DNA from: Candidatus Methylomirabilota bacterium
Lineage (GTDB): Bacteria > Methylomirabilota > Methylomirabilia > Rokubacteriales > CSP1-6
Direction: 5' to 3'
DNA: 64,000 bases
NCBI GenBank assembly: GCA_035936835.1
Contig: DASYVT010000148.1
Coordinates: 1 to 64,000, forward strand
The first letter of the stretch is position 1, and the number at the start of each line of letters is the position of its first letter. This document shows, piece after piece, positions 1-64,000 of the stretch. The notes under the pieces were generated by a model. That model was not told where the DNA came from. It made no database searches and was given only the letters and a program-made list of their open reading frames with translations. The position numbers and the translations under genes were made by a program.

Positions 1-125
1 TGCGCGCCGCGGGCAAGGCGCCCAAGGTCGCCCTCACGGCCTGCATGCGCAAGCTGCTCACGATCCTCAACGCGATGCTCAAGCATCACACCCGCTGGGC
101 CCTCGTCATGGCTCAGCACGCTTGA
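1..125 (+). CDS. IS110-family transposase, C-terminal fragment cut by window edge
   Basis: The frame is open from base 3 to a TGA at 123-125. It encodes about 40 residues containing K-V-A-L-T-A-C-M-R-K-L-L-T-I-L-N-A-M, which is the conserved end of the transposase_20 domain of IS110/IS116/IS902 recombinases. These DEDD transposases move circular insertion sequences and usually lack long terminal inverted repeats. The 5' part lies outside the window, so I cannot tell whether the element is complete. The repeat-rich spacer at 140-211 follows immediately. Confidence 0.8.
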   Translation, partial: RAAGKAPKVALTACMRKLLTILNAMLKHHTRWALVMAQHA

Positions 126-139
126 CACCTAAGACAGTC

Positions 140-211
140 GCCCCCCTCTCCCCTGAGGGGAGAGGGGGGCGGGGAAAACGAAACCCTCTCCCCCGTCGCG
201 GGGGAGAGGGT
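140..211. repeat. Two adjacent REP-like palindromes
   Basis: Bases 140-153 and 157-170 form a perfect 14-bp inverted repeat around a TGA triloop. Bases 183-194 and 200-211 form a perfect 12-bp inverted repeat around GTCGC. Both arms share the core CCCTCTCCCC / GGGGAGAGGG. Paired palindromes of this kind are typical of REP/BIME-like extragenic elements. They sit between the IS110 end and the convergent gene that stops at 271, so they could also stop transcription from both sides. The remainder of 212-270 shows nothing I recognise. Confidence 0.6.
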
Positions 212-270
212 AGGGTGAGGGGGCCAAAGGCGAGGGGGCCGATCATCGGGGCAACCGTGGGCAGAGCAGA

Positions 271-2136
271 CTACTCCTGCGGGACGGTCATGATGACCTG
301 GGTCTCGGCCGCACCCTTGAAGATGTTTTTGTAGCGGACGACGGTGGCGATGATGGTCGGCTGGGTGGCGTCGTCCGTCTTGAAGCCGCCCAGCGCCGTG
401 ATGGTGCCCTCGAAGCCCGTGTCGATGGACTGCAGCCTGAAGCCCGCGGGCCCTTTGAAGATGACGGCGATGAGCCCTTCCTTGACGATGTTCTGGGGGA
501 CGATGATCTCGTCCACCCCATCGCCGTCGAGATCTATGGCGAGCGGCGTCGGCTCGATCTTGTAGAAGGCCGTCCGCCGGACCCGGGCCGTGACGATACC
601 CGTGTCCTGCTCGATGGTGACGGCGCCGCCGCCGACAGCCGTCCCTGAGCGCCAGATGTCCTCGCCCTCGGTGGCCATCTGGAGCCGGTTGTATTCGTCG
701 ATGAAGGCGAGCACCCGCGAGTCCTTGCCGTTCATGTTGGAGAAGACCGCCCCCATGGGCCTGAAGGCCGAGTGCACTCGCACCGCCTTGTCGGTGACGA
801 GCTTGCCGTTCTTCCAGGCCATCTGCTCGGCCTGGCCTTGGGTGAAGAACTTCTCCCTGCTGAAGCGCTGGGTCCAGACGGTCTGCTTGTGTCCCTCGCC
901 CTTGATGTCCACGGCGAAGAGGAACTCCTCGATGCTGTCTTGAAGGAAGCGGGGCTTGCCGTCCTTGACGCCGAGGATGAAGGAGTTGAGGCCGCTCTCC
1001 GGGTCGTGCCGGTTGCCGAGCACCTCGAAAACGCCGTCGCCGTCCAGGTCCACCAAGTAGATGGAGAAGACCCGGCCCCGGGAGCGCACCGACATGGACC
1101 ACTCGGGCTCGAGCTTCGTGCCCACGACCTTGTACATGTAGACCTTGTCACCGTCGCTGACCACCATACGCGGGATCTTGTCCTTGGGCATGATGCCCAC
1201 GTCGATGGCCACGACGGCGAAGGGGAACTTGGCCACCTCTTTCAGCGGAATGCTGTTCTCGCCGCTCGAGTAGGAGCCCGCTTCGAGCTCGCGCCCGAGG
1301 AGCCGCGACAGGAGCGAGCGCTGCTTGGCCTGCGGCGGGTTGGCGAGACCGCCCTGGGAGAACCGGCTGCCCTGGGTGGTCGGGCGGATCGAGGGCGGCA
1401 CGAAGAAGGCCGTGGAGAGCGCGGCCTCCGCGCGGGGCAGCTCGTAGAGGCGCACGTCCATGTAGGGCTTGGTCTCGACCCGCTTGAAGTGGACGACGAG
1501 GACGTTCTCGACCTTGAAGCGATCGGCGACCTGCTTGAGCCCCTTGCCTTCGAGGGCGTCCTCGGGCTTGACGCCCTGCTGCGCAAGGGCCACGCCGAGG
1601 GAGTCGCCCATGCCCACGCTGAAGCGCCCCGTGCGCGTGAGCCCATCTACCAGCTCCTGGACGGCCGCTTCGACCAGGTTGTCTCTCACGCCCGTGGACA
1701 GCGGCAGCACCGTGAGGCGGATCTTGCCGGCCGACACGCGCGCCTTGTCCCCGGGGGCGATCCCGCTGCCCCTGCTCGTGGTGACCCGGGCGACGGAGTA
1801 GGCCTCGGCGACTTCCTCCACTCTCACCCGCCCCACCGTCTCCTCCTTCCTGCCGAGGACCTCGCCGGTCTTGGGGTGCTTCAGCTCGTCCCCCTCGTGG
1901 ACGACCACCAATTCCACCCCCGCCACGACTCCGTCCCGCTGGCCTATGGACAGCGTTACCTGGGGGCCCTCCACCTTTAACACGTCACCCTCGACCTTGG
2001 GGAAGAGCGCCGTGACCTGGGCCACGAGCGACGTGATCGGGGTGGGCGCCGGCCCGACTGCGGGCGGAGGAGACTGGGCCCAGGCCGGCACGGCGCCCAG
2101 AGCCAGCAGGAGGAGAGACAGGGTGACGCGGATCAT
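271..2136 (-). CDS. Secreted FG-GAP/VCBS-repeat protein with FlgT-like N-terminal module
   Basis: The product is 621 aa, starting at the ATG before a clear signal peptide (residues 1-20, ending AWA-Q). Residues 45-135 form a beta-rich module with a HPKTGEVLG motif at 87-95. Residues 138-235 resemble a TolB/FlgT-type nucleation domain. The C-terminal half carries FG-GAP/VCBS-like blades with calcium-loop motifs DLDGDG at 363-368 and 535-540. It is probably periplasmic or surface exposed. The same HPxTGxxLG module occurs in the proteins at 6455-7168 and 7200-8042, which suggests a paralogous family working together at the envelope. No enzyme motif is visible. The function is unknown; the call is architectural. 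Confidence 0.8.
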   Translation of the reverse strand: MIRVTLSLLLLALGAVPAWAQSPPPAVGPAPTPITSLVAQVTALFPKVEGDVLKVEGPQVTLSIGQRDGVVAGVELVVVHEGDELKHPKTGEVLGRKEETVGRVRVEEVAEAYSVARVTTSRGSGIAPGDKARVSAGKIRLTVLPLSTGVRDNLVEAAVQELVDGLTRTGRFSVGMGDSLGVALAQQGVKPEDALEGKGLKQVADRFKVENVLVVHFKRVETKPYMDVRLYELPRAEAALSTAFFVPPSIRPTTQGSRFSQGGLANPPQAKQRSLLSRLLGRELEAGSYSSGENSIPLKEVAKFPFAVVAIDVGIMPKDKIPRMVVSDGDKVYMYKVVGTKLEPEWSMSVRSRGRVFSIYLVDLDGDGVFEVLGNRHDPESGLNSFILGVKDGKPRFLQDSIEEFLFAVDIKGEGHKQTVWTQRFSREKFFTQGQAEQMAWKNGKLVTDKAVRVHSAFRPMGAVFSNMNGKDSRVLAFIDEYNRLQMATEGEDIWRSGTAVGGGAVTIEQDTGIVTARVRRTAFYKIEPTPLAIDLDGDGVDEIIVPQNIVKEGLIAVIFKGPAGFRLQSIDTGFEGTITALGGFKTDDATQPTIIATVVRYKNIFKGAAETQVIMTVPQE

Positions 2137-2190
2137 GGCGCCATGATACCGACCCCCGGGGCACAGGGCAAGCAATGGGGGAAAAGACTA

Positions 2191-2221
2191 CGGGCCCGGG
2201 GGGTTGTGCCCCCCGGGCCCG
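2191..2221 (-). terminator. Rho-independent terminator after the porin gene
   Basis: A perfect 13-bp stem (2191-2203 with 2209-2221, sequence CGGGCCCGGGGGG) encloses the loop TTGTG. On the minus strand it is followed by TAGTCTTTTCCCCC, which supplies a short U-rich tract. It lies about 20 nt past the stop of the porin gene at 2243 and before the start of the FG-GAP gene, so it separates the two transcription units. Confidence 0.75.
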
Positions 2222-2242
2222 CGTACTGCCGAAGCGCGCGTC

Positions 2243-4084
2243 CTAGAAGCTGAAGCGGACGCGAGCCGTCGAGATCGCGATGGGCTCGACGCCGATGTCC
2301 TTGCGGACCGGCAAGTTGGCGCCGGCGTTGTAGGTGCCACCGATATACCGGTGGGACATTGCGTTGCCGGTCTCCAGGTAGCCGACGGCCCAGTCAAACA
2401 CCAGGCCCGGCGCGAAGCGGTACGTGAGGGCCGCGTTAAACTCCGTCCCGAGGTAGTTGCTCTCACCCTGAGGCCGGCAGTTGATCAGGGTCTTCCGGCA
2501 GACGAAGTTAGGCTGGAGACCGCTGCCCGCCACGACGAAGGCGTCGGTGTCCACCTTGTTCCACGTCCAGTTCGGGGTTATGCCGGCGCCGACGGTGAGC
2601 GCGGGCGTGATCGCGTAGCTGGCCTTCACGCCGGTGCTGACGCGGCCGTACTTGTCCCAGCCAATGGCCGTGCCGGGGTTCGAGCCACAGGCCGCGGTAT
2701 TGGAGCAGAGGATCTGGTAGTAGTCCACGCCCAGGGACATGATCTGCGTGCCCCAGTCAGCCAGGTACGAGGTGTCCGTATCGAGCGGAGTGAAGTACTT
2801 GATGCTCTTGTACGGGTTGCTCTTCGCGTCCTGCCCCGTGGTCCACATAACCATGTGGGAAAGGAGCAGCGGACCCAACTGGAAGCTGGTGCGAATGTCG
2901 CCAAGCCAGGCGTTAATGTCGGCCGACTTCCGCGTGCCGACCGTGCCGTACGGGTTGCTACAGGCGGCACCGCAGGCGGCAACGCCGGCGAAGTCCTGGA
3001 GCCACTTCGCCTGGGTACCGAACTGGTAGAGGATCGTCGGGTCAAGCGAGAACGGGCCCGAGCGCCACCTGGCGTCCAAGCCGACGGTGTGGCGGTACTC
3101 GTGCACGCCCGTGCCCGCGCCGTCGTTGCCGCCGACGCCAGAGCTGCCGTTGGCGTTCGCAGAGGCGATCGGAGCGAACGGACCACCGGCCAGGGTCGAC
3201 ACGCCGCCGCGGCCCTGGCGGGCCGAGCCGCTGGTGAGCCCGTTGAAGAAGGCGTACGAGTACATCGGCTTGATGTCGAGCCCCTTCATAACCGTGATCT
3301 CGGGGCTTCCGATGAGCGCGAAGTTGTCACCGCGCGACTGCGGTGTGCAGTTCGCCAGCGTCGCAGTAGCGGTCTGGCACTTGTTGTTGAAGGTCGCGGT
3401 GCCGGGGGCGTTCAGCGAGTTGGCGAACGGGCCGAAGGGAGCGCTCCCCTTGCCCAGCAGGTTCTCGTCGATCGCGACGTAGGTCATCTGCAGCTTGAAG
3501 GTCGGGCTGAACGTGGTGTAGAGGTTCACGCCCGGGAAATCGCCGTTGGCGTAGGTCGCCAGCTTGTAGTTGGCGGCCGTGGCGAAGGGCTGCCCACCGA
3601 GCCGGGCGATCGTCGAGAACGGCACGAGCGGCAGCGGGAACTCGACGTACAGCCACTTGACCTGGAAGTTGCCCTGCGTGTCCGTGTTCAGGTCGAACGA
3701 GGACTCGGCGCCGTTGCCGACGGCGCCGCACTGAAGCGTCGAGATCGACGAAGCGGAGGCGCAACCCGGGCCGTTGTTGCTGTCGATGAAGCCCGTCTGG
3801 CCCCAATAGGAGTCGATCTCGAATCCGAACACTCCCTTGGCCGAGCCGACTTCGCCGATGATGTCGAACCGGCCGCGGGTGCGGCCGTACATCTGGTGGT
3901 CCCTGTTGCGGTTGACGTTGAGGTCGGAGATGCTCATGTTCTGAGTCCACGTGCCGACGTTGTCGATGAAACCCGTGATGGTGAACTTCGGCTGGGGCGC
4001 CGCCGCCTGAGCAAGGAGGTCAGGGGGCGCGACGAAGCCGAGGAGTGCCATCAGGGCGAGAGAAAGGAACAGAATCCTTCTCAT
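2243..4084 (-). CDS. Outer-membrane porin-like beta-barrel protein
   Basis: The product is 613 aa. The ATG at 4084 is chosen because it directly precedes a signal peptide (MRRILFLSLALMALLGFV, cleavage near LAQA) and is preceded by GAGGAGG at good spacing. The mature part has alternating aromatic and polar strands rich in Gly, Asn, Thr and Tyr, and ends in RVRFSF. A terminal Phe is the usual barrel-assembly signal of outer-membrane proteins. There are many Cys-containing loops (for example CASASSISTLQC and CGAAC), possibly disulfide-closed. It resembles the large porins with no assigned substrate found in uncultured high-GC bacteria. It is monocistronic, with its own promoter at 4196-4225 and terminator at 2191-2221. 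Confidence 0.75.
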   Translation of the reverse strand: MRRILFLSLALMALLGFVAPPDLLAQAAAPQPKFTITGFIDNVGTWTQNMSISDLNVNRNRDHQMYGRTRGRFDIIGEVGSAKGVFGFEIDSYWGQTGFIDSNNGPGCASASSISTLQCGAVGNGAESSFDLNTDTQGNFQVKWLYVEFPLPLVPFSTIARLGGQPFATAANYKLATYANGDFPGVNLYTTFSPTFKLQMTYVAIDENLLGKGSAPFGPFANSLNAPGTATFNNKCQTATATLANCTPQSRGDNFALIGSPEITVMKGLDIKPMYSYAFFNGLTSGSARQGRGGVSTLAGGPFAPIASANANGSSGVGGNDGAGTGVHEYRHTVGLDARWRSGPFSLDPTILYQFGTQAKWLQDFAGVAACGAACSNPYGTVGTRKSADINAWLGDIRTSFQLGPLLLSHMVMWTTGQDAKSNPYKSIKYFTPLDTDTSYLADWGTQIMSLGVDYYQILCSNTAACGSNPGTAIGWDKYGRVSTGVKASYAITPALTVGAGITPNWTWNKVDTDAFVVAGSGLQPNFVCRKTLINCRPQGESNYLGTEFNAALTYRFAPGLVFDWAVGYLETGNAMSHRYIGGTYNAGANLPVRKDIGVEPIAISTARVRFSF

Positions 4085-4195
4085 TATCGCCTCCTCATGG
4101 TGTGAGTGAACCACGTGCTGCACACGGTGCGTCCTGCCAGTGATCACGTCCGCGCGACAACGGCGCTTCGGCTGCGGCCTTTCTACGACTTGACA

Positions 4196-4225
4196 CTTGT
4201 ACCCCGGGTGGACCGACCCCGTCAA
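4196..4225 (-). promoter_or_regulatory. Sigma-70-type promoter of the porin gene
   Basis: Minus-strand TTGACG (4220-4225) is followed after 18 nt by TACAAG (4196-4201). Transcription would begin near 4189, giving a leader of about 105 nt before the ATG at 4084. The leader has no obvious known riboswitch fold, but its length is unusual for this window. Confidence 0.5.
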
Positions 4226-4263
4226 GCGAAAAGGGCGCAATGACTCGCCATACGTTTGGCGCT

Positions 4264-4965
4264 TCAGCCCCCGTCGCCAAGCTGCCTGAGGGCATTCTTG
4301 GCCAGCTCGGAGAAGGGTGAGGCCGGGTCGAGGTCCCTGGCCTGCCTGAAGGCGGCCTTGGCCTCGTCCTGCCGCCCGCCCTGGGAGAGCGCGAGGCCGA
4401 GCCCGTAGTGGGCCGCGACCATGGTCGGCTCGACCTGGATGGCGGCCCGGAAGGACTCCTGCGCCTCCTGCGGCTTGCCCAGCCTGATGTACGCCTCGCC
4501 CATGTTGTAGTAGGCGACCTCGGGCGTCGTATAGGTGGGGTAGGTCAGCGCCTTCTTGTAGGCGGCGATGGCGTCGTCGAAGCGGTTCTGCTGGGCCAGA
4601 GCGATGCCGAGGTTGTGCTGCAGGTCCGGGCTGGTCTTCTCGAGGCCAATCGCCGTCTGGAACTCAGCCTGCGCGTCGACAGGTCGGCCCAGGTTCAGCA
4701 GGACCAGCCCGAGCGTGTTGTGGTATTGCGCGTTCTCGGGGTCGAGCTGGAGAGCCTCCCTGAGCGCCGCCATGCCGAGCGCCAGCCGGTTGTCGCTCAG
4801 GTTGCGCACGGCCTGCTCGTACGTCGCCCTGGCCTGGAGCTTCCGCACCTCTTCGTCCTGCTTGGAGGCGCAGCCCGACACGAGCACGAGTGCCGCGATG
4901 ACAAGGAGCGGGCCGCGCGCGGCGCCTAGTCTTGACAGGGTCGTTTCCGCCCTGTTAACCTTCAT
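4264..4965 (-). CDS. TPR lipoprotein, PilF/PilW-like
   Basis: The product is 233 aa with a lipoprotein signal ending in the lipobox LVSGC, so it is probably anchored in the outer membrane. It carries about five TPR units between residues 45 and 225, with repeated A-x-F/Y and NLG-x-A-L motifs. The size and architecture resemble PilF/PilW, the pilotin that helps the type IV pilus secretin assemble, but no pilus genes are adjacent, so the role is open. Its ATG at 4963-4965 overlaps the start region of the divergent FmdB gene, so each gene's upstream signals lie inside the other gene. Confidence 0.75.
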   Translation of the reverse strand: MKVNRAETTLSRLGAARGPLLVIAALVLVSGCASKQDEEVRKLQARATYEQAVRNLSDNRLALGMAALREALQLDPENAQYHNTLGLVLLNLGRPVDAQAEFQTAIGLEKTSPDLQHNLGIALAQQNRFDDAIAAYKKALTYPTYTTPEVAYYNMGEAYIRLGKPQEAQESFRAAIQVEPTMVAAHYGLGLALSQGGRQDEAKAAFRQARDLDPASPFSELAKNALRQLGDGG

Positions 4966-4969
4966 GGTT

Positions 4970-5398
4970 GTGCCGACCTACGAGTACGAATGCCCGAAGT
5001 GCCCCCGCGTTTTCGAGGTGAAGCAGCGGATCACCGAGCCCATGCTCGAGGTCTGCGAACGGTGCGGCGGGCCCATCCACCGGCTCCTGTCGGCCACCCC
5101 GTTCATCCTGAAGGGGGGCGGCTGGTACGTCACCGACTACCCGTCCGAGTCCCGCAAGAAGGCGTCCAAGTCGGAGTCGACATCGGGTGAATCGGCCCCG
5201 GCGGCGGGTGATTCGGCCCCGGCGGCGGGCGACTCGGCCAAGGCGGCCCCGAGCCCCGCCGGAGAGAAGTCTAGCACGGCCCAGCCGACGCCCTCCCCTT
5301 CCGAGAAGCCCAAGACAGAGAAAACCAAGAGCGAGCCGGCTCCCAAGCCCAAGGCGTCCGGCTCCTCCTCCTCGTCGTCGTCGTCTTCGTCTTCCTAA
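4970..5398 (+). CDS. FmdB-family zinc-ribbon protein with low-complexity Ser tail
   Basis: About 142 aa. The family start is MPTYEYxC, so I chose the GTG at 4970; an in-frame ATG at 4964 would add MV. Residues 1-45 are the FmdB zinc ribbon with C-x2-C pairs (CPKC and CERC) that bind one zinc. The remainder is Ala/Pro/Ser/Lys-rich, contains the repeat GDSAPAA, and ends in eleven consecutive serines. The family is widespread and associated with regulation, but its molecular role is unclear. No Shine-Dalgarno sequence is visible, and the start lies a few bases from the divergent TPR gene start, so leaderless translation is possible. Confidence 0.8.
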   Translation: MPTYEYECPKCPRVFEVKQRITEPMLEVCERCGGPIHRLLSATPFILKGGGWYVTDYPSESRKKASKSESTSGESAPAAGDSAPAAGDSAKAAPSPAGEKSSTAQPTPSPSEKPKTEKTKSEPAPKPKASGSSSSSSSSSSS

Positions 5399-5421
5399 AA
5401 CCGGTCTTCCTGAAACCGCGG

Positions 5422-6423
5422 CTACTTGTCGCGATCCACCACGTAGTCGGCGACGAGGAGCAGCGTGTCTTTGTCCTCGCCGTCGGGGAAGGCGGCGAGA
5501 GCCTCCTTGGCGCTCCGGGAGTAGTCCTGCGCGCGCGCCTGCGCGTACTCGACGCTGCCGTAGCGCTCGACCAGCAGGCGGATCTCCTCGAACTCGCCCG
5601 GGCCGACGGCGTGCCGCTTGAGCACGGACTGTATCCTGTCGCGCTCGGCAGGGCTGGCGCGCTCGAGCGTCGCGATGAGCGGCAGTGTCCGCTTGCCTTC
5701 CTTCAAATCGGCGCCTACCGCCTTGCCCAGGCGCACCTGGTCGGCGACGAAGTCGAGCGAGTCGTCGCTGATCTGGAAGGCGATGCCGATGTGGAGCCCG
5801 TAGCGGGTGAGCGCCTCGACGCGGTCCTCGGGCGCCTTCGCCAGGAGCGCGCCGATCCGGCAGCAGGCCGAGATGAAGGACGCCGTCTTCTGGGTGATGA
5901 TGCGCAGGTAGTCGGCCTCGCTCGCGGTGCCGCTCCGCTTCCGCTCGAGCTGCAGCACCTCGGCCTCCGTCATCGAGACGGTGGCGCGCGCGAGAGTCTC
6001 GAGCACGGCCGCGTCGCCGTCCTCGACCATGAGGGCGAAAGACTTCGAGTAGAGGTGGTCGCCGACGAGGATGGAGGCGTCGTCGCCCCAGCGCGCGTTG
6101 GCCGAGGGGTGGCCGCGCCGGAGCGGCGCCTGGTCCACGACGTCGTCGTGGATGAGGGTCGCCGTGTGCAGGAGCTCGACCACACATCCCATGCGCACCG
6201 CGCGCGGGCCGCCGTAGCCCGCCACGCGCGCCGCCATCAGCAAGAGGATCGGCCGGAGCCGCTTGCCGCCGGCGCCGGCGATGAACTCGCCCATCTCGTG
6301 GATCAGGCCGACGGGGGAGGCGAGCTCGCGCGCGATGGCCTCCTCGATGGCACGCATCTCGGGGCCCACGGCCAGGGCGACGCGCTCCTTGAGGAGCGCC
6401 TCCAGCGGCGTCGGGGCTTTCAC
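5422..6423 (-). CDS. Polyprenyl diphosphate synthase (octaprenyl/heptaprenyl type)
   Basis: The product is 333 aa, the normal size for long-chain trans-prenyltransferases (IspB/HepT/SdsA). These condense isopentenyl diphosphate onto allylic diphosphates to make quinone side chains or undecaprenyl-like precursors. Visible motifs are GGKRLRP (52-58), the first Asp-rich motif DDVVD (93-97), and a second Asp-rich motif DDSLD (220-224) followed by GKAVGADLKEGK. The second motif lacks the usual GD after it. A quinone role fits the NADH dehydrogenase in this window. Chain length cannot be read from sequence alone. Confidence 0.88.
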   Translation of the reverse strand: MKAPTPLEALLKERVALAVGPEMRAIEEAIARELASPVGLIHEMGEFIAGAGGKRLRPILLLMAARVAGYGGPRAVRMGCVVELLHTATLIHDDVVDQAPLRRGHPSANARWGDDASILVGDHLYSKSFALMVEDGDAAVLETLARATVSMTEAEVLQLERKRSGTASEADYLRIITQKTASFISACCRIGALLAKAPEDRVEALTRYGLHIGIAFQISDDSLDFVADQVRLGKAVGADLKEGKRTLPLIATLERASPAERDRIQSVLKRHAVGPGEFEEIRLLVERYGSVEYAQARAQDYSRSAKEALAAFPDGEDKDTLLLVADYVVDRDK

Positions 6424-6454
6424 TGGCGTGGGTGGATCAGCGCCAAGGGGTGGA

Positions 6455-7168
6455 TCAACGAATAACGACCCGGTCCTTGACCTTGACCTGGTTGCCTGAG
6501 GAGACGCTCGACAGCTCGACCACGGAAAACTTGTCCCTGACCTCGGTCACGCGGCCCGTGGCGACCTCCTCGTCCAGCTCGCCCAGGAGCTCACCGGTGA
6601 CGGGGTGGACGATGGCGATCTTGTCTCGGCGCACGCTGACCTGGGCGCCCGGCCTGACGCCGTCCTTGCCGTTGAGGTCGATCACGACCCGGCTCGTGTC
6701 CACGAACACCACGAAGCCGCGGTTGGCCGGCAGCGTGGGCGCGCCGGCCGGCTGGGTGGCGCCGCCCTTGGCGGCCGCCGCGCCGGGCTTCGGCGGCGGG
6801 GGCGCGGCCTCGACGGACACCGCCATCTTCTGGCGCGGGCTGATGCGGCCGCCGCCCGGGGGCGCGCCGTACTTGGCCACGATCTCCGGCGGCGCGATGA
6901 GGCTGTCCTTACCAAAGATCAGCGTGCCCATGGTGGTGGGAACCTTGTCGTCCTCCACCCAGATGTACTCGGGCTCGCTCGCCACGTCGCCGAAGCGGGG
7001 GTTCTTGATGAGGAGCCACTTGTTCTCCGCCGCCTTGATGCCGACGCTGGGATCGGAATCCTTGGGCAGTCCCGCCAGCTCCCGCAGGCTCGGCAGCTCC
7101 CCGCAGCCGGCGACGAAGGCCGCGGCCAGCGCCAGGCCGGCCAAGAGACGGAGCGCGGTGGCGTTCAT
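6455..7168 (-). CDS. Lipoprotein with HPxTGxxLG module
   Basis: The product is 237 aa with a lipoprotein signal (lipobox VAGC, Cys22). Residues 30-110 are unassigned, 120-148 are a Pro/Ala linker, and 150-237 form a beta-rich module with HPVTGELLG at 188-196. That module closely matches the ones in the proteins at 271-2136 and 7200-8042. It lies just downstream of 7200-8042 on the same strand, so the two are probably co-transcribed. The module is FlgT-C-like, but no flagellar genes are nearby. Function unknown; an envelope-anchored partner of the neighbouring secreted protein is my inference. Confidence 0.65.
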   Translation of the reverse strand: MNATALRLLAGLALAAAFVAGCGELPSLRELAGLPKDSDPSVGIKAAENKWLLIKNPRFGDVASEPEYIWVEDDKVPTTMGTLIFGKDSLIAPPEIVAKYGAPPGGGRISPRQKMAVSVEAAPPPPKPGAAAAKGGATQPAGAPTLPANRGFVVFVDTSRVVIDLNGKDGVRPGAQVSVRRDKIAIVHPVTGELLGELDEEVATGRVTEVRDKFSVVELSSVSSGNQVKVKDRVVIR

Positions 7169-8010
7169 GGGGTCTCAAGCATAGCAGATTCGGCGCGGGT
7201 CAGTCCTCGGGGCGCGGCTCCCACGGGAAGCGCTGGTCGGCCGCGCCCTCGGACTTGGAGAGAGCCTGCCGCCTGGAGAAGAGCGCGGCGCCCGTGACGG
7301 CCGATATAAACGTCACGTCGAGGTACACGACGCCCCGACGCTCGATCAGCACCGGCACCAGCCACGCTGTCAAGTCGAGGGACTTGCCGAGCGCCACGGC
7401 CCGGTCCGGGCGCACCAGCATCTCCTCGCCCTTCGTCTTGCTGTTGAGCAGCGCCTCGTTGACCTGCCCCGAGTCCACGCTCTGGAAACGGCGGGTCTGG
7501 TCCATGGCCAGCGCCAGCATGAAGGGCACGCGGCGCAAGTCGGCCTTGGCCGCCGTCAGGTCGACCGGCGGCACGACAGCGACGCGAATGCGGCCGCGCG
7601 TGATGCGCACGCCGTCCTCGGGCCGGGGCTGCGGCCGGCCCTCGATGGGGACGAATCCGGCCTCGGAGAAGGTCGCCTCTACGCGCTGCACCTGGGCGTA
7701 GCCCAAGACTTCCTCGTACCGGCCGAGCGGCTTGCCCGAGGTCGGGTGGTGGAAGACCTCGCCTTTTCGGAAGACGGTGAACTCCTGGCCGGCGAGCACG
7801 CCGTTCTTCTTGGCCAGGTCCATATAGATGCTCTCGCCGTCCACCTGCACCACCAGACCTTCGACGGGCGGGAACGCCGTGACGACGTCTTGGAGCATCA
7901 GGCCGAAGGTGGCGCCGACCTGGTCCGCGATCCCCGCGTGGGCCGGCTCCGCCAGCACCAACGCGGCCAGAGCGAGCGCGGCGGCGGCCCTAGAAAGCGC
8001 CGCGGCGGTC

Positions 8011-9681
<1,671 letters not shown>

Positions 9682-9706
9682 AGCGGACTCCGACGCAGAG
9701 CAGGCT

Positions 9707-9766
9707 TCATAGCGGCCCATGCCTCATAGCGGCCCATGCCTCATAGCGGCCCATGCTTCATAGCGG
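9707..9766. repeat. 17-bp tandem repeat, about 3.5 copies, at the accD/mutase junction
   Basis: The unit TCATAGCGGCCCATGCC occurs at 9707-9723 and 9724-9740, with a one-base variant at 9741-9757 and a partial copy at 9758-9766. On the minus strand every unit contains CCGCTATGA. The stop codon of the carboxylase gene (9758-9760) is inside the array, and the mutase ATG (9681) sits in a further copy of CCGCTATGA. The array looks like an expanded ATGA stop/start junction. Confidence 0.85.
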
Positions 9767-11308
9767 AATGTTCCCGTGCTTGCGCGGCGGGTTCGAGTCC
9801 CGCTTGGTGTGCAGGACCTCGAGCGCCTGGATCAGCCGGCGGCGGGTGTCCCTGGGTTCGATGACCTCGTCGATGTACCCGCGCTCCGCCGCGGCGTAGG
9901 GAGTTGCGAACTTCTCCCGGTACTCGCGGGTCTTCTCGTCCTTGAGCTTCGCCGGGTCCGTCGCCGCGTCCATCTCCCGCTTGTACAGGATGCTCACCGC
10001 CCCGTCGGGACCCATGACGGCAATCTCGGCGGTCGGAAAGGCGAAGTTGACGTCGCCCCGGATGTGCTTGGAGGACATGACGCAGTACGCGCCGCCGTAG
10101 GCCTTGCGCGTGATGACGGTCAGCTTGGGCACCGTCGCCTCGCAGTAGGCGTACAAGAGCTTCGCCCCGTGCTTGATGATGCCGCCGAACTCCTGCGCCG
10201 TCCCGGGCAGGAAGCCGGGCACGTCCTCGAAGGTGACGAGCGGAATGTTGAAGCAGTCGCAGAATCGCACGAAGCGCGCGGCCTTCAGGGACGCGCTGAT
10301 GTCGAGACAGCCGGCCAGGTGCGCGGGCTGGTTGGCGACGACGCCGACCGGCCTGCCGCCGAGCCGCCCGAAGCCGACCACGATATTGGGCGCGTAACCG
10401 GCGTGCACCTCGAAGAAGTACCGGTCGTCGAGCACCGGCTGAACGATGTCCTTGATGTCGTACGGCTTGTTCGGCTGGTCGGGGACGACCGTCTGCATCT
10501 CCTCATCCACGCGGTCCGCGGGGTCGGTCGTAGGCCGCACGGGCGGGTCTTCCAGGTTGTTCTGAGGCAGGAAGGTCATGAGCTCGCGGATCAGCGCCAG
10601 GCACTCCTCCTCGCTCTCCGCGGCGAAGTGCGCGACGCCGGACGTCGTCCCGTGCGTCGCCGCGCCGCCCAGCTCCTCGAAGGAGACCTCCTCGTGCGTG
10701 ACGGCCTTGATGACGTCGGGGCCCGTCACGAACATGTAGGAAGAGTGCTTGACCATGAAGACGAAGTCGGTGATGGCGGGCGAGTAGACGGCGCCGCCCG
10801 CGCACGGGCCCATCACGGCGGAGATCTGCGGCACGACGCCCGAGGCCAGCGTGTTGCGCAGAAAAATGTCGGCGTAGCCCGCGAGCGAGACCACCCCCTC
10901 CTGGATCCGCGCGCCGCCGGAATCGTTCAGTCCGATCACGGGCACGCCCGTCTTCATGGCGAGGTCCATGATCTTGCAGATCTTGCGCGCATACGCCTCA
11001 GAGAGCGAGCCGCCGAAGACGGTGAAGTCCTGTGCGAAGGCGAAGACGGGGCGGCCGTGGACGCGCCCCGAGCCTGTCACCACGCCGTCGCCCGGGATGC
11101 GCTGGGCGTCCATGCCGAAGTCATTGTTCTGGTGGACCACGAAGCGGTCCACCTCCGCGAACGATCCCTTGTCGAGGAGGATCTCGAGCCGCTCGCGGGC
11201 CGTCTTCTTCCCCGCCTTGTGCTGGCGCTCGATCCGCTCCGGCCCGCCGGCCGCGTCGGCGGCCTCGTTGCGGCGGTGGAGTTCCTCGAAGCGATCCTGG
11301 AGGGACAT
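9758..11308 (-). CDS. Acyl-CoA (propionyl-CoA) carboxylase, carboxyltransferase beta subunit
   Basis: The product is 516 aa, the usual length for PccB/AccD5-type carboxyltransferases that move CO2 from biotin to propionyl-CoA. Motifs include [19 protein letters not shown], the N-terminal oxyanion region GGARIQEG and [12 protein letters not shown], and the C-terminal [19 protein letters not shown] and [12 protein letters not shown]. The ATG at 11308 is preceded by AAGGAG. The biotin carboxylase/BCCP subunit is not in the window. It forms an operon with the downstream methylmalonyl-CoA mutase; an epimerase is also not seen here. A promoter lies at 11374-11403. Confidence 0.92.
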
Positions 11309-11373
11309 GGGTGCGGCTCCTTGGAGTGGCCGACGCTGGGGAGTGCCCGGCGGTGCGCTCCTGTCTGTGGGGG

Positions 11374-11403
11374 AGTATAGAGGCCCGTCGCCGGGAAAGT
11401 CAA
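11374..11403 (-). promoter_or_regulatory. Promoter of the carboxylase-mutase operon
   Basis: Minus-strand TTGACT (11398-11403) is separated by 18 nt from TATACT (11374-11379), a good sigma-70 match. It directs transcription toward the ATG at 11308, with a leader of roughly 60 nt. Confidence 0.6.
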
Positions 11404-11431
11404 TGAATGCGCGGCTTTTTCGCTGACCGGT

Positions 11432-11461
11432 TTGACTTCGCGACGCGCCGTCTGGCATACT
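11432..11461 (+). promoter_or_regulatory. Promoter of the DUF948-YtxH operon
   Basis: Plus-strand TTGACT (11432-11437) is followed after 18 nt by CATACT (11456-11461). Transcription would start almost at the ATG at 11471, leaving little or no leader. It is divergent from the carboxylase promoter, about 30 bp away. Confidence 0.45.
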
Positions 11462-11470
11462 TCCCGCCCT

Positions 11471-11842
11471 ATGACTCCGCTGGCCCAGGCCGCGCTGGTA
11501 ATCTGCGCCGTGGTGCTGACCGTGGCGCTCGTCGTGACGCTGGCGACCTTCAGGCGCGCGACCGCGCGGGCGGAGATCGTGCTGCAGCTGGTGGAGCGGG
11601 AGATCCGCCCGCTGGCGAGCCAGGTCGAGGCGCTGGCGGCGGACGTGCGGGCGCTGTCGCAGACGGCCAACCGCGAGCTGGAGCGGGTCAGCGGCGTGGT
11701 CCGCCGCGTGGAGGACATCTCGCTCAAGATCGCGCGCGTGGTCGGCGTGGCGAACAGCCTGGCGTCATTTCGCGGGGTCACGAACGTTGGCTCAGGCCTC
11801 CGGACGGCGCTCAGCGTGTTTGTGTCGAGACTCAGGACATAG
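11471..11842 (+). CDS. DUF948-type membrane-anchored coiled-coil protein
   Basis: The product is 123 aa with one N-terminal membrane helix (residues 4-26), then a charged amphipathic/coiled-coil segment (30-95) with heptad-like spacing. This matches the DUF948 family found next to YtxH general-stress proteins in many bacteria. The YtxH gene follows 19 nt downstream, supporting a two-gene unit. It is probably an inner-membrane protein with a helical domain on one face. Biochemical function is not established for the family. Confidence 0.7.
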
Positions 11843-11861
11843 AGAGAGGGAGGACGCGATC

Positions 11862-12176
11862 ATGTCGGACGAGCGTGGTGGGGACGCGGCAGGCTACATG
11901 GGCTGGTTCTTCCTCGGCGCCATCGCAGGCGCGGCGGCGATGCTGCTGCTGACGCCCAAAACGGGCACCGAGGCCCGCGAGCTCTTGACGGAGCACGGGC
12001 AGGAGTGGCTCAAGAAGGCGCAGGCGGCGGCGGAGGAAGCGCAGGAGAAAGCCGGCGACCTCTTCGGCAAGGGCCGCGAGTACTTCGAGGAGCAGCGCAA
12101 CCGCGTGGTCGGGGCTTTCGAGGCCGGCCGCTCGGCCATGAAAGAGGAGATGGGCAAGGTCCGCTCCGACGGGTAG
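11862..12176 (+). CDS. YtxH domain protein (general-stress type)
   Basis: The product is 104 aa. A glycine-rich membrane helix at residues 12-29 (GYMGWFFLGAIAGAAAMLLL) is followed by TPKTG-x-E-x-R, the YtxH signature, then an amphipathic helical tail with apolipophorin-like A/E/K periodicity. The start has GGAGG eight bases upstream. A diverged copy of its last 51 bases reappears at 14318-14368, showing that its 3' end was included in a later tandem duplication. Confidence 0.8.
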   Translation: MSDERGGDAAGYMGWFFLGAIAGAAAMLLLTPKTGTEARELLTEHGQEWLKKAQAAAEEAQEKAGDLFGKGREYFEEQRNRVVGAFEAGRSAMKEEMGKVRSDG

Positions 12177-14302
12177 CGGCCGCGGGAGACGGAGACATCG
12201 GGAAGCTTGGCCCACGGAACTCGCGCGGCCGACCGACGGCCCCGGCGGCCGCGCGCCTCCGCGGCGGGCGGCTCACCGCATCCTCCGGCGAAGCGATCAA
12301 CAGGCTGCGGCGCGTCGCCATCCCCGCTGCCATCGCCGTCCTGACCTTCCTCGCGTTCCTGCCCACCTTCCAGAACGGCTTCGTCGAGTGGGACGATGAC
12401 GTAAACTTTCGGCTCAACGAATCCTACCGCGGGCTCGACTGGGCCCAGCTCAAGTGGATGTTCACCGCGTTCCACTTGGGACACTACACCCCCCTGACGT
12501 GGGTCACCTTCGGGCTCGATTACATCGTATGGGGCATGGACCCCTTCGGGTATCACCTGACGAACCTGGTTCTTCACGCGGCCAACGCCGCCCTCTTCTT
12601 CCTGATCGCCGTGAGACTCCTGGCGCGGGCAAACCCCGCCCTCGCCTCGGAATGGCTTGGGCTCCGGCTCGCGGCTGCGGCTGCGGCCCTCCTGTTCTCC
12701 CTGCATCCGCTGCGGGTCGAATCGGTGGCGTGGACAACGGAGCGCCGGGACGTCCTCTGTGCGTGCTTCTACCTGCTCGCCATCCTCGCCTATCTCCGCG
12801 CGTGCGACGCCCGGGCCCTTGCGGCTCGGGGCGGACGGGCCTGGTACGGTCTGTCCATTGCCGCATCCGGCGCCGCGCTGCTGTCAAAATCCATGGCGGT
12901 CAGCCTGCCTTTGATTCTGCTGGTGCTCGACGTCTACCCGCTTGGACGGCTCGCGCTCGGCCGCGGCATTTTTGCCGACGCAGGACAGCGGCGGGTGTTG
13001 GCAGAGAAGATCCCGTACTTCCTCCTCGGCGCCCCCGCCGGGGTCCTGCAGATCCTTGCCACCCGCCAGGCCGAGAGCCTCATGCCGATGAGCCAACTGG
13101 GGATCGTCGAGCGCGTGAGCGTCGCGAACTTCTCCCTCGCGTTCTACCTCTGGAAGATGGTCGTGCCCCTGGATCTGTCCCCGCTCTACGAGATGCCAGA
13201 GTCCATCCGTTGGTGGGCGCCCTCATTCGTGCTCAGCGGACTCGTCGTGCTCACGATCACAGGGCTGGTCCTGGGACTCCGGCGCCGCTGGCCGGCGCTG
13301 GCCGCAGTCTGGACGAGCTACGTCGTCATGCTCCTTCCCGTCTCCGGCATCGTGCAGGCTGGACCGCAGATCGCGGCCGACCGCTACAGCTACCTGCCTT
13401 GTCTCGGCTGGGCGCTCCTGGCCGCTGCCGGGCTGGGCGCCGGCTGGCTTCACCTCCGGCGGACACGGCCCGTGTCAGTGGCAGCCTGGCGGATCCTACC
13501 CGTCGTGCTGGTCTTGAGTGCCTGCCTCGGCGGCCTGACCTGGCGGCAGGTGGGAGTCTGGCACGACACAGAGACGTTATGGACTCAGGCGGTGAGCGCG
13601 TCTCCGTCGGCCGTGGCGCACGTGAACCTCGGGGATCCGCTCGAGGGACGGGGACGCATTGCCGACGCCGTCACGCACTACGAGGAGGCGATACGGCTGA
13701 GGCCGAGTTACGGGCCGGGGCACGTCGCCCTCGGCGTCGCCCTCGCCGATCAAGGGCGCCTGTCGGAGGCAATCAGCCACTACGAGGAGGCGGCGCGGCT
13801 CATGCCGGGGTCGGCGGTCCCCTACAACAACCTCGGCGCGGCGCTGGCCGCGCAGGGCCGCACCGATGAAGCGATCGAGCGCTATCGGGAGGCGGTGAAA
13901 CGACTGCCCACGTACGCGGACGCCCACAAGCATCTCGGTCTCGCGCTTGCTCGGCAGGGCCGTCTGGCGGAAGCGGTCGAGCACTACCGCGAGGCGCTGC
14001 GGTTGCGCCCCGACTCCGCCGAAGTGCGCACCAATCTCGCCGGAGCGCACACAAATCTCGCCATTGCGCTTGCCAATCAGGGGCGAACGGCGGAGGCGCT
14101 CGAACACTTTCGCGACGCGGTGGCCCTCCAGCCGCGCTCTGCCGAGGCGCGCAACAACTTGGGCCTCATGCTGGTCAAGGCGGGCCGGAGCGAGGAGGCC
14201 GAGGCGCAGTTTCGCGAGGCGCTGAGGCTCAACCCGGACCTTCGAGACGCCCGGAACAACCTGGAGCAACTCGTGTCGCTTCGAGGCAAGGGGCCGCGGT
14301 AG
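12005..14302 (+). CDS. TMTC-like multi-pass membrane protein with C-terminal TPRs (copy 1)
   Basis: A large membrane protein of the bacterial TMTC/GT-C type. The homologous body begins near 12290 with a first membrane helix, then the acidic loop motif EWDDDVN, the signature HPLRVESVAWTTERRDVL, about ten membrane segments, and from about 13590 seven or so TPR units. Eukaryotic TMTCs are protein O-mannosyltransferases; the bacterial substrate is unknown. The start is unresolved: the only in-frame ATG/GTG/TTG is the ATG at 12005, which overlaps ytxH in another frame and would encode an implausible Arg/Gly-rich leader. Copy 2 has a normal ATG at the equivalent place. Copy 1 may use a non-canonical start or be damaged there. 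Confidence 0.7.
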   Translation: MAQEGAGGGGGSAGESRRPLRQGPRVLRGAAQPRGRGFRGRPLGHERGDGQGPLRRVAAAGDGDIGKLGPRNSRGRPTAPAAARLRGGRLTASSGEAINRLRRVAIPAAIAVLTFLAFLPTFQNGFVEWDDDVNFRLNESYRGLDWAQLKWMFTAFHLGHYTPLTWVTFGLDYIVWGMDPFGYHLTNLVLHAANAALFFLIAVRLLARANPALASEWLGLRLAAAAAALLFSLHPLRVESVAWTTERRDVLCACFYLLAILAYLRACDARALAARGGRAWYGLSIAASGAALLSKSMAVSLPLILLVLDVYPLGRLALGRGIFADAGQRRVLAEKIPYFLLGAPAGVLQILATRQAESLMPMSQLGIVERVSVANFSLAFYLWKMVVPLDLSPLYEMPESIRWWAPSFVLSGLVVLTITGLVLGLRRRWPALAAVWTSYVVMLLPVSGIVQAGPQIAADRYSYLPCLGWALLAAAGLGAGWLHLRRTRPVSVAAWRILPVVLVLSACLGGLTWRQVGVWHDTETLWTQAVSASPSAVAHVNLGDPLEGRGRIADAVTHYEEAIRLRPSYGPGHVALGVALADQGRLSEAISHYEEAARLMPGSAVPYNNLGAALAAQGRTDEAIERYREAVKRLPTYADAHKHLGLALARQGRLAEAVEHYREALRLRPDSAEVRTNLAGAHTNLAIALANQGRTAEALEHFRDAVALQPRSAEARNNLGLMLVKAGRSEEAEAQFREALRLNPDLRDARNNLEQLVSLRGKGPR

Positions 14303-14317
14303 GAGACCCCCCTCGCG

Positions 14318-14368
14318 GGCCGCTCGGCCATGAGGGAAGAGATGGGCAAGGTCCGCTCCAGCGGGTAG
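14318..14368 (+). repeat. Duplicated remnant of the ytxH 3' end
   Basis: These 51 bases match 12126-12176 at 46 positions with no gap, including the stop codon TAG. No intact ytxH precedes them. Together with the TMTC copies on either side, this marks the junction of a tandem duplication of about 2.19 kb. Confidence 0.85.
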
Positions 14369-14408
14369 AATCGCGCCATGGTGGGGAGCATCCACGCCCC
14401 CACAGCTG

Positions 14409-16407
14409 ATGGGCCCGGCTCCGACGGCAGCCGCGCCCCACCGCGGCGGCGCTCTCTGGGACTTCTCCCGCGAGACGATCGCCAGGCTGCAGGCCTTGGC
14501 TCTTCCCAGCGCCGTCGCCATCCTGACGTTCGTCGCCTTCCTGCCCACGCTCGAGAACAACTTCGTCGACTGAGACGACGAGCCCAACTTGCAGCTCAAC
14601 GAGTCCTATCGTGGGCCGGCTGGACCCAGCTCAAGTGGATGTTCACGGCGTTCCACCTCGGGCACTATGCCTCGCTCACCTGGATCACGTTCGGCGCCTA
14701 TTACGTCGTCTGCGGCCTCGACCCGCTCGGGTACCACCTGACCAATCTCCTGCTGCACGCGGCCAACGCCGTCGTCTTCTACCTGATCGCGTTCCGCCTG
14801 CTGCAGGGGGGGATTCCCGGCGCGAAGGACCGCCCGCTGCCACTCCGGCTCTCCGCCGCCCTTGCCGCGCTGGTCTTCGCGGTTCACCCGCTGCGGGTCG
14901 AGTCGGTGGCCTGGGCCACGGAGCGGAGGGACGTCCTCTCAGGTCTCTTCTACCTCCTGGCCGTCCTCGTCTATCTCAGGCGGGAGCAGAACTCGAGCGG
15001 GGGGCCCGCCGCCCGGCGCCGGCGGTACTGGGCCTGCCTTCTGCTCTTCATCGTGGCGCTGTTCTCGAAGTCCATGGCGGTCACCCTGCCCGCGGTGCTG
15101 CTCCTGCTCGACATCTATCCCCTCCGCCGCTTCCCCCTCACCGTCGCCGGACTGGGATCCTCGCAGGCCCGCGGGGCGCTCCTCGAGAAGCTGCCCTTCT
15201 TCGCCCTCAGTGCGCTGGCAAGTATCGGGGCCTTCAGGGCCACGATTGCCGCAGACTCCCTGACGCCAGAGACCACACTGCGCTGGGTGGACCGCGCCGC
15301 CGTCTCGGTCTACGGACTCGCCTTCTACCTCTGGAAGTCGATCTTCCCGATTCGGCTCGCGAATCTCTACGAGCTGCCGATCCCCTTCGATCCTCTCGCC
15401 TCTCCGATCGTGCTGAGCGCCGCGGGCGTGGCGGCGCTGATCCTCCTTCCGGTCATCGGCATATTCCACACCGGCCGCCAGATCGCCGCTGACCGCTACA
15501 CCTGCCTCGCTTCGCTGCCGTGGGCGGTGCTCCTCGGCGCTGCGCTCCTCGGCGCCACGCTCCTCGGCCAATGCGACGCGGTCCTCGCCTCACGCCCCAG
15601 GCTGCGCGTCGCTGTGCTCACCGTGGCCCCGCTGCTCCTGGAGCTCGTGCTCGGCGCCCTCACGTGGCGCCAGGTCCAGGTCTGGCACGACACCGAGACT
15701 CTCTGGGCGAGCGCGCTCCGGGCCGCGCCGTCCGCGCACGCTCACCAAAGCTTGGGTCGCGAGCTCGTGCGGCGCGGGCGGGTCGGCGAAGCCCTGCCTC
15801 ACCTGCGAGCCCGCGTCGAACTCCGACCGGACGGTCCTGTGGAACGCTACGAGGTCGCGGCCGCCCTCGAGCGCCTGGGTCGGCTTCCCGAGTCGACCGA
15901 GCACTACGCCAAGGCGGTACGCCTGAGCCCCGCCAACCCGCACTTCCGAAACTACCTGGGCACCGCGCTCATGAAGGAGGGTAGGTTCGACGAGGCAGTC
16001 ACCGAGCTTCGCCGCGCGGTCGCCCTGGAAGGGGGCTCGGCCGAGGCGCACAAGAACCTGGGCGACGCGCTGGGGCGCCAGGGGCGCGACGCCGAGTCCA
16101 TCGAGCAGTTCGAGGAGGCGCTGCGCTTCTCGCCCGACTTCGCCGAGGCGCACGAGGGGCTGGGGCTCGCCTTCATGCGGCGGGGCGATCTCCCCCGCGC
16201 GATCCGGGAATTCCGGGCGGCGCTCAAGCAGTCGCGGGACCCGGCCGAGGTGCGCAACAACCTCGGCGTCGCTCTCGCCCGCCAGGGCGACCCGGAGGGC
16301 GCGGCGCGGGAATTCCGGCTGGGGTCGAGCTGCGCCCGGACTTCGCCGCGGCCCAGCGGAACCTCGACGCAGCCCTCTACGACGCCGAAAGCCGGCGCCG
16401 ACGCTAA
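14409..16407 (+). pseudogene. TMTC-like membrane/TPR protein, copy 2, disrupted
   Basis: Reading from the ATG at 14409 gives a sensible N-terminus (MGPAPTAAAPHRGGALWDFS, then a membrane helix ending in LPTLENNFVD) that stops at a TGA exactly where copy 1 has the Trp of EWDDD. About 55 bases later one base is missing relative to copy 1, which shifts the frame into the remainder of the protein. The frame then stays open through the membrane and TPR regions until a second shift near 16320. The natural end, NLDAALYDAESRRRR, terminates at TAA 16405-16407 in the other frame. One nonsense and two frameshift lesions suggest a decaying duplicate; assembly error is the alternative. Confidence 0.75.
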
Positions 16408-16423
16408 CAGGCTGCTTGGAAAG

Positions 16424-17821
16424 TTAGATGTGTATCGCTTGACCCAGGGCGGCGAGCGTGGCCTCGAGAGAGGCCTCGGACAGGGTCGGGTGGGCGTGGA
16501 TGGTGTGGATGATCTCCTCGAGCGTGGCCTCGAGCGTTCGTCCCACCGCGAATTCGTGGATCAGCTCCGTCGCCTCGGGACCCACGATGTGGACGCCGAG
16601 GATCTCCCCCGTCCGCTTGTCGGCCACCACCTTCAAGAAGCCGTCCGTCTCTCCCAGCGCCACCGCCTTGCCGTTGGCCGTGAAGGGGAAGCGGCCCACA
16701 CTGACCTCGCGTCCGTTCGCCTTCGCCGCGGCCTCGGAGAGGCCGATGGACGCGACCTGCGGGCGGCAGTAGGTGCACGAGGGGACGTTGCCGTAGTCCA
16801 CCGGGCGCGGCGACCGGCCCGCGATGGTCTCGGCCGCGACCACGCCCTCGGCCATGGCCTTGTGCGCCAGCATCTGGCGCCCCGCCATGTCGCCGACGGC
16901 GAAGATGCCGTTCACCGACGTCTCCATCGTGGGTGACACCGTCACGAGACCGCGGTCCGTCGTCACGCCGAGGGCTTCGAGCCCGAGACCCTTCGTCCTC
17001 GCGGCGCGCCCGACGGCCATGAGCACCTGAGCGGCCGTGAGCGTCTCGCGTTTGCCTTCGGCGTCGATCTCCACGGCGACGCTCCCCTTGCCCGGAGTGA
17101 CCTTCACGACCTTGACACCCGTGCGCACGGTCACGCCCCGGCGCGTGAAGAGCCGCGCGATCTGGGCCGACGCCTCCTCGTCCTCCACGGGCAGCACGCG
17201 CGGCAGCGCCTCGAGGACGGTCACCTCCACGCCGTAGGCGCGGTAGATGTCGGCGAACTCCATGCCGACCGCGCCCGCGCCGATCACGATCAGCGAGGCG
17301 GGCCGGATCTCGGAGCGGACCGCGCCGTTGGAGGAGATCACCTGGGTCTCGTCCATGGTGACGCCGGGCAGCGACTTGGGCTCGGAGCCCGTGGCGAGGA
17401 TGATCGCCCGGCGAGCCTCGAGGATCTCCACGCCGCCCTTGCCCTTGACCTCGACGACACTCTTCGACTTGAGGGAGCCCACGCCCGCGACGAGGGTGAT
17501 CTTGTTCTTGCGGAAGAGAAACTCGACGCCCTTGGCCATGCGGTCGGCGACGCGCCGTGAGCGCTGGATCGCCTGGCCGTAGTCGGCCCGCCATTCCCCG
17601 ACCGTGATGCCGAACTCTTCTGCTCGGTGAAAGAGGTCGACTATTTCGGCGTTGCGCAGGAGGGCCTTGGTGGGAATGCACCCCCAGTTGAGGCAGACGC
17701 CGCCGGGCCTGTCGTCTTCCACCGCGGCGACCGAGAGCCCGAGCTGGGCGCAGCGGATCGCGGCGACGTAGCCGCCGGGACCCGTGCCGACCACGACGAT
17801 GTCGAACGCCTGGTTCGCCAC
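16424..17821 (-). CDS. lpdA: Dihydrolipoyl dehydrogenase (E3)
   Basis: The product is 465 aa, the usual E3 length. It reoxidises dihydrolipoyl groups of 2-oxoacid dehydrogenase complexes using FAD and NAD. Seen: the FAD-binding GTGPGG (12-17), the redox-active disulfide C43-x4-C48 within GGVCLNWGCIPTK, an NAD-binding GAGAVGMEFA, the second FAD motif FAVGDMAG, and the C-terminal HAHPTLSEA with the catalytic His-Glu pair. It follows pdhC by only 4 nt, so it is the last gene of the pdh cluster. It converges with the TMTC pseudogene, whose end is 16 nt away. Confidence 0.95.
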   Translation of the reverse strand: MANQAFDIVVVGTGPGGYVAAIRCAQLGLSVAAVEDDRPGGVCLNWGCIPTKALLRNAEIVDLFHRAEEFGITVGEWRADYGQAIQRSRRVADRMAKGVEFLFRKNKITLVAGVGSLKSKSVVEVKGKGGVEILEARRAIILATGSEPKSLPGVTMDETQVISSNGAVRSEIRPASLIVIGAGAVGMEFADIYRAYGVEVTVLEALPRVLPVEDEEASAQIARLFTRRGVTVRTGVKVVKVTPGKGSVAVEIDAEGKRETLTAAQVLMAVGRAARTKGLGLEALGVTTDRGLVTVSPTMETSVNGIFAVGDMAGRQMLAHKAMAEGVVAAETIAGRSPRPVDYGNVPSCTYCRPQVASIGLSEAAAKANGREVSVGRFPFTANGKAVALGETDGFLKVVADKRTGEILGVHIVGPEATELIHEFAVGRTLEATLEEIIHTIHAHPTLSEASLEATLAALGQAIHI

Positions 17822-17825
17822 GGCG

Positions 17826-19130
17826 CTACACGAGAAGCCGGAGAGGCTCTTCCAGCAGGCGCTTGACGTCCTGGAGGAAGCGGGCGCCCATGGCGCCGTC
17901 CATCACGCGGTGGTCGCAGGAGATGGTCATCTTCATGCGGCGGCCGACGCGAAGCTGGCCGCCCTCGACGACGGGCTTCTCGAGCACGGACCCTACCGCG
18001 AGGATGGCGCCCTCGGGCGGGTTGATGATGGCCGAGAACTCCTCGACGTCGTACATGCCGAGGTTGGAGATGGAGAAGGTCGCTCCGGAGATCTCCTGGG
18101 CGCGGAGCTTGCCGCCCCGCGCGCGCTCGGCCAGGTCACGGGCCTCGACGGCGATCTGCCCGAGCGGCTTGGCGTCGCAATTGCGCAGCACGGCCGTGAT
18201 CAGACCCTCGTCGAGGGCGATGGCGAGGCCGATGTGGGCGCGGTGGAAGACGCGGATGCTCTGCCCTTGGAGCTGTGCGTTCACGCCTGGGTTCTTGAGC
18301 AGCGCCGACGCGCAGGCCTTGACGATCATGTCGGTGACGGAGACCTTCGGCTGCCCCTCGAGGGCGTTCAGCTCGGCGCGGAGCGCCCAGGCGCGGTCCA
18401 TCGAGACCTCCGACGTGACGTAGAAGTGCGGCACCGGACCCTTGGAGAGCGGCATGCGCTTGGCGATGATGGCGCGCATCGAGCTGAGCGGCCTGTCCTC
18501 GAACTCGGCGCCCGTTCGAGGCGGGATCACGAACTGTGGGCGTGCCTGCGCCGCAGCGGGCGCCGCTGGGCTCGGGCCGGCTGCGGCAGCGGGACGGGGC
18601 GACGCGGCGGCGGACTCGACGTCGCGCCTCACGATGCGGCCGCCGGGACCTGTCCCCTGGATCAATCGCAGGTCCACGCCGGACTGGGCGGCGACCTTGC
18701 GGGCCAGCGGCGAGGCCTTGACCCTGCCGCCTGCCGGCGCCGCCACAGAGGACACCGCCGCCATCGGCACCACGGCGCTCGTCTCCGGCACCGATCGGTA
18801 GGATTCCATGGCCGGCAGCGCGGCCGACGCGGGAGCCGGCGCAGAAGCCTGAGGCGACGGAGCGGCGGAGGCGACGGCGCCGATGTCATCCGCGGCGTCG
18901 GCGATGACACCGATCAGCTCGCCCACCGGCACCTGCCCGCCCTCGGGGATGACGATCTTGCGCAGGACACCACCGCCGAAGGCCTCGATCTCCACGTTGG
19001 CCTTGTCGGTCTCGATCTCGGCGATGACGTCGCCGCCCTTGATGGCATCGCCTTCCTTCTTCAGCCACTTGATGACCTTGCCGGTCTCCATGGCCTCGCT
19101 GAGCTTGGGCATTATGACCTTGGTGATCAT
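17826..19130 (-). CDS. pdhC: Dihydrolipoamide acyltransferase (E2) of pyruvate dehydrogenase
   Basis: The product is 434 aa: lipoyl domain (1-78, lipoylated Lys43 in ETDKA), Ala/Pro linker, peripheral subunit-binding domain (ASPLARKVAAQSGVDL to GPGGRIVRRDV), second linker, and acyltransferase domain ending with the catalytic DHRVMDGAMGARFL. One lipoyl domain is present. It transfers the acetyl group from E1 to CoA. It overlaps pdhB by 4 nt. The lipoyl synthase gene sits upstream in the same strand run, at 29777. The complex could also act on branched-chain 2-oxoacids; pyruvate is most likely. Confidence 0.92.
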   Translation of the reverse strand: MITKVIMPKLSEAMETGKVIKWLKKEGDAIKGGDVIAEIETDKANVEIEAFGGGVLRKIVIPEGGQVPVGELIGVIADAADDIGAVASAAPSPQASAPAPASAALPAMESYRSVPETSAVVPMAAVSSVAAPAGGRVKASPLARKVAAQSGVDLRLIQGTGPGGRIVRRDVESAAASPRPAAAAGPSPAAPAAAQARPQFVIPPRTGAEFEDRPLSSMRAIIAKRMPLSKGPVPHFYVTSEVSMDRAWALRAELNALEGQPKVSVTDMIVKACASALLKNPGVNAQLQGQSIRVFHRAHIGLAIALDEGLITAVLRNCDAKPLGQIAVEARDLAERARGGKLRAQEISGATFSISNLGMYDVEEFSAIINPPEGAILAVGSVLEKPVVEGGQLRVGRRMKMTISCDHRVMDGAMGARFLQDVKRLLEEPLRLLV

Positions 19131-20104
19131 GAGCAGACCTTTCGGATAGCCGCGGCGATCTTGGCTTTGGAGGGGGTCTTGAGCAGCTCGAGGTTGCGCG
19201 CGTAGGGCATGGGCGCGTTCTCGCCTGTGATGCGGCAGACCGGCGCGTCGAGATCGTCGAAGGCCTCTTCCTGGACGGTGGCGGCGATTTCCGACCCCAT
19301 GCCGGCGAAGCCCGCGCCCGCCTCGATCACGGCGCAGCGGTGGGTCTTGCGCACCGAGCGCAGGATCGTGCCCGTGTCCATCGGGCGCAGGGTCCGCGGG
19401 TCGACGATCTCGATGGAGATGCCGTCCTTGGCGAGCTCCTCGGCGACCTCGAGGGCGCGGTAGAGCATGCCCATGTACGCGACAACGGTGACGTCGGTGC
19501 CTTCACGGCGGATTGCGGCCTCGCCCAGCGGGACCAGGAAGTCCGGGTCATCGGGCACCTCGCCCTTGATGGCGTACAGCGTCTCGGACTCGATGAAGAT
19601 GACCGGGTTGTCGTCCCGGATGGCGGACTTGAGGAGGCCCTTGGCGTCGGCCGGCGTCGAGGGGCGGACGACCTTGAGCCCCGGCACGTGGTAGAAGTAC
19701 GTCTCCATGCTCTGGGAGTGTTGGGCGGCGAGCTGGGAGGCGGGTCCGCCGGGACCCCGCACGACCAGCGGGATGTTGTACTGCCCGCCCGACATGTAGC
19801 AGAGCTTGGCGGCCGAGTTGACGATCTGGTCGAGCGCCAGGATGGAGAAGTTGAAGGTCATCATCTCGATCACGGGGCGCAGCCCCAGCATGGCCGAGCC
19901 CACGCCGATCCCGGTGAAGCCCGACTCGCAGATCGGCGTGTCGATGATGCGCTTCTCCCCGAACTCCTTGAGGAGGCCCTGCGTCACCTTGTAGGCGCCC
20001 TCGTAGAGCCCGACCTCTTCGCCCATGACGTAGACGCGCGGGTCACGGCGCATCTCCTCTCTCAAGGCCAGGTTGAGCGCTTCGCGATACGTCATGACGG
20101 CCAT
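19127..20104 (-). CDS. pdhB: Pyruvate dehydrogenase E1 component, beta subunit
   Basis: The product is 325 aa, the normal length of the heterotetrameric E1 beta chain. Recognisable are MGEEVGLYEGAYKVTQGLL with the thiamine-activating Glu region, DTPICESGFTGIGVG, and the C-terminal transketolase domain TLRPMDTGTILRSVRKTHR. It forms an alpha2beta2 E1 with the product of the gene 4 nt upstream. Homologues also serve branched-chain 2-oxoacid dehydrogenases, so substrate preference is not certain. Confidence 0.92.
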   Translation of the reverse strand: MAVMTYREALNLALREEMRRDPRVYVMGEEVGLYEGAYKVTQGLLKEFGEKRIIDTPICESGFTGIGVGSAMLGLRPVIEMMTFNFSILALDQIVNSAAKLCYMSGGQYNIPLVVRGPGGPASQLAAQHSQSMETYFYHVPGLKVVRPSTPADAKGLLKSAIRDDNPVIFIESETLYAIKGEVPDDPDFLVPLGEAAIRREGTDVTVVAYMGMLYRALEVAEELAKDGISIEIVDPRTLRPMDTGTILRSVRKTHRCAVIEAGAGFAGMGSEIAATVQEEAFDDLDAPVCRITGENAPMPYARNLELLKTPSKAKIAAAIRKVCS

Positions 20105-20108
20105 CGCG

Positions 20109-21107
20109 CTAGTCCTTGTACACGTCTGTGAAGAGCTCTTCCGGCGCGGGCACGGGCGAGGCCTCGGCGAAGGCGACGGCCTCGTCCACCTGGTCGCTCA
20201 CGGACTTCTCGATCATCTTGATGTCGGCGGCGGTCAGCGCCCCGTCCTTCACGCAGCGCTCGGAGAAGAGGTCGATCGGATCGCGCAGCTTTTCGCGCTC
20301 GACCTCCTCCTTGGTGCGGTAGACCGCGCCCGCCGGGTCCCGCATCGAGTGCCCCCGGAAGCGGTACGTGCGCGCCTCGATGAGAGCCGGAGAACGGTCC
20401 CGCCGCGCCCGCTCGACGGCCCGCCCGACGCACTCGCGCACCGCCAATACGTCCATGCCGTCCACCGGCTCGCCATGGATGCCGTAGGTCTCGGCGAAGC
20501 GCCAGATCTCCGTCTGCGCGAGGGCCCGGTGGATGGCCGTGCCCATGGCGTAGCGGTTGTTCTCGCAGATGAAGAGCACCGGCAGCTTCCAGAGCGCCGC
20601 GAGGTTGAGCGACTCGTGGAATTCGCCCTCCGGTACCGCGCCGTCGCCGAAGAAGCAGAGCACCACCTGGTCGCCGCCCTGGTACTTGATGCCGAAGCCG
20701 GCGCCGGCCGCCAGCGGCAGGTGGGCTCCGACGATGCCGTGGCCGCCGAGGAAGTTGACGCTCTTGTCGAAGAGGTGCATCGAGCCGCCCTTGCCGTGGC
20801 TGAGCCCGTCGCGCCGTCCGAAGAGCTCGGCCATGATGCGCTTCGGGTCGGAGCCCTTGGCAAGGCAGTGCCCGTGCTCGCGGTACGACGACACCGAGTA
20901 GTCGTCCGGGCGCAACGCGGACGTGGCGCCGACCGCCACCGCCTCCTGGCCGATGTAGAGGTGCAGGAACCCGCCGATCTTGCCCATCGAGTACATCTCG
21001 GCGGCCTTCTCCTCGAAGCGCCGGATCAGCTGCATCTGGGTGAGGAGTCCCCGGGCCAGCGCGGCGTCGAGCCTGGCGCTGGGGACCGCGGCCTTCGTTT
21101 GCGCCAT
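20109..21107 (-). CDS. pdhA: Pyruvate dehydrogenase E1 component, alpha subunit
   Basis: The product is 332 aa. It binds thiamine diphosphate through the GDG-x24-N type motif (GDGAVPEGEFHESLN onward to the ENNRYAMGT segment) and carries the phosphorylation-loop-like YRFRGHSMRDPA. The lengths of E1 alpha and beta fit a PDH/BCDH heterotetramer rather than the homodimeric AceE. It starts 4 nt after the stop of nuoK on the same strand, so it appears to be read through from the nuo operon. This is an unusual place for it, where nuoL would be expected. Confidence 0.92.
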   Translation of the reverse strand: MAQTKAAVPSARLDAALARGLLTQMQLIRRFEEKAAEMYSMGKIGGFLHLYIGQEAVAVGATSALRPDDYSVSSYREHGHCLAKGSDPKRIMAELFGRRDGLSHGKGGSMHLFDKSVNFLGGHGIVGAHLPLAAGAGFGIKYQGGDQVVLCFFGDGAVPEGEFHESLNLAALWKLPVLFICENNRYAMGTAIHRALAQTEIWRFAETYGIHGEPVDGMDVLAVRECVGRAVERARRDRSPALIEARTYRFRGHSMRDPAGAVYRTKEEVEREKLRDPIDLFSERCVKDGALTAADIKMIEKSVSDQVDEAVAFAEASPVPAPEELFTDVYKD

Positions 21108-21111
21108 GGCG

Positions 21112-21414
21112 CTACCCCCGCATCAGCGACAGCTCGTCCACCGAGAGGCGGCGGCGGAGCCGGAAGATGGCGACGATGATCGCGAGCCCGACCGCGACTT
21201 CCGCGGCGGCCACGCACAGGACGAAGAACACGAGCACCTGCCCGTCGACGGAGCCGTGGCGCTGGCCGAAGGCCACGAGGGCGAGATTGGCGGCGTTGAG
21301 CATGATCTCGATCGACATGAAGATCACGAGCGGGTCGCGCCGGACCAGCACGCCCAGCACCCCGATGACGAAGAGGACGGCCGAGAGCCCGACGTAGTCG
21401 GACGTGGGGACCAT
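21112..21414 (-). CDS. nuoK: NADH-quinone oxidoreductase subunit K
   Basis: The product is 100 aa with three membrane helices. It contains the two conserved membrane Glu residues in the family pattern ([18 protein letters not shown] and [17 protein letters not shown]). It belongs to the proton-pumping membrane arm of complex I and is related to MrpC. The start is 1 nt from the end of nuoJ. The order usually continues with nuoL, M and N, but here the next gene is pdhA. Confidence 0.93.
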
Positions 21415-21415
21415 G

Positions 21416-21919
21416 CTACGCCGCCCTGCGCTTGGCCAAGGCCATCACGCCGACCAGGGCGACAAGGAGAAGCACCGACGTGACCTCGAACGGGAAGAGG
21501 TAGTCCGTGAAGAGCGCCCGGCCGATCGCGGCCACGCCGCCGGGCACGGCCGTCGCGGGCGCTTCGCCTTTGAACAGCGCCGAGCGCAGCATCACCGCCA
21601 GGAGGATGAGCAGGAGCCCCGCCACAGGGCCGGCAAGCAGGCGCTGCGAGCGCAGCGCGTCGGGGCCGGTCTCCTCCTTGCCCGGGATCAGCACCATGAT
21701 GGCGAAGACGAACAGGACGGCGATGGCGCCGGCGTACACGATGACTTGCACGGCCGCGAGGAACTCGGCGCGCATCTTGAGGAAGAGCGCGGCCAGCGTC
21801 GCGAGATGCGCCACGAGGAAGAGCGCGCTGTGGATGGGGTTGCGCCTCAGCACGACGCCCACGGCCGAGCCGACGGCCATCACCGCGAGGATCCAGAACG
21901 CGATTTGTCCCGGCGTCAT
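21416..21919 (-). CDS. nuoJ: NADH-quinone oxidoreductase subunit J
   Basis: The product is 167 aa with five predicted membrane helices and the conserved [19 protein letters not shown] segment that contains the pi-bulge helix of the E-channel. The ATG at 21917-21919 overlaps the nuoI stop codon (ATGA). It is a structural membrane-arm subunit of complex I. Confidence 0.92.
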
Positions 21920-22557
21920 CAGGGCATGCCCCGCTTGGGTAGTGCGCCCCGCTCGAGGGGCATGCCCCAGTCGGCGGGGATGGGCACGGGCGAGGTCGGG
22001 GCACCGTCGCGCCCGGCGGGCTCGAGCGCCAGCAAGGTCTCCTTCGTGTAGATCATCCCGCCGCGGCTGTAGGAGGAGAACTCGAGGATGCCCGTGTCCA
22101 TGCGGATGGCGTCCTCGGGGCACGCCTCGACGCAGTAGCCGCAGAAGACGCACTTGCCGAGGTCGATGTCGAAGCGCTCGGGCACCTTCTCGATCTCGGG
22201 GTTCGGGTGCTCCGAGGCCACGATGTAGATGCAGTGGGCCGGGCAGACCGTCTCGCACATCATGCAGGCGACGCAGCGAGGCGAACCGTCCTCGCGCCTC
22301 ACAAGGCGGTGGAGGCTCCTGAGCCGCGCCGCGTAGGGCCGGCGCTCGTCCGGGTACTGAAAGGTGACCGCGCCGTGGGCGCTCTTGACGCCGAAAACCG
22401 TGTGCAGCGTGTGCCGCCACATGTTGGTGAAGAAGCGGATGCCGGTCAGCTTGAGGCCGAGCATCACCTCGACCAGGTAGAAGCGCTGGAAGAACCCGAG
22501 CCGGCTCGAGTGCCTCGGATCCGCGGGCGTGTTGGATGCCTGGTAGGGTGACGTCAT
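21919..22557 (-). CDS. nuoI: NADH-quinone oxidoreductase subunit I, two [4Fe-4S] ferredoxin-like
   Basis: The product is 212 aa. Two C-x2-C-x2-C-x3-C clusters are present: CVACMMCETVCP and CVFCGYCVEACP, ligating N6a and N6b, which pass electrons toward NuoB. The N-terminal 30 residues contain an amphipathic helix that anchors to the membrane arm. The C-terminal 30 residues, after LLALEP, are Pro/Gly-rich and appear lineage specific. Confidence 0.94.
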   Translation of the reverse strand: MTSPYQASNTPADPRHSSRLGFFQRFYLVEVMLGLKLTGIRFFTNMWRHTLHTVFGVKSAHGAVTFQYPDERRPYAARLRSLHRLVRREDGSPRCVACMMCETVCPAHCIYIVASEHPNPEIEKVPERFDIDLGKCVFCGYCVEACPEDAIRMDTGILEFSSYSRGGMIYTKETLLALEPAGRDGAPTSPVPIPADWGMPLERGALPKRGMP

Positions 22558-22559
22558 GC

Positions 22560-23672
22560 TCAGGCCTTTCCCAGGAGCAGGAGCACCAGCCCCGTCAGCA
22601 CGATATTAAGGATGGACAGCGGGAAGAGACCCAGCCAGCCCAGCCGCATCGCCTGGTCGTAGCGGAAGCGGGGCAGCGTCCAGCGGATCAGCATGAGAAA
22701 CCAGATCAGGACGACGACCTTGGTGAGGAACGCGCCGACCTGGAGCGCGGTCACCAGGAGGTGGGCCAGCGGCACCTCGAGCCCCCACGGGAACGAGAAG
22801 CCCGAAGAGGCGAGGTACGGAACCTGCCAGCCGCCCAGGAAGAGCCCGGTCGTCATGCCCGCGATCACGACGGTCTCGAGGAAGTCCGCCATGGCGAACA
22901 TGCCGAACTTCATGCCGCTGTACTCCACGAAGTAGCCGATGATCTCCGACTCGCCCTCGGGCATGTCGAAGGGGATGCGCTTGGTCGCCGCGATGCCGGC
23001 CGTGAGGAAGAGGACGAAGGCCAGCGGCTGGGTCAGGATGCCCCAGGCGGGAATCCACGGGCCGAAGTACTGCGGCAGGAGGGGCAGTCCCTGGCCGCGG
23101 GCGATATCCTGCATATTGAGCGAGCCGTAGACCATGACCACGCCCATGATCGAGGCGCCGATGGCGATTTCCGCCGAGATCATGAGCGCGGCGGCCCGCT
23201 GGCCGCCCAGGAGCGCGTAGTTGTTGGCCGAGGACCACCCGGCCATCATGAGCCCGTAGACGCCGAGGGAGAGCATCGCCAGCACGTAGAGGACGCCGAC
23301 GTTCAGCGTCACCGCCTGAAGCTGGATCTCGCGCCCGGCGATCCAGAGCGTGTCGCCGAAGGGGATCGAGGCGAAGGCCGCCAGCGCGAAGAAGACCGAC
23401 ACGAACGGCGCCAGCGTGAACATCAGCCGGTCGGCGCGTGCCGGCATGAAATCTTCCTTGGTCAGCATCTTGATCGCGTCGGCCAGCGGGTGGAGCAGGC
23501 CAAAGATGCGGATGCCGAAGATGCTCGCGCGGTTGGCGCCGATCCGGTCCTGCATGATGGCCGACTGCTTGCGCTCGACCCAGGTCAAGAGGCCGCCGAA
23601 GTTGAGCACCACGAACATCGTGAACGCGACGGGCAGGGCGATCAGCAGGAGATCGAGAGCCGTGCCGCTCAT
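22560..23672 (-). CDS. nuoH: NADH-quinone oxidoreductase subunit H
   Basis: The product is 370 aa with about eight membrane helices. It contains the family signatures ERKQSAIMQDRIGANRA and the quinone-site loop RIPFDMPEGESEIIGYFVEYSGMKF. It forms the quinone-binding chamber with NuoB and NuoD. It overlaps nuoG by 4 nt. Confidence 0.94.
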   Translation of the reverse strand: MSGTALDLLLIALPVAFTMFVVLNFGGLLTWVERKQSAIMQDRIGANRASIFGIRIFGLLHPLADAIKMLTKEDFMPARADRLMFTLAPFVSVFFALAAFASIPFGDTLWIAGREIQLQAVTLNVGVLYVLAMLSLGVYGLMMAGWSSANNYALLGGQRAAALMISAEIAIGASIMGVVMVYGSLNMQDIARGQGLPLLPQYFGPWIPAWGILTQPLAFVLFLTAGIAATKRIPFDMPEGESEIIGYFVEYSGMKFGMFAMADFLETVVIAGMTTGLFLGGWQVPYLASSGFSFPWGLEVPLAHLLVTALQVGAFLTKVVVLIWFLMLIRWTLPRFRYDQAMRLGWLGLFPLSILNIVLTGLVLLLLGKA

Positions 23673-25271
23673 GCCTTCACCGTCGCGCCCGCGTCGCCGA
23701 TGCCGCGATAGGTCATGCCGGCGAAGGCCGGCACGGTCTTTGCCAACGCGTTGAAGACCTGCTCGGAGCGCTCGGCGGCGAAGACAGAGTCCTGGAAGCC
23801 CAGGGCCTTCCCGACGAAGGACAGGATCATCCAGTCGGGCCAGGCCTCTCCCGGGGGCGTGAGCGCGGTGCGGAAGCGCTGGACGCGCCCCTCGAAGTTC
23901 GTGAAGGTGCCCTCGCGCTCCACGTAGGCGGCGCTCGGCAGCACGAGGTGTGCCCTGGCGGAAGCGTCGTTCGCGTTCGTGCCCTGGAAGACCACGGTCT
24001 CCGCGCCCTCGAGAGCTTCCAGCACCTCGGCCTCCGGCCAGGCCGCGGCCCAGAGGTCGTGGTGGAAGACCCAGAGGAGCTTGAGCCGCTTCTCGCGGGC
24101 GGCGCGCAGCATCCCGGCGGCGTCCAGGGCCCCCTGCCCAGGCCCAATGCCGAGCAACTCCGCGCCACGGCTGTTGGGGTTCTTGTCGGCGCGGATCAGG
24201 AAGCTGTCCTCGTCGCCCGGCGCGCGCGGCGGCACCCGAAAGTCGACGTTCCTCACTCCCAGCTGCTCGGCGAGCCGCCGCAGGACCCAGAGGTCTTCAT
24301 TCGACATCTGGGGCGAGGCGAGGAAGCCGATCTCCTCGGGCCGCGTGCGCTGCAACGTCGTGACGAGCTCGGGCAGGGCGCGGTCCCACGACACTTCCGT
24401 GGCCTGCGCGCCGACTCTATGGAGCGGCTGGGCGAGCCGGCTTTTGTCGTCGATCCACTTGAACCCGTATCGGCCGGCGTCGCAGATCCACCACTTATTG
24501 ACGTCCGCGTTGAAGCGGGGCTTGAGCCGCGCCACGCGCCGGCCCTCGTTGTGGTGGGTCCGGTGCTTGTTGGTGTGGACCTCGATGTTGCAGCCGCGGG
24601 CGCAGCCGTTGCAGACGCTCTTGGCCGTGTCGAGGTACCAGACGCGCACCTGGAACCGGAAGTCCCGGTCCGTCAGCGCGCCGACCGGGCAGATGTCGAT
24701 GACGTTGCCCGAGTACTTGTTCTCGAGCGTCTTGCCCGGGAAGAGGCCGATCTCCGAGTGGTCGCCCCGGTGGAAGATGCCGAGCTCGCCGGTGTGCGTC
24801 ACCTCGTCGCAGTAGCGGACGCAGCGCGAGCAGAGGATGCAGCGCTCGGCGTCGAGGATGACGTGGGGGCCGAGCGGCACTGCCTTCGGCTTGTGGACCT
24901 TCTCGTCCGTCATCCGCGGGTCGTACAGGCCGTGCTTCATGTAGTAGATCTGGAGGAAGCACTCGCCCGCCTGGTCGCACACGGCGCAGTCCAGCGGGTG
25001 GTTGATCAGGTGGAACTCCATCATCGAGCGCCGGGTCTCCTTGACCTGCTCGGTCTCGGTGTGGACCACCATGCCCTCGGCCGCCTGGATGTTGCACGCG
25101 ATCTGCGGGCGCGGCACCTTGTCGATGTCCACCATGCAGAGCCGGCATTGGCCGGCGATCGAGAGCGCCGGGTGGTAGCAGTAGTGCGGCACGTCGGCGC
25201 CGGCGGCCTTCGCGGCCTCGATGAGGTTGGTCCCTTCCGGGACCTCGACCTCTTTCCCGTTGATCGTGAGC

Positions 25272-25279
<8 letters not shown>
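23669..25279 (-). CDS. nuoG: NADH-quinone oxidoreductase subunit G, short form
   Basis: The product is 536 aa. Residues 1-80 are a [2Fe-2S] domain (HYCYHPALSIAGQCRLCMVD), followed by the His/Cys cluster HPLDCAVCDQAGEC, two [4Fe-4S] sites (CILCSRCVRYC and CPVGALT), and a molybdopterin-oxidoreductase-like domain with CNGCARGCN and WWICDAGR. The last domain is much shorter than in E. coli NuoG (about 900 aa), which is common outside the gammaproteobacteria. It acts in the peripheral electron-input arm. It overlaps nuoF by 8 nt. Confidence 0.92.
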
Positions 25280-26542
<1,263 letters not shown>

Positions 26543-26543
<1 letters not shown>

Positions 26544-27031
26544 CAGGGGAGCCCGTCCAGGATGCGGTCGACTTTCTCCGGCGTCAGGTTGCCTTCGTAC
26601 CGGTCGTCCACCTGCATCATCGGCGCCTGCTCGCAGGCGCAGAGGCACTCGACGGTGAGGAAGGTGATCCGGCCGTCCGGCGTGGTCTCTCCGGGAGAGA
26701 CTCCAAGCCGCTCTTCGAGGTGCCCGATGATGCCCTTGGCGTTCATGAGGTGGCAGGAGAGGTTGTGGCAGACGGAGACGACGTGCCGCCCCTTGGGCTT
26801 CTGGAAGAAGAGCGTGTAGAAGGTGACCACCTCGTGGACGTGGGCCGGGCTCATCTCGAACAGCCCCGCGACGTATTCCTCCACCTCGAGCGACACGTAG
26901 CCATACGCCTCTTGTGCCAGATGCAGCACGGGCAGGAGCGCGCCCTGCTTGTCCGGGTAGAGCCCCTGGAGCCGCCTGACCTCGGCCAACTGCTCGGGAG
27001 TGAACTGCGGCCTCCGCGCGTCAGCGGTCAA
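26543..27031 (-). CDS. nuoE: NADH-quinone oxidoreductase subunit E, thioredoxin-like [2Fe-2S]
   Basis: The product is 162 aa. The N1a cluster ligands are visible as C-x4-C (CHNLSC) and C-x3-C (CLCAC). It pairs with NuoF in the NADH-oxidising module. It overlaps nuoD by 11 nt. Confidence 0.95.
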
Positions 27032-28394
27032 GCTCGCCTCCGATCATGTTCACCGACCCGAAGGTGGGGATGATGTCGGCGACCATCTGCCCCTCGATCA
27101 TGCGCGGCAGCGCGGCCACGGGCGGCAGGCACGGCGGGCGGCAGCGCACGCGGTACGGCCGGTCGCTGCCATCGGAGACGACGTAGAAGCCGAGCTCGCC
27201 GTTGGCGCCCTCGGCCGCGAAGTAAGCCTCGCCCGCGGGCGGCCTGATACCGTAGCCGTCCATCACGAGCATGAAGTGGTTCATCAGCCCCTCGATGGAG
27301 CCGTAGGCGGTCTCCTTCGGCGGCATGACGACCGTCTTGTCGGCGACGTTCACCCGCTCCTGCGCGGCACGCCCCTGTCCCTGGAGGTTGGGCGAGAGCG
27401 TGATGGGCAGCAGCAGGAGCCCTTCGGTCTTGCCCTGCTTGCCCAGGTCCACGTACGCGTCCACGGGAATCTCGCGGCCCTCGAAGTCCACGTTGATGGC
27501 GCCGCCCGGCATGCGCTCGAGCGCCTGCTCGACCATGCGCATGGACTGCCCCATCTCGGCCATGCGGACGAGGTAGCGGTCGAAGTTGTCGCCGTTCTTG
27601 CCGAGCGGCACCTCGAACTCGACCCGGTCGTACGCCCAGTAGGGCTGGACGCGGCGGAGATCGAAGGGCACGCCGGCCGCACGGAGCAGTGGCCCCGTGA
27701 TGCCCCAGGCGATGCTCTCCCCGGCGGAGAGCGCCCCCACGCCGACCATGCGGTCCATGAAGATCCGGTTGCCGGTGATGAGCGTGTGGACTTCCGAGAG
27801 CACCTGCCGCACTTCGGCGAAGGCCTTCCGCACCTTGATGCCGAATCCATCGGGCAGGTCGGCCTTGACGCCGCCGACCCGGCCGTAGGAGATGGTCAGC
27901 CGCGCGCCGGTGACGTCCTCGACCAGCTCCCAGAGGAACTCGCGCGCCTTGATCATGTACAGGAAGACCGTGAAGGCGCCCAGTTCCATGGCGGAGGCGC
28001 CCACGCACGTCAGGTGGTCGCAGACCCGCGAGATCTCGCTCATGACCACGCGGATGTACTTGCAGCGCTCGGTGATCTCGATGTCGAGGAGCTTCTCGAC
28101 GGCCGAGGCGTAGGCGAAGTTGTTGATCAGCGGCGAGACGTAGTTGAGGCGGTCCGTGAAGGGGATGGCGTTGTTGTACGGGCCGATCTCGCATTCCTTC
28201 TCGAACGCGCGGTGTAGGTAGCCGATCTCGACATCGCCCTTGACCACGACCTCGCCGTCGAGCTCGGCGAAGATCCGGATGATGCCGTGCATGGCCGGGT
28301 GCGCAGGACCCATGTTGACGTAGAGGTTCTGGCTGCCGCTGCCCGTGCCAGGGCCCTCTCCGAGGAACAGCTCGCGCGCGGTACGCTCAGGCAT
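27021..28394 (-). CDS. nuoD: NADH-quinone oxidoreductase subunit D (49 kDa)
   Basis: The product is 457 aa. Hallmarks are NMGPAHPAMHG with the quinone-site His, IGYLHRAFEK, and the C-terminal DIIPTFGSVNMIGGELDR. It builds the quinone pocket with NuoB. The ATG at 28394 lies 2 nt after the nuoC stop. A separate nuoC precedes it, so this is not the NuoCD fusion of enterobacteria. Confidence 0.95.
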   Translation of the reverse strand: MPERTARELFLGEGPGTGSGSQNLYVNMGPAHPAMHGIIRIFAELDGEVVVKGDVEIGYLHRAFEKECEIGPYNNAIPFTDRLNYVSPLINNFAYASAVEKLLDIEITERCKYIRVVMSEISRVCDHLTCVGASAMELGAFTVFLYMIKAREFLWELVEDVTGARLTISYGRVGGVKADLPDGFGIKVRKAFAEVRQVLSEVHTLITGNRIFMDRMVGVGALSAGESIAWGITGPLLRAAGVPFDLRRVQPYWAYDRVEFEVPLGKNGDNFDRYLVRMAEMGQSMRMVEQALERMPGGAINVDFEGREIPVDAYVDLGKQGKTEGLLLLPITLSPNLQGQGRAAQERVNVADKTVVMPPKETAYGSIEGLMNHFMLVMDGYGIRPPAGEAYFAAEGANGELGFYVVSDGSDRPYRVRCRPPCLPPVAALPRMIEGQMVADIIPTFGSVNMIGGELDR

Positions 28395-28396
28395 AG

Positions 28397-28894
28397 CTAG
28401 ACGTTGGGCCCTATGAGCGGCTGGCGGCGCTCGATGGGATAGTCCTTGCGGAGCGGGTGGCCCACGAACTCCTCGTACATCAGCAGGCGCCTGAGGTCGG
28501 GGTGCCCCTCGAACCGGATGCCGAACATGTCCCACACCTCGCGCTCGAACCAGTTGGCGATGGGCCAGAGCCCCGTGGCGGTGGGCACGGACGCCGCGTC
28601 CTGCTCGACTTGCACCTTCAACCTTACCCGATGGTTGTGCGCGACGGAGTACAGGTGGTACACGACGTCGAAGCGCGGCCCATCCTCGCGGCCGGGAAAC
28701 TTGAGGTAGTCGACGGCGGTGAGATCCATCAGCATGTCGAAGCGGAGCTCGGCGTTGTCCCGGCAGTACGAGAGCGCGTCGACGATGCCCTCGCGGGCAA
28801 CGACGGCCGTGTGATCGCCGTGGTGCTCGTGGGTCTCGAGCACCCGCGCGCCCAAGCGCGCGCGCAGTCGCGCGAGAATGGTGGATCCGTCCAT
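28397..28894 (-). CDS. nuoC: NADH-quinone oxidoreductase subunit C (30 kDa)
   Basis: The product is 165 aa. It contains the family motif FEREVWDMFGIRFEGHPDLRR and LRKDYPIE near the C-terminus. It is a peripheral-arm scaffold subunit without cofactors, between nuoB (9 nt upstream) and nuoD. Confidence 0.93.
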   Translation of the reverse strand: MDGSTILARLRARLGARVLETHEHHGDHTAVVAREGIVDALSYCRDNAELRFDMLMDLTAVDYLKFPGREDGPRFDVVYHLYSVAHNHRVRLKVQVEQDAASVPTATGLWPIANWFEREVWDMFGIRFEGHPDLRRLLMYEEFVGHPLRKDYPIERRQPLIGPNV

Positions 28895-28903
28895 GATCGG
28901 GGC

Positions 28904-29362
28904 CTAGTAGCGCTGCGCGCCCGCGGCGATCTTGTCCTGCAGCTTCATCAGGCCGTCGATGACGCTTTCGGGACGGGGAGGACAGCCCGGGATGTAGACG
29001 TCCACGGGGATGATGGTGTCTATCCCCTGGACCGTCGCGTAGTTGTTGTAGAAGCCGCCCGTGCAGGTGCAGACGCCGAAGGCGACCACCCACTTGGGCT
29101 CGCACATCTGGTCGTAGATGCGCTTGAGCACGGGCGCCATCTTGTGGCTGATGGTGCCCACAACGAAGAGCACGTCGGCCTGGCGCGGTGAGAAGCGCGG
29201 CAGTCCCGCGCCGAACCGGTCGACATCATAATGCGAGCAGGCGGTGGCCATGTACTCCATGCCGCAGCACGCCGTCACGAACGGGTACTGGAAGATGGAG
29301 AACTTGCGCGCCCAGCCGATCGCCTCGTCGAGCTTGGAGGTGAAGAAGGTCCCTACTCCCAT
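28904..29362 (-). CDS. nuoB: NADH-quinone oxidoreductase subunit B, N2 cluster
   Basis: The product is 152 aa. The N2 [4Fe-4S] ligands are visible: the tandem cysteines in [18 protein letters not shown] and PGCPPRPE. N2 delivers electrons to quinone. The ATG at 29360-29362 overlaps the nuoA end by 10 nt. Confidence 0.95.
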
Positions 29363-29703
29363 TCGAGCCCCCGCTTCTGCCAGATGTAGAGGAAGCCGAG
29401 CATCAGGATGCCCAGGAAGACGAGCATCACCGAGAAGCCGAACCAGCCGAGGCTCCTGAACACCGTCGCCCACGGCCAGACGAACAACAGTTCGATGTCG
29501 AAGATGATGAAGAAGATGGCGACGGTGGAGAACTTGATGGCGAAGCGTCCCTCGGGCAGCGCGATCGGATCCTTGCCGCACTCGAAGGTCTCCATCTTGG
29601 CCGCCGAGTAGCGCCGGGGCGCGATCATCAGCGGGATGCCGAGCAGCGCGCCCGCGACCGCCGCCGAAGCCGAAAAGACCATCAGGATAGAAACGTACTC
29701 CAT
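29353..29703 (-). CDS. nuoA: NADH-quinone oxidoreductase subunit A
   Basis: The product is 116 aa with three membrane helices and the conserved [10 protein letters not shown] loop and [15 protein letters not shown] helix. It is the first gene of nuoA-K. The ATG at 29703 is 7 nt after a strong GC hairpin (29710-29741). No good Shine-Dalgarno sequence is seen, only GGAAC. Confidence 0.94.
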
Positions 29704-29709
29704 TATGTT

Positions 29710-29741
29710 CCGGGGGGGAGCGACCGCCGCTCCTCCCCCGG
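29710..29741 (-). promoter_or_regulatory. GC-rich hairpin between lipA and nuoA
   Basis: CCGGGGGGGAGCG (29710-29722) pairs with CGCTCCTCCCCCGG (29728-29741) around a 5-nt loop, with one G-T pair and one bulged C. It sits in the 73-nt gap between the lipA stop and the nuoA ATG. It has no U-run on the minus strand, so it could be an attenuator, a processing site, or a structure at the nuoA ribosome site rather than a simple terminator. Confidence 0.5.
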
Positions 29742-29776
29742 CCCCCCCCACCGGTTCGAAATCGTCCCGCGCTGGC

Positions 29777-30739
29777 TCATGATCGTGTGGCGACGACGCC
29801 GGCGAGCTGGAGCTTGGCGTGATAGGAGGAGCGGACCAGCGGCCCCGACTCGACGTGGGCGAAGCCGATCGCGCGTCCGGCTTCACCGAGCTCCACGAAC
29901 TCCTCGGGCGTGTAGTAGCGCGCGACCGGCAGGTGCTGCGCCGACGGCCGCAGATACTGGCCGAGGGTCAGGATGTTGACGTCCGCCCGGCGCAGGTCGC
30001 GCATCGTCTCGAGCAGCTCGTCGCGCGCTTCGCCCAGACCCAGGATGATGCCGGACTTGGTCAGCAGGCGCGGCGCCGCGCGTCGCGCCCGGCGGAAGAG
30101 CTCCAGCGTGCGCTCATAGCGGCCGCCGTGGCGCGCGAGCTTGTAGAGGCGCGGCACGGTCTCGGTATTGTGGTTGAGGATGTCCGGCGCCGCGTCGATC
30201 ACGACCTGGAGCGCGTCGGACTTGCCCTGGAAGTCGGGGATCAGCAGCTCGACGCGGCAGCCGGGCGCAAAACGCCTGAGCGCCCGCACCGTCGCCGCGA
30301 AGGCCCCCGCCCCGCCGTCGGCCAGGTCGTCGCGGTTCACCGACGTGATCACAACGTGCTCGAGGCCGAGCTCGCCCACGGCGCGCCCCACGCGCTCCGG
30401 CTCCTCGCGATCTTCCCAGACGGGCTTGCCGTGCGCGACCGCGCAGTAGCCGCAGTTCCGCGTGCAGACATCCCCCAGGATCATGAACGTCGCGGTCGAA
30501 TCCTCCCAGCACTCGCCGATGTTCGGGCAGTGCGCCTCCTCGCAGACCGAGTGGAGGTTCCACTCGCGCATGAGCCCCTTGAGCCGTATGTAGTTCGGCC
30601 CGCCGGGCGCGCGGACTTTCAGCCAGGCCGGCTTTGGGAGCCCCGCCGGCTTCTTTGCTGCCGGCGGCCCGAGCGGCTCGAGGAGGGGAAGCGGAAGTCC
30701 CATGGAAGTTTGTCCTTTTTCCCGTTTGACTCCGGTCAT
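29777..30739 (-). CDS. lipA: Lipoyl synthase (radical SAM)
   Basis: The product is about 320 aa. It inserts two sulfurs into octanoyl-lysine to form lipoyl groups on E2. Both iron-sulfur sites are visible: the auxiliary cluster CEEAHC-x4-C (CPNIGEC) and the radical-SAM C-x3-C-x2-C (CTRNCGYC). The C-terminal RSSY serine ligand motif is present. I chose the ATG at 30739 because it overlaps the stop of an upstream small frame (TAATG); an ATG at 30703, with AAGGA nine bases upstream, would give 308 aa. Its products, the lipoylated E2 subunits, are made by the same strand run further down. Confidence 0.93.
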   Translation of the reverse strand: MTGVKREKGQTSMGLPLPLLEPLGPPAAKKPAGLPKPAWLKVRAPGGPNYIRLKGLMREWNLHSVCEEAHCPNIGECWEDSTATFMILGDVCTRNCGYCAVAHGKPVWEDREEPERVGRAVGELGLEHVVITSVNRDDLADGGAGAFAATVRALRRFAPGCRVELLIPDFQGKSDALQVVIDAAPDILNHNTETVPRLYKLARHGGRYERTLELFRRARRAAPRLLTKSGIILGLGEARDELLETMRDLRRADVNILTLGQYLRPSAQHLPVARYYTPEEFVELGEAGRAIGFAHVESGPLVRSSYHAKLQLAGVVATRS

Positions 30740-31030
30740 TATGGCACACCTTTCACAAGCGCAAAAGGCCCTCCGCGGGAGACGACATACGGGAGCGCTA
30801 CGATGACCCAGGCGAGCATCACCACCTCGGAATCGCCGAAGTTGTGCTCCGACATCTCCGCGACCAGAAAGCCCGTGATGGCCGCGATGCTCCCGACGAC
30901 CAGGGCTCGCTCTCCGATCGCGGCCGCCTTCTCGTTGCCCCGCTTCGCCCGCTCTCCGTTGACGTACGCGACGTCCTCGGCCTGGTCGTCCTCGACTATA
31001 TCGAGGAAGAGAGAGGGCGCCGGATGTCAT
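30739..31030 (-). pseudogene. Small membrane protein frame upstream of lipA, start frameshifted
   Basis: In one minus-strand frame bases 30739-31026 are open and show strong third-position GC. They encode about 95 residues ending in TAA 30739-30741, which overlaps the lipA ATG. The sequence contains VNGERAKRGNEKAAAIGERA, a membrane helix (ALVVGSIAAITGFLVAEM), a second helix (VVMLAWVIVALPYVV) and the end GPFALVKGVP. No ATG, GTG or TTG opens this frame before an internal Met at 30855. An ATG at 31030 would be in frame if the CTCTCTCTT tract just after it had one more CT unit or one base fewer. I read it as a recently frameshifted, phase-variable or mis-sequenced gene. Confidence 0.5.
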
Positions 31031-31041
31031 AATGGTTCGCG

Positions 31042-31443
31042 ATGCTTCGTCTCGCGGTCGCCCTGTCCGTCCTCCCCGTCGCGCTCGCGGTCGCGTTCGA
31101 CATCGCGACGCTCGTGCCTCACACGACCGTCCGGGTCACGTCAGTCGATGGCCGACAGGCGACGGTCCCCCTGCAGGTGCCCAAGGCGTACGTGTGGGCC
31201 GATCCCAAGCTGGTCCGCACGTTGCTTGCCTCGGAGGTGTCCATCGCCAGTCCGGCGACCGCGGGAGGATTTGCGCCCGACGGGGTCTCGGCGGATCAGA
31301 TCAAGGAGGTCGTGGTGGTACGGGGTCCCGAGTATTGGTGGTGGGCAGACTCGCAGTTGACGGGTTCCGCGGCCGTGCTCGTCGTGTCGCTCTGGATCGG
31401 GTTCTTCGTCCTGCGCCGGGTGGTGCGGCGGGTGGCGAGCTGA
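31042..31443 (+). CDS. Hypothetical protein with two membrane anchors
   Basis: The product is 133 aa. A hydrophobic N-terminus (residues 3-20) resembles a signal or anchor. The middle is a soluble domain containing TSVDGRQATVPLQVP and GPEYWWWADSQ. A second helix at about 108-126 (AAVLVVSLWIGFFVL) is followed by RRVVRRVAS, a positive cytoplasmic end. I do not recognise the family. It diverges from the cryptic frame upstream of lipA and converges on the gene ending at 31457. Its third-position GC bias fits real coding. Confidence 0.55.
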   Translation: MLRLAVALSVLPVALAVAFDIATLVPHTTVRVTSVDGRQATVPLQVPKAYVWADPKLVRTLLASEVSIASPATAGGFAPDGVSADQIKEVVVVRGPEYWWWADSQLTGSAAVLVVSLWIGFFVLRRVVRRVAS

Positions 31444-31456
31444 GCTGCCAGCGCGT

Positions 31457-32182
31457 TTAGCGGATCGCGAGCAGCGCCCGGAACTCTTCCAGCTCCGCGT
31501 GCGGAACATCGGGCCGGTCACGAAGCTTCGCGTAGACACGCGCGGGATCTTCCTCGATGGCCCGGCTCACCTTGGCAAAGAGCTTCACGATACCCCGGGC
31601 TTCTCGATCGGCCGTCTTCTGGGCGATGGCGCTCCCGAGCTTGAGCACGCCGCTCAAGATCCGGCTGTCGAGCTTGACGAAGCTGGCCACAACGCTCTTG
31701 ACCAGAACCCGGCCTGGAGCTCCCGGGACGTACTGGTAGTCGATGATCAGAAGCACCTCGCCATGGATCGCCGGCAGCAGCGCCATGTTATGCTGGCCAC
31801 GCGTATAGATGACGCGCGTCCCGTCCGTCGCGTAGACCACCCAGAGCCGCCCCGTCGTCCCCCACCCTTCGTCAAAGAAGAGCCCCTCCGCCGTCGGCCA
31901 GATGCGCAGGCGCGTGATCCGGAGCGCCTGGGTCACATGGGTCGTGAAGGCGAGGTGATTCAGAAGATACTCAAAGATGTCGCGGCGGGCCAGGAACGGT
32001 TCCCCATCGACCCGCGTCGCGATGGACGCGTCGACAGCGACGCCCGTGAGTCGGCTGCGCTCGGCCGCCGGGATGTCCGCGGGCAGGCTCAGCGCCGTGG
32101 AGTCGGCCGCGCCGCTCGACGCGATCAGCGGAAGCGTCAGCCACACGACCCCGGCGAGCATCACGGCGACCCGGCGTGTCAT
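31457..32182 (-). CDS. Hypothetical exported protein
   Basis: The product is 241 aa with a signal peptide (cleavage after about residue 25, SSGAA). The mature part contains DIFEYLLNHLAFTTHVTQALRI and QYVPGAPGRVLVKSVVASFVKLDSRIL, suggesting a mixed alpha/beta lipid- or membrane-associated fold, but I recognise no family. It is the last gene of the glycosyltransferase/sialidase run; its ATG overlaps the sialidase-like gene stop (ATGA), so the two are translationally coupled. Confidence 0.6.
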   Translation of the reverse strand: MTRRVAVMLAGVVWLTLPLIASSGAADSTALSLPADIPAAERSRLTGVAVDASIATRVDGEPFLARRDIFEYLLNHLAFTTHVTQALRITRLRIWPTAEGLFFDEGWGTTGRLWVVYATDGTRVIYTRGQHNMALLPAIHGEVLLIIDYQYVPGAPGRVLVKSVVASFVKLDSRILSGVLKLGSAIAQKTADREARGIVKLFAKVSRAIEEDPARVYAKLRDRPDVPHAELEEFRALLAIR

Positions 32183-33300
32183 CAGTTGCCTTTGGGAATT
32201 CCCGCGGGGGGGATTCCCGCGGAGCGAAGCCTGAGCGTCAGCCACTCCTGATTGAACATGACGTGCTTGATCGCCGCGGGCGCCCAGCTCTCCTGAGCCC
32301 GGTACACCAAGTGGTACATGCCGTCCGCCGCCCGGATCAGCGCCGGGTAGGAGAAGCGCAGGTCCGGCGCGATCTCGAAGTCCCAAATCTTGGTGAAGCG
32401 CCGGCTGTCCCGCGAGTACGCCAGGCTGAGGGGGGTACGCTCTTTCGGCGAATCGTTGTACGCGAGGAGGATTCCCCCGTCCGCCGTGTTCACCGCGTCG
32501 ACGGCCGATTTCGGGTTTGGGAGCAGCAGCGCTTCGGGGGTGCTCCATCGGCCGCGCGACTGGTCGTATTCGGACCTGAGCACGTGGGGCACGCTCCAGA
32601 TGGCCGTCCTCAAGTAGGCGACGACCCGCCGGGGCCCGGCCCACGCGAGCGCGGGCTGGAGGTGATCACCGCCCGGAATGCTCCGCGACTCGACCGCTTC
32701 GACGACGCCACGGTTGATCTTCAGCTCGAGGACGTAGCCGTGCGTGCCGTACAGCTCGTGGTACACGGGGAGCAAGACCCGGCCGTCGGAGCCCAGCGCC
32801 AGCGCGCTGTTTCTCGGCATGTTGCCCCAGCCCGCCACCAGTCGCCGGCTGGAGCCCCAGGTTTTTCCCAGGTCATTGGAGACCTTGTAGTCCACGTGCG
32901 AGCCGCTCCAGCCGAACGGGGCGTCCACGGCGGCGTAGAAGAGCCAGAGGTAGCGCTGGTGATCGAGGAACAGAACGGGATTACCCAGGGTCAGGTTTCT
33001 GAGCCACGAGCCCCGCGCGCGCTCCCCGCGCTGCACGACCGGCCGTGGTCGCTCCCAGCTGCGGGAGCCGGGCCCGGAGCGGCTGCAATAGATCTGCACA
33101 TCCCTGGCCTTCTCAGTGCTCCCCGCCGCCCAGCATACGAGAAGGGTGCCGTCCGGGAGCGCGGCGATCGTCGGCGCCTGATTCGAAAGCAGGGTGCCTG
33201 GCGGAACCGTCCACTCCCATTCGTACAGGGGCTCGGCGCCGGCGGGGCCCGCCAGCCAGGCCAAGCCACAGAGCGCCAGCAGGCAGACGCGCTCACGCAC
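32182..33300 (-). CDS. Exo-alpha-sialidase-like (BNR/Asp-box) secreted protein
   Basis: The product is 372 aa with a signal peptide (residues 1-22, AGA-E). It is a six-bladed-propeller-type sialidase-superfamily protein: an Asp-box-like SNDLGKTWG, repeated APTIAALPDGTLLVCW and NPVLFLDHQRYLWLFY strands, and DGRVLLPVYHE. This matches BNR_2/neuraminidase-like proteins, which often act on other sugars; the arginine triad cannot be confirmed by eye. The C-terminus ends with the short repeat AGIPP-AGIPK encoded by a 15-bp duplication. It follows two glycosyltransferases, suggesting a role in making or trimming a surface glycan. Confidence 0.7.
   Translation of the reverse strand: MRERVCLLALCGLAWLAGPAGAEPLYEWEWTVPPGTLLSNQAPTIAALPDGTLLVCWAAGSTEKARDVQIYCSRSGPGSRSWERPRPVVQRGERARGSWLRNLTLGNPVLFLDHQRYLWLFYAAVDAPFGWSGSHVDYKVSNDLGKTWGSSRRLVAGWGNMPRNSALALGSDGRVLLPVYHELYGTHGYVLELKINRGVVEAVESRSIPGGDHLQPALAWAGPRRVVAYLRTAIWSVPHVLRSEYDQSRGRWSTPEALLLPNPKSAVDAVNTADGGILLAYNDSPKERTPLSLAYSRDSRRFTKIWDFEIAPDLRFSYPALIRAADGMYHLVYRAQESWAPAAIKHVMFNQEWLTLRLRSAGIPPAGIPKGN
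32194..32223. repeat. 15-bp direct repeat at the sialidase-like gene 3' end
   Basis: Two adjacent 15-bp units with the core ATTCCCGCGG lie at 32194-32208 and 32209-32223 and differ at a few positions. They encode AGIPPAGIPK just before the stop codon. Because the unit is a multiple of three it stays in frame. Confidence 0.7.
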
Positions 33301-34456
33301 GGTCGTGAGGAGATGAGGCCAGAGAGTGCGTTTCGTTCTGGCCGGCGGCCCCGTCGAGCTCCCGTGAAACCTCGAGCGCCGTCCGCCTCCAGGTGAAGGC
33401 CGAGACCCGCCGCAGGCCCCGCTCGCGGAGATCCTCGCGAAGGCCGCTATCGGTCAGCGTACGGTACATGGCGTCCGCCAAGCCGAGAGCATCATACGGG
33501 TCAACCATGAGCGCGGCGTCTCCCGCGACCTCCGGCAGCGAGGACGCGCTGGCCGTGATGACCGGCGTCCCACAGGCCATCGCCTCGAGTACGGGGAGAC
33601 CGAACCCCTCGCCGAGCGAAGGGAGCACGAGGCACACGGCGTCCGAGTAGAGCTGGCGAAGACCGTCCTCGCCCGCGTAGCCCGCGAAGGTGACGGCGTC
33701 GCGAAGTCCCAGGCTCTCGAGCCGCTCCCGCAGGAGGCGCGCATAGGCTGGGCGGCCTTCCCCGCGGATGATCAACCTGCACGGACGACGCCGGCGAAGC
33801 AGCGCGAAGGCATCGAGAAGGCGCGGGAGGTTCTTGTGCGGCAGCAGATTGCCGACGTACAGGATGTACGGATCCTCGGGCGGTCGCGGCGACGAGTTGG
33901 GCTCGCTGCAGAAAAAAGTGCCGGCGTCGTATCCCGGATAGATGACCTTGACCTTCCCGGCGGGAACGCCATAGTGCTCGAGAATATCACTGCGCGTGTG
34001 CTCGGAGTCCGCAACCACCAGCCTCGAATCCTTGAGGATCCGCGGAACGAGAATGCGAAAGTAGTACTGCTGGCGCGGGTATTCAGGCGGGAACCTCAGA
34101 GGCAAAAGATCGTGAACCACCGTGACCTGGGGAACCGGCGAGCGCAGGACCCCTTCCGGTACGGTGTTCAAGAGCCCTTTCGCGCCGGTCTTCGACAGCC
34201 ACAGCCGGAGCGCGCCCTGAAGCCACAGGAGGCGGACGACGTGTCCCCGAGCTCCATAGTCCGGGCGTGTGGCCCGGGGCACTCGCCCGATCCGGGCTCG
34301 AAGGGCTCCGAATGCGCCGCCGGAAGACGCGTAGACGAAGAAGTCGCTGCGGATCTCGTCCAGCGCGCGAACGAGCTTGATGGAGTAGATGCCGAGCCCG
34401 GTCGGGTTGCCTCCGACGATGGACGCGTTGATCGCCAGCCTCGCGTCAGCCGTCAT
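33293..34456 (-). CDS. GT4-family glycosyltransferase
   Basis: The product is 387 aa, a GT-B fold retaining glycosyltransferase (group 1). The N-terminal domain contains NPTGLGIYSIKLVRAL. The nucleotide-sugar-binding C-terminal domain has YILYVGNLLPHKNLPRLLDAF and the E-x7-E motif in LPSLGEGFGLPVLEAMACGTPVI. It is similar to mannosyltransferases of polysaccharide loci. It overlaps the upstream GT gene by 11 nt and the sialidase-like gene by 8 nt. The donor and acceptor sugars are unknown. Confidence 0.88.
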   Translation of the reverse strand: MTADARLAINASIVGGNPTGLGIYSIKLVRALDEIRSDFFVYASSGGAFGALRARIGRVPRATRPDYGARGHVVRLLWLQGALRLWLSKTGAKGLLNTVPEGVLRSPVPQVTVVHDLLPLRFPPEYPRQQYYFRILVPRILKDSRLVVADSEHTRSDILEHYGVPAGKVKVIYPGYDAGTFFCSEPNSSPRPPEDPYILYVGNLLPHKNLPRLLDAFALLRRRRPCRLIIRGEGRPAYARLLRERLESLGLRDAVTFAGYAGEDGLRQLYSDAVCLVLPSLGEGFGLPVLEAMACGTPVITASASSLPEVAGDAALMVDPYDALGLADAMYRTLTDSGLREDLRERGLRRVSAFTWRRTALEVSRELDGAAGQNETHSLASSPHDRA

Positions 34457-35609
34457 CGCCGTCCCGGTGACTCGCTTGGGACGCTCGGGCCCGCCGGAAG
34501 ATCGCCGCGGTTGCGTCCACCATGAGCCGGATTCCGAAATTCCCGAGGGCGCGCCGCCGTCCCGCCTCGCCCATCGCCCTGCGCCGAACAGGGTCGGTGA
34601 TGAGCTCCGCGATCGCGTCGGCCAGCGCGGCGCTGTCGTTGGGAGGGACCAGAAGCCCGGTCTCGCCATGGATCACGACGTCGCGGTGGCCGGGCACATC
34701 GGTCGCAACGACGGCGAGTCCGGCGCACATCGCTTCGACGAGGGACAGGGGCAGGCCTTCCTTTTGCGATGCGGTGACGTAGAGATCGAGTGCCGGGTAA
34801 ACCCGGACCGGATTCTCCAGGAAACCGGTGAAGATCACGCGGGCCTGCAAGCCCATCTCGAACGTCAGCCGCCGGATCCGATCCTCTTCCGTGCCGGCCC
34901 CTACCAGGAGGAGGGTGACGCGCGGGAGCCGTCCGACCAGCCGCTGGACCGCCGCCAGAAGCACCTCGAGCCGCTTGATCGGGTCGAAGCGACTGATGCA
35001 TCCGAGCACCACATCGTCAGCGGTCAGCGCCAGGCTGTCGCGGCGGACAGGAGATTCGGACATCGCCTGGCTTATCTCCTCCGGAGCGATGCCGTTGACG
35101 ACCACCGCGTTCTGCTCGGCCTTGAAAAGCCGGAGGCCGAGCCCCTCGACGCTTTGGGAGGCGGACACGTTGATGATCGTGCGACTGAGGCGCGAAAGCT
35201 GACGCTCGAGCGCCAGATAGAGCCACTGGCCTATGGGGGAATAGTTGGCGTAGTGAATGCCATGGAAGGTATGAACCGACGACGCCTCGGTCCACCAGGC
35301 GGCCAGCCGACCGTAGACGCCTGGCCCTTTGCCGTGGGTGTGGACCACCGCAATGTCGAACTGACGGATCAGGCGGATGGCCAGCAGCAGGTGGCCGAGG
35401 CCCAGGCGGCGCCGAGGGAACTCCACGACCCGGAGCCCGAGCGCCTGGAAGCGCTCAAAGAAAATCCCGTCGCGCGGCGCGCCGACCACCACGTCAAACT
35501 CGCTCTTGGGAAGCTCGCGGACGAGGTCATAGACGTGCTTCGGTCCGCCGCCGGGAGTGGAAGTGGGCAGCAGCTCGAGGACACCGATGCGGCGGCTCAG
35601 GCGAGCCAT
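34446..35609 (-). CDS. GT4-family glycosyltransferase
   Basis: The product is 387 aa with the start of the group 1 family, [18 protein letters not shown] (the GGG donor loop), [16 protein letters not shown], and in the C-domain [16 protein letters not shown] and [28 protein letters not shown] with the E-x7-E pair. The ATG at 35609 follows GGGGAGG. It is first in a four-gene unit downstream of tRNA-Leu. Together with its neighbour it probably adds sugars to an envelope glycan; donor unknown. Confidence 0.88.
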
Positions 35610-35660
35610 GGGCTTCTGCCTCCCCGGCTCCCCGTGAAGATCGCCTGACCCGCCATTTCT

Positions 35661-35745
<85 letters not shown>

Positions 35746-35788
35746 CCGGCGAAGGCAAAGTATGCCGTGGCCGCGAGCGGCTTGTCAA

Positions 35789-36685
35789 TCAGCGCCCGAG
35801 CCGGAGCACGCGTCCCACCGCCGACTGGCGCAGCCGCGGGTCGAGGGCGTCGCGGATCCCCTCGCCCATCAGGTTGTAGGAGAGCACGGTCACGAGGATC
35901 GCGAGCCCCGGGTAGAGCGTCAGCCACCAGGCGTACGTGATCAGGTCCTTGCCGTCGTTGAGAATGTTGCCCCAGGTCGCGTAGGGCGGCTGGACGCCCA
36001 GGCCCAGGAAGGACAGCCCGGATTCGGTCAGGATGGCGGCCGGGATGCCCAGCGTCATCGCGACCAGCACGGGCGCCAGCGCGTTGGGCAGGATGTGCTT
36101 GAAGATCACGCGCAGCGCGCCGGCCCCGATGGACTCCGACCAGATGACGAACTCCCGTTCGCGGAGCGCCAGGAACTCGGCGCGCACGAGGCGGGTGACG
36201 CCCATCCAGCCGGTCAGGCCGATCACCACCATGATGGTCCAGATCGAGGGCTTGAGAAAGGCCAGCACGGCCAGCAACAGGAAGAAGCGCGGGAAAACCA
36301 GCATGAGGTCGACCAGCCTCATGATGAACGCATCCACGATGCCGCCGTTGTAGCCGGCCGTGGCGCCCAGCAGGATGCCGATCAGCACCGCGATCCCCAC
36401 CGAGACGAAGCCGACCGCCAGCGAAATGCGGGAGCCGTAGAGCAGGCGCGAGAGCACGTCGCGCCCGATCTGGTCGGTGCCGAGCCAGTGCTTCATGGAC
36501 GGCCCCTCGAGGATCCTCTTCATGTCGGTCTTGGTCGGGTCCCACGGCGCCAGCGCCGGCGCCAGCACCGCGATCACGACCAGGATGCCGACCACGGCTG
36601 CGCCGCAGCAGGCCAGCTGGTTGCGGGAGAATGTGCGCCAGAACTGGCGGATCTCCCCTCGCCGCGCACGGGCCGCCGGGAGCAT
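35789..36685 (-). CDS. Peptide/nickel-type ABC transporter permease (DppC-like)
   Basis: The product is 298 aa with an N-terminal OppC_N segment and six membrane helices. It has HWLGTDQIGRDVLSRLLYGSRISL and the EAA-like loop SESIGAGALRVIFKHILPNALAPVLV that contacts the ATPase. It pairs with the DppB-like permease 1 nt upstream. No ATPase gene (DppD/DppF) is adjacent; the next features are tRNA-Leu and glycosyltransferases, so the ATPases must be encoded elsewhere. Confidence 0.88.
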   Translation of the reverse strand: MLPAARARRGEIRQFWRTFSRNQLACCGAAVVGILVVIAVLAPALAPWDPTKTDMKRILEGPSMKHWLGTDQIGRDVLSRLLYGSRISLAVGFVSVGIAVLIGILLGATAGYNGGIVDAFIMRLVDLMLVFPRFFLLLAVLAFLKPSIWTIMVVIGLTGWMGVTRLVRAEFLALREREFVIWSESIGAGALRVIFKHILPNALAPVLVAMTLGIPAAILTESGLSFLGLGVQPPYATWGNILNDGKDLITYAWWLTLYPGLAILVTVLSYNLMGEGIRDALDPRLRQSAVGRVLRLGR

Positions 36686-36686
36686 C

Positions 36687-37679
36687 CTAGCGCCGCCTCC
36701 GCCGCCCCGCGAAGCGGATGCGCGGGTCCACGAGCCCGTAGGCGATGTCGGCGAAGAGGTTGGCCAGGAGCGTCAGCGTCGCGACGATGACGAGGTTGCC
36801 CATGATGACCGGGTAGTCGCGTGAGAAGACCGACTGGACCATGAGCTGGCCCATGCCCGGGATTGCGAAGATGGTCTCGATGATGACGGCGCCGCCGATG
36901 AGGCCGGGCAGGGAAAGCCCGAGGATGGTCACGACAGGCAGAAGCGCGTTGCGCAGCGCGTGCTTGCCGATGACGACGGGCTCGGGCAGGCCCTTGGCCC
37001 GCGCCGTCTGCACGTAGTCCTGGCGGACGACCTCGAGCATGCTCTGCCTCATGTAGCGCGAGAGCCCCGCCAGGCCGCCGAAGACCACCACGAAGACCGG
37101 CAGGACCAGGTGGCTCAGCAGGTCCCACTGCTTCTGCCAGAAGCTCAGGTACTCGTAGTTGAGCGAGCGCAGCCCGGAAATGGGCAGCCAGTCGAGCTGC
37201 ACCCCGAAGAGAATCATCAGCAGGAGGGCCAGCCAGAAGTCGGGCGTGGCGAACCCGATGAAGACGAAGACCGTGGTGGCCTTGTCGAAGAGCGAGTACT
37301 GGCGCGTCGCCGAGCCGACGCCGATGGGGATCGCCAGCGAGACGATGATGAGCATCTGCACCAAGTTGATGAAGAGCGTGATCGGCAGCCGCTCGCCGAT
37401 CTTGATCAGGACGGGTCTGGCGTCGGGCTGGAAAGACCGGCCGAAGTCGAGGCGCGCGATGCGGGTCAGCCACCGCCAGTACTGGACGTACAGGGGCTGG
37501 TCGAGGCCGTACTCCGCGTTGAGCCGCTTGACGAGTGTCGGGTCGGCAACGCCGTCGATCGGCAGCAGGTAGTCGAAGGGCCCGCCCGGAGCCAGCTGGA
37601 TGACCAGGAAGGAGATGAAGGTGATCCCGATCAGCAGCGGGACCGCCAGCACCAGCCGGCGCAGGGCGAAGAGCGCCAT
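36687..37679 (-). CDS. Peptide/nickel-type ABC transporter permease (DppB-like)
   Basis: The product is 330 aa with six membrane helices, a long first periplasmic loop, and the EAA-loop segment [26 protein letters not shown]. It abuts the substrate-binding-protein gene (stop/start adjacent, no gap). It is an inner-membrane channel half of an oligopeptide-type importer. Confidence 0.88.
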
Positions 37680-39341
37680 CTAGCCGGATGTATACCGCTG
37701 CAGGGCCTTCGGCACGAACCAGTCGATGAAGTTGTAGCCGATCCCTGCCGGCTCCGGCTTGACGCCCCGCACACGCGAGGACACCGCCGGCAGCACGTCC
37801 TTGAAGTACAGGAAGATCAGCGGCTGCTCCTCGGCCAGGATCTCCTGGATGCGGTGATAGGTGGCGACGCGCTCTTTCTGCTGGCAGGAGATGCGGCCCT
37901 TCTCGAGGAGCGCGTCCACCTCGGCATTGGCGTAGGAGATGTGGTTCAACTGGTCCGGGCCGGCCTGTGAGGAATGCCACACCGGGTACTGGTCGGGGTC
38001 GGTGCCCGTGCTCCAGCCGAGGACGATGGCCTCGAAGCGCCTCTGCTTGATGTACTCCTTGAGGAAGGCGGCCCACTCGATCGTCTGGATGTCCGTCTGG
38101 ACGCCGATCTCCTTGAGCCGCTCCTGGATGATCTCGGCGATCTTCTTCCGCTCGTCGTTGCCCTGGTTGGTCCGGATCGTGAAGGTGAAGGGCTGGCCGT
38201 CCTTGTTCCGCAGGATGCCGTCGCCGTTCTTGTCCGTCCACCCCGCGGCGGCGAGGAGCTGCTTGGCCTTGGCCGGGTCATACGGGTAGCGCTTGACCTT
38301 GTCGGTGTAGGCCCAGCTCCCGGGTCGGAGCGGCCCCGTCGCGTCGCGCGCGAGCCCCATGACCACGCCGTCGATCAGCTCCTGCTTGTTGATGGCGTGG
38401 GCGAAGGCCTGCCTCACCCGCTTGTCGGCGAAGCGCTTGTCCTTGAGGTTGAAGCCGAGGTACGTGTAGGCGTTGCCCGGGTACTGGAACTTCTGGTAGT
38501 CCTTCTTGAAGGCGGGGTAGTCGGTCTGGCGAGCGTACTGGACGGCCGTGAGATCGGCCATGTCCACGCCCTTGGCCTTGAGCTCGAGGAAGATCGTCGC
38601 CTGGCTCGGGATGATGCGGTAGACGATCCGCCCGAGATACGGCCGCCCCTGGACGTAGTAGTCCTTGTTGGCCACCAGCACCACCTTCTCCCCGCTTTTC
38701 CACTCCTGGAAGCGGTAGGGTCCGGTGCCGACGGGCTGCGTCGTGTTCTGGGGCGCCTCCCGCAGCTTGCCCTCCTCGACGTACTTCTCCAGCACGTGCT
38801 TGGGCAGGATGTATGTGCTCCAGCTTCCGAGCGCCTTGGCGAAGGGCTCCTTGTACGTGACCCGCACGGTGTAGGCGTCCGGCGCCGTGACTTCGTTGAC
38901 GGGCTCGAAGTCATTCCGGTAGGCCGTCGGCGTCTTGGGATTCATGATGGCCTTGTAGGTGAAGAGCACGTCGTCGGCCGTGAAGGGCTTGCCGTCGTGC
39001 CACTTCACGTTCTTCCGCAGCTTGAAGGTCAGGGTCAGGCAGTCCTTGCTGAACTGCCAGGACTCGGCCATCGACGACACCCAGTTCAGGTCCTTGTCGG
39101 TCTGCACGAGCCCGTCGTAGATAAGCGCGCCAATCGCGTGCGAGGCGCCATCCGTCGTGATATTCGGGATGAGCCCGGTGATGTCCCCGATCGAGGCCTG
39201 GACCAGGGTCTCGCCATGGGCGGGTTTCTCGTTCGCCGCCGGAGTCTCGTCGGCCGCGATCTCGGCCTCGCGCCCGCAGCTGCCGCCGAAGGCGAAGAGC
39301 GCGGCCAGCGCCAGCAGGGTGGCTCCGCGCGCGGGGCGCAT
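37680..39341 (-). CDS. ABC transporter substrate-binding lipoprotein, family 5 (peptide type)
   Basis: The product is 553 aa, a lipoprotein with the lipobox-like GGSC (Cys22). It has the SBP_bac_5 signature region (WQFSKDCLTLTFKLRKNVKWHDGKPFTADDVLFTYKAI), a GTGPYRF segment, and DKRVRQAFAHAINKQELI. It captures peptides or similar cationic ligands for the two downstream permeases. It starts 1 nt after secG, so it seems to be transcribed from the glycolytic promoter. Confidence 0.9.
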   Translation of the reverse strand: MRPARGATLLALAALFAFGGSCGREAEIAADETPAANEKPAHGETLVQASIGDITGLIPNITTDGASHAIGALIYDGLVQTDKDLNWVSSMAESWQFSKDCLTLTFKLRKNVKWHDGKPFTADDVLFTYKAIMNPKTPTAYRNDFEPVNEVTAPDAYTVRVTYKEPFAKALGSWSTYILPKHVLEKYVEEGKLREAPQNTTQPVGTGPYRFQEWKSGEKVVLVANKDYYVQGRPYLGRIVYRIIPSQATIFLELKAKGVDMADLTAVQYARQTDYPAFKKDYQKFQYPGNAYTYLGFNLKDKRFADKRVRQAFAHAINKQELIDGVVMGLARDATGPLRPGSWAYTDKVKRYPYDPAKAKQLLAAAGWTDKNGDGILRNKDGQPFTFTIRTNQGNDERKKIAEIIQERLKEIGVQTDIQTIEWAAFLKEYIKQRRFEAIVLGWSTGTDPDQYPVWHSSQAGPDQLNHISYANAEVDALLEKGRISCQQKERVATYHRIQEILAEEQPLIFLYFKDVLPAVSSRVRGVKPEPAGIGYNFIDWFVPKALQRYTSG

Positions 39342-39342
39342 G

Positions 39343-39636
39343 CTACTTCTTCTCCGGCGCGGGCGCGGGCACTGCCGGCGCGGAAGCCGGCATGATCGTC
39401 GTCGAGCGGTTGTGGGCCAGCACGGCCAGCGAGAACGACGTCACCATGAAGGCCACGGCGACCACCGTCGTGATCTTGCCGAGGACGGTCGGCGTACTCA
39501 TCGAGCCGAACACCGCCTGACTCCCGCTGCCCCCGAAGGCCGAGCCGATGTCGGCGCCCTTGCCCGCCTGGAGCAGTACCAGGCCGATGATGATGAGGCT
39601 CACGATGACGTGGATGATGACGAGCAAGGTGAACAT
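39343..39636 (-). CDS. secG: Preprotein translocase subunit SecG
   Basis: The product is 97 aa with two membrane helices separated by the conserved loop GKGADIGSAFGGSGSQAVFGS, followed by a Pro/Ala tail. It assists SecYEG export. Its position directly after tpiA is the common gap-pgk-tpi-secG arrangement. Confidence 0.93.
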   Translation of the reverse strand: MFTLLVIIHVIVSLIIIGLVLLQAGKGADIGSAFGGSGSQAVFGSMSTPTVLGKITTVVAVAFMVTSFSLAVLAHNRSTTIMPASAPAVPAPAPEKK

Positions 39637-39643
39637 GCGCGGG

Positions 39644-40423
39644 TCACTCCTTCGATGATCCGCCCCTCGAGGCGGACTTCTTCGCGATGGTGATGAAGCC
39701 TTGCGCCTGGAGCGAGGCGCCGCCCACGAGGGCGCCGTCGATGTCCGGCTCCTGGCAGAGCGCCGCCGCGTTGTCGGGCTTGACGCTGCCGCCGTAGAGG
39801 ATTCGCAGGGATTGGGCGGTCTCTTTCGAGGCGAGCTCGGAAACGAGCCCGCGCAGATAGCCGTGGACCTCCGCGGCCTGGGCGGGCGTGGCGTTGACAC
39901 CGGTGCCGATGGCCCACACGGGCTCGTAGGCCAGGACGGTGCGCGCGATCTCGTCGGCCCCGAGGCCGGCCCACCCGGCGCGCAGCTGCCCCTCGACCAC
40001 GGTGAAGGTCAGCCCCTGGCGCCGCTCCTCCGCGGTCTCGCCGACGCAGAGCAGCGGCTGGAGCCCGTGGCGAAGCGCCGCCGCGACTTTGCGGGCGATG
40101 TCGTCGTCGGTCTCGCGGAAGAGGTGCCGGCGCTCCGAGTGCCCGAGGATGACGAAGCGGCAGCCCAGCTCGGCGAGCATGCCGGGCGCGATCTCGCCGG
40201 TGAAGGCGCCCTTGTCCTCCCAATGGCAGTTCTGGGCGCCCCAGCCGATGGGCGAGCCCGCCAGCACCTCCGCCACCGCGGGCAGCGCCGTGAACGGCGG
40301 ACAGAGCGCCACTTCCACGCCGCGCGGGCGCTTGAGCCCGTCGCGCACTCCCGAGGCCAGCTCCCGCGCCTCGGCGAGCCCGCCGTGCATCTTCCAGTTG
40401 CCGACGACGAGGGGTGTCCGCAT
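39644..40423 (-). CDS. tpiA: Triosephosphate isomerase
   Basis: The product is 259 aa, interconverting glyceraldehyde-3-phosphate and dihydroxyacetone phosphate. Catalytic elements: GNWKMHG with Lys11, LGHSERR with the electrophilic His, and AYEPVWAIGTG with the base Glu; the phosphate loop GGSVKPDNA is intact. Its ATG overlaps the pgk stop (ATGA). Confidence 0.96.
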   Translation of the reverse strand: MRTPLVVGNWKMHGGLAEARELASGVRDGLKRPRGVEVALCPPFTALPAVAEVLAGSPIGWGAQNCHWEDKGAFTGEIAPGMLAELGCRFVILGHSERRHLFRETDDDIARKVAAALRHGLQPLLCVGETAEERRQGLTFTVVEGQLRAGWAGLGADEIARTVLAYEPVWAIGTGVNATPAQAAEVHGYLRGLVSELASKETAQSLRILYGGSVKPDNAAALCQEPDIDGALVGGASLQAQGFITIAKKSASRGGSSKE

Positions 40424-41610
40424 CAGGGCGCCTCGCCGAGGGCGGCCACTCCGGGCAGCACGCGCCCCTCGAGGAACTCGAGGAAGGCGCCGCCGGCCGT
40501 CGAGATGTAGCCGATGCGGTCGATGACGCCCGCCTCCCGCACCGCCGCGATGGTGTCGCCGCCGCCGATGACGGAAAAGGCGCCGCACCCTGACACCGCG
40601 CGCGCGACACCGAGAGTGCCCGCCGCGAAGGCCGGCTTCTCGAAGACGCCCATCGGCCCGTTCCAGACGACGGTCTTGGCGCCCTGGAGCGCGGCGCCGA
40701 ACTGGGCCACGGTCAGCGGGCCGATGTCGAGGCCCATCAGCTCGTCAGGGATCTCGCGCACGCCCACGGTCCGGACGCCGTCCGCGTTGTCGGAGGACGG
40801 CGCCACGACCAGGTCCACCGGCAGCCCCACCCGCACGCCGAGGCTCCTGGCGCGCGCCAGGATGCCGCGCGCCTCTTCGAGCCGGTCGGCCTCGAGAAGC
40901 GAGCGGCCGACGCCGTGACCCAGCGCCGCGAGAAAGGTGAAGGCCATGCCGCCGCCGATCAGGAGGGCATCCACTCGGGTCAGCAGGTGCTCGACCAGGG
41001 CGAGCTTGTCGGAGACCTTCGCCCCGCCCAGCACAGCGGCCACGGGCCGCTCGGGCCGCTCGAAGATCCGCCCCAGCGCCGCGAGCTCGCGCGCCATGAG
41101 CAGCCCGGCCGCGGCGGGCTGGAGGAAGAGCGTGATCCCCTCGGTCGAGGCGTGCGCTCGGTGCGCCGCCGCAAAGGCGTCGTCGACGTAGACGTCGGCA
41201 AGCGCGGCAAGCCGGCGCGCGAACTCGGGGTCGTTGGCCTCCTCGCCCGGGTGAAAGCGCAGGTTCTCGAGCAAGACGGTATCGCCCGGCTTGAGGGCGG
41301 CCGCGGCCGCCTCGACCTCGGGCCCGGCGCAGTCGGGCAGGAGGGGCACCCGTCGGCCGAGCAGTTCATCGAGTCGCGCGGCCACCGGCGCGAGCGAGTA
41401 GCGCGGGTCGACCTTGCCCTTCGGGCGCCCCAGATGCGAGGCGAGGATGACCGACGCTCCCGCCTTGAGGCAGTGCTCGATCGTGGGCACGACGGCGCGG
41501 ATGCGCGTGTCCTCTGCGACGCGGCCGTCCTCGAGCGGGACGTTGAGGTCCACCCTGAGGAAGACGCGTTTCCCCGCGAGGTCCAGTTGATCGACGCTGA
41601 GCTTGGGCAA
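40423..41610 (-). CDS. pgk: Phosphoglycerate kinase
   Basis: The product is 395 aa. N-domain RVDLNVPLEDGRVAEDTRIRAVVPTI, ASHLGRPKG, and the nucleotide domain AVLGGAKVSDKL plus the C-terminal FSVIGGGDTIAAV and STAGGAFLEFLEG. It makes ATP from 1,3-bisphosphoglycerate. It lies 15 nt after gap. Confidence 0.96.
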   Translation of the reverse strand: MPKLSVDQLDLAGKRVFLRVDLNVPLEDGRVAEDTRIRAVVPTIEHCLKAGASVILASHLGRPKGKVDPRYSLAPVAARLDELLGRRVPLLPDCAGPEVEAAAAALKPGDTVLLENLRFHPGEEANDPEFARRLAALADVYVDDAFAAAHRAHASTEGITLFLQPAAAGLLMARELAALGRIFERPERPVAAVLGGAKVSDKLALVEHLLTRVDALLIGGGMAFTFLAALGHGVGRSLLEADRLEEARGILARARSLGVRVGLPVDLVVAPSSDNADGVRTVGVREIPDELMGLDIGPLTVAQFGAALQGAKTVVWNGPMGVFEKPAFAAGTLGVARAVSGCGAFSVIGGGDTIAAVREAGVIDRIGYISTAGGAFLEFLEGRVLPGVAALGEAP

Positions 41611-41625
41611 GCTGCCTTGGTCCGG

Positions 41626-42630
<1,005 letters not shown>

Positions 42631-42692
42631 GATGCGCTCCTTGGTGACGATTATTGAGGATTGGCGGCGACTTCCGCCTCACGAGAGCCCTG

Positions 42693-42721
42693 ATTATAGG
42701 CGGGGCGGGCCGGGCCCGCAA
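42693..42721 (-). promoter_or_regulatory. Strong sigma-70 promoter of the gap operon
   Basis: Minus-strand TTGCGG (42716-42721) and a perfect TATAAT (42693-42698) are separated by exactly 17 nt. The spacer holds GCGGGC-CCG-GCCCGC, a 6-bp inverted repeat that could be a protein site or the terminator of the upstream comF gene. The leader to the gap ATG is about 55 nt. Confidence 0.75.
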
Positions 42722-42737
42722 CGTCTTTGGGGGACGG

Positions 42738-43499
42738 TTAGAGGGCCCGGGCGACGGTCAGGACGCCGACGGCGGCCGCCCCTGCCCGGTAGAGGCTGCG
42801 GGCGCACTCCCCCGCCGTGGCGCCGGTGGTGAGCACGTCGTCCACAAGCACGACGTGGCGATCGGCGATCAGCTCGGGGCGGCGCACCGCGAAGGCGTCG
42901 CGGACATTCCGCCTGCGCGCCGCGGCGTCGAGATCGGTCTGGGGCTGGGTCGGCACGGCCCGCAGGAGGGCGTCGGCCACCACCGGCACGCTCCAGGCGC
43001 GCTCGAGGCGCCGGGCCAGGAGCAGCGCCTGGTCGTAGCCCCGCTCGCGCGCGCGGCGGGGATGGAGCGGGACCGGCACGAGGACGTCAGGCGCAGCGCC
43101 CGGCAGCGCAGAGAGACCCAGCCCGGCGAGGAGGTCGCCCAGCGGATTCGCCATCCCGCGCCGTCCGCCGAACTTGAAAGCGTGGATCGCCTCGCGCACG
43201 AGACCGCCGTAGAGCACAGCCGCGCGCGCGTACGCGAAGCCCGGCCGCCGGCCCCGGCACGCACCGCAGAGCCCCTCGATACCGAGCGGGGCGCCGCAGC
43301 ACCGGCACCACGGCGGCGCGATCCGCTCGAAGCCTTCCCAGCACGCGCCGCAGAGCGGGTCGCGCCGGCCGGCGCCGAGCATCCCGTCGCAGACCGGGCA
43401 GAGCGGAGGGAAGACGAGGTCGAGGGCGGCGGTGACCCACTGCCGCCACTCCGCCTCCTCGCGGGGAGCTACGGGCGCGACGTGTTCCAGCCGCGGCAT
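42738..43499 (-). CDS. ComF-family phosphoribosyltransferase-like protein
   Basis: The product is about 253 aa. An N-terminal double zinc-ribbon (CPVCDGML, CGACWEGF, CRCCGAPL, CGACRG) precedes a type I phosphoribosyltransferase domain with the PRPP motif VVLVDDVLTTGAT. The family includes ComFC, needed for DNA uptake in naturally competent bacteria; in others the role is unknown. The ATG at 43499 is inside the end of lapAB (31-nt overlap). Confidence 0.88.
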   Translation of the reverse strand: MPRLEHVAPVAPREEAEWRQWVTAALDLVFPPLCPVCDGMLGAGRRDPLCGACWEGFERIAPPWCRCCGAPLGIEGLCGACRGRRPGFAYARAAVLYGGLVREAIHAFKFGGRRGMANPLGDLLAGLGLSALPGAAPDVLVPVPLHPRRARERGYDQALLLARRLERAWSVPVVADALLRAVPTQPQTDLDAAARRRNVRDAFAVRRPELIADRHVVLVDDVLTTGATAGECARSLYRAGAAAVGVLTVARAL

Positions 43500-44752
43500 G
43501 ACGGGCACCGGTCGATCCAGCGCCCGTGCTCGGCCCCGCACGCGCTACAGCGGTAGGGCCAGTCGAACGCGCCGCTGAGCGTGAGCGCCCGCCGGTATTC
43601 CTCGAACGCCTCTGCCGTCTGTCCGCGGCGCTCGAAGATCGCACCGAGGACGGCGTGGAGCCCGGGCAGGTTCGGCTCCCGGACCTCCACCTTCTGAAAC
43701 TGGTCGGCGGCCTCGTCCAGCATGGCGAGCTCGAAATAGACGCGGCCGAGGGCGAAGGCCAGCGGCACGCTCTCCGGAGCGCGCGCGCTCGCAGCCTGGT
43801 ACAGCGCGATCATCCGTGTCGGGCGGCCCTCGACCCTGTACGCCTGCTCGAGGCGGGCCAGGAGCGGAAGCTCCGGATGGATCTCGACCGCCCGCTCCCA
43901 CACGCGGAGGGCCTCCCGGCTGTCGCCCGCCGCCCTGTGAGCGTCTCCTAGCGAAATGATGGCGGGCACGAAATCGGACTGGGAGCGGAGCGCGTCGCGG
44001 AAGCGGGCGATGGCGGCCTGAACCTGGCCCCCGGCGAGAAGCGCCCGCCCGAGCTCGTACTGGATGCCGGCCAGCATCGCCTGTTCCGGGCGCCGCTCGC
44101 CCGGGCCGAGGGCGACGAACCGCTCCTGCGCGCCGAGCGCCTGCTGCCACCGCCCCTCGGCCACGGCGAGATCGCGCAGGGCGCGAAGCGCGGCCACGTG
44201 GTCGTGGTCGCGGACCAGCAGGCGCTCGAGCAGGGCCGCGGCCTCCCCAGGGCGGCCCGTCCGCCGGAAGTCCTCCGCCGCCGCGAGCACGAGCTCGGGT
44301 CGCTCCTCGCCCCGGAGCGCGTCCAGGTGGTGGACCAGGGCCCCGTGGGCGTCTCCGCGCTCCAGCGCGAGCTCGCCCAGCCGCGCGTGCGCCTGCGCGT
44401 GGCCGGGATCCCGCGTCAAGAGCTCCTCGTAGATCTGGAGCGCCGCGTCGGCGCGACCGGACAGCTGGGCGTCCACGCCGCGGTGGTAGACGTCCCCGAG
44501 GGATTCGGCGCGCCGGGCCTCGCGCGCGCGCTGGTAGTCGCGGTAGGAGCGTCCGAGGTCGCGGACGAAGCCGAGGAGCAAGGCCAGCACCGCGCCGGCG
44601 AGGAACGCGCCAACCACCAGCGCGGCCAGCGGGACCTCCCAGGCCCAATCGGCGGCGACGGCTATGCTGACGCGCGCGGTGTTTAGTGAGGCGAGGTATG
44701 CGACGGCGGCGCCGAAACCGAGAGCAAGCAGGACGCCGATGCGGACGGACAC
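43469..44752 (-). CDS. LapA-LapB fusion: membrane-anchored TPR/rubredoxin regulator of LPS assembly
   Basis: The product is 427 aa from a GTG start (MSVRIGVLLALGF). Residues 1-75 match LapA/YciS (DUF1049): two membrane helices, ASLNTARVSIAVA, and LVVGAFLAGAVLALLLGFVRD. Residues 85-390 hold about eight TPR units, and the C-terminus is a rubredoxin-type metal site C-x2-C...C-x2-C (CSACGAEHGRWIDRCPSC). That is LapB/YciM, which in E. coli steers LpxC degradation by FtsH and couples LPS synthesis to transport. In E. coli lapA and lapB are separate neighbouring genes; here they are one polypeptide. It lies between dksA and comF. Confidence 0.82.
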   Translation of the reverse strand: MSVRIGVLLALGFGAAVAYLASLNTARVSIAVAADWAWEVPLAALVVGAFLAGAVLALLLGFVRDLGRSYRDYQRAREARRAESLGDVYHRGVDAQLSGRADAALQIYEELLTRDPGHAQAHARLGELALERGDAHGALVHHLDALRGEERPELVLAAAEDFRRTGRPGEAAALLERLLVRDHDHVAALRALRDLAVAEGRWQQALGAQERFVALGPGERRPEQAMLAGIQYELGRALLAGGQVQAAIARFRDALRSQSDFVPAIISLGDAHRAAGDSREALRVWERAVEIHPELPLLARLEQAYRVEGRPTRMIALYQAASARAPESVPLAFALGRVYFELAMLDEAADQFQKVEVREPNLPGLHAVLGAIFERRGQTAEAFEEYRRALTLSGAFDWPYRCSACGAEHGRWIDRCPSCRGWNTSRP

Positions 44753-44775
44753 GGCTTTAGGGCTCCCGGGCGGCG

Positions 44776-45141
44776 CTACCCGGCGGCGGTGCGCTCTTCT
44801 TCTTCGATGAGCCGCTGGCAGTCGATGCAGTAGCGGGCGAAGGGCAGCGCTTCGAGGCGCTTGTCGGAGATGGCCTCCCCGCACCGCTCGCAGTCGCCGA
44901 AGCTGCCTCCGTCGATCTTCTGCAGCGCGGAGACGACCTCTTTCAGGACCCGGCGGTCGCCGTTGCTCAGCTCGAAGAGGAACTCGCGGTTGTAGGACAT
45001 CGCGGCCTGGTCGCCGAGGTCCTTCGTGGAGTCGTCCTCGGGACCCTTGGCGTAGAGCACGGTCTTGTCCACTCCTTCGGAGAGCTGGCGATGCTTCTCC
45101 TCCAGCTTCTTCTTGAACTGGGCCAAGCGGTCCTTCCTCAT
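44776..45141 (-). CDS. DksA/TraR C4 zinc-finger family protein
   Basis: The product is 121 aa. It has an N-terminal coiled coil, and a C4 zinc finger C-x2-C-x17-C-x2-C (CERCGEAI to YCIDCQR). DksA-type proteins enter the RNA polymerase secondary channel and adjust transcription with ppGpp. The DxxDxA tip motif of E. coli DksA is seen as DLGDQAA, so activity is plausible. It lies 73 nt after rsfS and 23 nt before lapAB. Confidence 0.88.
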   Translation of the reverse strand: MRKDRLAQFKKKLEEKHRQLSEGVDKTVLYAKGPEDDSTKDLGDQAAMSYNREFLFELSNGDRRVLKEVVSALQKIDGGSFGDCERCGEAISDKRLEALPFARYCIDCQRLIEEEERTAAG

Positions 45142-45214
45142 CGCTGTCTCCTCCGCGACACGGCGGTCCGGGGCCGGAATTAGTGGCGAAGGCTACCACG
45201 CCCTCCAGCGGAAA

Positions 45215-45586
45215 TCAATCGCCGGCGGCCGCTCCCCGCTCCACGGAGAGGAGCGGCGCGTCGCCCCACAGGCGCTCGAGCGCGTAGAAGTGCCGCGTCA
45301 CTCCGACGAAGACGTGCACGATGACGTCGACGTAGTCCAGCAGCAGCCACCCGCTCGCTGCGCTGCCCTCCTGGTGTCGCGGCCGCGTAGCCGCGCCCTT
45401 GAGCGCCATACGCACGGCCTCGACGATCGTGTCGGCCTGCGTCGTCGAGCGCGCGCTCGTGACGACGAAGAAGTCGGCGACCGTGGACAGTCCCCGGAGA
45501 TCGAGGATGACGAGGTCCTCGGCGTTCTTGCCCAGCGCGGCGCGGGCCGCCAGGCGCGCGGTGACTTCAGCGGAAAGGGGTGCCAT
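45215..45586 (-). CDS. rsfS: Ribosome silencing factor RsfS
   Basis: The product is 123 aa. Family motifs: GKNAEDLVILDLRGLSTVADFFVVTSARSTTQ and SGWLLLDYVDVIVHVF. It binds ribosomal protein L14 and blocks subunit joining under starvation. It overlaps nadD by one base (its ATG next to the nadD stop), the common nadD-rsfS pair. Confidence 0.94.
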   Translation of the reverse strand: MAPLSAEVTARLAARAALGKNAEDLVILDLRGLSTVADFFVVTSARSTTQADTIVEAVRMALKGAATRPRHQEGSAASGWLLLDYVDVIVHVFVGVTRHFYALERLWGDAPLLSVERGAAAGD

Positions 45587-46209
45587 CAGGGTGCCGGGCG
45601 GTACAGGCGGTGCTCGCGGATGTAGGCGGCGACGGGCTCAGGCATCCGGTAGGCGAGGCTCCTGCCGTCACGCGCGCGGCTGCGCAGGTCCGAGCCCGAG
45701 ATCGGCAGCGAGGCCGCGCGGTAGAGCACGGGTCCGTCCGCGCTACCGAAGGCGGATAGTCCAAGCTCGTGGAGGACCTTCTGGGCCGCCGGCGCCTCGG
45801 ACTCGAAGTCGGCGCCCGTGCGCGGCACGACGACCAGACGCGCCAGGCGGGCGACCTCCCGCGGCTCCCGCCAGCTCAAGAGGTCGAGAAAGGTTTCCGA
45901 GCCGATCAGCAGATGGAGGTCGCCTTCACCCCGGAGCGCCTGGAGCGTATCCACGGTGTAGGAAGGTCCCCGGCGGTGGAGCTCGACGTCCGAGACGGCG
46001 AAGCGCGGGTGTAGGCTGACGGCCAGCTCGGTCATCCGGTACCGATGCTCCGCCGACGCCAGTTCGGCCGCGGGCTTGTGGGGCGGGACGGCCGCCGGCA
46101 CGAAGAGCACTCGGTCGAAAGCCAGGGCCTCGCAGATCTCGTCGGCGAGGAGCAGGTGTCCGAAGTGGATCGGGTTGAACGAGCCGCCGAACATGCCGAC
46201 CTTGGGCAC
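45586..46209 (-). CDS. nadD: Nicotinate-nucleotide adenylyltransferase
   Basis: The product is 207 aa. The nucleotidyltransferase motif GGSFNPIHFGHLL includes the HxGH signature, and ISGSDLRSRARDGRS matches the ISxTxIR site with changes. It makes deamido-NAD from nicotinate mononucleotide and ATP. It lies 8 nt downstream of proA. Confidence 0.94.
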   Translation of the reverse strand: MPKVGMFGGSFNPIHFGHLLLADEICEALAFDRVLFVPAAVPPHKPAAELASAEHRYRMTELAVSLHPRFAVSDVELHRRGPSYTVDTLQALRGEGDLHLLIGSETFLDLLSWREPREVARLARLVVVPRTGADFESEAPAAQKVLHELGLSAFGSADGPVLYRAASLPISGSDLRSRARDGRSLAYRMPEPVAAYIREHRLYRPAP

Positions 46210-46217
46210 CGGGGCCG

Positions 46218-47474
46218 CTACTCCCGCACCTGGCCGTCACCCATCAAGACGAACTTGATCGTGGTCAGCTCGCGCACGCCGACGGGCCCGCGCGCGTGCA
46301 GCCGCGAGGTCGAGATGCCCATCTCGGCGCCCATGCCGAACTGCGAGCCGTCCACGAGGCGCGTCGAGGCGTTGACGAGGACTGCGGCGGCGTCCACCTC
46401 ACGAGTGAAGCGGCGGCTGTTCCGGAGGTCGGACGTCACGATGGCCTCGGCCAGCCCGGAGCCGTGGCGCCGGATGTGCTCGATGGCGGCGTCCAGTCCG
46501 TCGACGACCCGGATCGCGACGATATAGTCGAGGTACTCCGTGTCCCAGTCGGCGTCCGTCGCCGGCCGTGCGTCGGGCACGACAGCCCGCGTGCGGTCGT
46601 CCCCGCGCATCTCTACCCCGGCCTCGCGCATCCGCGCCGCCACCTTTGGCAGGAAGCGTGCTGCCACCGCGGCGTCCACGAGGAGGGTCTCCATGGAGTT
46701 GCACACGCTCACGCGCTGCGCCTTGGCGTTGACCGCGATGGCCGCGGCCATGTCGAGGTCGGCGCCGGCGTCCACGTAGACGTGGCACACGCCTTTGTCA
46801 TGCTTGAGGACGGGCACCGTGGCGCGCTCGGCGACCAGCCGCACGAACTCTTCGCCGCCGCGCGGGATGATGAGATCGACGAAGCGGTCGAGCGTGAGCA
46901 TGGCCATAACCGCCGCGCGGTCGGCGGTGTCCACAACCTGCACCGAGTCCGCGGGCAGGCCGGCCTTCTCCACCGCCTTGCCGAGCACGTTGACGATGGC
47001 GGCGTTGGACGCGAGCGCCTCGCTGCCGCCGCGCAGCAACACCGCGTTGCCGGACTTGAGGCAGAGGCCGGCGGCGTCCGCCGTGACGTTGGGGCGCGAC
47101 TCGTAGATGAAGCCGATGACGCCCAGCGGGACGCGGACGCGCGAGATCTCGATCCCGTTGGGCCGGCGCCAGGCCTCGACGGTCTCGCCCACGGGGTCGG
47201 GCAGCGCCGCGATCTGGCGCAGACCCGCCGCCATCTCTTCGATGCGCGCCTCGGAGAGCGTCAGCCTGTCGATGAAGGCCGAGGTGAGCCCGGCGGCCCG
47301 TCCGCGTTCGACGTCAGCGCGGTTGGCCTCGAGCACGGGGGCCGTCTTCTCCTCGAGCCCGCGGGCCATCTGAAGCAGCGCCTCGTTCTTGGCGCGGGTG
47401 GAGGCAAGGGCCAGCGCGCGGGCCGCCTCCTTCGCCGCCCGCGCCTTCGCGGTCACGTGCGCCGTCACGTCCAT
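46218..47474 (-). CDS. proA: Gamma-glutamyl phosphate reductase
   Basis: The product is 418 aa from the ATG at 47474, chosen because GGGAGG lies nine bases upstream; an ATG 9 nt earlier is too close to that site. Catalytic Cys is in HDKGVCHVYVD, with IPRGGEEFVRLV and NVTADAAGLCLKSGNAVLLRGGSEA around the NADP site. It makes glutamate-5-semialdehyde in proline synthesis from the ProB product. Confidence 0.95.
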   Translation of the reverse strand: MDVTAHVTAKARAAKEAARALALASTRAKNEALLQMARGLEEKTAPVLEANRADVERGRAAGLTSAFIDRLTLSEARIEEMAAGLRQIAALPDPVGETVEAWRRPNGIEISRVRVPLGVIGFIYESRPNVTADAAGLCLKSGNAVLLRGGSEALASNAAIVNVLGKAVEKAGLPADSVQVVDTADRAAVMAMLTLDRFVDLIIPRGGEEFVRLVAERATVPVLKHDKGVCHVYVDAGADLDMAAAIAVNAKAQRVSVCNSMETLLVDAAVAARFLPKVAARMREAGVEMRGDDRTRAVVPDARPATDADWDTEYLDYIVAIRVVDGLDAAIEHIRRHGSGLAEAIVTSDLRNSRRFTREVDAAAVLVNASTRLVDGSQFGMGAEMGISTSRLHARGPVGVRELTTIKFVLMGDGQVRE

Positions 47475-47476
47475 GG

Positions 47477-49644
<2,168 letters not shown>

Positions 49645-49902
49645 TCAGGCTGGCTGCTGGGCGATGCTGACGTACTTGTCGTCGCCCTTGCGCTCGAAGC
49701 GAACGTAGCCGTCGGAGGTGGCGAACAGCGTGTGGTCCGTGCCGAGCCCGACGTCGACGCCTGCCTTGAAGCGGGTGCCGCGCTGGCGGACAATGATGCT
49801 GCCCGACGTCACGAACTGCCCGCCGAAGCGCTTGACGCCCAGTCGCTGCGAATTCGAGTCACGCCCGTTGCGGGAACTGCCGACGCCCTTCTTGTGAGCC
49901 AT
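49645..49902 (-). CDS. rpmA: 50S ribosomal protein L27
   Basis: The product is 85 aa: [20 protein letters not shown] start, then [22 protein letters not shown]. The N-terminus reaches toward the peptidyl-transferase centre. There is no Firmicutes-type cleavable extension. It lies 4 nt after rplU. Confidence 0.97.
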
Positions 49903-49906
49903 CGCG

Positions 49907-50218
49907 CTATGCCTCGATCTTGGTGATGCGGACCGCGGTCATGATCTGCCGGTGCCCGCGGTGCCGGCGGTAGTTCTTCCTGCGCTTGAACTTGACCACG
50001 AGGACCTTGGCGCCCTTCTTCTCGGAGACCACCTGGCCCGTGACTTTCGCTGCGGCAAGCGCCTTGGGCTCCACGGTCACCCGCCCGTCGTTGCTGACCA
50101 TGAGCACCTGCGTGAACTCCACGGGCGAGCCGGCCGCCTTGTCGAGGCGCTCGACCTTGATCACCTGGCCCGGGGCCACCCGGTACTGCTTCCCGCCGGT
50201 CGCGATGACCGCTTCCAT
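49907..50218 (-). CDS. rplU: 50S ribosomal protein L21
   Basis: The product is 103 aa: [23 protein letters not shown] start and [16 protein letters not shown] near the end. It is first in the rplU-rpmA-obgE-proB-proA-nadD-rsfS run. The upstream 85 nt to the selenoprotein gene stop contain a TTGACT at minus-strand position about 50288-50283 but no convincing -10 box. Confidence 0.96.
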
Positions 50219-50303
50219 TGCCCTCTGACCTCTCTTCGGATGAAATTTGAGCGAGCGCTCATGTGACCACAGGAGGAGCTCGAAAGTCAAGCAGGACGCG
50301 GCG

Positions 50304-51170
50304 TTAGCTGTTCGAGCCTTCGTGGAGCGGCTTGCCGCGCCACATGACCGGGGATGCCTCCCAGCGGTACGGCAGCTCGATGTGCCCACCGGGCGTCGTG
50401 ATGGACGCCAGCGCGGCGAGCGCGGCGCGCAGGACGGCCAACTGCTTGTCGTGGTTTCCCGGCTCGCCCAGCATGCTGCCGCGAGGGAAGCGTGCGTGCG
50501 CCCAGCGGGGAGGCATGACGCGCCCGGTCGCCCCTGGGTTGTTGGAGAGTGAGATGGTCGGGATGCCCCAGGCCTCGATCTCGCGCTGCACCAGTCCGCC
50601 GGACTGGTGGCAGATGGGTCACACGGGTACGAGGAAAGCCGCGTCCGCGCCCTCGGCCTTGAGCCGCGAGGCGATCTCGGGCGCCATGGTCTCGGCGATG
50701 TCGGCCGCTCGGGTGCAGTAGCCCATCAGGCTGTAGTGGGTCGGCGTGAGTCCGCCGATCTCGCCGCACGCTTCGAGCTCGCGCAGCCGGTCCAGCGGGA
50801 AGATCGTGTTCATGTCCGCACGCGCGGTTTCGTGGGGGAAATGCTCGTGCGAGATGGCGAGCGTCTGGATCGCGGTCCCGGCCGGGATGGCGCGGAGGCT
50901 CCAGTCCCCGTCCGGAGCCTTGCCGTCGAAGGGCAGGTCGTGGCCCGTGCGATAGAGGCCGCCCGTGGTGACCACGCCGATGCGCAGGGCCGCGAGCGGC
51001 TTCGTCAGCGGCGTCCAGGGCGTCTCGGTGAAGGCCGGCCAGGGATAGCTCGTGAAGGCCGACGCGTAGTCGTGCTGCTCGATCAGCGGCGCGGCCCCGG
51101 GCCACCACGCGGCATAGCGTGATCGGAAATCGGCGATCCAGCGCGTATCCGCCTTGGCGCGGGCGGTCAT
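50304..51170 (-). CDS. GrdB-family (glycine/sarcosine/betaine reductase B-like) predicted selenoprotein
   Basis: Bases 51170-50622 encode 183 residues ending in AFLVPV, then an in-frame TGA (50621-50619), and the same frame continues as PICHQSGGLVQREIE to a stop at 50304. Reading the TGA as selenocysteine gives a 288-aa protein with U184-P-I-C187, the UxxC redox motif. Homologues of the GrdB-related family have a conserved U or C at this place, followed by CHQ-x-GGL-x-QR. A hairpin fitting the bacterial SECIS rules follows the TGA (50589-50609). The upstream half contains LYRTGHDLPFDGK and FPLDRLREL-x-GEIG-x-LTPTHYSLMGY. Its start overlaps the ECF sigma gene stop by 4 nt. The reductase substrate is unknown, and the GrdA/GrdC partners are not nearby. 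Confidence 0.82.
50589..50609 (-). promoter_or_regulatory. SECIS-like hairpin after the in-frame UGA
   Basis: On the minus strand CACCAGTCC (50609-50601) pairs perfectly with GGACTGGTG (50597-50589) around the 3-nt loop GGC. The stem begins 9 nt and the loop 18 nt after the UGA. Bacterial SECIS elements have an apical loop 16-37 nt after the UGA with a G among the first loop bases, so this fits. Confidence 0.7.
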
Positions 51171-51817
51171 GCGGCCGCCATGTAGCGCGAGAGGCGCTCG
51201 CGCAGGAAAAGGCGCGAGCGGTGCACGCGTGACTTCACCGCGGGCAGGCTCAGGTGCAGCGTCTCGGCGATCTCCGGGTTCGACAGCCCTTCCACATCAT
51301 GCATGAGGAAGGCCGTCCGGTAGTCGGCCGGGAGGTCGTTGATCGCCGTCGTCAGCACCGTCCTGAGCTCTGTCTGGAGCGCCGGCTCCTCGACCTTGCC
51401 CGACCAGTCGGCGACCGGCTCGGCGTGTTGGCGGTGCTCGTCGAAGGCGGGCTGGAGATCGTCCCACAGCACCTCGTTGCGTCGGCCGCGCCGCCGGCGA
51501 AGTTTCTGGTACGCCGTGTTGGCCGTGATCCGGTACACCCAGCTGCCGAAGGCCGACTCGCCCTTAAAGGTGTCGATCTTGCGCGCTGCGGTCCAGAGCG
51601 CGTCCTGGACGACCTCCTCGGCATCCTGCTCGTTGCCGGTGATGCGAATGGCCAAGCGATAGACGCGGTCGCCGTAGGTATCGAGCAGCAGCTCTGGCGC
51701 CGCGGCATCGCCACGGCGCAGCCCTTCCAGGAGGGCCGCGTCGCGGTCGACGCGCGGGGCTCCGGCCGGCCGCGGCTCGGGCTCGGTCATCGTTTCCGCC
51801 TGTGGGAAGCTCATCAT
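51167..51817 (-). CDS. ECF sigma factor (RpoE-like, sigma-70 family)
   Basis: About 216 aa. Region 2: NEQDAEEVVQDALWTAARKIDTFKGESAFGSWVYRITANTAYQKLRRRR. Region 4: LPADYRTAFLMHDVEGLSNPEIAETLHLSLPAVKSRVHRSRLFLRERL. There is a long linker and no extra C-terminal domain. Two adjacent ATGs (51817 and 51814) follow AGGAG; either could start. No anti-sigma gene is next to it. Instead the stop overlaps the start of the selenoprotein gene, so both are made from one message. This suggests the sigma factor and the redox protein act in one response. Confidence 0.9.
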   Translation of the reverse strand: MMSFPQAETMTEPEPRPAGAPRVDRDAALLEGLRRGDAAAPELLLDTYGDRVYRLAIRITGNEQDAEEVVQDALWTAARKIDTFKGESAFGSWVYRITANTAYQKLRRRRGRRNEVLWDDLQPAFDEHRQHAEPVADWSGKVEEPALQTELRTVLTTAINDLPADYRTAFLMHDVEGLSNPEIAETLHLSLPAVKSRVHRSRLFLRERLSRYMAAA

Positions 51818-51877
51818 GACTCTCCTGTGCCCCGCCGTGCGGAGCACGCTTGTCGTCGTCGGCTTAAGACTGGGCGC

Positions 51878-52495
51878 TCAAGACCGGGAGTACAGGGTCA
51901 GGTGTCGCTTGAGCTCGTCCACGCATTGCTCCATCACCGTGATGTCCTTGGTCACCTTGCTCATGAGGATGGCGCCCTCGAGGCTGGCCACGAGGAAGTG
52001 GGCCGCCCCGTCGGGATTGCAGTCGGCGCTGAGCCGCCCGGACGCCTGGCCCTGGCGGAGCGATCGGGCCAGCGTCGCGCGCCACTGGACGAAGATCTCG
52101 GCCAGCCGCTGCCTGAAGCCCTCGTGGACGTCGGACAGTTCGGAGGCGAGATTGCCGATGGGGCAGCCTCCGACGCAGTTGCGCTGGCGCAGGTTGTCGA
52201 GGACACGGTCGAGGAAGCCGTGGATCTGCGCGACGGGATCGCGATCGGGATCGACGAAGGACGGTTCGAGGGTGCGCTCGAGAAAGCCGCGCACCAGCCG
52301 GTCGATGATGGCGTAGCAAAGCTCTTCCTTGCTCTTGAAGTGGTAGTAGAAGTTGCCCTTGCCCACGCCGCTCTCGCGGAGGACATCGTCGAGCGAGGTG
52401 CAGTGGTACCCCTGGAGGTGGATCAGGCGGGCGGCCGCGTCGAGGATCTGATCCCTCGTTGCCGCTCCCTTTGCGCTCTTCGTCTCGGTCAGCAT
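51878..52495 (-). CDS. TetR/AcrR-family transcriptional regulator
   Basis: The product is 205 aa. The N-terminal helix-turn-helix is RDQILDAAARLIHLQGYHCTSLDDVLRESGVGKGNFYYHFKSKEEL. The ligand domain (60-205) contains NCVGGCPIGNLASELSDVHEGFR, a segment typical of the YcdC/TetR_C subgroup with a Cys-x3-Cys. It probably represses its own promoter through the palindrome at 52524-52545. Targets may include the flanking hydrolase, sigma and selenoprotein genes. Confidence 0.9.
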   Translation of the reverse strand: MLTETKSAKGAATRDQILDAAARLIHLQGYHCTSLDDVLRESGVGKGNFYYHFKSKEELCYAIIDRLVRGFLERTLEPSFVDPDRDPVAQIHGFLDRVLDNLRQRNCVGGCPIGNLASELSDVHEGFRQRLAEIFVQWRATLARSLRQGQASGRLSADCNPDGAAHFLVASLEGAILMSKVTKDITVMEQCVDELKRHLTLYSRS

Positions 52496-52523
52496 GTGCC
52501 CGTCACGTCCCCTTGGAAATGTA

Positions 52524-52574
52524 TTGTACCAAACGGTCAGTACAAGTCTAGATCATGACTAATTCCGGTGTCAA
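52524..52574 (-). promoter_or_regulatory. tetR promoter and overlapping TetR operator
   Basis: Minus-strand TTGACA (52569-52574) lies 18 nt from TAGACT (52545-52550); transcription would start near 52538. The inverted repeat TTGTAC-N10-GTACAA (52524-52545) covers that start point. This arrangement suits autorepression by the TetR protein encoded from 52495. Confidence 0.65.
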
Positions 52575-52592
52575 TCTGGAATATTTATTCTT

Positions 52593-53315
52593 CTAAGTCA
52601 GATACTTGCTGAGCCAAGAGCGCATAGTCTCCCAGGCGTTCTGGGCGGCAACCGGGTCGTAGGAGGCCCGGTCGTTGCAGAAGAAGCCGTGCCCGGCTCC
52701 CTTGTAGACCTTCACCTCGGCCGTCTTCTTGAGCCGCTTGAGCGTCTCGTCCACGCGCCTGACCTGGTCCATCGGGATCATGCGGTCCGCTTCGCCAAAG
52801 AAGCACAGCACCGGGCACTGGATGCGGTCTGCCAGGTTGATCGGCGCGGCCGGCGTGTCGGCCGCGATGCCGCCGCCGTAAAACGGCACGGCGACCTTGA
52901 TGGCCGCGGGGTGCCGGCACGCGGTGAGGAAGGCGATGCGGCCGCCGACGCAGAAACCTGTGATGCCGATGCGATCGCCCCGCACGTCGGGCCGGCCCTT
53001 CAGGTGCTGGATGACCACGCCCAGCTCCGCCATCAGGACGGCGTCGTCGAACTTCTGGATGTAGCCGATCGCGCGCGGCACGTCCTCGTATGGCACGATC
53101 GGGCTGCCGAAGCGGTAGAAGAGATCGGGCGCGATGGCGACGTACCCCTCCCGCGCGATGCGCTCGGCTACGTCCTTGATATGGGCGTTGAGGCCGTACG
53201 CCTCCATGACGACGATGACGGCGGGATGGGGCCCGGGACCTGCGGGCCTGCAGACGTAGGCCGGCATCAGGCCGTCGGCCGTGGGCAGCGACTCCATCTC
53301 GGTGCGAATGTCCAT
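52593..53315 (-). CDS. Dienelactone hydrolase family protein
   Basis: The product is 240 aa with an alpha/beta hydrolase fold. The nucleophile Cys122 lies in GFCVGG, with Asp177 (GEAD) and His209 (GHGF) completing the Cys-Asp-His triad of dienelactone hydrolases. Substrates may be lactones or esters; no aromatic-degradation genes are adjacent. It lies 13 nt downstream of the DUF2889-like gene, so it may be the last gene of the copper operon. Confidence 0.9.
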   Translation of the reverse strand: MDIRTEMESLPTADGLMPAYVCRPAGPGPHPAVIVVMEAYGLNAHIKDVAERIAREGYVAIAPDLFYRFGSPIVPYEDVPRAIGYIQKFDDAVLMAELGVVIQHLKGRPDVRGDRIGITGFCVGGRIAFLTACRHPAAIKVAVPFYGGGIAADTPAAPINLADRIQCPVLCFFGEADRMIPMDQVRRVDETLKRLKKTAEVKVYKGAGHGFFCNDRASYDPVAAQNAWETMRSWLSKYLT

Positions 53316-53328
53316 GAGTTCCCCCGCG

Positions 53329-54213
53329 CTAGAAGCTCAAGAGCTTGAGAAGGTCCGCCGTCAGGTCGTACAGCTGGGCGCAACCACTCTCGCCGCCCAA
53401 CTGTGTCTGGATGCGCTTGCGCAGCTCCCCGTCTGCCGGCTGGCCCACGAGGGACCCGATCTTGCCCTGGGGCTCCGTGCAGATGCCCTGGTACGGCAGC
53501 CGCGAGGTGATGGAGTCTGCCGCGGCCACGGTTCCGTCTTCCAAATTTATCTCGACATGGAGGTCGAAGCCGTGGACGTTGTCGTGCATCGAGTGGAAGA
53601 GGTGGAGCCGCGATCCCGTGCGCACGAGCCGCATGACTTTCTTCCGCACGAAGATCCGTCGCGCACCGGGCGACGGGCTGTAGAGATCCGCGACCATCGG
53701 CGTCGAGACGACCCGCGTCTCGAGCAGCGCGCGGCCCGCGGAGCTGTAGGTGAAGCAGGAGCCGGGGAGATCGATCCATCCAGTAGTATCGAGGTCCCAG
53801 CAGGCGCGCGCGCCGCCGGCGGCCAGCCCGGCCGTCGCCTCGCGCGGGAGCTTGGTCGCCTGACGCGCGAGGCGCGCGATCTCGATACCGGCGTCTACGA
53901 GGAGCCGCGAGCCCGGCCCCGACCCCGCCAGCTCCGCCAGGCGCCGGCTGAAGCCCGCCACCATCCGCGCGCCGGCGAGCTGCCCGAACCGCTCGGCGGC
54001 CGCGGGATCCGCCGCGCCGTCGAGAACCCGCGCCACGGCCTCGCGCACCTCATAGCGCGGCGATGGCGTGCACACCGCCACGAGCTCCACGGCCGCGTCG
54101 TCGTCGGTGAGACGCACGGTATGAGTGAAGGCGTCGTCGTGCGTGTTGTCCACCCAGCCTTCCATGCTCCGCTCGTAGCCGTCGCGGCCGTCGAGGTACG
54201 GAGAGGTGATCAC
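53329..54213 (-). CDS. DUF2889-like protein
   Basis: The product is 294 aa from a GTG (54211-54213) that overlaps the copA stop (GTGA). The last 110 residues resemble DUF2889: [33 protein letters not shown], and the terminal [13 protein letters not shown]. The N-terminal half has [17 protein letters not shown] and [21 protein letters not shown]. The function is unknown. The GTGA overlap indicates coupled translation with the copper ATPase. Confidence 0.6.
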
Positions 54214-56645
54214 GTGGAGAGGTACTTCTCCGGATTGGCGTCGAACTTCTGCTTGCACCCCGCGGCGCAGAAATAGATCATCTGCCCCTTGTAGTTCGAT
54301 TGGGCGGCGGCCTTTTTCGGGTCGACTTCCATACTGCACACCGGATCCTTCGCCATGGCGCGTTCTCCCTCCTCGGGCAGTGTGGTGTGGAAGCGCTTGA
54401 GCCTCAGGCTGTTGGCGACGACCGAGACCGACGACAGCGCCATCGCCAAGCCCGCCAGGATCGGCGAGAGCAGAATGCCCCAGAGCGGGTAGAGCGCCCC
54501 GGCGGCCACCGGCACCAGCACGATGTTGTACCCGAAGGCCCAGCCCAGGTTCTCCTTGATGATCCGGATGGTCCGGCGCGACAGCTCCACCGCCGTCACG
54601 ACCCTATGGAGATTTCCCCTCATCAGCGTGACGTCGGCAGCCTCGATGGCCACGTCCGTGCCGGAGCCCATCGCGATACCGACGTCGGCCTGGGCCAGGG
54701 CCGGCGCGTCGTTGATTCCGTCACCGACCATCGCGACCAACCGGCCTTCCCCTTGCAGCCGCTTGATCTCGGCCGCCTTCTGCTCCGGCAGCACCTCGGC
54801 CAGCACGCGGTCGATGCCGGCCTGGCGGGCGATCGCCTCCCCCGTCAGCCGCGTGTCGCCCGTGAGCATGGCGACCTCGATGCCCAGCGCCTGGAGAGCC
54901 GCCACCGCCGCGCGCGCGTCCGGCTTGAGGACATCGGCCACGGCGACGAGGCCGTGGGTCTCTCCGGCGAAGGCGACGTACACGACACTCTTGCCCTCGG
55001 CGGCGAGCCGCCGGGCCACGGGCACGAGCCCCGCGACGTCGAGGCCGCGCGCCTGCATCATGCGCGCGTTGCCCAGCAGGATCCTCCCGTCGGGAGCCAG
55101 CGCGTCCACGCCCTGGCCTGGGACGGCCTGAAACTCACTCACCGGCGGCAGCGCGAGCCCGCGCGCCTTGGCCTCGGTGACGATGGCCTCGCCCAGCGGG
55201 TGCTCCGACCCCTGCTCGGCGGCCGCCGCCAGCGCCAAGAGGCCGTCGGCGGCGAAGCCGGGCGCCGGGACGACGTCGGTAACCACCGGCTTCCCGACAG
55301 TGAGCGTTCCCGTCTTGTCGAAGACGACAATGCCCACCCGGTGGAGCAGCTCGAGCGCCCCCGCGCTCTTGACGAGCACGCCCAGCTCGGCGCCCTTGCC
55401 CGTGCCGACCATGATGGCCGTGGGCGTGGCCAGCCCCATGGCGCAGGGGCAGGCGATGACCAAGACGCCGACGGCGTTGGCCAGCGCGTAGAAGAAGGAG
55501 GGCTCCGGACCCCACGCCCACCACACGCAGAAGGTAAGCGCGGCGATGACGAGGACCACCGGCACGAAGACGCTGGCGACGCGGTCGGCCAGCCGCTGGA
55601 TCGGCGCCTTGGATCCCTGCGCCTCCTCGACCAACCGTATGATCTGGGCGAGCACCGTCTCGCTTCCAACGCGTGTGGCCCGGAAGGTGAACGCGCCGGT
55701 CCGGTTCACCGAGCCCCCGACGACCGCGGTCCCCGGCCCCTTCTCGACAGGAAGGCTCTCACCGGTGAGCATGGACTCGTCCACGGCCGATGCGCCCTCG
55801 ACCACCTGGCCGTCCACCGCGACGCGCTCGCCGGGCCTCACTCGGAGCAGGTCCCCGACCAACACGAGGCCGATGGGCACGTCCTCTTCCCTGCCGGCCC
55901 GCACAAGGCGGGCCGTCTTGGGTCGAAGCGCGATCAAGCGCCGGATGGCCTCGGAGGTGCCGCCCCGCGCGCGCGCCTCGAGCCAGCGCCCGAGGACGAG
56001 AAAGGTCATGAGCAGCGCCGAGGCCTCGTAGTACGGCATGGCGCCCGTGGCCGCGAACACGCTGGGCCAAAGCGTGACCGCCACGCTGAAGAAGTACGCG
56101 GCGTTGGTGCCGATGGACACCAGCGTGTTCATGCTGGCGGAGCGGTGGCGCAGCTCCGTGAGGAACCCCGCGTGGAACTGCCAGCCCACCCAGAACTGGA
56201 CCGGCGTCGTAAAGGCCCAGAGCAGAAACGGGTCGCGCAGCCAGTGAGGCGCCCAGGAGAAGACCTCGTGCATGCTCCCGAGCAGCACCGGGACCGACAG
56301 GGCGGCGCCCACCGCGAACTTGAGTCGCAGGCGCCGGTTCTCCCGCGCGCGTTCGGCCTGTTCGCGGTCGGCGGCCTCGGGCGTGGCCGCGATGTCGGCG
56401 GGCACGGTGTAGCCCGCCGCGGCCACAGCCCGGCGCAACGCGTCGAGCGAGGGCCCGCCGGCGCCCAGGCGGACAGTGGCGCGCTCGGTGGCCAGGTTCA
56501 CCGCTGCCGTCTTCACACCCGGCACGCCCAGCAGCGCCTGCTCGACCTTGCCAACGCAGGCCGCGCAGTGCATCCCCTTCACGGGAAAGTCGAGCCGGGC
56601 TTCCTCTCCCGTCGTCCTCGCGGGCGTCTCGGTGGGCATCGTCAT
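54210..56645 (-). CDS. Copper-exporting P1B-type ATPase with C-terminal YHS domain
   Basis: The product is 811 aa. One N-terminal heavy-metal domain (GMHCAAC, Cys27/Cys30), eight membrane helices, the TGES actuator motif ([12 protein letters not shown]), the CPC metal site ([13 protein letters not shown]), the phosphorylation motif DKTGTLT, and [10 protein letters not shown]. The last 48 residues (764-811) are an extra YHS domain: [12 protein letters not shown] to [20 protein letters not shown] is a metal-binding domain usually found at the N-terminus of such ATPases. It exports Cu(I) from the cytoplasm. It is preceded by GGAGGT and follows csoR through a tandem repeat. Confidence 0.94.
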
Positions 56646-56656
56646 GGCCAGACCTC

Positions 56657-56716
56657 CATCCTACCGCCTTGGCATCCTACCGCCGTGGCATCCTACCGCC
56701 GTGGCATCCTACCGCC
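56657..56716. repeat. 16-bp tandem repeat, about 3.75 copies, at the csoR/copA junction
   Basis: CATCCTACCGCCTTGG (56657-56672) is followed by two copies of CATCCTACCGCCGTGG (56673-56688 and 56689-56704) and a partial copy to 56716. On the minus strand each unit reads GGCGGTAGGATG, containing TAG and, two bases later, ATG. The csoR stop TAG (56711-56709) is the one in the last partial copy. The copA ATG at 56645 lies 11 nt beyond the array. Confidence 0.85.
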
Positions 56717-56990
56717 CCGAAAACCGGGAGAACACCTCGAGCAGCTCGTCCACCTTCTTCTGGCGGTCGCGCGTGCTGCCCGACCGGATGGCGTCGGCGA
56801 CGCAGGACTCGATGTGGCGCCCGAGAAGGAGCCGCTGCACCTGCTCCACGGCGCCCTCCACGGCCGTCAGCTGGAGCAGGATGTCGACGCAGTACTTCTC
56901 CTCTTCCACCATGCGCTGGATGCCCTGCACCTGCCCCTCGATGCGCCGCAGCCGGCCGAGGGCCTTGACCTTCGTCTCGTCGTCAATCAC
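56709..56990 (-). CDS. csoR: Copper-sensing transcriptional repressor CsoR
   Basis: The product is 93 aa from a GTG (56988-56990) that overlaps the upstream gene stop (GTGA). All three Cu(I) ligands of the family are in place: Cys34, His59 and Cys63 (EKYC, RHIESC), plus the four-helix-bundle start LGRLRRIEGQVQGI. Without copper it represses; with copper it releases DNA. Its likely operator is at 57781-57796, upstream of the first gene of this operon. Confidence 0.92.
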   Translation of the reverse strand: MIDDETKVKALGRLRRIEGQVQGIQRMVEEEKYCVDILLQLTAVEGAVEQVQRLLLGRHIESCVADAIRSGSTRDRQKKVDELLEVFSRFSGR

Positions 56991-57775
56991 GTCCGCTCCT
57001 CCGCGGCCGCCGGGCGCCTGGCGTCGAGACCCCGCAGCAGCCACCAGGCCGCGAGAGCCGCCGTCAGGTGCTTGAGTGTATGGCCGCTCAGCAAGTGTCC
57101 CATCGAAAAGATCGGGCCGTCCAGAACCTCGAAGAGCTTGGCGGCGCCGTAGATGGCGATGACACCCATGAGGTAGCCGCCGTGCGTGTAGCGCGCAGGG
57201 AAGAGCCACAGCGTCAGGGGTATCAGCGCCGCCGGCGCGAATTGCACGAGGGCATAGGGCCGCAGGTCGCCCGCGCCGTGGAGCTCGCCCGCGTACCAGT
57301 ACGCGACGCTGCCCGCTCCAGCCAGGAGAAGCACCGGCAGCAGCGCGATCCCGGCGGTCACGCTCACGCGCTCGGCCACAACCGCGGCCAGGAGAGCCAT
57401 GAAGCCGATCGTCATGGGCAGCCGGTCCCACAGGAGCCGCGCGTTCTCGGGCGCCCAGTGATAGTACGCCGAGCCCACGCCGGTGAGCGCGACGCCCGCG
57501 AAGAACAGCGCGTACGGCCAGCGCTCGCGGGATTCGACGAACGAGGCGGACGCGCCGACGGGGGCCATCAGGACCTGCCGGAGCCCCAAGAGCCCGACGA
57601 CCAGGAAAGGCAGGTTGGAGAGCACCGCCCACCCGTTGGGGGCACTCGCGAGGGGGCGCGTGTCGGCAAATCGGTGATAGGCGGGATCCTGCGGGATGGG
57701 CGGCACGACACATGCGGCCGCCACCCCCGCGGCGGTGACGCCCAGCAGCACTCCTATCCGCGCTCCCCGTGTCAT
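56987..57775 (-). CDS. Ceramidase/CREST-superfamily multi-pass membrane protein
   Basis: The product is 262 aa with seven predicted membrane helices. The metal-hydrolase signature of alkaline ceramidases and related CREST proteins is seen: GVGSAYYHW with Ser and His, DRLPMT with the Asp, and near the C-terminus the H-x3-H in GHTLKHLTAA. An active zinc amidase-type site is therefore plausible; substrate unknown. The ATG at 57775 is chosen because an ATG at 57805 would lie upstream of the operator and promoter. It is the first gene of the csoR-copA operon. Confidence 0.75.
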   Translation of the reverse strand: MTRGARIGVLLGVTAAGVAAACVVPPIPQDPAYHRFADTRPLASAPNGWAVLSNLPFLVVGLLGLRQVLMAPVGASASFVESRERWPYALFFAGVALTGVGSAYYHWAPENARLLWDRLPMTIGFMALLAAVVAERVSVTAGIALLPVLLLAGAGSVAYWYAGELHGAGDLRPYALVQFAPAALIPLTLWLFPARYTHGGYLMGVIAIYGAAKLFEVLDGPIFSMGHLLSGHTLKHLTAALAAWWLLRGLDARRPAAAEERT

Positions 57776-57780
57776 GGCAT

Positions 57781-57812
57781 ATACCCTACTGGGGTACTCT
57801 ACCATGGGTCAA
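57781..57812 (-). promoter_or_regulatory. CsoR operator overlapping the copper operon promoter
   Basis: ATACCCTACTGGGGTA (57781-57796) matches the CsoR box pattern TACCC-N4-GGGGTA. On the minus strand TTGACC (57807-57812) and TAGGGT (57783-57788) are 18 nt apart, so the box covers the spacer and -10 region. Predicted transcription begins about at the ATG 57775, implying a leaderless message. Confidence 0.75.
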
Positions 57813-57856
57813 GGCGGGGGTCGCCGCGGCGCGCCCGGGGGCTGCTCGGCGCCGCG

Positions 57857-58219
57857 TCAGGCCGGCAGGTCTGGAAAGAGCGACGGCTGCGCTGGTCCCG
57901 CGGAAGGGCGCCGCCGGCTCCCCGACTTCGCGGCCTTACCGGCGCGAGCCGGCGCCGTGGCGGGGCGGCGCTCGCGCTTCGGCCGCGTCCAACCCTTCTG
58001 GTGGGCGATCTTGTCACCCTGCTTGATCAGCAGGAGGTCGACCAGGCGCGCCAGCGGGTTGGCGAGGAGCTCGAGGTACTTGTCCCAGTATCGCGGCGTG
58101 TAGGCCAGCGTCTTCATCTGCTCGGCCGCGAGCATGAGGGCGCCGCGGTCACCCTTTCGGGCCGCCAGCCTGAGCTGTTCGACAATGCGTGCCCGACTGA
58201 TACGGGACGGGCGGGTCAC
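57857..58219 (-). CDS. Small basic helical protein of unknown function
   Basis: The product is 120 aa from a GTG (58217-58219) overlapping the stop of the MetE-like gene (GTGA). The first 75 residues are helical with RIVEQLRLAARKGDRGALMLAAEQM and RYWDKYLELLANPLARLVDLLL. The C-terminal 45 are Lys/Arg/Pro/Ala-rich and end in PSLFPDLPA. I do not recognise a family. The basic tail suggests nucleic-acid contact, which is inference only. Confidence 0.5.
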   Translation of the reverse strand: MTRPSRISRARIVEQLRLAARKGDRGALMLAAEQMKTLAYTPRYWDKYLELLANPLARLVDLLLIKQGDKIAHQKGWTRPKRERRPATAPARAGKAAKSGSRRRPSAGPAQPSLFPDLPA

Positions 58220-59268
58220 GCGACGCCCAGCTCGCGGCGGATCATGCGCGCCGCCACCACCATCGAGCGGAGCTTGGAGACCCCGACCCAGCGCGGCGTC
58301 TCCCACAGCCCGCAGTCGGGCACGAGCCAGAGACGTGCTGCGGGGATGTGCTTGAGCGCCAAGCGCACGCGGTCGGCGACCTCCTCCGGCGTCTCCACCC
58401 GGAAGGCCTTCACGTCAATCACGCCCACGGCGACTTCCTTGTCGGTGGGGAACTCGCTCCAAAGCTCGATCTCGCTCATCTCCCTGTTCGCGTACTCGAA
58501 GACGAACTGGCTGACCCGCGCGTCGAGCAGCCGGGGATACAGCGGCCGGTACTGCCGTGGTGACACGAACGAGTTATTGTGCGCGTTCCCAAAGCACACG
58601 TGCAGGGCTGTCTTGACGGTGATCCCCTCCAGCGTCGCGTTGAGCGCCGCCACCATGGGCCCGGCCTCGCCTTTCAGGATGCGATGCTTGCCAGCGGTCA
58701 TGACGTAGTTCGGCTCGTCCACCTGGATGAAGTCACAGCCCGCGGCCACGAGGGCCTTCATCTCGGCGTTGACGAGCGCGATGAGGTCGGCGATCAGGCT
58801 GTCCTCGGAGGCGTACGGCCCGCCGCGACGGAGCGGGATGAGCAGCGTGATCGGCCCGGGCACGGCCACACGCATCGGCCGGTCCGCATGCGGGCGCGCG
58901 AAGCGGAACTCATCGACGATGCCGAGCCCCTCGGGCGCGGTGATCCTGTCCACGACCTCGTACGGGCAATGGCTGTCGTAGTTGGGAGCGCCCAGGCGCC
59001 GTGGGATCGGCAGCGGGCGGATACCGGCCAGCCGGTCGTAGAAGCTGCGGATGAAGGTCACGCGGCGCATCTCGCCGTCGGAGATCACGTCCACGCCCGC
59101 CTCGACCTGGTCCCGGATGGCGAGGCGGACGGCGTCGTCGTACGCCTCCTGGAGGTCCATCGGTCCCAGGCGGTCCGCGGCGGCCGCCTCCCGCACGAGG
59201 TGGAGCCAGGACGGCAGCCCGTGGCTGCCGCACACGGTTGTCGGGATCAGCGGCATGGGGTCGGTCAT
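58216..59268 (-). CDS. MetE C-terminal-like, cobalamin-independent methyltransferase
   Basis: The product is 350 aa, corresponding to the catalytic half of MetE, without the N-terminal domain. The zinc ligands are visible: His and Cys in ALHVCFGN, Glu in VFEYAN, and Cys in PDCGLWETPRW. It also contains VDVISDGEMRRVTF and FIQVDEPNY. Short MetE homologues of this kind methylate homocysteine from methylcobalamin or other methyl donors, or serve other thiols; the donor is not known. It lies 24 nt after the RNase gene. Confidence 0.85.
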   Translation of the reverse strand: MTDPMPLIPTTVCGSHGLPSWLHLVREAAAADRLGPMDLQEAYDDAVRLAIRDQVEAGVDVISDGEMRRVTFIRSFYDRLAGIRPLPIPRRLGAPNYDSHCPYEVVDRITAPEGLGIVDEFRFARPHADRPMRVAVPGPITLLIPLRRGGPYASEDSLIADLIALVNAEMKALVAAGCDFIQVDEPNYVMTAGKHRILKGEAGPMVAALNATLEGITVKTALHVCFGNAHNNSFVSPRQYRPLYPRLLDARVSQFVFEYANREMSEIELWSEFPTDKEVAVGVIDVKAFRVETPEEVADRVRLALKHIPAARLWLVPDCGLWETPRWVGVSKLRSMVVAARMIRRELGVA

Positions 59269-59292
59269 GGCTCTCCTCCCGCGCGGCCCGCG

Positions 59293-60831
59293 CTAGCGGA
59301 ACAAGAGGTCGTACTGCTCGCGATGGTACGAGGACATGCCCTGGACGACGACTTTGCGCGCGACCAGGCCCTGGAGGCGCTCGAGACCTTCGCGCTCTTC
59401 GGCCTCGATGTGGTGCGCGATCTCCGGGTGCGCGCGGATGACCACCTCGCGGCCGCCTCCCTCCCGAGCGCCCGCCTGGACCTTCCGGAAGATCTCGGCG
59501 GCGAGCGTCAGGTCGGACTTGACGGTGCCTGCGCCCTTGCACGTCGGGCACGCCGATGTCAGCAGGGATAGGAGCCCCTGGCGCACGCGCTTGCGCGTCA
59601 TCTCGACCACCCCGAGCTCGGAGATCTCGAGGACGTTGGTGCGGGCCTTGTCGTCGGCGAGCGCATTCATCAGGGCCTTGAAGACCTGGTCGCGGTGCTC
59701 CGCGCGCTCCATGTCGATGAAGTCGATGATGATGATACCGCCCAGGTCGCGCAGGCGAATCTGCCGGATGACCTCGGTGGCGGCCTCGAGGTTGATCTTC
59801 AGCACCGTCTCCTCGAAGTCGCGCTTGCCGACGTACTTGCCCGAGTTGACGTCGATCGCGACGAGCGCCTCGGTGTGGTCGATGACGATGTAGCCGCCGG
59901 ACTTGAGCCACACACGGCGCCGGAGCGCTTTGTCGATCTCCTTCTCGATGCCGGTCGACTCGAACACCGGCTGCGGCGCCTCGTACAGCTTGACGCGGGA
60001 GGCGAGCTGCGGCACCAGCGACTCGGCGAAGTGGAGGCACTTCTCGTAGGCCGCGGGGGTGTCGACGAGGAACTCCTCGATGTCCGGCGAAAAGAGGTCG
60101 CGAACAACGCGGAAGGTCAGGTCCATCTCCGCGTGCAGGAGCGACGGCGCGGGCGCCGACTCGAAGCGGCTCTGCACCTGGCCCCACAACCGCGTCAGGA
60201 ACTGGATGTCGGCGGTCAGCTCCTCGGCCGGCTTGCCTTCGGCGACCGTGCGGACGATGAACCCGCCGGGCGGCGGGGGTAGGCCCTTGACGATCCCCCG
60301 CAGGCGGTCGCGCTCCGCGTCGTCCTGGATGCGGCGCGAGACGCCGACGTGGCCGCTCTGCGGCATATAGACGATGTAGCGCCCCGGGATGGAAACGAAA
60401 GAAGTGATCCGGGCGCCCTTCGTGCCGAGCGATTCCTTGGAGACCTGGACGAGCACCTCCTGGCCCTTGCGCAGGACCTCCTCGATGGGCGCCACGGCGT
60501 CACGCCGGTGCTCGGGCTCGCCCTCGCGGTCGCCCTCGCCGTCGTCGAGATCGGCCGCGTCCTCATCGGCGTCGGCTGGAATGGCGCCGGGATCCTCGCC
60601 GCGGTCGGCCGTGTAGTCGCCGGCGTAGAGGAAAGCGTCCTTCTGGAGGCCGATGTCCACGAACGCGGCCTGCATGCCGGGCAGGACGTTGGTGACCACG
60701 CCCTTGTAGATGTTGCCGACGATGGAGCGGCGGCCGGCGCGCTCCACGTACAGCTCGACGAGCTGCGTTCCATCCTGCACGGCGAGACGGGTTTCCGTCA
60801 CGCCGGCATTGACGACGATACGCTTTCCCAC
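59293..60831 (-). CDS. rng: Ribonuclease E/G family endoribonuclease
   Basis: The product is 512 aa. An S1 domain (35-160) has an acidic insertion DADEDAADLDDGEGDREGE between its strands. The catalytic DNase-I-like domain contains AIDVNSGK and IIIIDFIDM with the metal-binding Asp residues, and the Zn-link CPTCKGAG holds two subunits together. There is no long C-terminal scaffold, so it is G-like rather than E-like. It processes rRNA and mRNA. It follows rodA as in many rod operons. Confidence 0.92.
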   Translation of the reverse strand: MGKRIVVNAGVTETRLAVQDGTQLVELYVERAGRRSIVGNIYKGVVTNVLPGMQAAFVDIGLQKDAFLYAGDYTADRGEDPGAIPADADEDAADLDDGEGDREGEPEHRRDAVAPIEEVLRKGQEVLVQVSKESLGTKGARITSFVSIPGRYIVYMPQSGHVGVSRRIQDDAERDRLRGIVKGLPPPPGGFIVRTVAEGKPAEELTADIQFLTRLWGQVQSRFESAPAPSLLHAEMDLTFRVVRDLFSPDIEEFLVDTPAAYEKCLHFAESLVPQLASRVKLYEAPQPVFESTGIEKEIDKALRRRVWLKSGGYIVIDHTEALVAIDVNSGKYVGKRDFEETVLKINLEAATEVIRQIRLRDLGGIIIIDFIDMERAEHRDQVFKALMNALADDKARTNVLEISELGVVEMTRKRVRQGLLSLLTSACPTCKGAGTVKSDLTLAAEIFRKVQAGAREGGGREVVIRAHPEIAHHIEAEEREGLERLQGLVARKVVVQGMSSYHREQYDLLFR

Positions 60832-60879
60832 GGCAGCAGTCCCCAGTTCGGAGGCGTGAGCCCCCGGTGCACGACAGGA

Positions 60880-60898
60880 GGCCCGCCAGAGGCGGGCC
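60880..60898 (-). terminator. Hairpin after rodA
   Basis: GGCCCGCC (60880-60887) pairs with GGCGGGCC (60891-60898) around AGA, an 8-bp perfect stem 3 nt past the rodA stop. There is no U-run after it on the minus strand, so it may be a weak terminator or mRNA-stability element between rodA and the RNase gene. Confidence 0.45.
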
Positions 60899-60901
60899 CG
60901 G

Positions 60902-61996
60902 TTACTGGAACTGCCGCATTCGAACCGAGAGGAGGAGCCCCAGCGCCATGAACGACGCGACCATGGACGACCCGCCGTAGCTCATGAGCGGGAGCGGGAT
61001 GCCCACGACGGGCAACAGCCCCGTTACCATGCCCAGGTTGATGAGCGTTTGGGCGGCGAACAGGGCCGTGACGCCCAGGGCGATGATGCGCCCCCGGGCC
61101 TCCCGCGTGCCGACGGCGATCTCGAAGCCCCGCACGATCAGGACCCCATACGCCAGGATCAGCACCAGACAGCCGACGAACCCCCACGTCTCGGCGAATA
61201 CGGCAAAAATGAAATCCGTGTGGCGCTCCGGAAGAAAGGCCAGCCGGCTCTGCGTCGCACCGCTGATGCCCTTGCCCAGGAGTTGACCGGAACCAATGGC
61301 GATTTTCGCCTGAATCACATTGTACGCCGTCCCGAGCGGATCCCGGAACGGATCGAGGTACACGAAGAGCCGGTCCCGCTGGTACGGCTTCAGCGCGAGC
61401 CAGGCCAGCGGCATGAGGGCGACGCCCGCCGCCGCCAGCGCGCCCAGAATCCGCAGGCGCACGCCGACGCCGAGCAGCACGGCTCCCAGCACCGGCAGCA
61501 GGACGAGCGCCGTCCCGAGGTCCGGCTGGCGGACGACGAGCGCGAAGGGAACCGCGATGAGGGCAATGATCCACCCGAGAGTTCCCCGAGAAGTCTGCTG
61601 GGGCGCGCGGCGCCACGTCAGCGCCCAGGCGAGCGTCAGGATGAAGATTACCTTGAAGAGCTCGGCGGGCTGGAACGTGAGCGGCCCGAGGTGGATCCAG
61701 CGCCGCGCTCCCGAGACCGTGCGCCCGAGCACGAACACCGTCACGAGCAAAGCCAAGCCGAGGAGGTACAGAGCCGGCGCGGCCCTGACGAGGCTCCGGT
61801 AGTCGAACGTCACGACCGCAAGGAGCGCCATCACGCCCAGGCCCACCCACATCAGCTGGCGCCAGGCGAGCCCTGAGCCGCCGCGCCCGAGCCCGAGGCT
61901 CGACAGGCACATGAGGCCCAGCAGGATGATCGCGAACGCGGCGCCTAACAGCGGCCAGTCCACGTTCTTCAGGAGCCGGCGGTCTACCCGCAGCAT
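60902..61996 (-). CDS. rodA: Rod-shape peptidoglycan glycosyltransferase RodA
   Basis: The product is 364 aa, a SEDS polymerase with ten membrane helices. Signatures: GARRWIHLGPLTFQPAELFKV, VRQPDLGTALVLLP with the catalytic-loop Asp, and PVVGIPLPLMSYGGSSM. It extends glycan strands with PBP2 during elongation. The ATG overlaps the mrdA stop (ATGA), so the two partners are translationally coupled. Confidence 0.95.
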   Translation of the reverse strand: MLRVDRRLLKNVDWPLLGAAFAIILLGLMCLSSLGLGRGGSGLAWRQLMWVGLGVMALLAVVTFDYRSLVRAAPALYLLGLALLVTVFVLGRTVSGARRWIHLGPLTFQPAELFKVIFILTLAWALTWRRAPQQTSRGTLGWIIALIAVPFALVVRQPDLGTALVLLPVLGAVLLGVGVRLRILGALAAAGVALMPLAWLALKPYQRDRLFVYLDPFRDPLGTAYNVIQAKIAIGSGQLLGKGISGATQSRLAFLPERHTDFIFAVFAETWGFVGCLVLILAYGVLIVRGFEIAVGTREARGRIIALGVTALFAAQTLINLGMVTGLLPVVGIPLPLMSYGGSSMVASFMALGLLLSVRMRQFQ

Positions 61997-63807
61997 CAGC
62001 CGTCTCCGCCGAGCGAGACCATCGCGACCTTTTCGAGGAAGATCGCCTGGTAGATCTGCCGCGCGATGGGCGCCGCCACCTGGCCGCCCTTGCCGCCTCG
62101 CTCCACCAGAACCACCACGACCACCTCGGCGTCGTGCGCGGGCGCGAAGGAGGCAAACCAGGCGTGGTCCTGCCCCTTGGCGCTGTCGCTCTTGGCCACG
62201 CTCTGCGCCGTGCCGGTCTTGCCCGCGACCTCCACGCCGGGGATGCGCGCGGCGGCTCCTGTGCCGCCTTCGTTGACCACGCCCGACAGCGCCTGGCGCA
62301 GGAAGGCCCACACCACCGGTGAGAGGTCCACGCGCCCCGTCATCTTGCTGGAGGAGGAATAGGCGAGCGTGCCGTCCACGCGCTCCACGCGCTGGACGAG
62401 CCGCGGGCGCCAGAGGACCCCGCCGTTGGCGACGGCCGACATCATGCGCGCCACCTGCATCGGCGTCACGAGCAGCTGCCCCTGACCGATGGACATGTTG
62501 ACGGTGTCGCCCGCCTGCCAGCCGCGGCCGTCGCCGCGTCGCCGACCGTCAAGGAATGGGACCAGCCCGGGCTTCTCGCCGCCCAGGTCTACGCCCGTCG
62601 GCGCCCCCAGCCCGAAGGCCTGGGCGTAGCGGGCGATGGCCGCCGGCCCGACCTTGAGGCCCGATTGGTAGAAGAAGATGTTGCAGGAGTGCACGAGCGC
62701 AGAACGCGTGTCGACGTGGCCGTGACCGCCTTCCTTCCAGTCCTTGAAGGTCCACTGGCCCAGGTGGAATTCGCCGTTGCAGTACGTCCGGTCCATGGGC
62801 GTCAGCGAGCCCTCCTGCAGTCCCGCCGCCGCGACGATGACCTTGAAGACGGACCCGGGGGCGTACTGGCTCTGCAGCGCCCGGTTCATCAGGGGCGTGA
62901 GCGGATCGCGGACGACCTTGAGCCAGTCTTCCTTCTCGAGGTTCCCAGTGAGGCGGTCGAGCGCGAACGCGGGGCTCGAGGTCATGGCGAGGACATCGCC
63001 GTTGCGCGGATCCATGACAACCACGGCGCCCGAGCGCCCCGTCATGGCCCGCTCCGCAGCCTCCTGGATCCGCCGGTCCACCGTGGTGATGACCTGGGCG
63101 CCCGGGTCGGGTTCTTCACGGCGCATGACTTGGACGGGGCGGCCGAGGGCATCCACCTCGATGCGTTCGCCGCCGTCGCGGCCGCGGAGGTACTCGTCAA
63201 GCATCCGCTCGAGCCCGCTCTGTCCGATCATGTCGCCGCGGCGGTAGCGCCCCTGCTTCATCTGCTCGCCGCTCACCTCCCGGACGTAGCCGAGGAGGTG
63301 CGCGGCGAACGTGCTCGTTGGGTAGACGCGCTGGGGCTCGACCTCGACAACGACACCGGGCAGCTCGAGCTTGCGCTCCTCGACCTTGGTGACTTCCTCG
63401 AGGGTGAGCCCGCGCCGCACGCGCACGGGGCGGAAGGAGTCGGGCGGGACGCGCTCGAGCGCCTCCTCGAGCTCGCGCATGGGAATCTTGAGCAGCACCG
63501 ATAACCTCGCCAGGACCGTATCGCGGTCGTCCATTTCCCGCGGGATGAGCGAGAGGGTGAATGCAGGACGGTTGTCGACGAGGGCCAGACCGTTCCGGTC
63601 AAAAAGGATGCCGCGCGGGGCCGCGACGGGACGGATCCGGATGCGGTTCTTCTCGGACAGCTCCTGGAGCTTGCCGCCCTCGAGCACCTGGAGGTACCAG
63701 AGCTGGCCCAGCAGCCCGACGAAGGCGACGGCGACCACTGCGGCCAGCGAGAGGACGCGACGCCGCCACGCCTCCCGACGCGCCGTGGACTCGCCGGCTA
63801 GATCCAC
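61996..63807 (-). CDS. mrdA: Penicillin-binding protein 2 (class B transpeptidase)
   Basis: The product is 603 aa from a GTG. It has a membrane anchor at 20-40 and a PBP dimer domain at 60-230. The transpeptidase motifs are SVFK (Ser319, Lys322), SCN (374-376) and KTGT (about residue 546). It cross-links the strands made by RodA. It overlaps mreD by 10 nt. Confidence 0.95.
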   Translation of the reverse strand: MDLAGESTARREAWRRRVLSLAAVVAVAFVGLLGQLWYLQVLEGGKLQELSEKNRIRIRPVAAPRGILFDRNGLALVDNRPAFTLSLIPREMDDRDTVLARLSVLLKIPMRELEEALERVPPDSFRPVRVRRGLTLEEVTKVEERKLELPGVVVEVEPQRVYPTSTFAAHLLGYVREVSGEQMKQGRYRRGDMIGQSGLERMLDEYLRGRDGGERIEVDALGRPVQVMRREEPDPGAQVITTVDRRIQEAAERAMTGRSGAVVVMDPRNGDVLAMTSSPAFALDRLTGNLEKEDWLKVVRDPLTPLMNRALQSQYAPGSVFKVIVAAAGLQEGSLTPMDRTYCNGEFHLGQWTFKDWKEGGHGHVDTRSALVHSCNIFFYQSGLKVGPAAIARYAQAFGLGAPTGVDLGGEKPGLVPFLDGRRRGDGRGWQAGDTVNMSIGQGQLLVTPMQVARMMSAVANGGVLWRPRLVQRVERVDGTLAYSSSSKMTGRVDLSPVVWAFLRQALSGVVNEGGTGAAARIPGVEVAGKTGTAQSVAKSDSAKGQDHAWFASFAPAHDAEVVVVVLVERGGKGGQVAAPIARQIYQAIFLEKVAMVSLGGDG

Positions 63808-64000
63808 GTGTGCCTGCCGCGCAGCGTGTGCGCGAGCTCGACAGCGAGCACGCAGGCCGCGCCGAGGAAGCCGTTGTAGAGGGCCTGCGGCAGGATCACG
63901 TGGACGAGGAGCTCGCCGATCGAGGCCGGGAAGTGGAAGAGCTGCAGCAGTCCGAATCGCACGAGTCCTTCGGCGACGGTCAGGAGCACGAGGCCGGGGA
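63798..64000 (-). CDS. mreD: Rod shape-determining protein MreD, C-terminal part (cut by window edge)
   Basis: The last 64-67 codons of a membrane protein with two hydrophobic helices (VILPQALYNGFLGAACVLAVEL) stopping at 63798. The position directly before mrdA-rodA and the helix pattern fit MreD. The start is outside the window; an internal GTG at 63989 is not the real start. Confidence 0.75.
   Translation of the reverse strand, partial: PGLVLLTVAEGLVRFGLLQLFHFPASIGELLVHVILPQALYNGFLGAACVLAVELAHTLRGRHTWI

Follow-up and report, generated by a model that had tools for sequence, protein, structure and literature searches.

A gene for a putative CREST-family hydrolase behind a predicted CsoR operator in a copper-export operon of Rokubacteria

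Introduction

CsoR-regulated copper operons of the copZA and csoR-copA types are described from Bacillus, Streptomyces and Mycobacterium; the type 2 CsoR operator follows the rule TAC-X9-GTA, with the consensus ATATACCCCTNAGGGGTATAT (PMC3902906). In Listeria, the membrane acyl enzymes Lit2 and Lgt2 are copper-induced and co-transcribed with copper-resistance genes (PMC8275575). Residues S77, H81, D92, H217 and H221 of the CREST enzyme ACER3 were shown to be needed for hydrolysis (PMC9436119); their bacterial relatives, by contrast with the alkaline ceramidases themselves, are without known function, and in defining CREST, Pei and Grishin saw no gene neighbourhood of use for the bacterial groups (PMC3146951).

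The locus described here lies in a window (the whole stretch of DNA analysed, 64,000 nucleotides) from a genome (G000; 4.1 Mb, 99.9% complete) of the Rokubacteria, which are uncultured soil bacteria. It resembles the above operons in its predicted type 2 operator, C-H-C CsoR, CopA efflux ATPase and autoregulated layout, and carries in addition the gene cer for a CREST/Ceramidase-family membrane protein; no paper linking ceramidase and CsoR was found in the literature.

Results and Discussion

Operon layout and gene products

The copper operon is encoded on the minus strand in the order box, cer, csoR, 16-nt tandem repeat, copA-YHS, DUF2889, dienelactone-hydrolase-like gene (Table 1); PADLOC gave no match linking the locus to a defence system. 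The calls of csoR, copA-YHS and a DUF2889-like gene made in an initial annotation of this DNA were confirmed by PF02583 (DUF156; 99.5 bits, cut-off 22.8), by a copper P-type ATPase with HMA and YHS domains and by PF11136, respectively. CopA (TIGR01511) carries C27AAC, CPC399, DKTGT443, HP482 and GDGIND641, i.e. the marks of a P1B-1 copper ATPase (HMA CxxC, CPC, DKTGT, HP, GDGxND). The sole Cys and His residues of CsoR are C34, H59 and C63, aligned by phmmer to solved CsoR structures; they correspond to the Cu(I) ligands C36, H61 and C65 of M. tuberculosis CsoR. InrS is also among the PDB matches of this protein.

Three GTGA overlaps or repeats had been proposed to link the genes; GTGA is present at cer/csoR (56990-56987, the GTG start of csoR overlapping the cer stop) and at copA/DUF2889 (54213-54210), but the csoR/copA junction is formed by the 16-nt tandem repeat (56711-56657) and not by a GTGA. 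Every unit of this repeat holds TAG and ATG, giving a repeated stop/start, and the repeat is also present in G024 with a few changes. The ATG at 57775 is preferred as the putative cer start over the in-frame ATG at 57805; the latter is missing in G053. DUF2889 follows copA-YHS in the relatives whose contigs extend that far; its regular last place in the Rokubacterial csoR-copA-YHS operon (53329-54213; L202-L217) sets this domain of unknown function in a copper context. The dienelactone-hydrolase-family gene, a possible operon tail, occupies the same position in G024, G025 and G022 among the relatives examined.

Table 1. Coordinates of the operon and its control region in the window.
Feature	Position	Strand	Description
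TTGACC, -35 element of the initial annotation	57807..57812	-	present; register not conserved in G025, G022, G053, G034
Extended -10, putative	57796..57804	-	TGG-TAGAGT = TGGTAGAGT; abuts operator; conserved among relatives
CsoR type 2 operator, predicted	57782..57796	.	operon strand TACCCCAGTAGGGTA; TAC-X9-GTA
cer	56987..57775	-	262-aa CREST/Ceramidase-family membrane protein, probably seven-helix; PF05875
csoR	56709..56990	-	PF02583
16-nt tandem repeat	56657..56711	-	unit TAGGATGCCACGGCGG; 3 full units and part; from sequence
copA, P1B-type copper ATPase	54210..56645	-	N-terminal HMA (CAAC), CPC motif, C-terminal YHS domain
DUF2889 protein	53329..54213	-	PF11136; regular fourth gene of Rokubacterial copper operon
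Dienelactone-hydrolase-family protein	52593..53315	-	PF01738; starts 13 nt past DUF2889

Operator and promoter

Just upstream of cer, at 57782-57796, stands TACCCTACTGGGGTA; it fits the TAC-X9-GTA rule and the published consensus (PMC3902906), has two G/C tracts and lies in the promoter of the csoR/copA operon. The perfect pattern TACCC-N5-GGGTA was found once in the whole 4.1 Mb genome, at this very site (chance expectation 0.36 sites per 4.1 Mb; 9e-6 per 100-bp upstream region). Scanning the genome for TACCC-N4-GGGGTA, as the initial annotation had advised, gave 1-mismatch sites elsewhere; these were rejected as further CsoR boxes and ascribed to chance because the reversed control pattern gave more matches.

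The earlier placing of a CsoR box at the operon head was borne out by footprinting across the family: 28 of the 30 best csoR loci of the Rokubacterial family have a box (TACC-N7-GGTA) upstream of csoR, mostly 19-75 nt before it, and the remaining two carry near versions. Where cer precedes csoR, the box is kept upstream of cer while the sequence further upstream diverges; the distance from box to cer start is 21-25 nt in five of six loci (~130 nt in G022), and none of the loci compared showed another box between cer and csoR. At L212 (G008), 38 nt before csoR, the sequence after the box holds another GGGGGTA half-like element (cccagggggtata), which may make up a tandem operator.

A promoter TTGACC-N18-TAGGGT had been proposed; it is literally present (57812-57807, 57788-57783), but the register of TTGACC is not conserved, TAGGGT is kept only as part of the operator (half-site; GGGGGTA in most relatives), and the relatives point to another element. 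Those without cer have TTGACA-N17-GATACT, then the box; in G000, G024, G025, G022, G053, G054 and G055 a conserved TG(G/A)TAG..T directly 5' of the box takes the place of GATACT in this canonical Rokubacterial promoter. The extended -10 TGG-TAGAGT is thus the probable promoter; under either reading the predicted operator overlaps it.

Cer: family, fold and substrate

Assignment of the gene directly after the box as CREST/ceramidase-like was confirmed by Pfam (Ceramidase PF05875, E 5.6e-8, just above cut-off), this being the only Pfam match; NCBIfam gave no match for Cer. All five residues of the CREST catalytic set are kept (S102, H106, D117, H232, H236); they are invariant or nearly so in alignments A1 and A2, with full invariance in the 58 sequences of A2, and correspond to the five ACER3 residues named above in identity and spacing (S-4-H-11-D; H-4-H). 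With a dN/dS of about 0.27, cer shows purifying selection, as does DUF2889 of the same operon. The AlphaFold2 model is confident (pLDDT 96.9); its top Foldseek matches (SIDT2, ACER3, AdipoR1) are mixed with GPCRs at E about 1e-3, the one to ACER3 (TM 0.56, E 2.2e-3) being weak and no stronger than those to several GPCRs, and Foldseek separates CREST poorly from other seven-helix proteins. A profile search with Cer retrieved SIDT structures and, only weakly, ACER3.

The model for alpha-oxoamine synthase (TIGR01825), which picks up enzymes of this class in 13 of the 14 genomes used as controls, had no match in the 99.9% complete genome; the best-scoring aminotransferases scanned there are ordinary transaminases or a MocR-type regulator. 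No diacylglycerol/sphingosine kinase domain (DAGK_cat) was matched in this genome either. Ceramide is an unlikely substrate since no such synthase was found; alternatively, it might be made by a novel route or taken up from outside.

In other phyla the informative neighbours of cer homologues are lipid enzymes: a Chloroflexi homologue is fused to VTT/DedA and adjoins a PAP2 gene, an Aas-like acyltransferase/acyl-ligase stands beside homologues in Nitrospinota, Methylomirabilis and an alphaproteobacterium, a thioesterase/lipase beside a Nitrospinota homologue, and patatins beside others. Many further neighbours are unrelated to lipids, so this is a lead and not proof. Cer is most likely a zinc-dependent acyl hydrolase with a membrane lipid, though not ceramide, as its substrate. 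The initial suggestion of lipid remodelling has indirect backing from the intact active site and the lipid-enzyme neighbours of homologues in other phyla; a ceramidase in the literal sense is unlikely in a host in which no alpha-oxoamine synthase was found. The Chloroflexi fusion (L079:3398-5515) is a single 706-aa protein composed of the VTT/DedA and CREST ceramidase domains.

Distribution and history of cer in the operon

The usual Rokubacterial order is (metE-orf121) - box - csoR - copA - YHS - DUF2889. In six genomes of three genera (G000, G022, G024, G025, genus g1; G053, g23; G034, g11) cer lies exactly between box and csoR; all three genera share the order cer-csoR-copA/YHS-DUF2889 (the G053 contig ends inside copA), although cer identity drops to 53-57%. 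The initial annotation had wished to see ceramidase-csoR-copA synteny checked: cer adjoins csoR in these six genomes and is absent from the copper operons of most relatives. The G034 locus lacks the body of copA, other copA-like genes being present elsewhere in the genome, and cer, csoR, YHS and DUF2889 remain under the box; the YHS domain persists there as a short gene of its own (L040:9206-9349).

Two congeners of G053, namely G054 and G055, lack cer in the slot and keep a related copy elsewhere in the genome. Behind the box their sequence is still similar, in register, to the cer region over its first 27-34 nt, more so than 300 shuffles; it probably represents deletion stumps, and the slot seems to have lost its cer gene at least once. 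The polarity may alternatively be the opposite, cer having taken over an older short leader. A further stump is possible in G030, where 18 of 20 bases agree; the stretch is just 28 nt long, however, and the genus is another one.

The cer tree is compatible with one or two origins of the operonic copies; 11 further copies in Rokubacteria have neither a box nor a csoR gene close by. Among the best 80 of more than 585 candidate homologues, taken from many phyla, one lies beside csoR (L049, from the Rokubacterium that G022 also represents) and none outside Rokubacteria lies beside csoR or copA; a general copper link of the CREST family was rejected, and in this sample only one Rokubacterial family has the csoR link. 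By these comparisons the cer-csoR link is real but lineage-specific. In L209, L210, L212, L213 and L214, all without operonic cer, a DAGK_cat lipid kinase gene appears between orf121 and the copper promoter (Pfam-confirmed in L209, judged by eye in the others); by layout it is not under CsoR because it lies upstream of the box.

Interpretation

The explanation that we hold to be moderately probable is a CsoR-autoregulated Rokubacterial copper-export operon with a CREST hydrolase gene inserted between operator and csoR, by which copper efflux would be coupled to local acyl remodelling of membrane or lipoprotein. Operator, gene order, conservation, catalytic residues and purifying selection are read from the sequences compared. 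Apo-CsoR is predicted to bind and cover the -10/+1 region; in the expected copper response, Cu(I) would load CsoR at C34/H59/C63 and CsoR would leave the operator; cer, csoR, copA-YHS and DUF2889 would then be transcribed together, as a single transcript; Cer, as a putative hydrolase, would cleave an acyl bond of its presumed lipid or lipoprotein substrate in the membrane while CopA exports copper, and efflux would thereby be coupled, to the presumed benefit of the cell, to remodelling nearby. This suggests that membrane lipids would be altered in these cells when copper rises. A bolder and distinctly tentative extension is that a copper-stress branch exists among the bacterial CREST "ceramidases": its zinc acyl hydrolase would be produced only on CsoR release and would serve copper defence by taking acyl groups off a membrane component that is not a sphingolipid (phospholipid, aminolipid or lipoprotein N-acyl).

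Somewhat unlikely, yet the likeliest rival, is a passenger gene: cer would have been inserted once behind the operator and be co-transcribed with csoR-copA, with a housekeeping role unrelated to copper. The lineage-specific link with its one or two origins, the copper operons of most relatives without cer, the loss from the slot in G054 and G055 with a copy kept elsewhere and the lack of a general copper link among homologues (best 80 of more than 585) all agree with it; however, three genera retain cer at this position, G034 even after copA had left the locus, and a lipid hydrolase made only with copper would be a poor housekeeping arrangement unless basal expression suffices.

A role of Cer in copper handling proper (metal binding, membrane transfer or sensing) instead of lipid hydrolysis is highly improbable. 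The place of cer in a copper operon and the three-His metal site of CREST proteins would allow this, but the full hydrolytic set is conserved, Asp and Ser included, the window copy shows no Cys/Met-rich copper motif, and homologues elsewhere stand near lipid enzymes and, outside Rokubacteria, none near csoR/copA (best 80 of more than 585). The earlier idea that the protein uses the metal found no support beyond the Zn site common to CREST enzymes. Least probable is a regulator of another signal (Ni/Co, formaldehyde or persulfide) in an operon unrelated to copper: CsoR, RcnR, FrmR and CstR form one family and InrS is among the matches, but C34-H59-C63 as the only Cys/His, the type 2 TAC-X9-GTA operator and the cognate CPC-type copper ATPase all argue for copper.

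Comparison with known systems

The regulatory part is a standard CsoR system. Unlike in the copZA/csoR-copA operons, a CREST hydrolase gene comes first here, csoR lies downstream of this inserted gene, and YHS is fused to CopA and followed by DUF2889; the initial view that such a hydrolase is not a standard copper gene is supported. With the CREST superfamily (ACER3; bacterial hypothetical groups 1 and 2, PMC3146951) Cer shares SxxxH, D and HxxxH at the same spacing and probably the seven-helix form; it differs in being bacterial, linked to csoR and encoded in a host in which no sphingolipid synthesis was found. What is new, on sequence evidence, is a CREST gene under a CsoR box, so far confined to Rokubacteria. 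For a bacterial CREST protein, a single copper switch would give a concrete assay condition (copper) and an expected product class (deacylated lipids).

The closest precedent for cer in a copper operon, by functional analogy only, is Lit2/Lgt2 of Listeria and Enterococcus mobile elements (PMC8275575), where the gene of an integral-membrane acyl-modifying enzyme likewise stands among copper-resistance genes; the likeness is one of regulatory logic, which for cer is predicted. Lit is a transacylase of unrelated fold with a His dyad, whereas Cer is a CREST protein, and no homology between them was found (Ceramidase the only Pfam match, none in NCBIfam). If the proposal is true, Cer and Lit2/Lgt2 would be two unrelated examples of a membrane acyl enzyme being drawn into copper defence.
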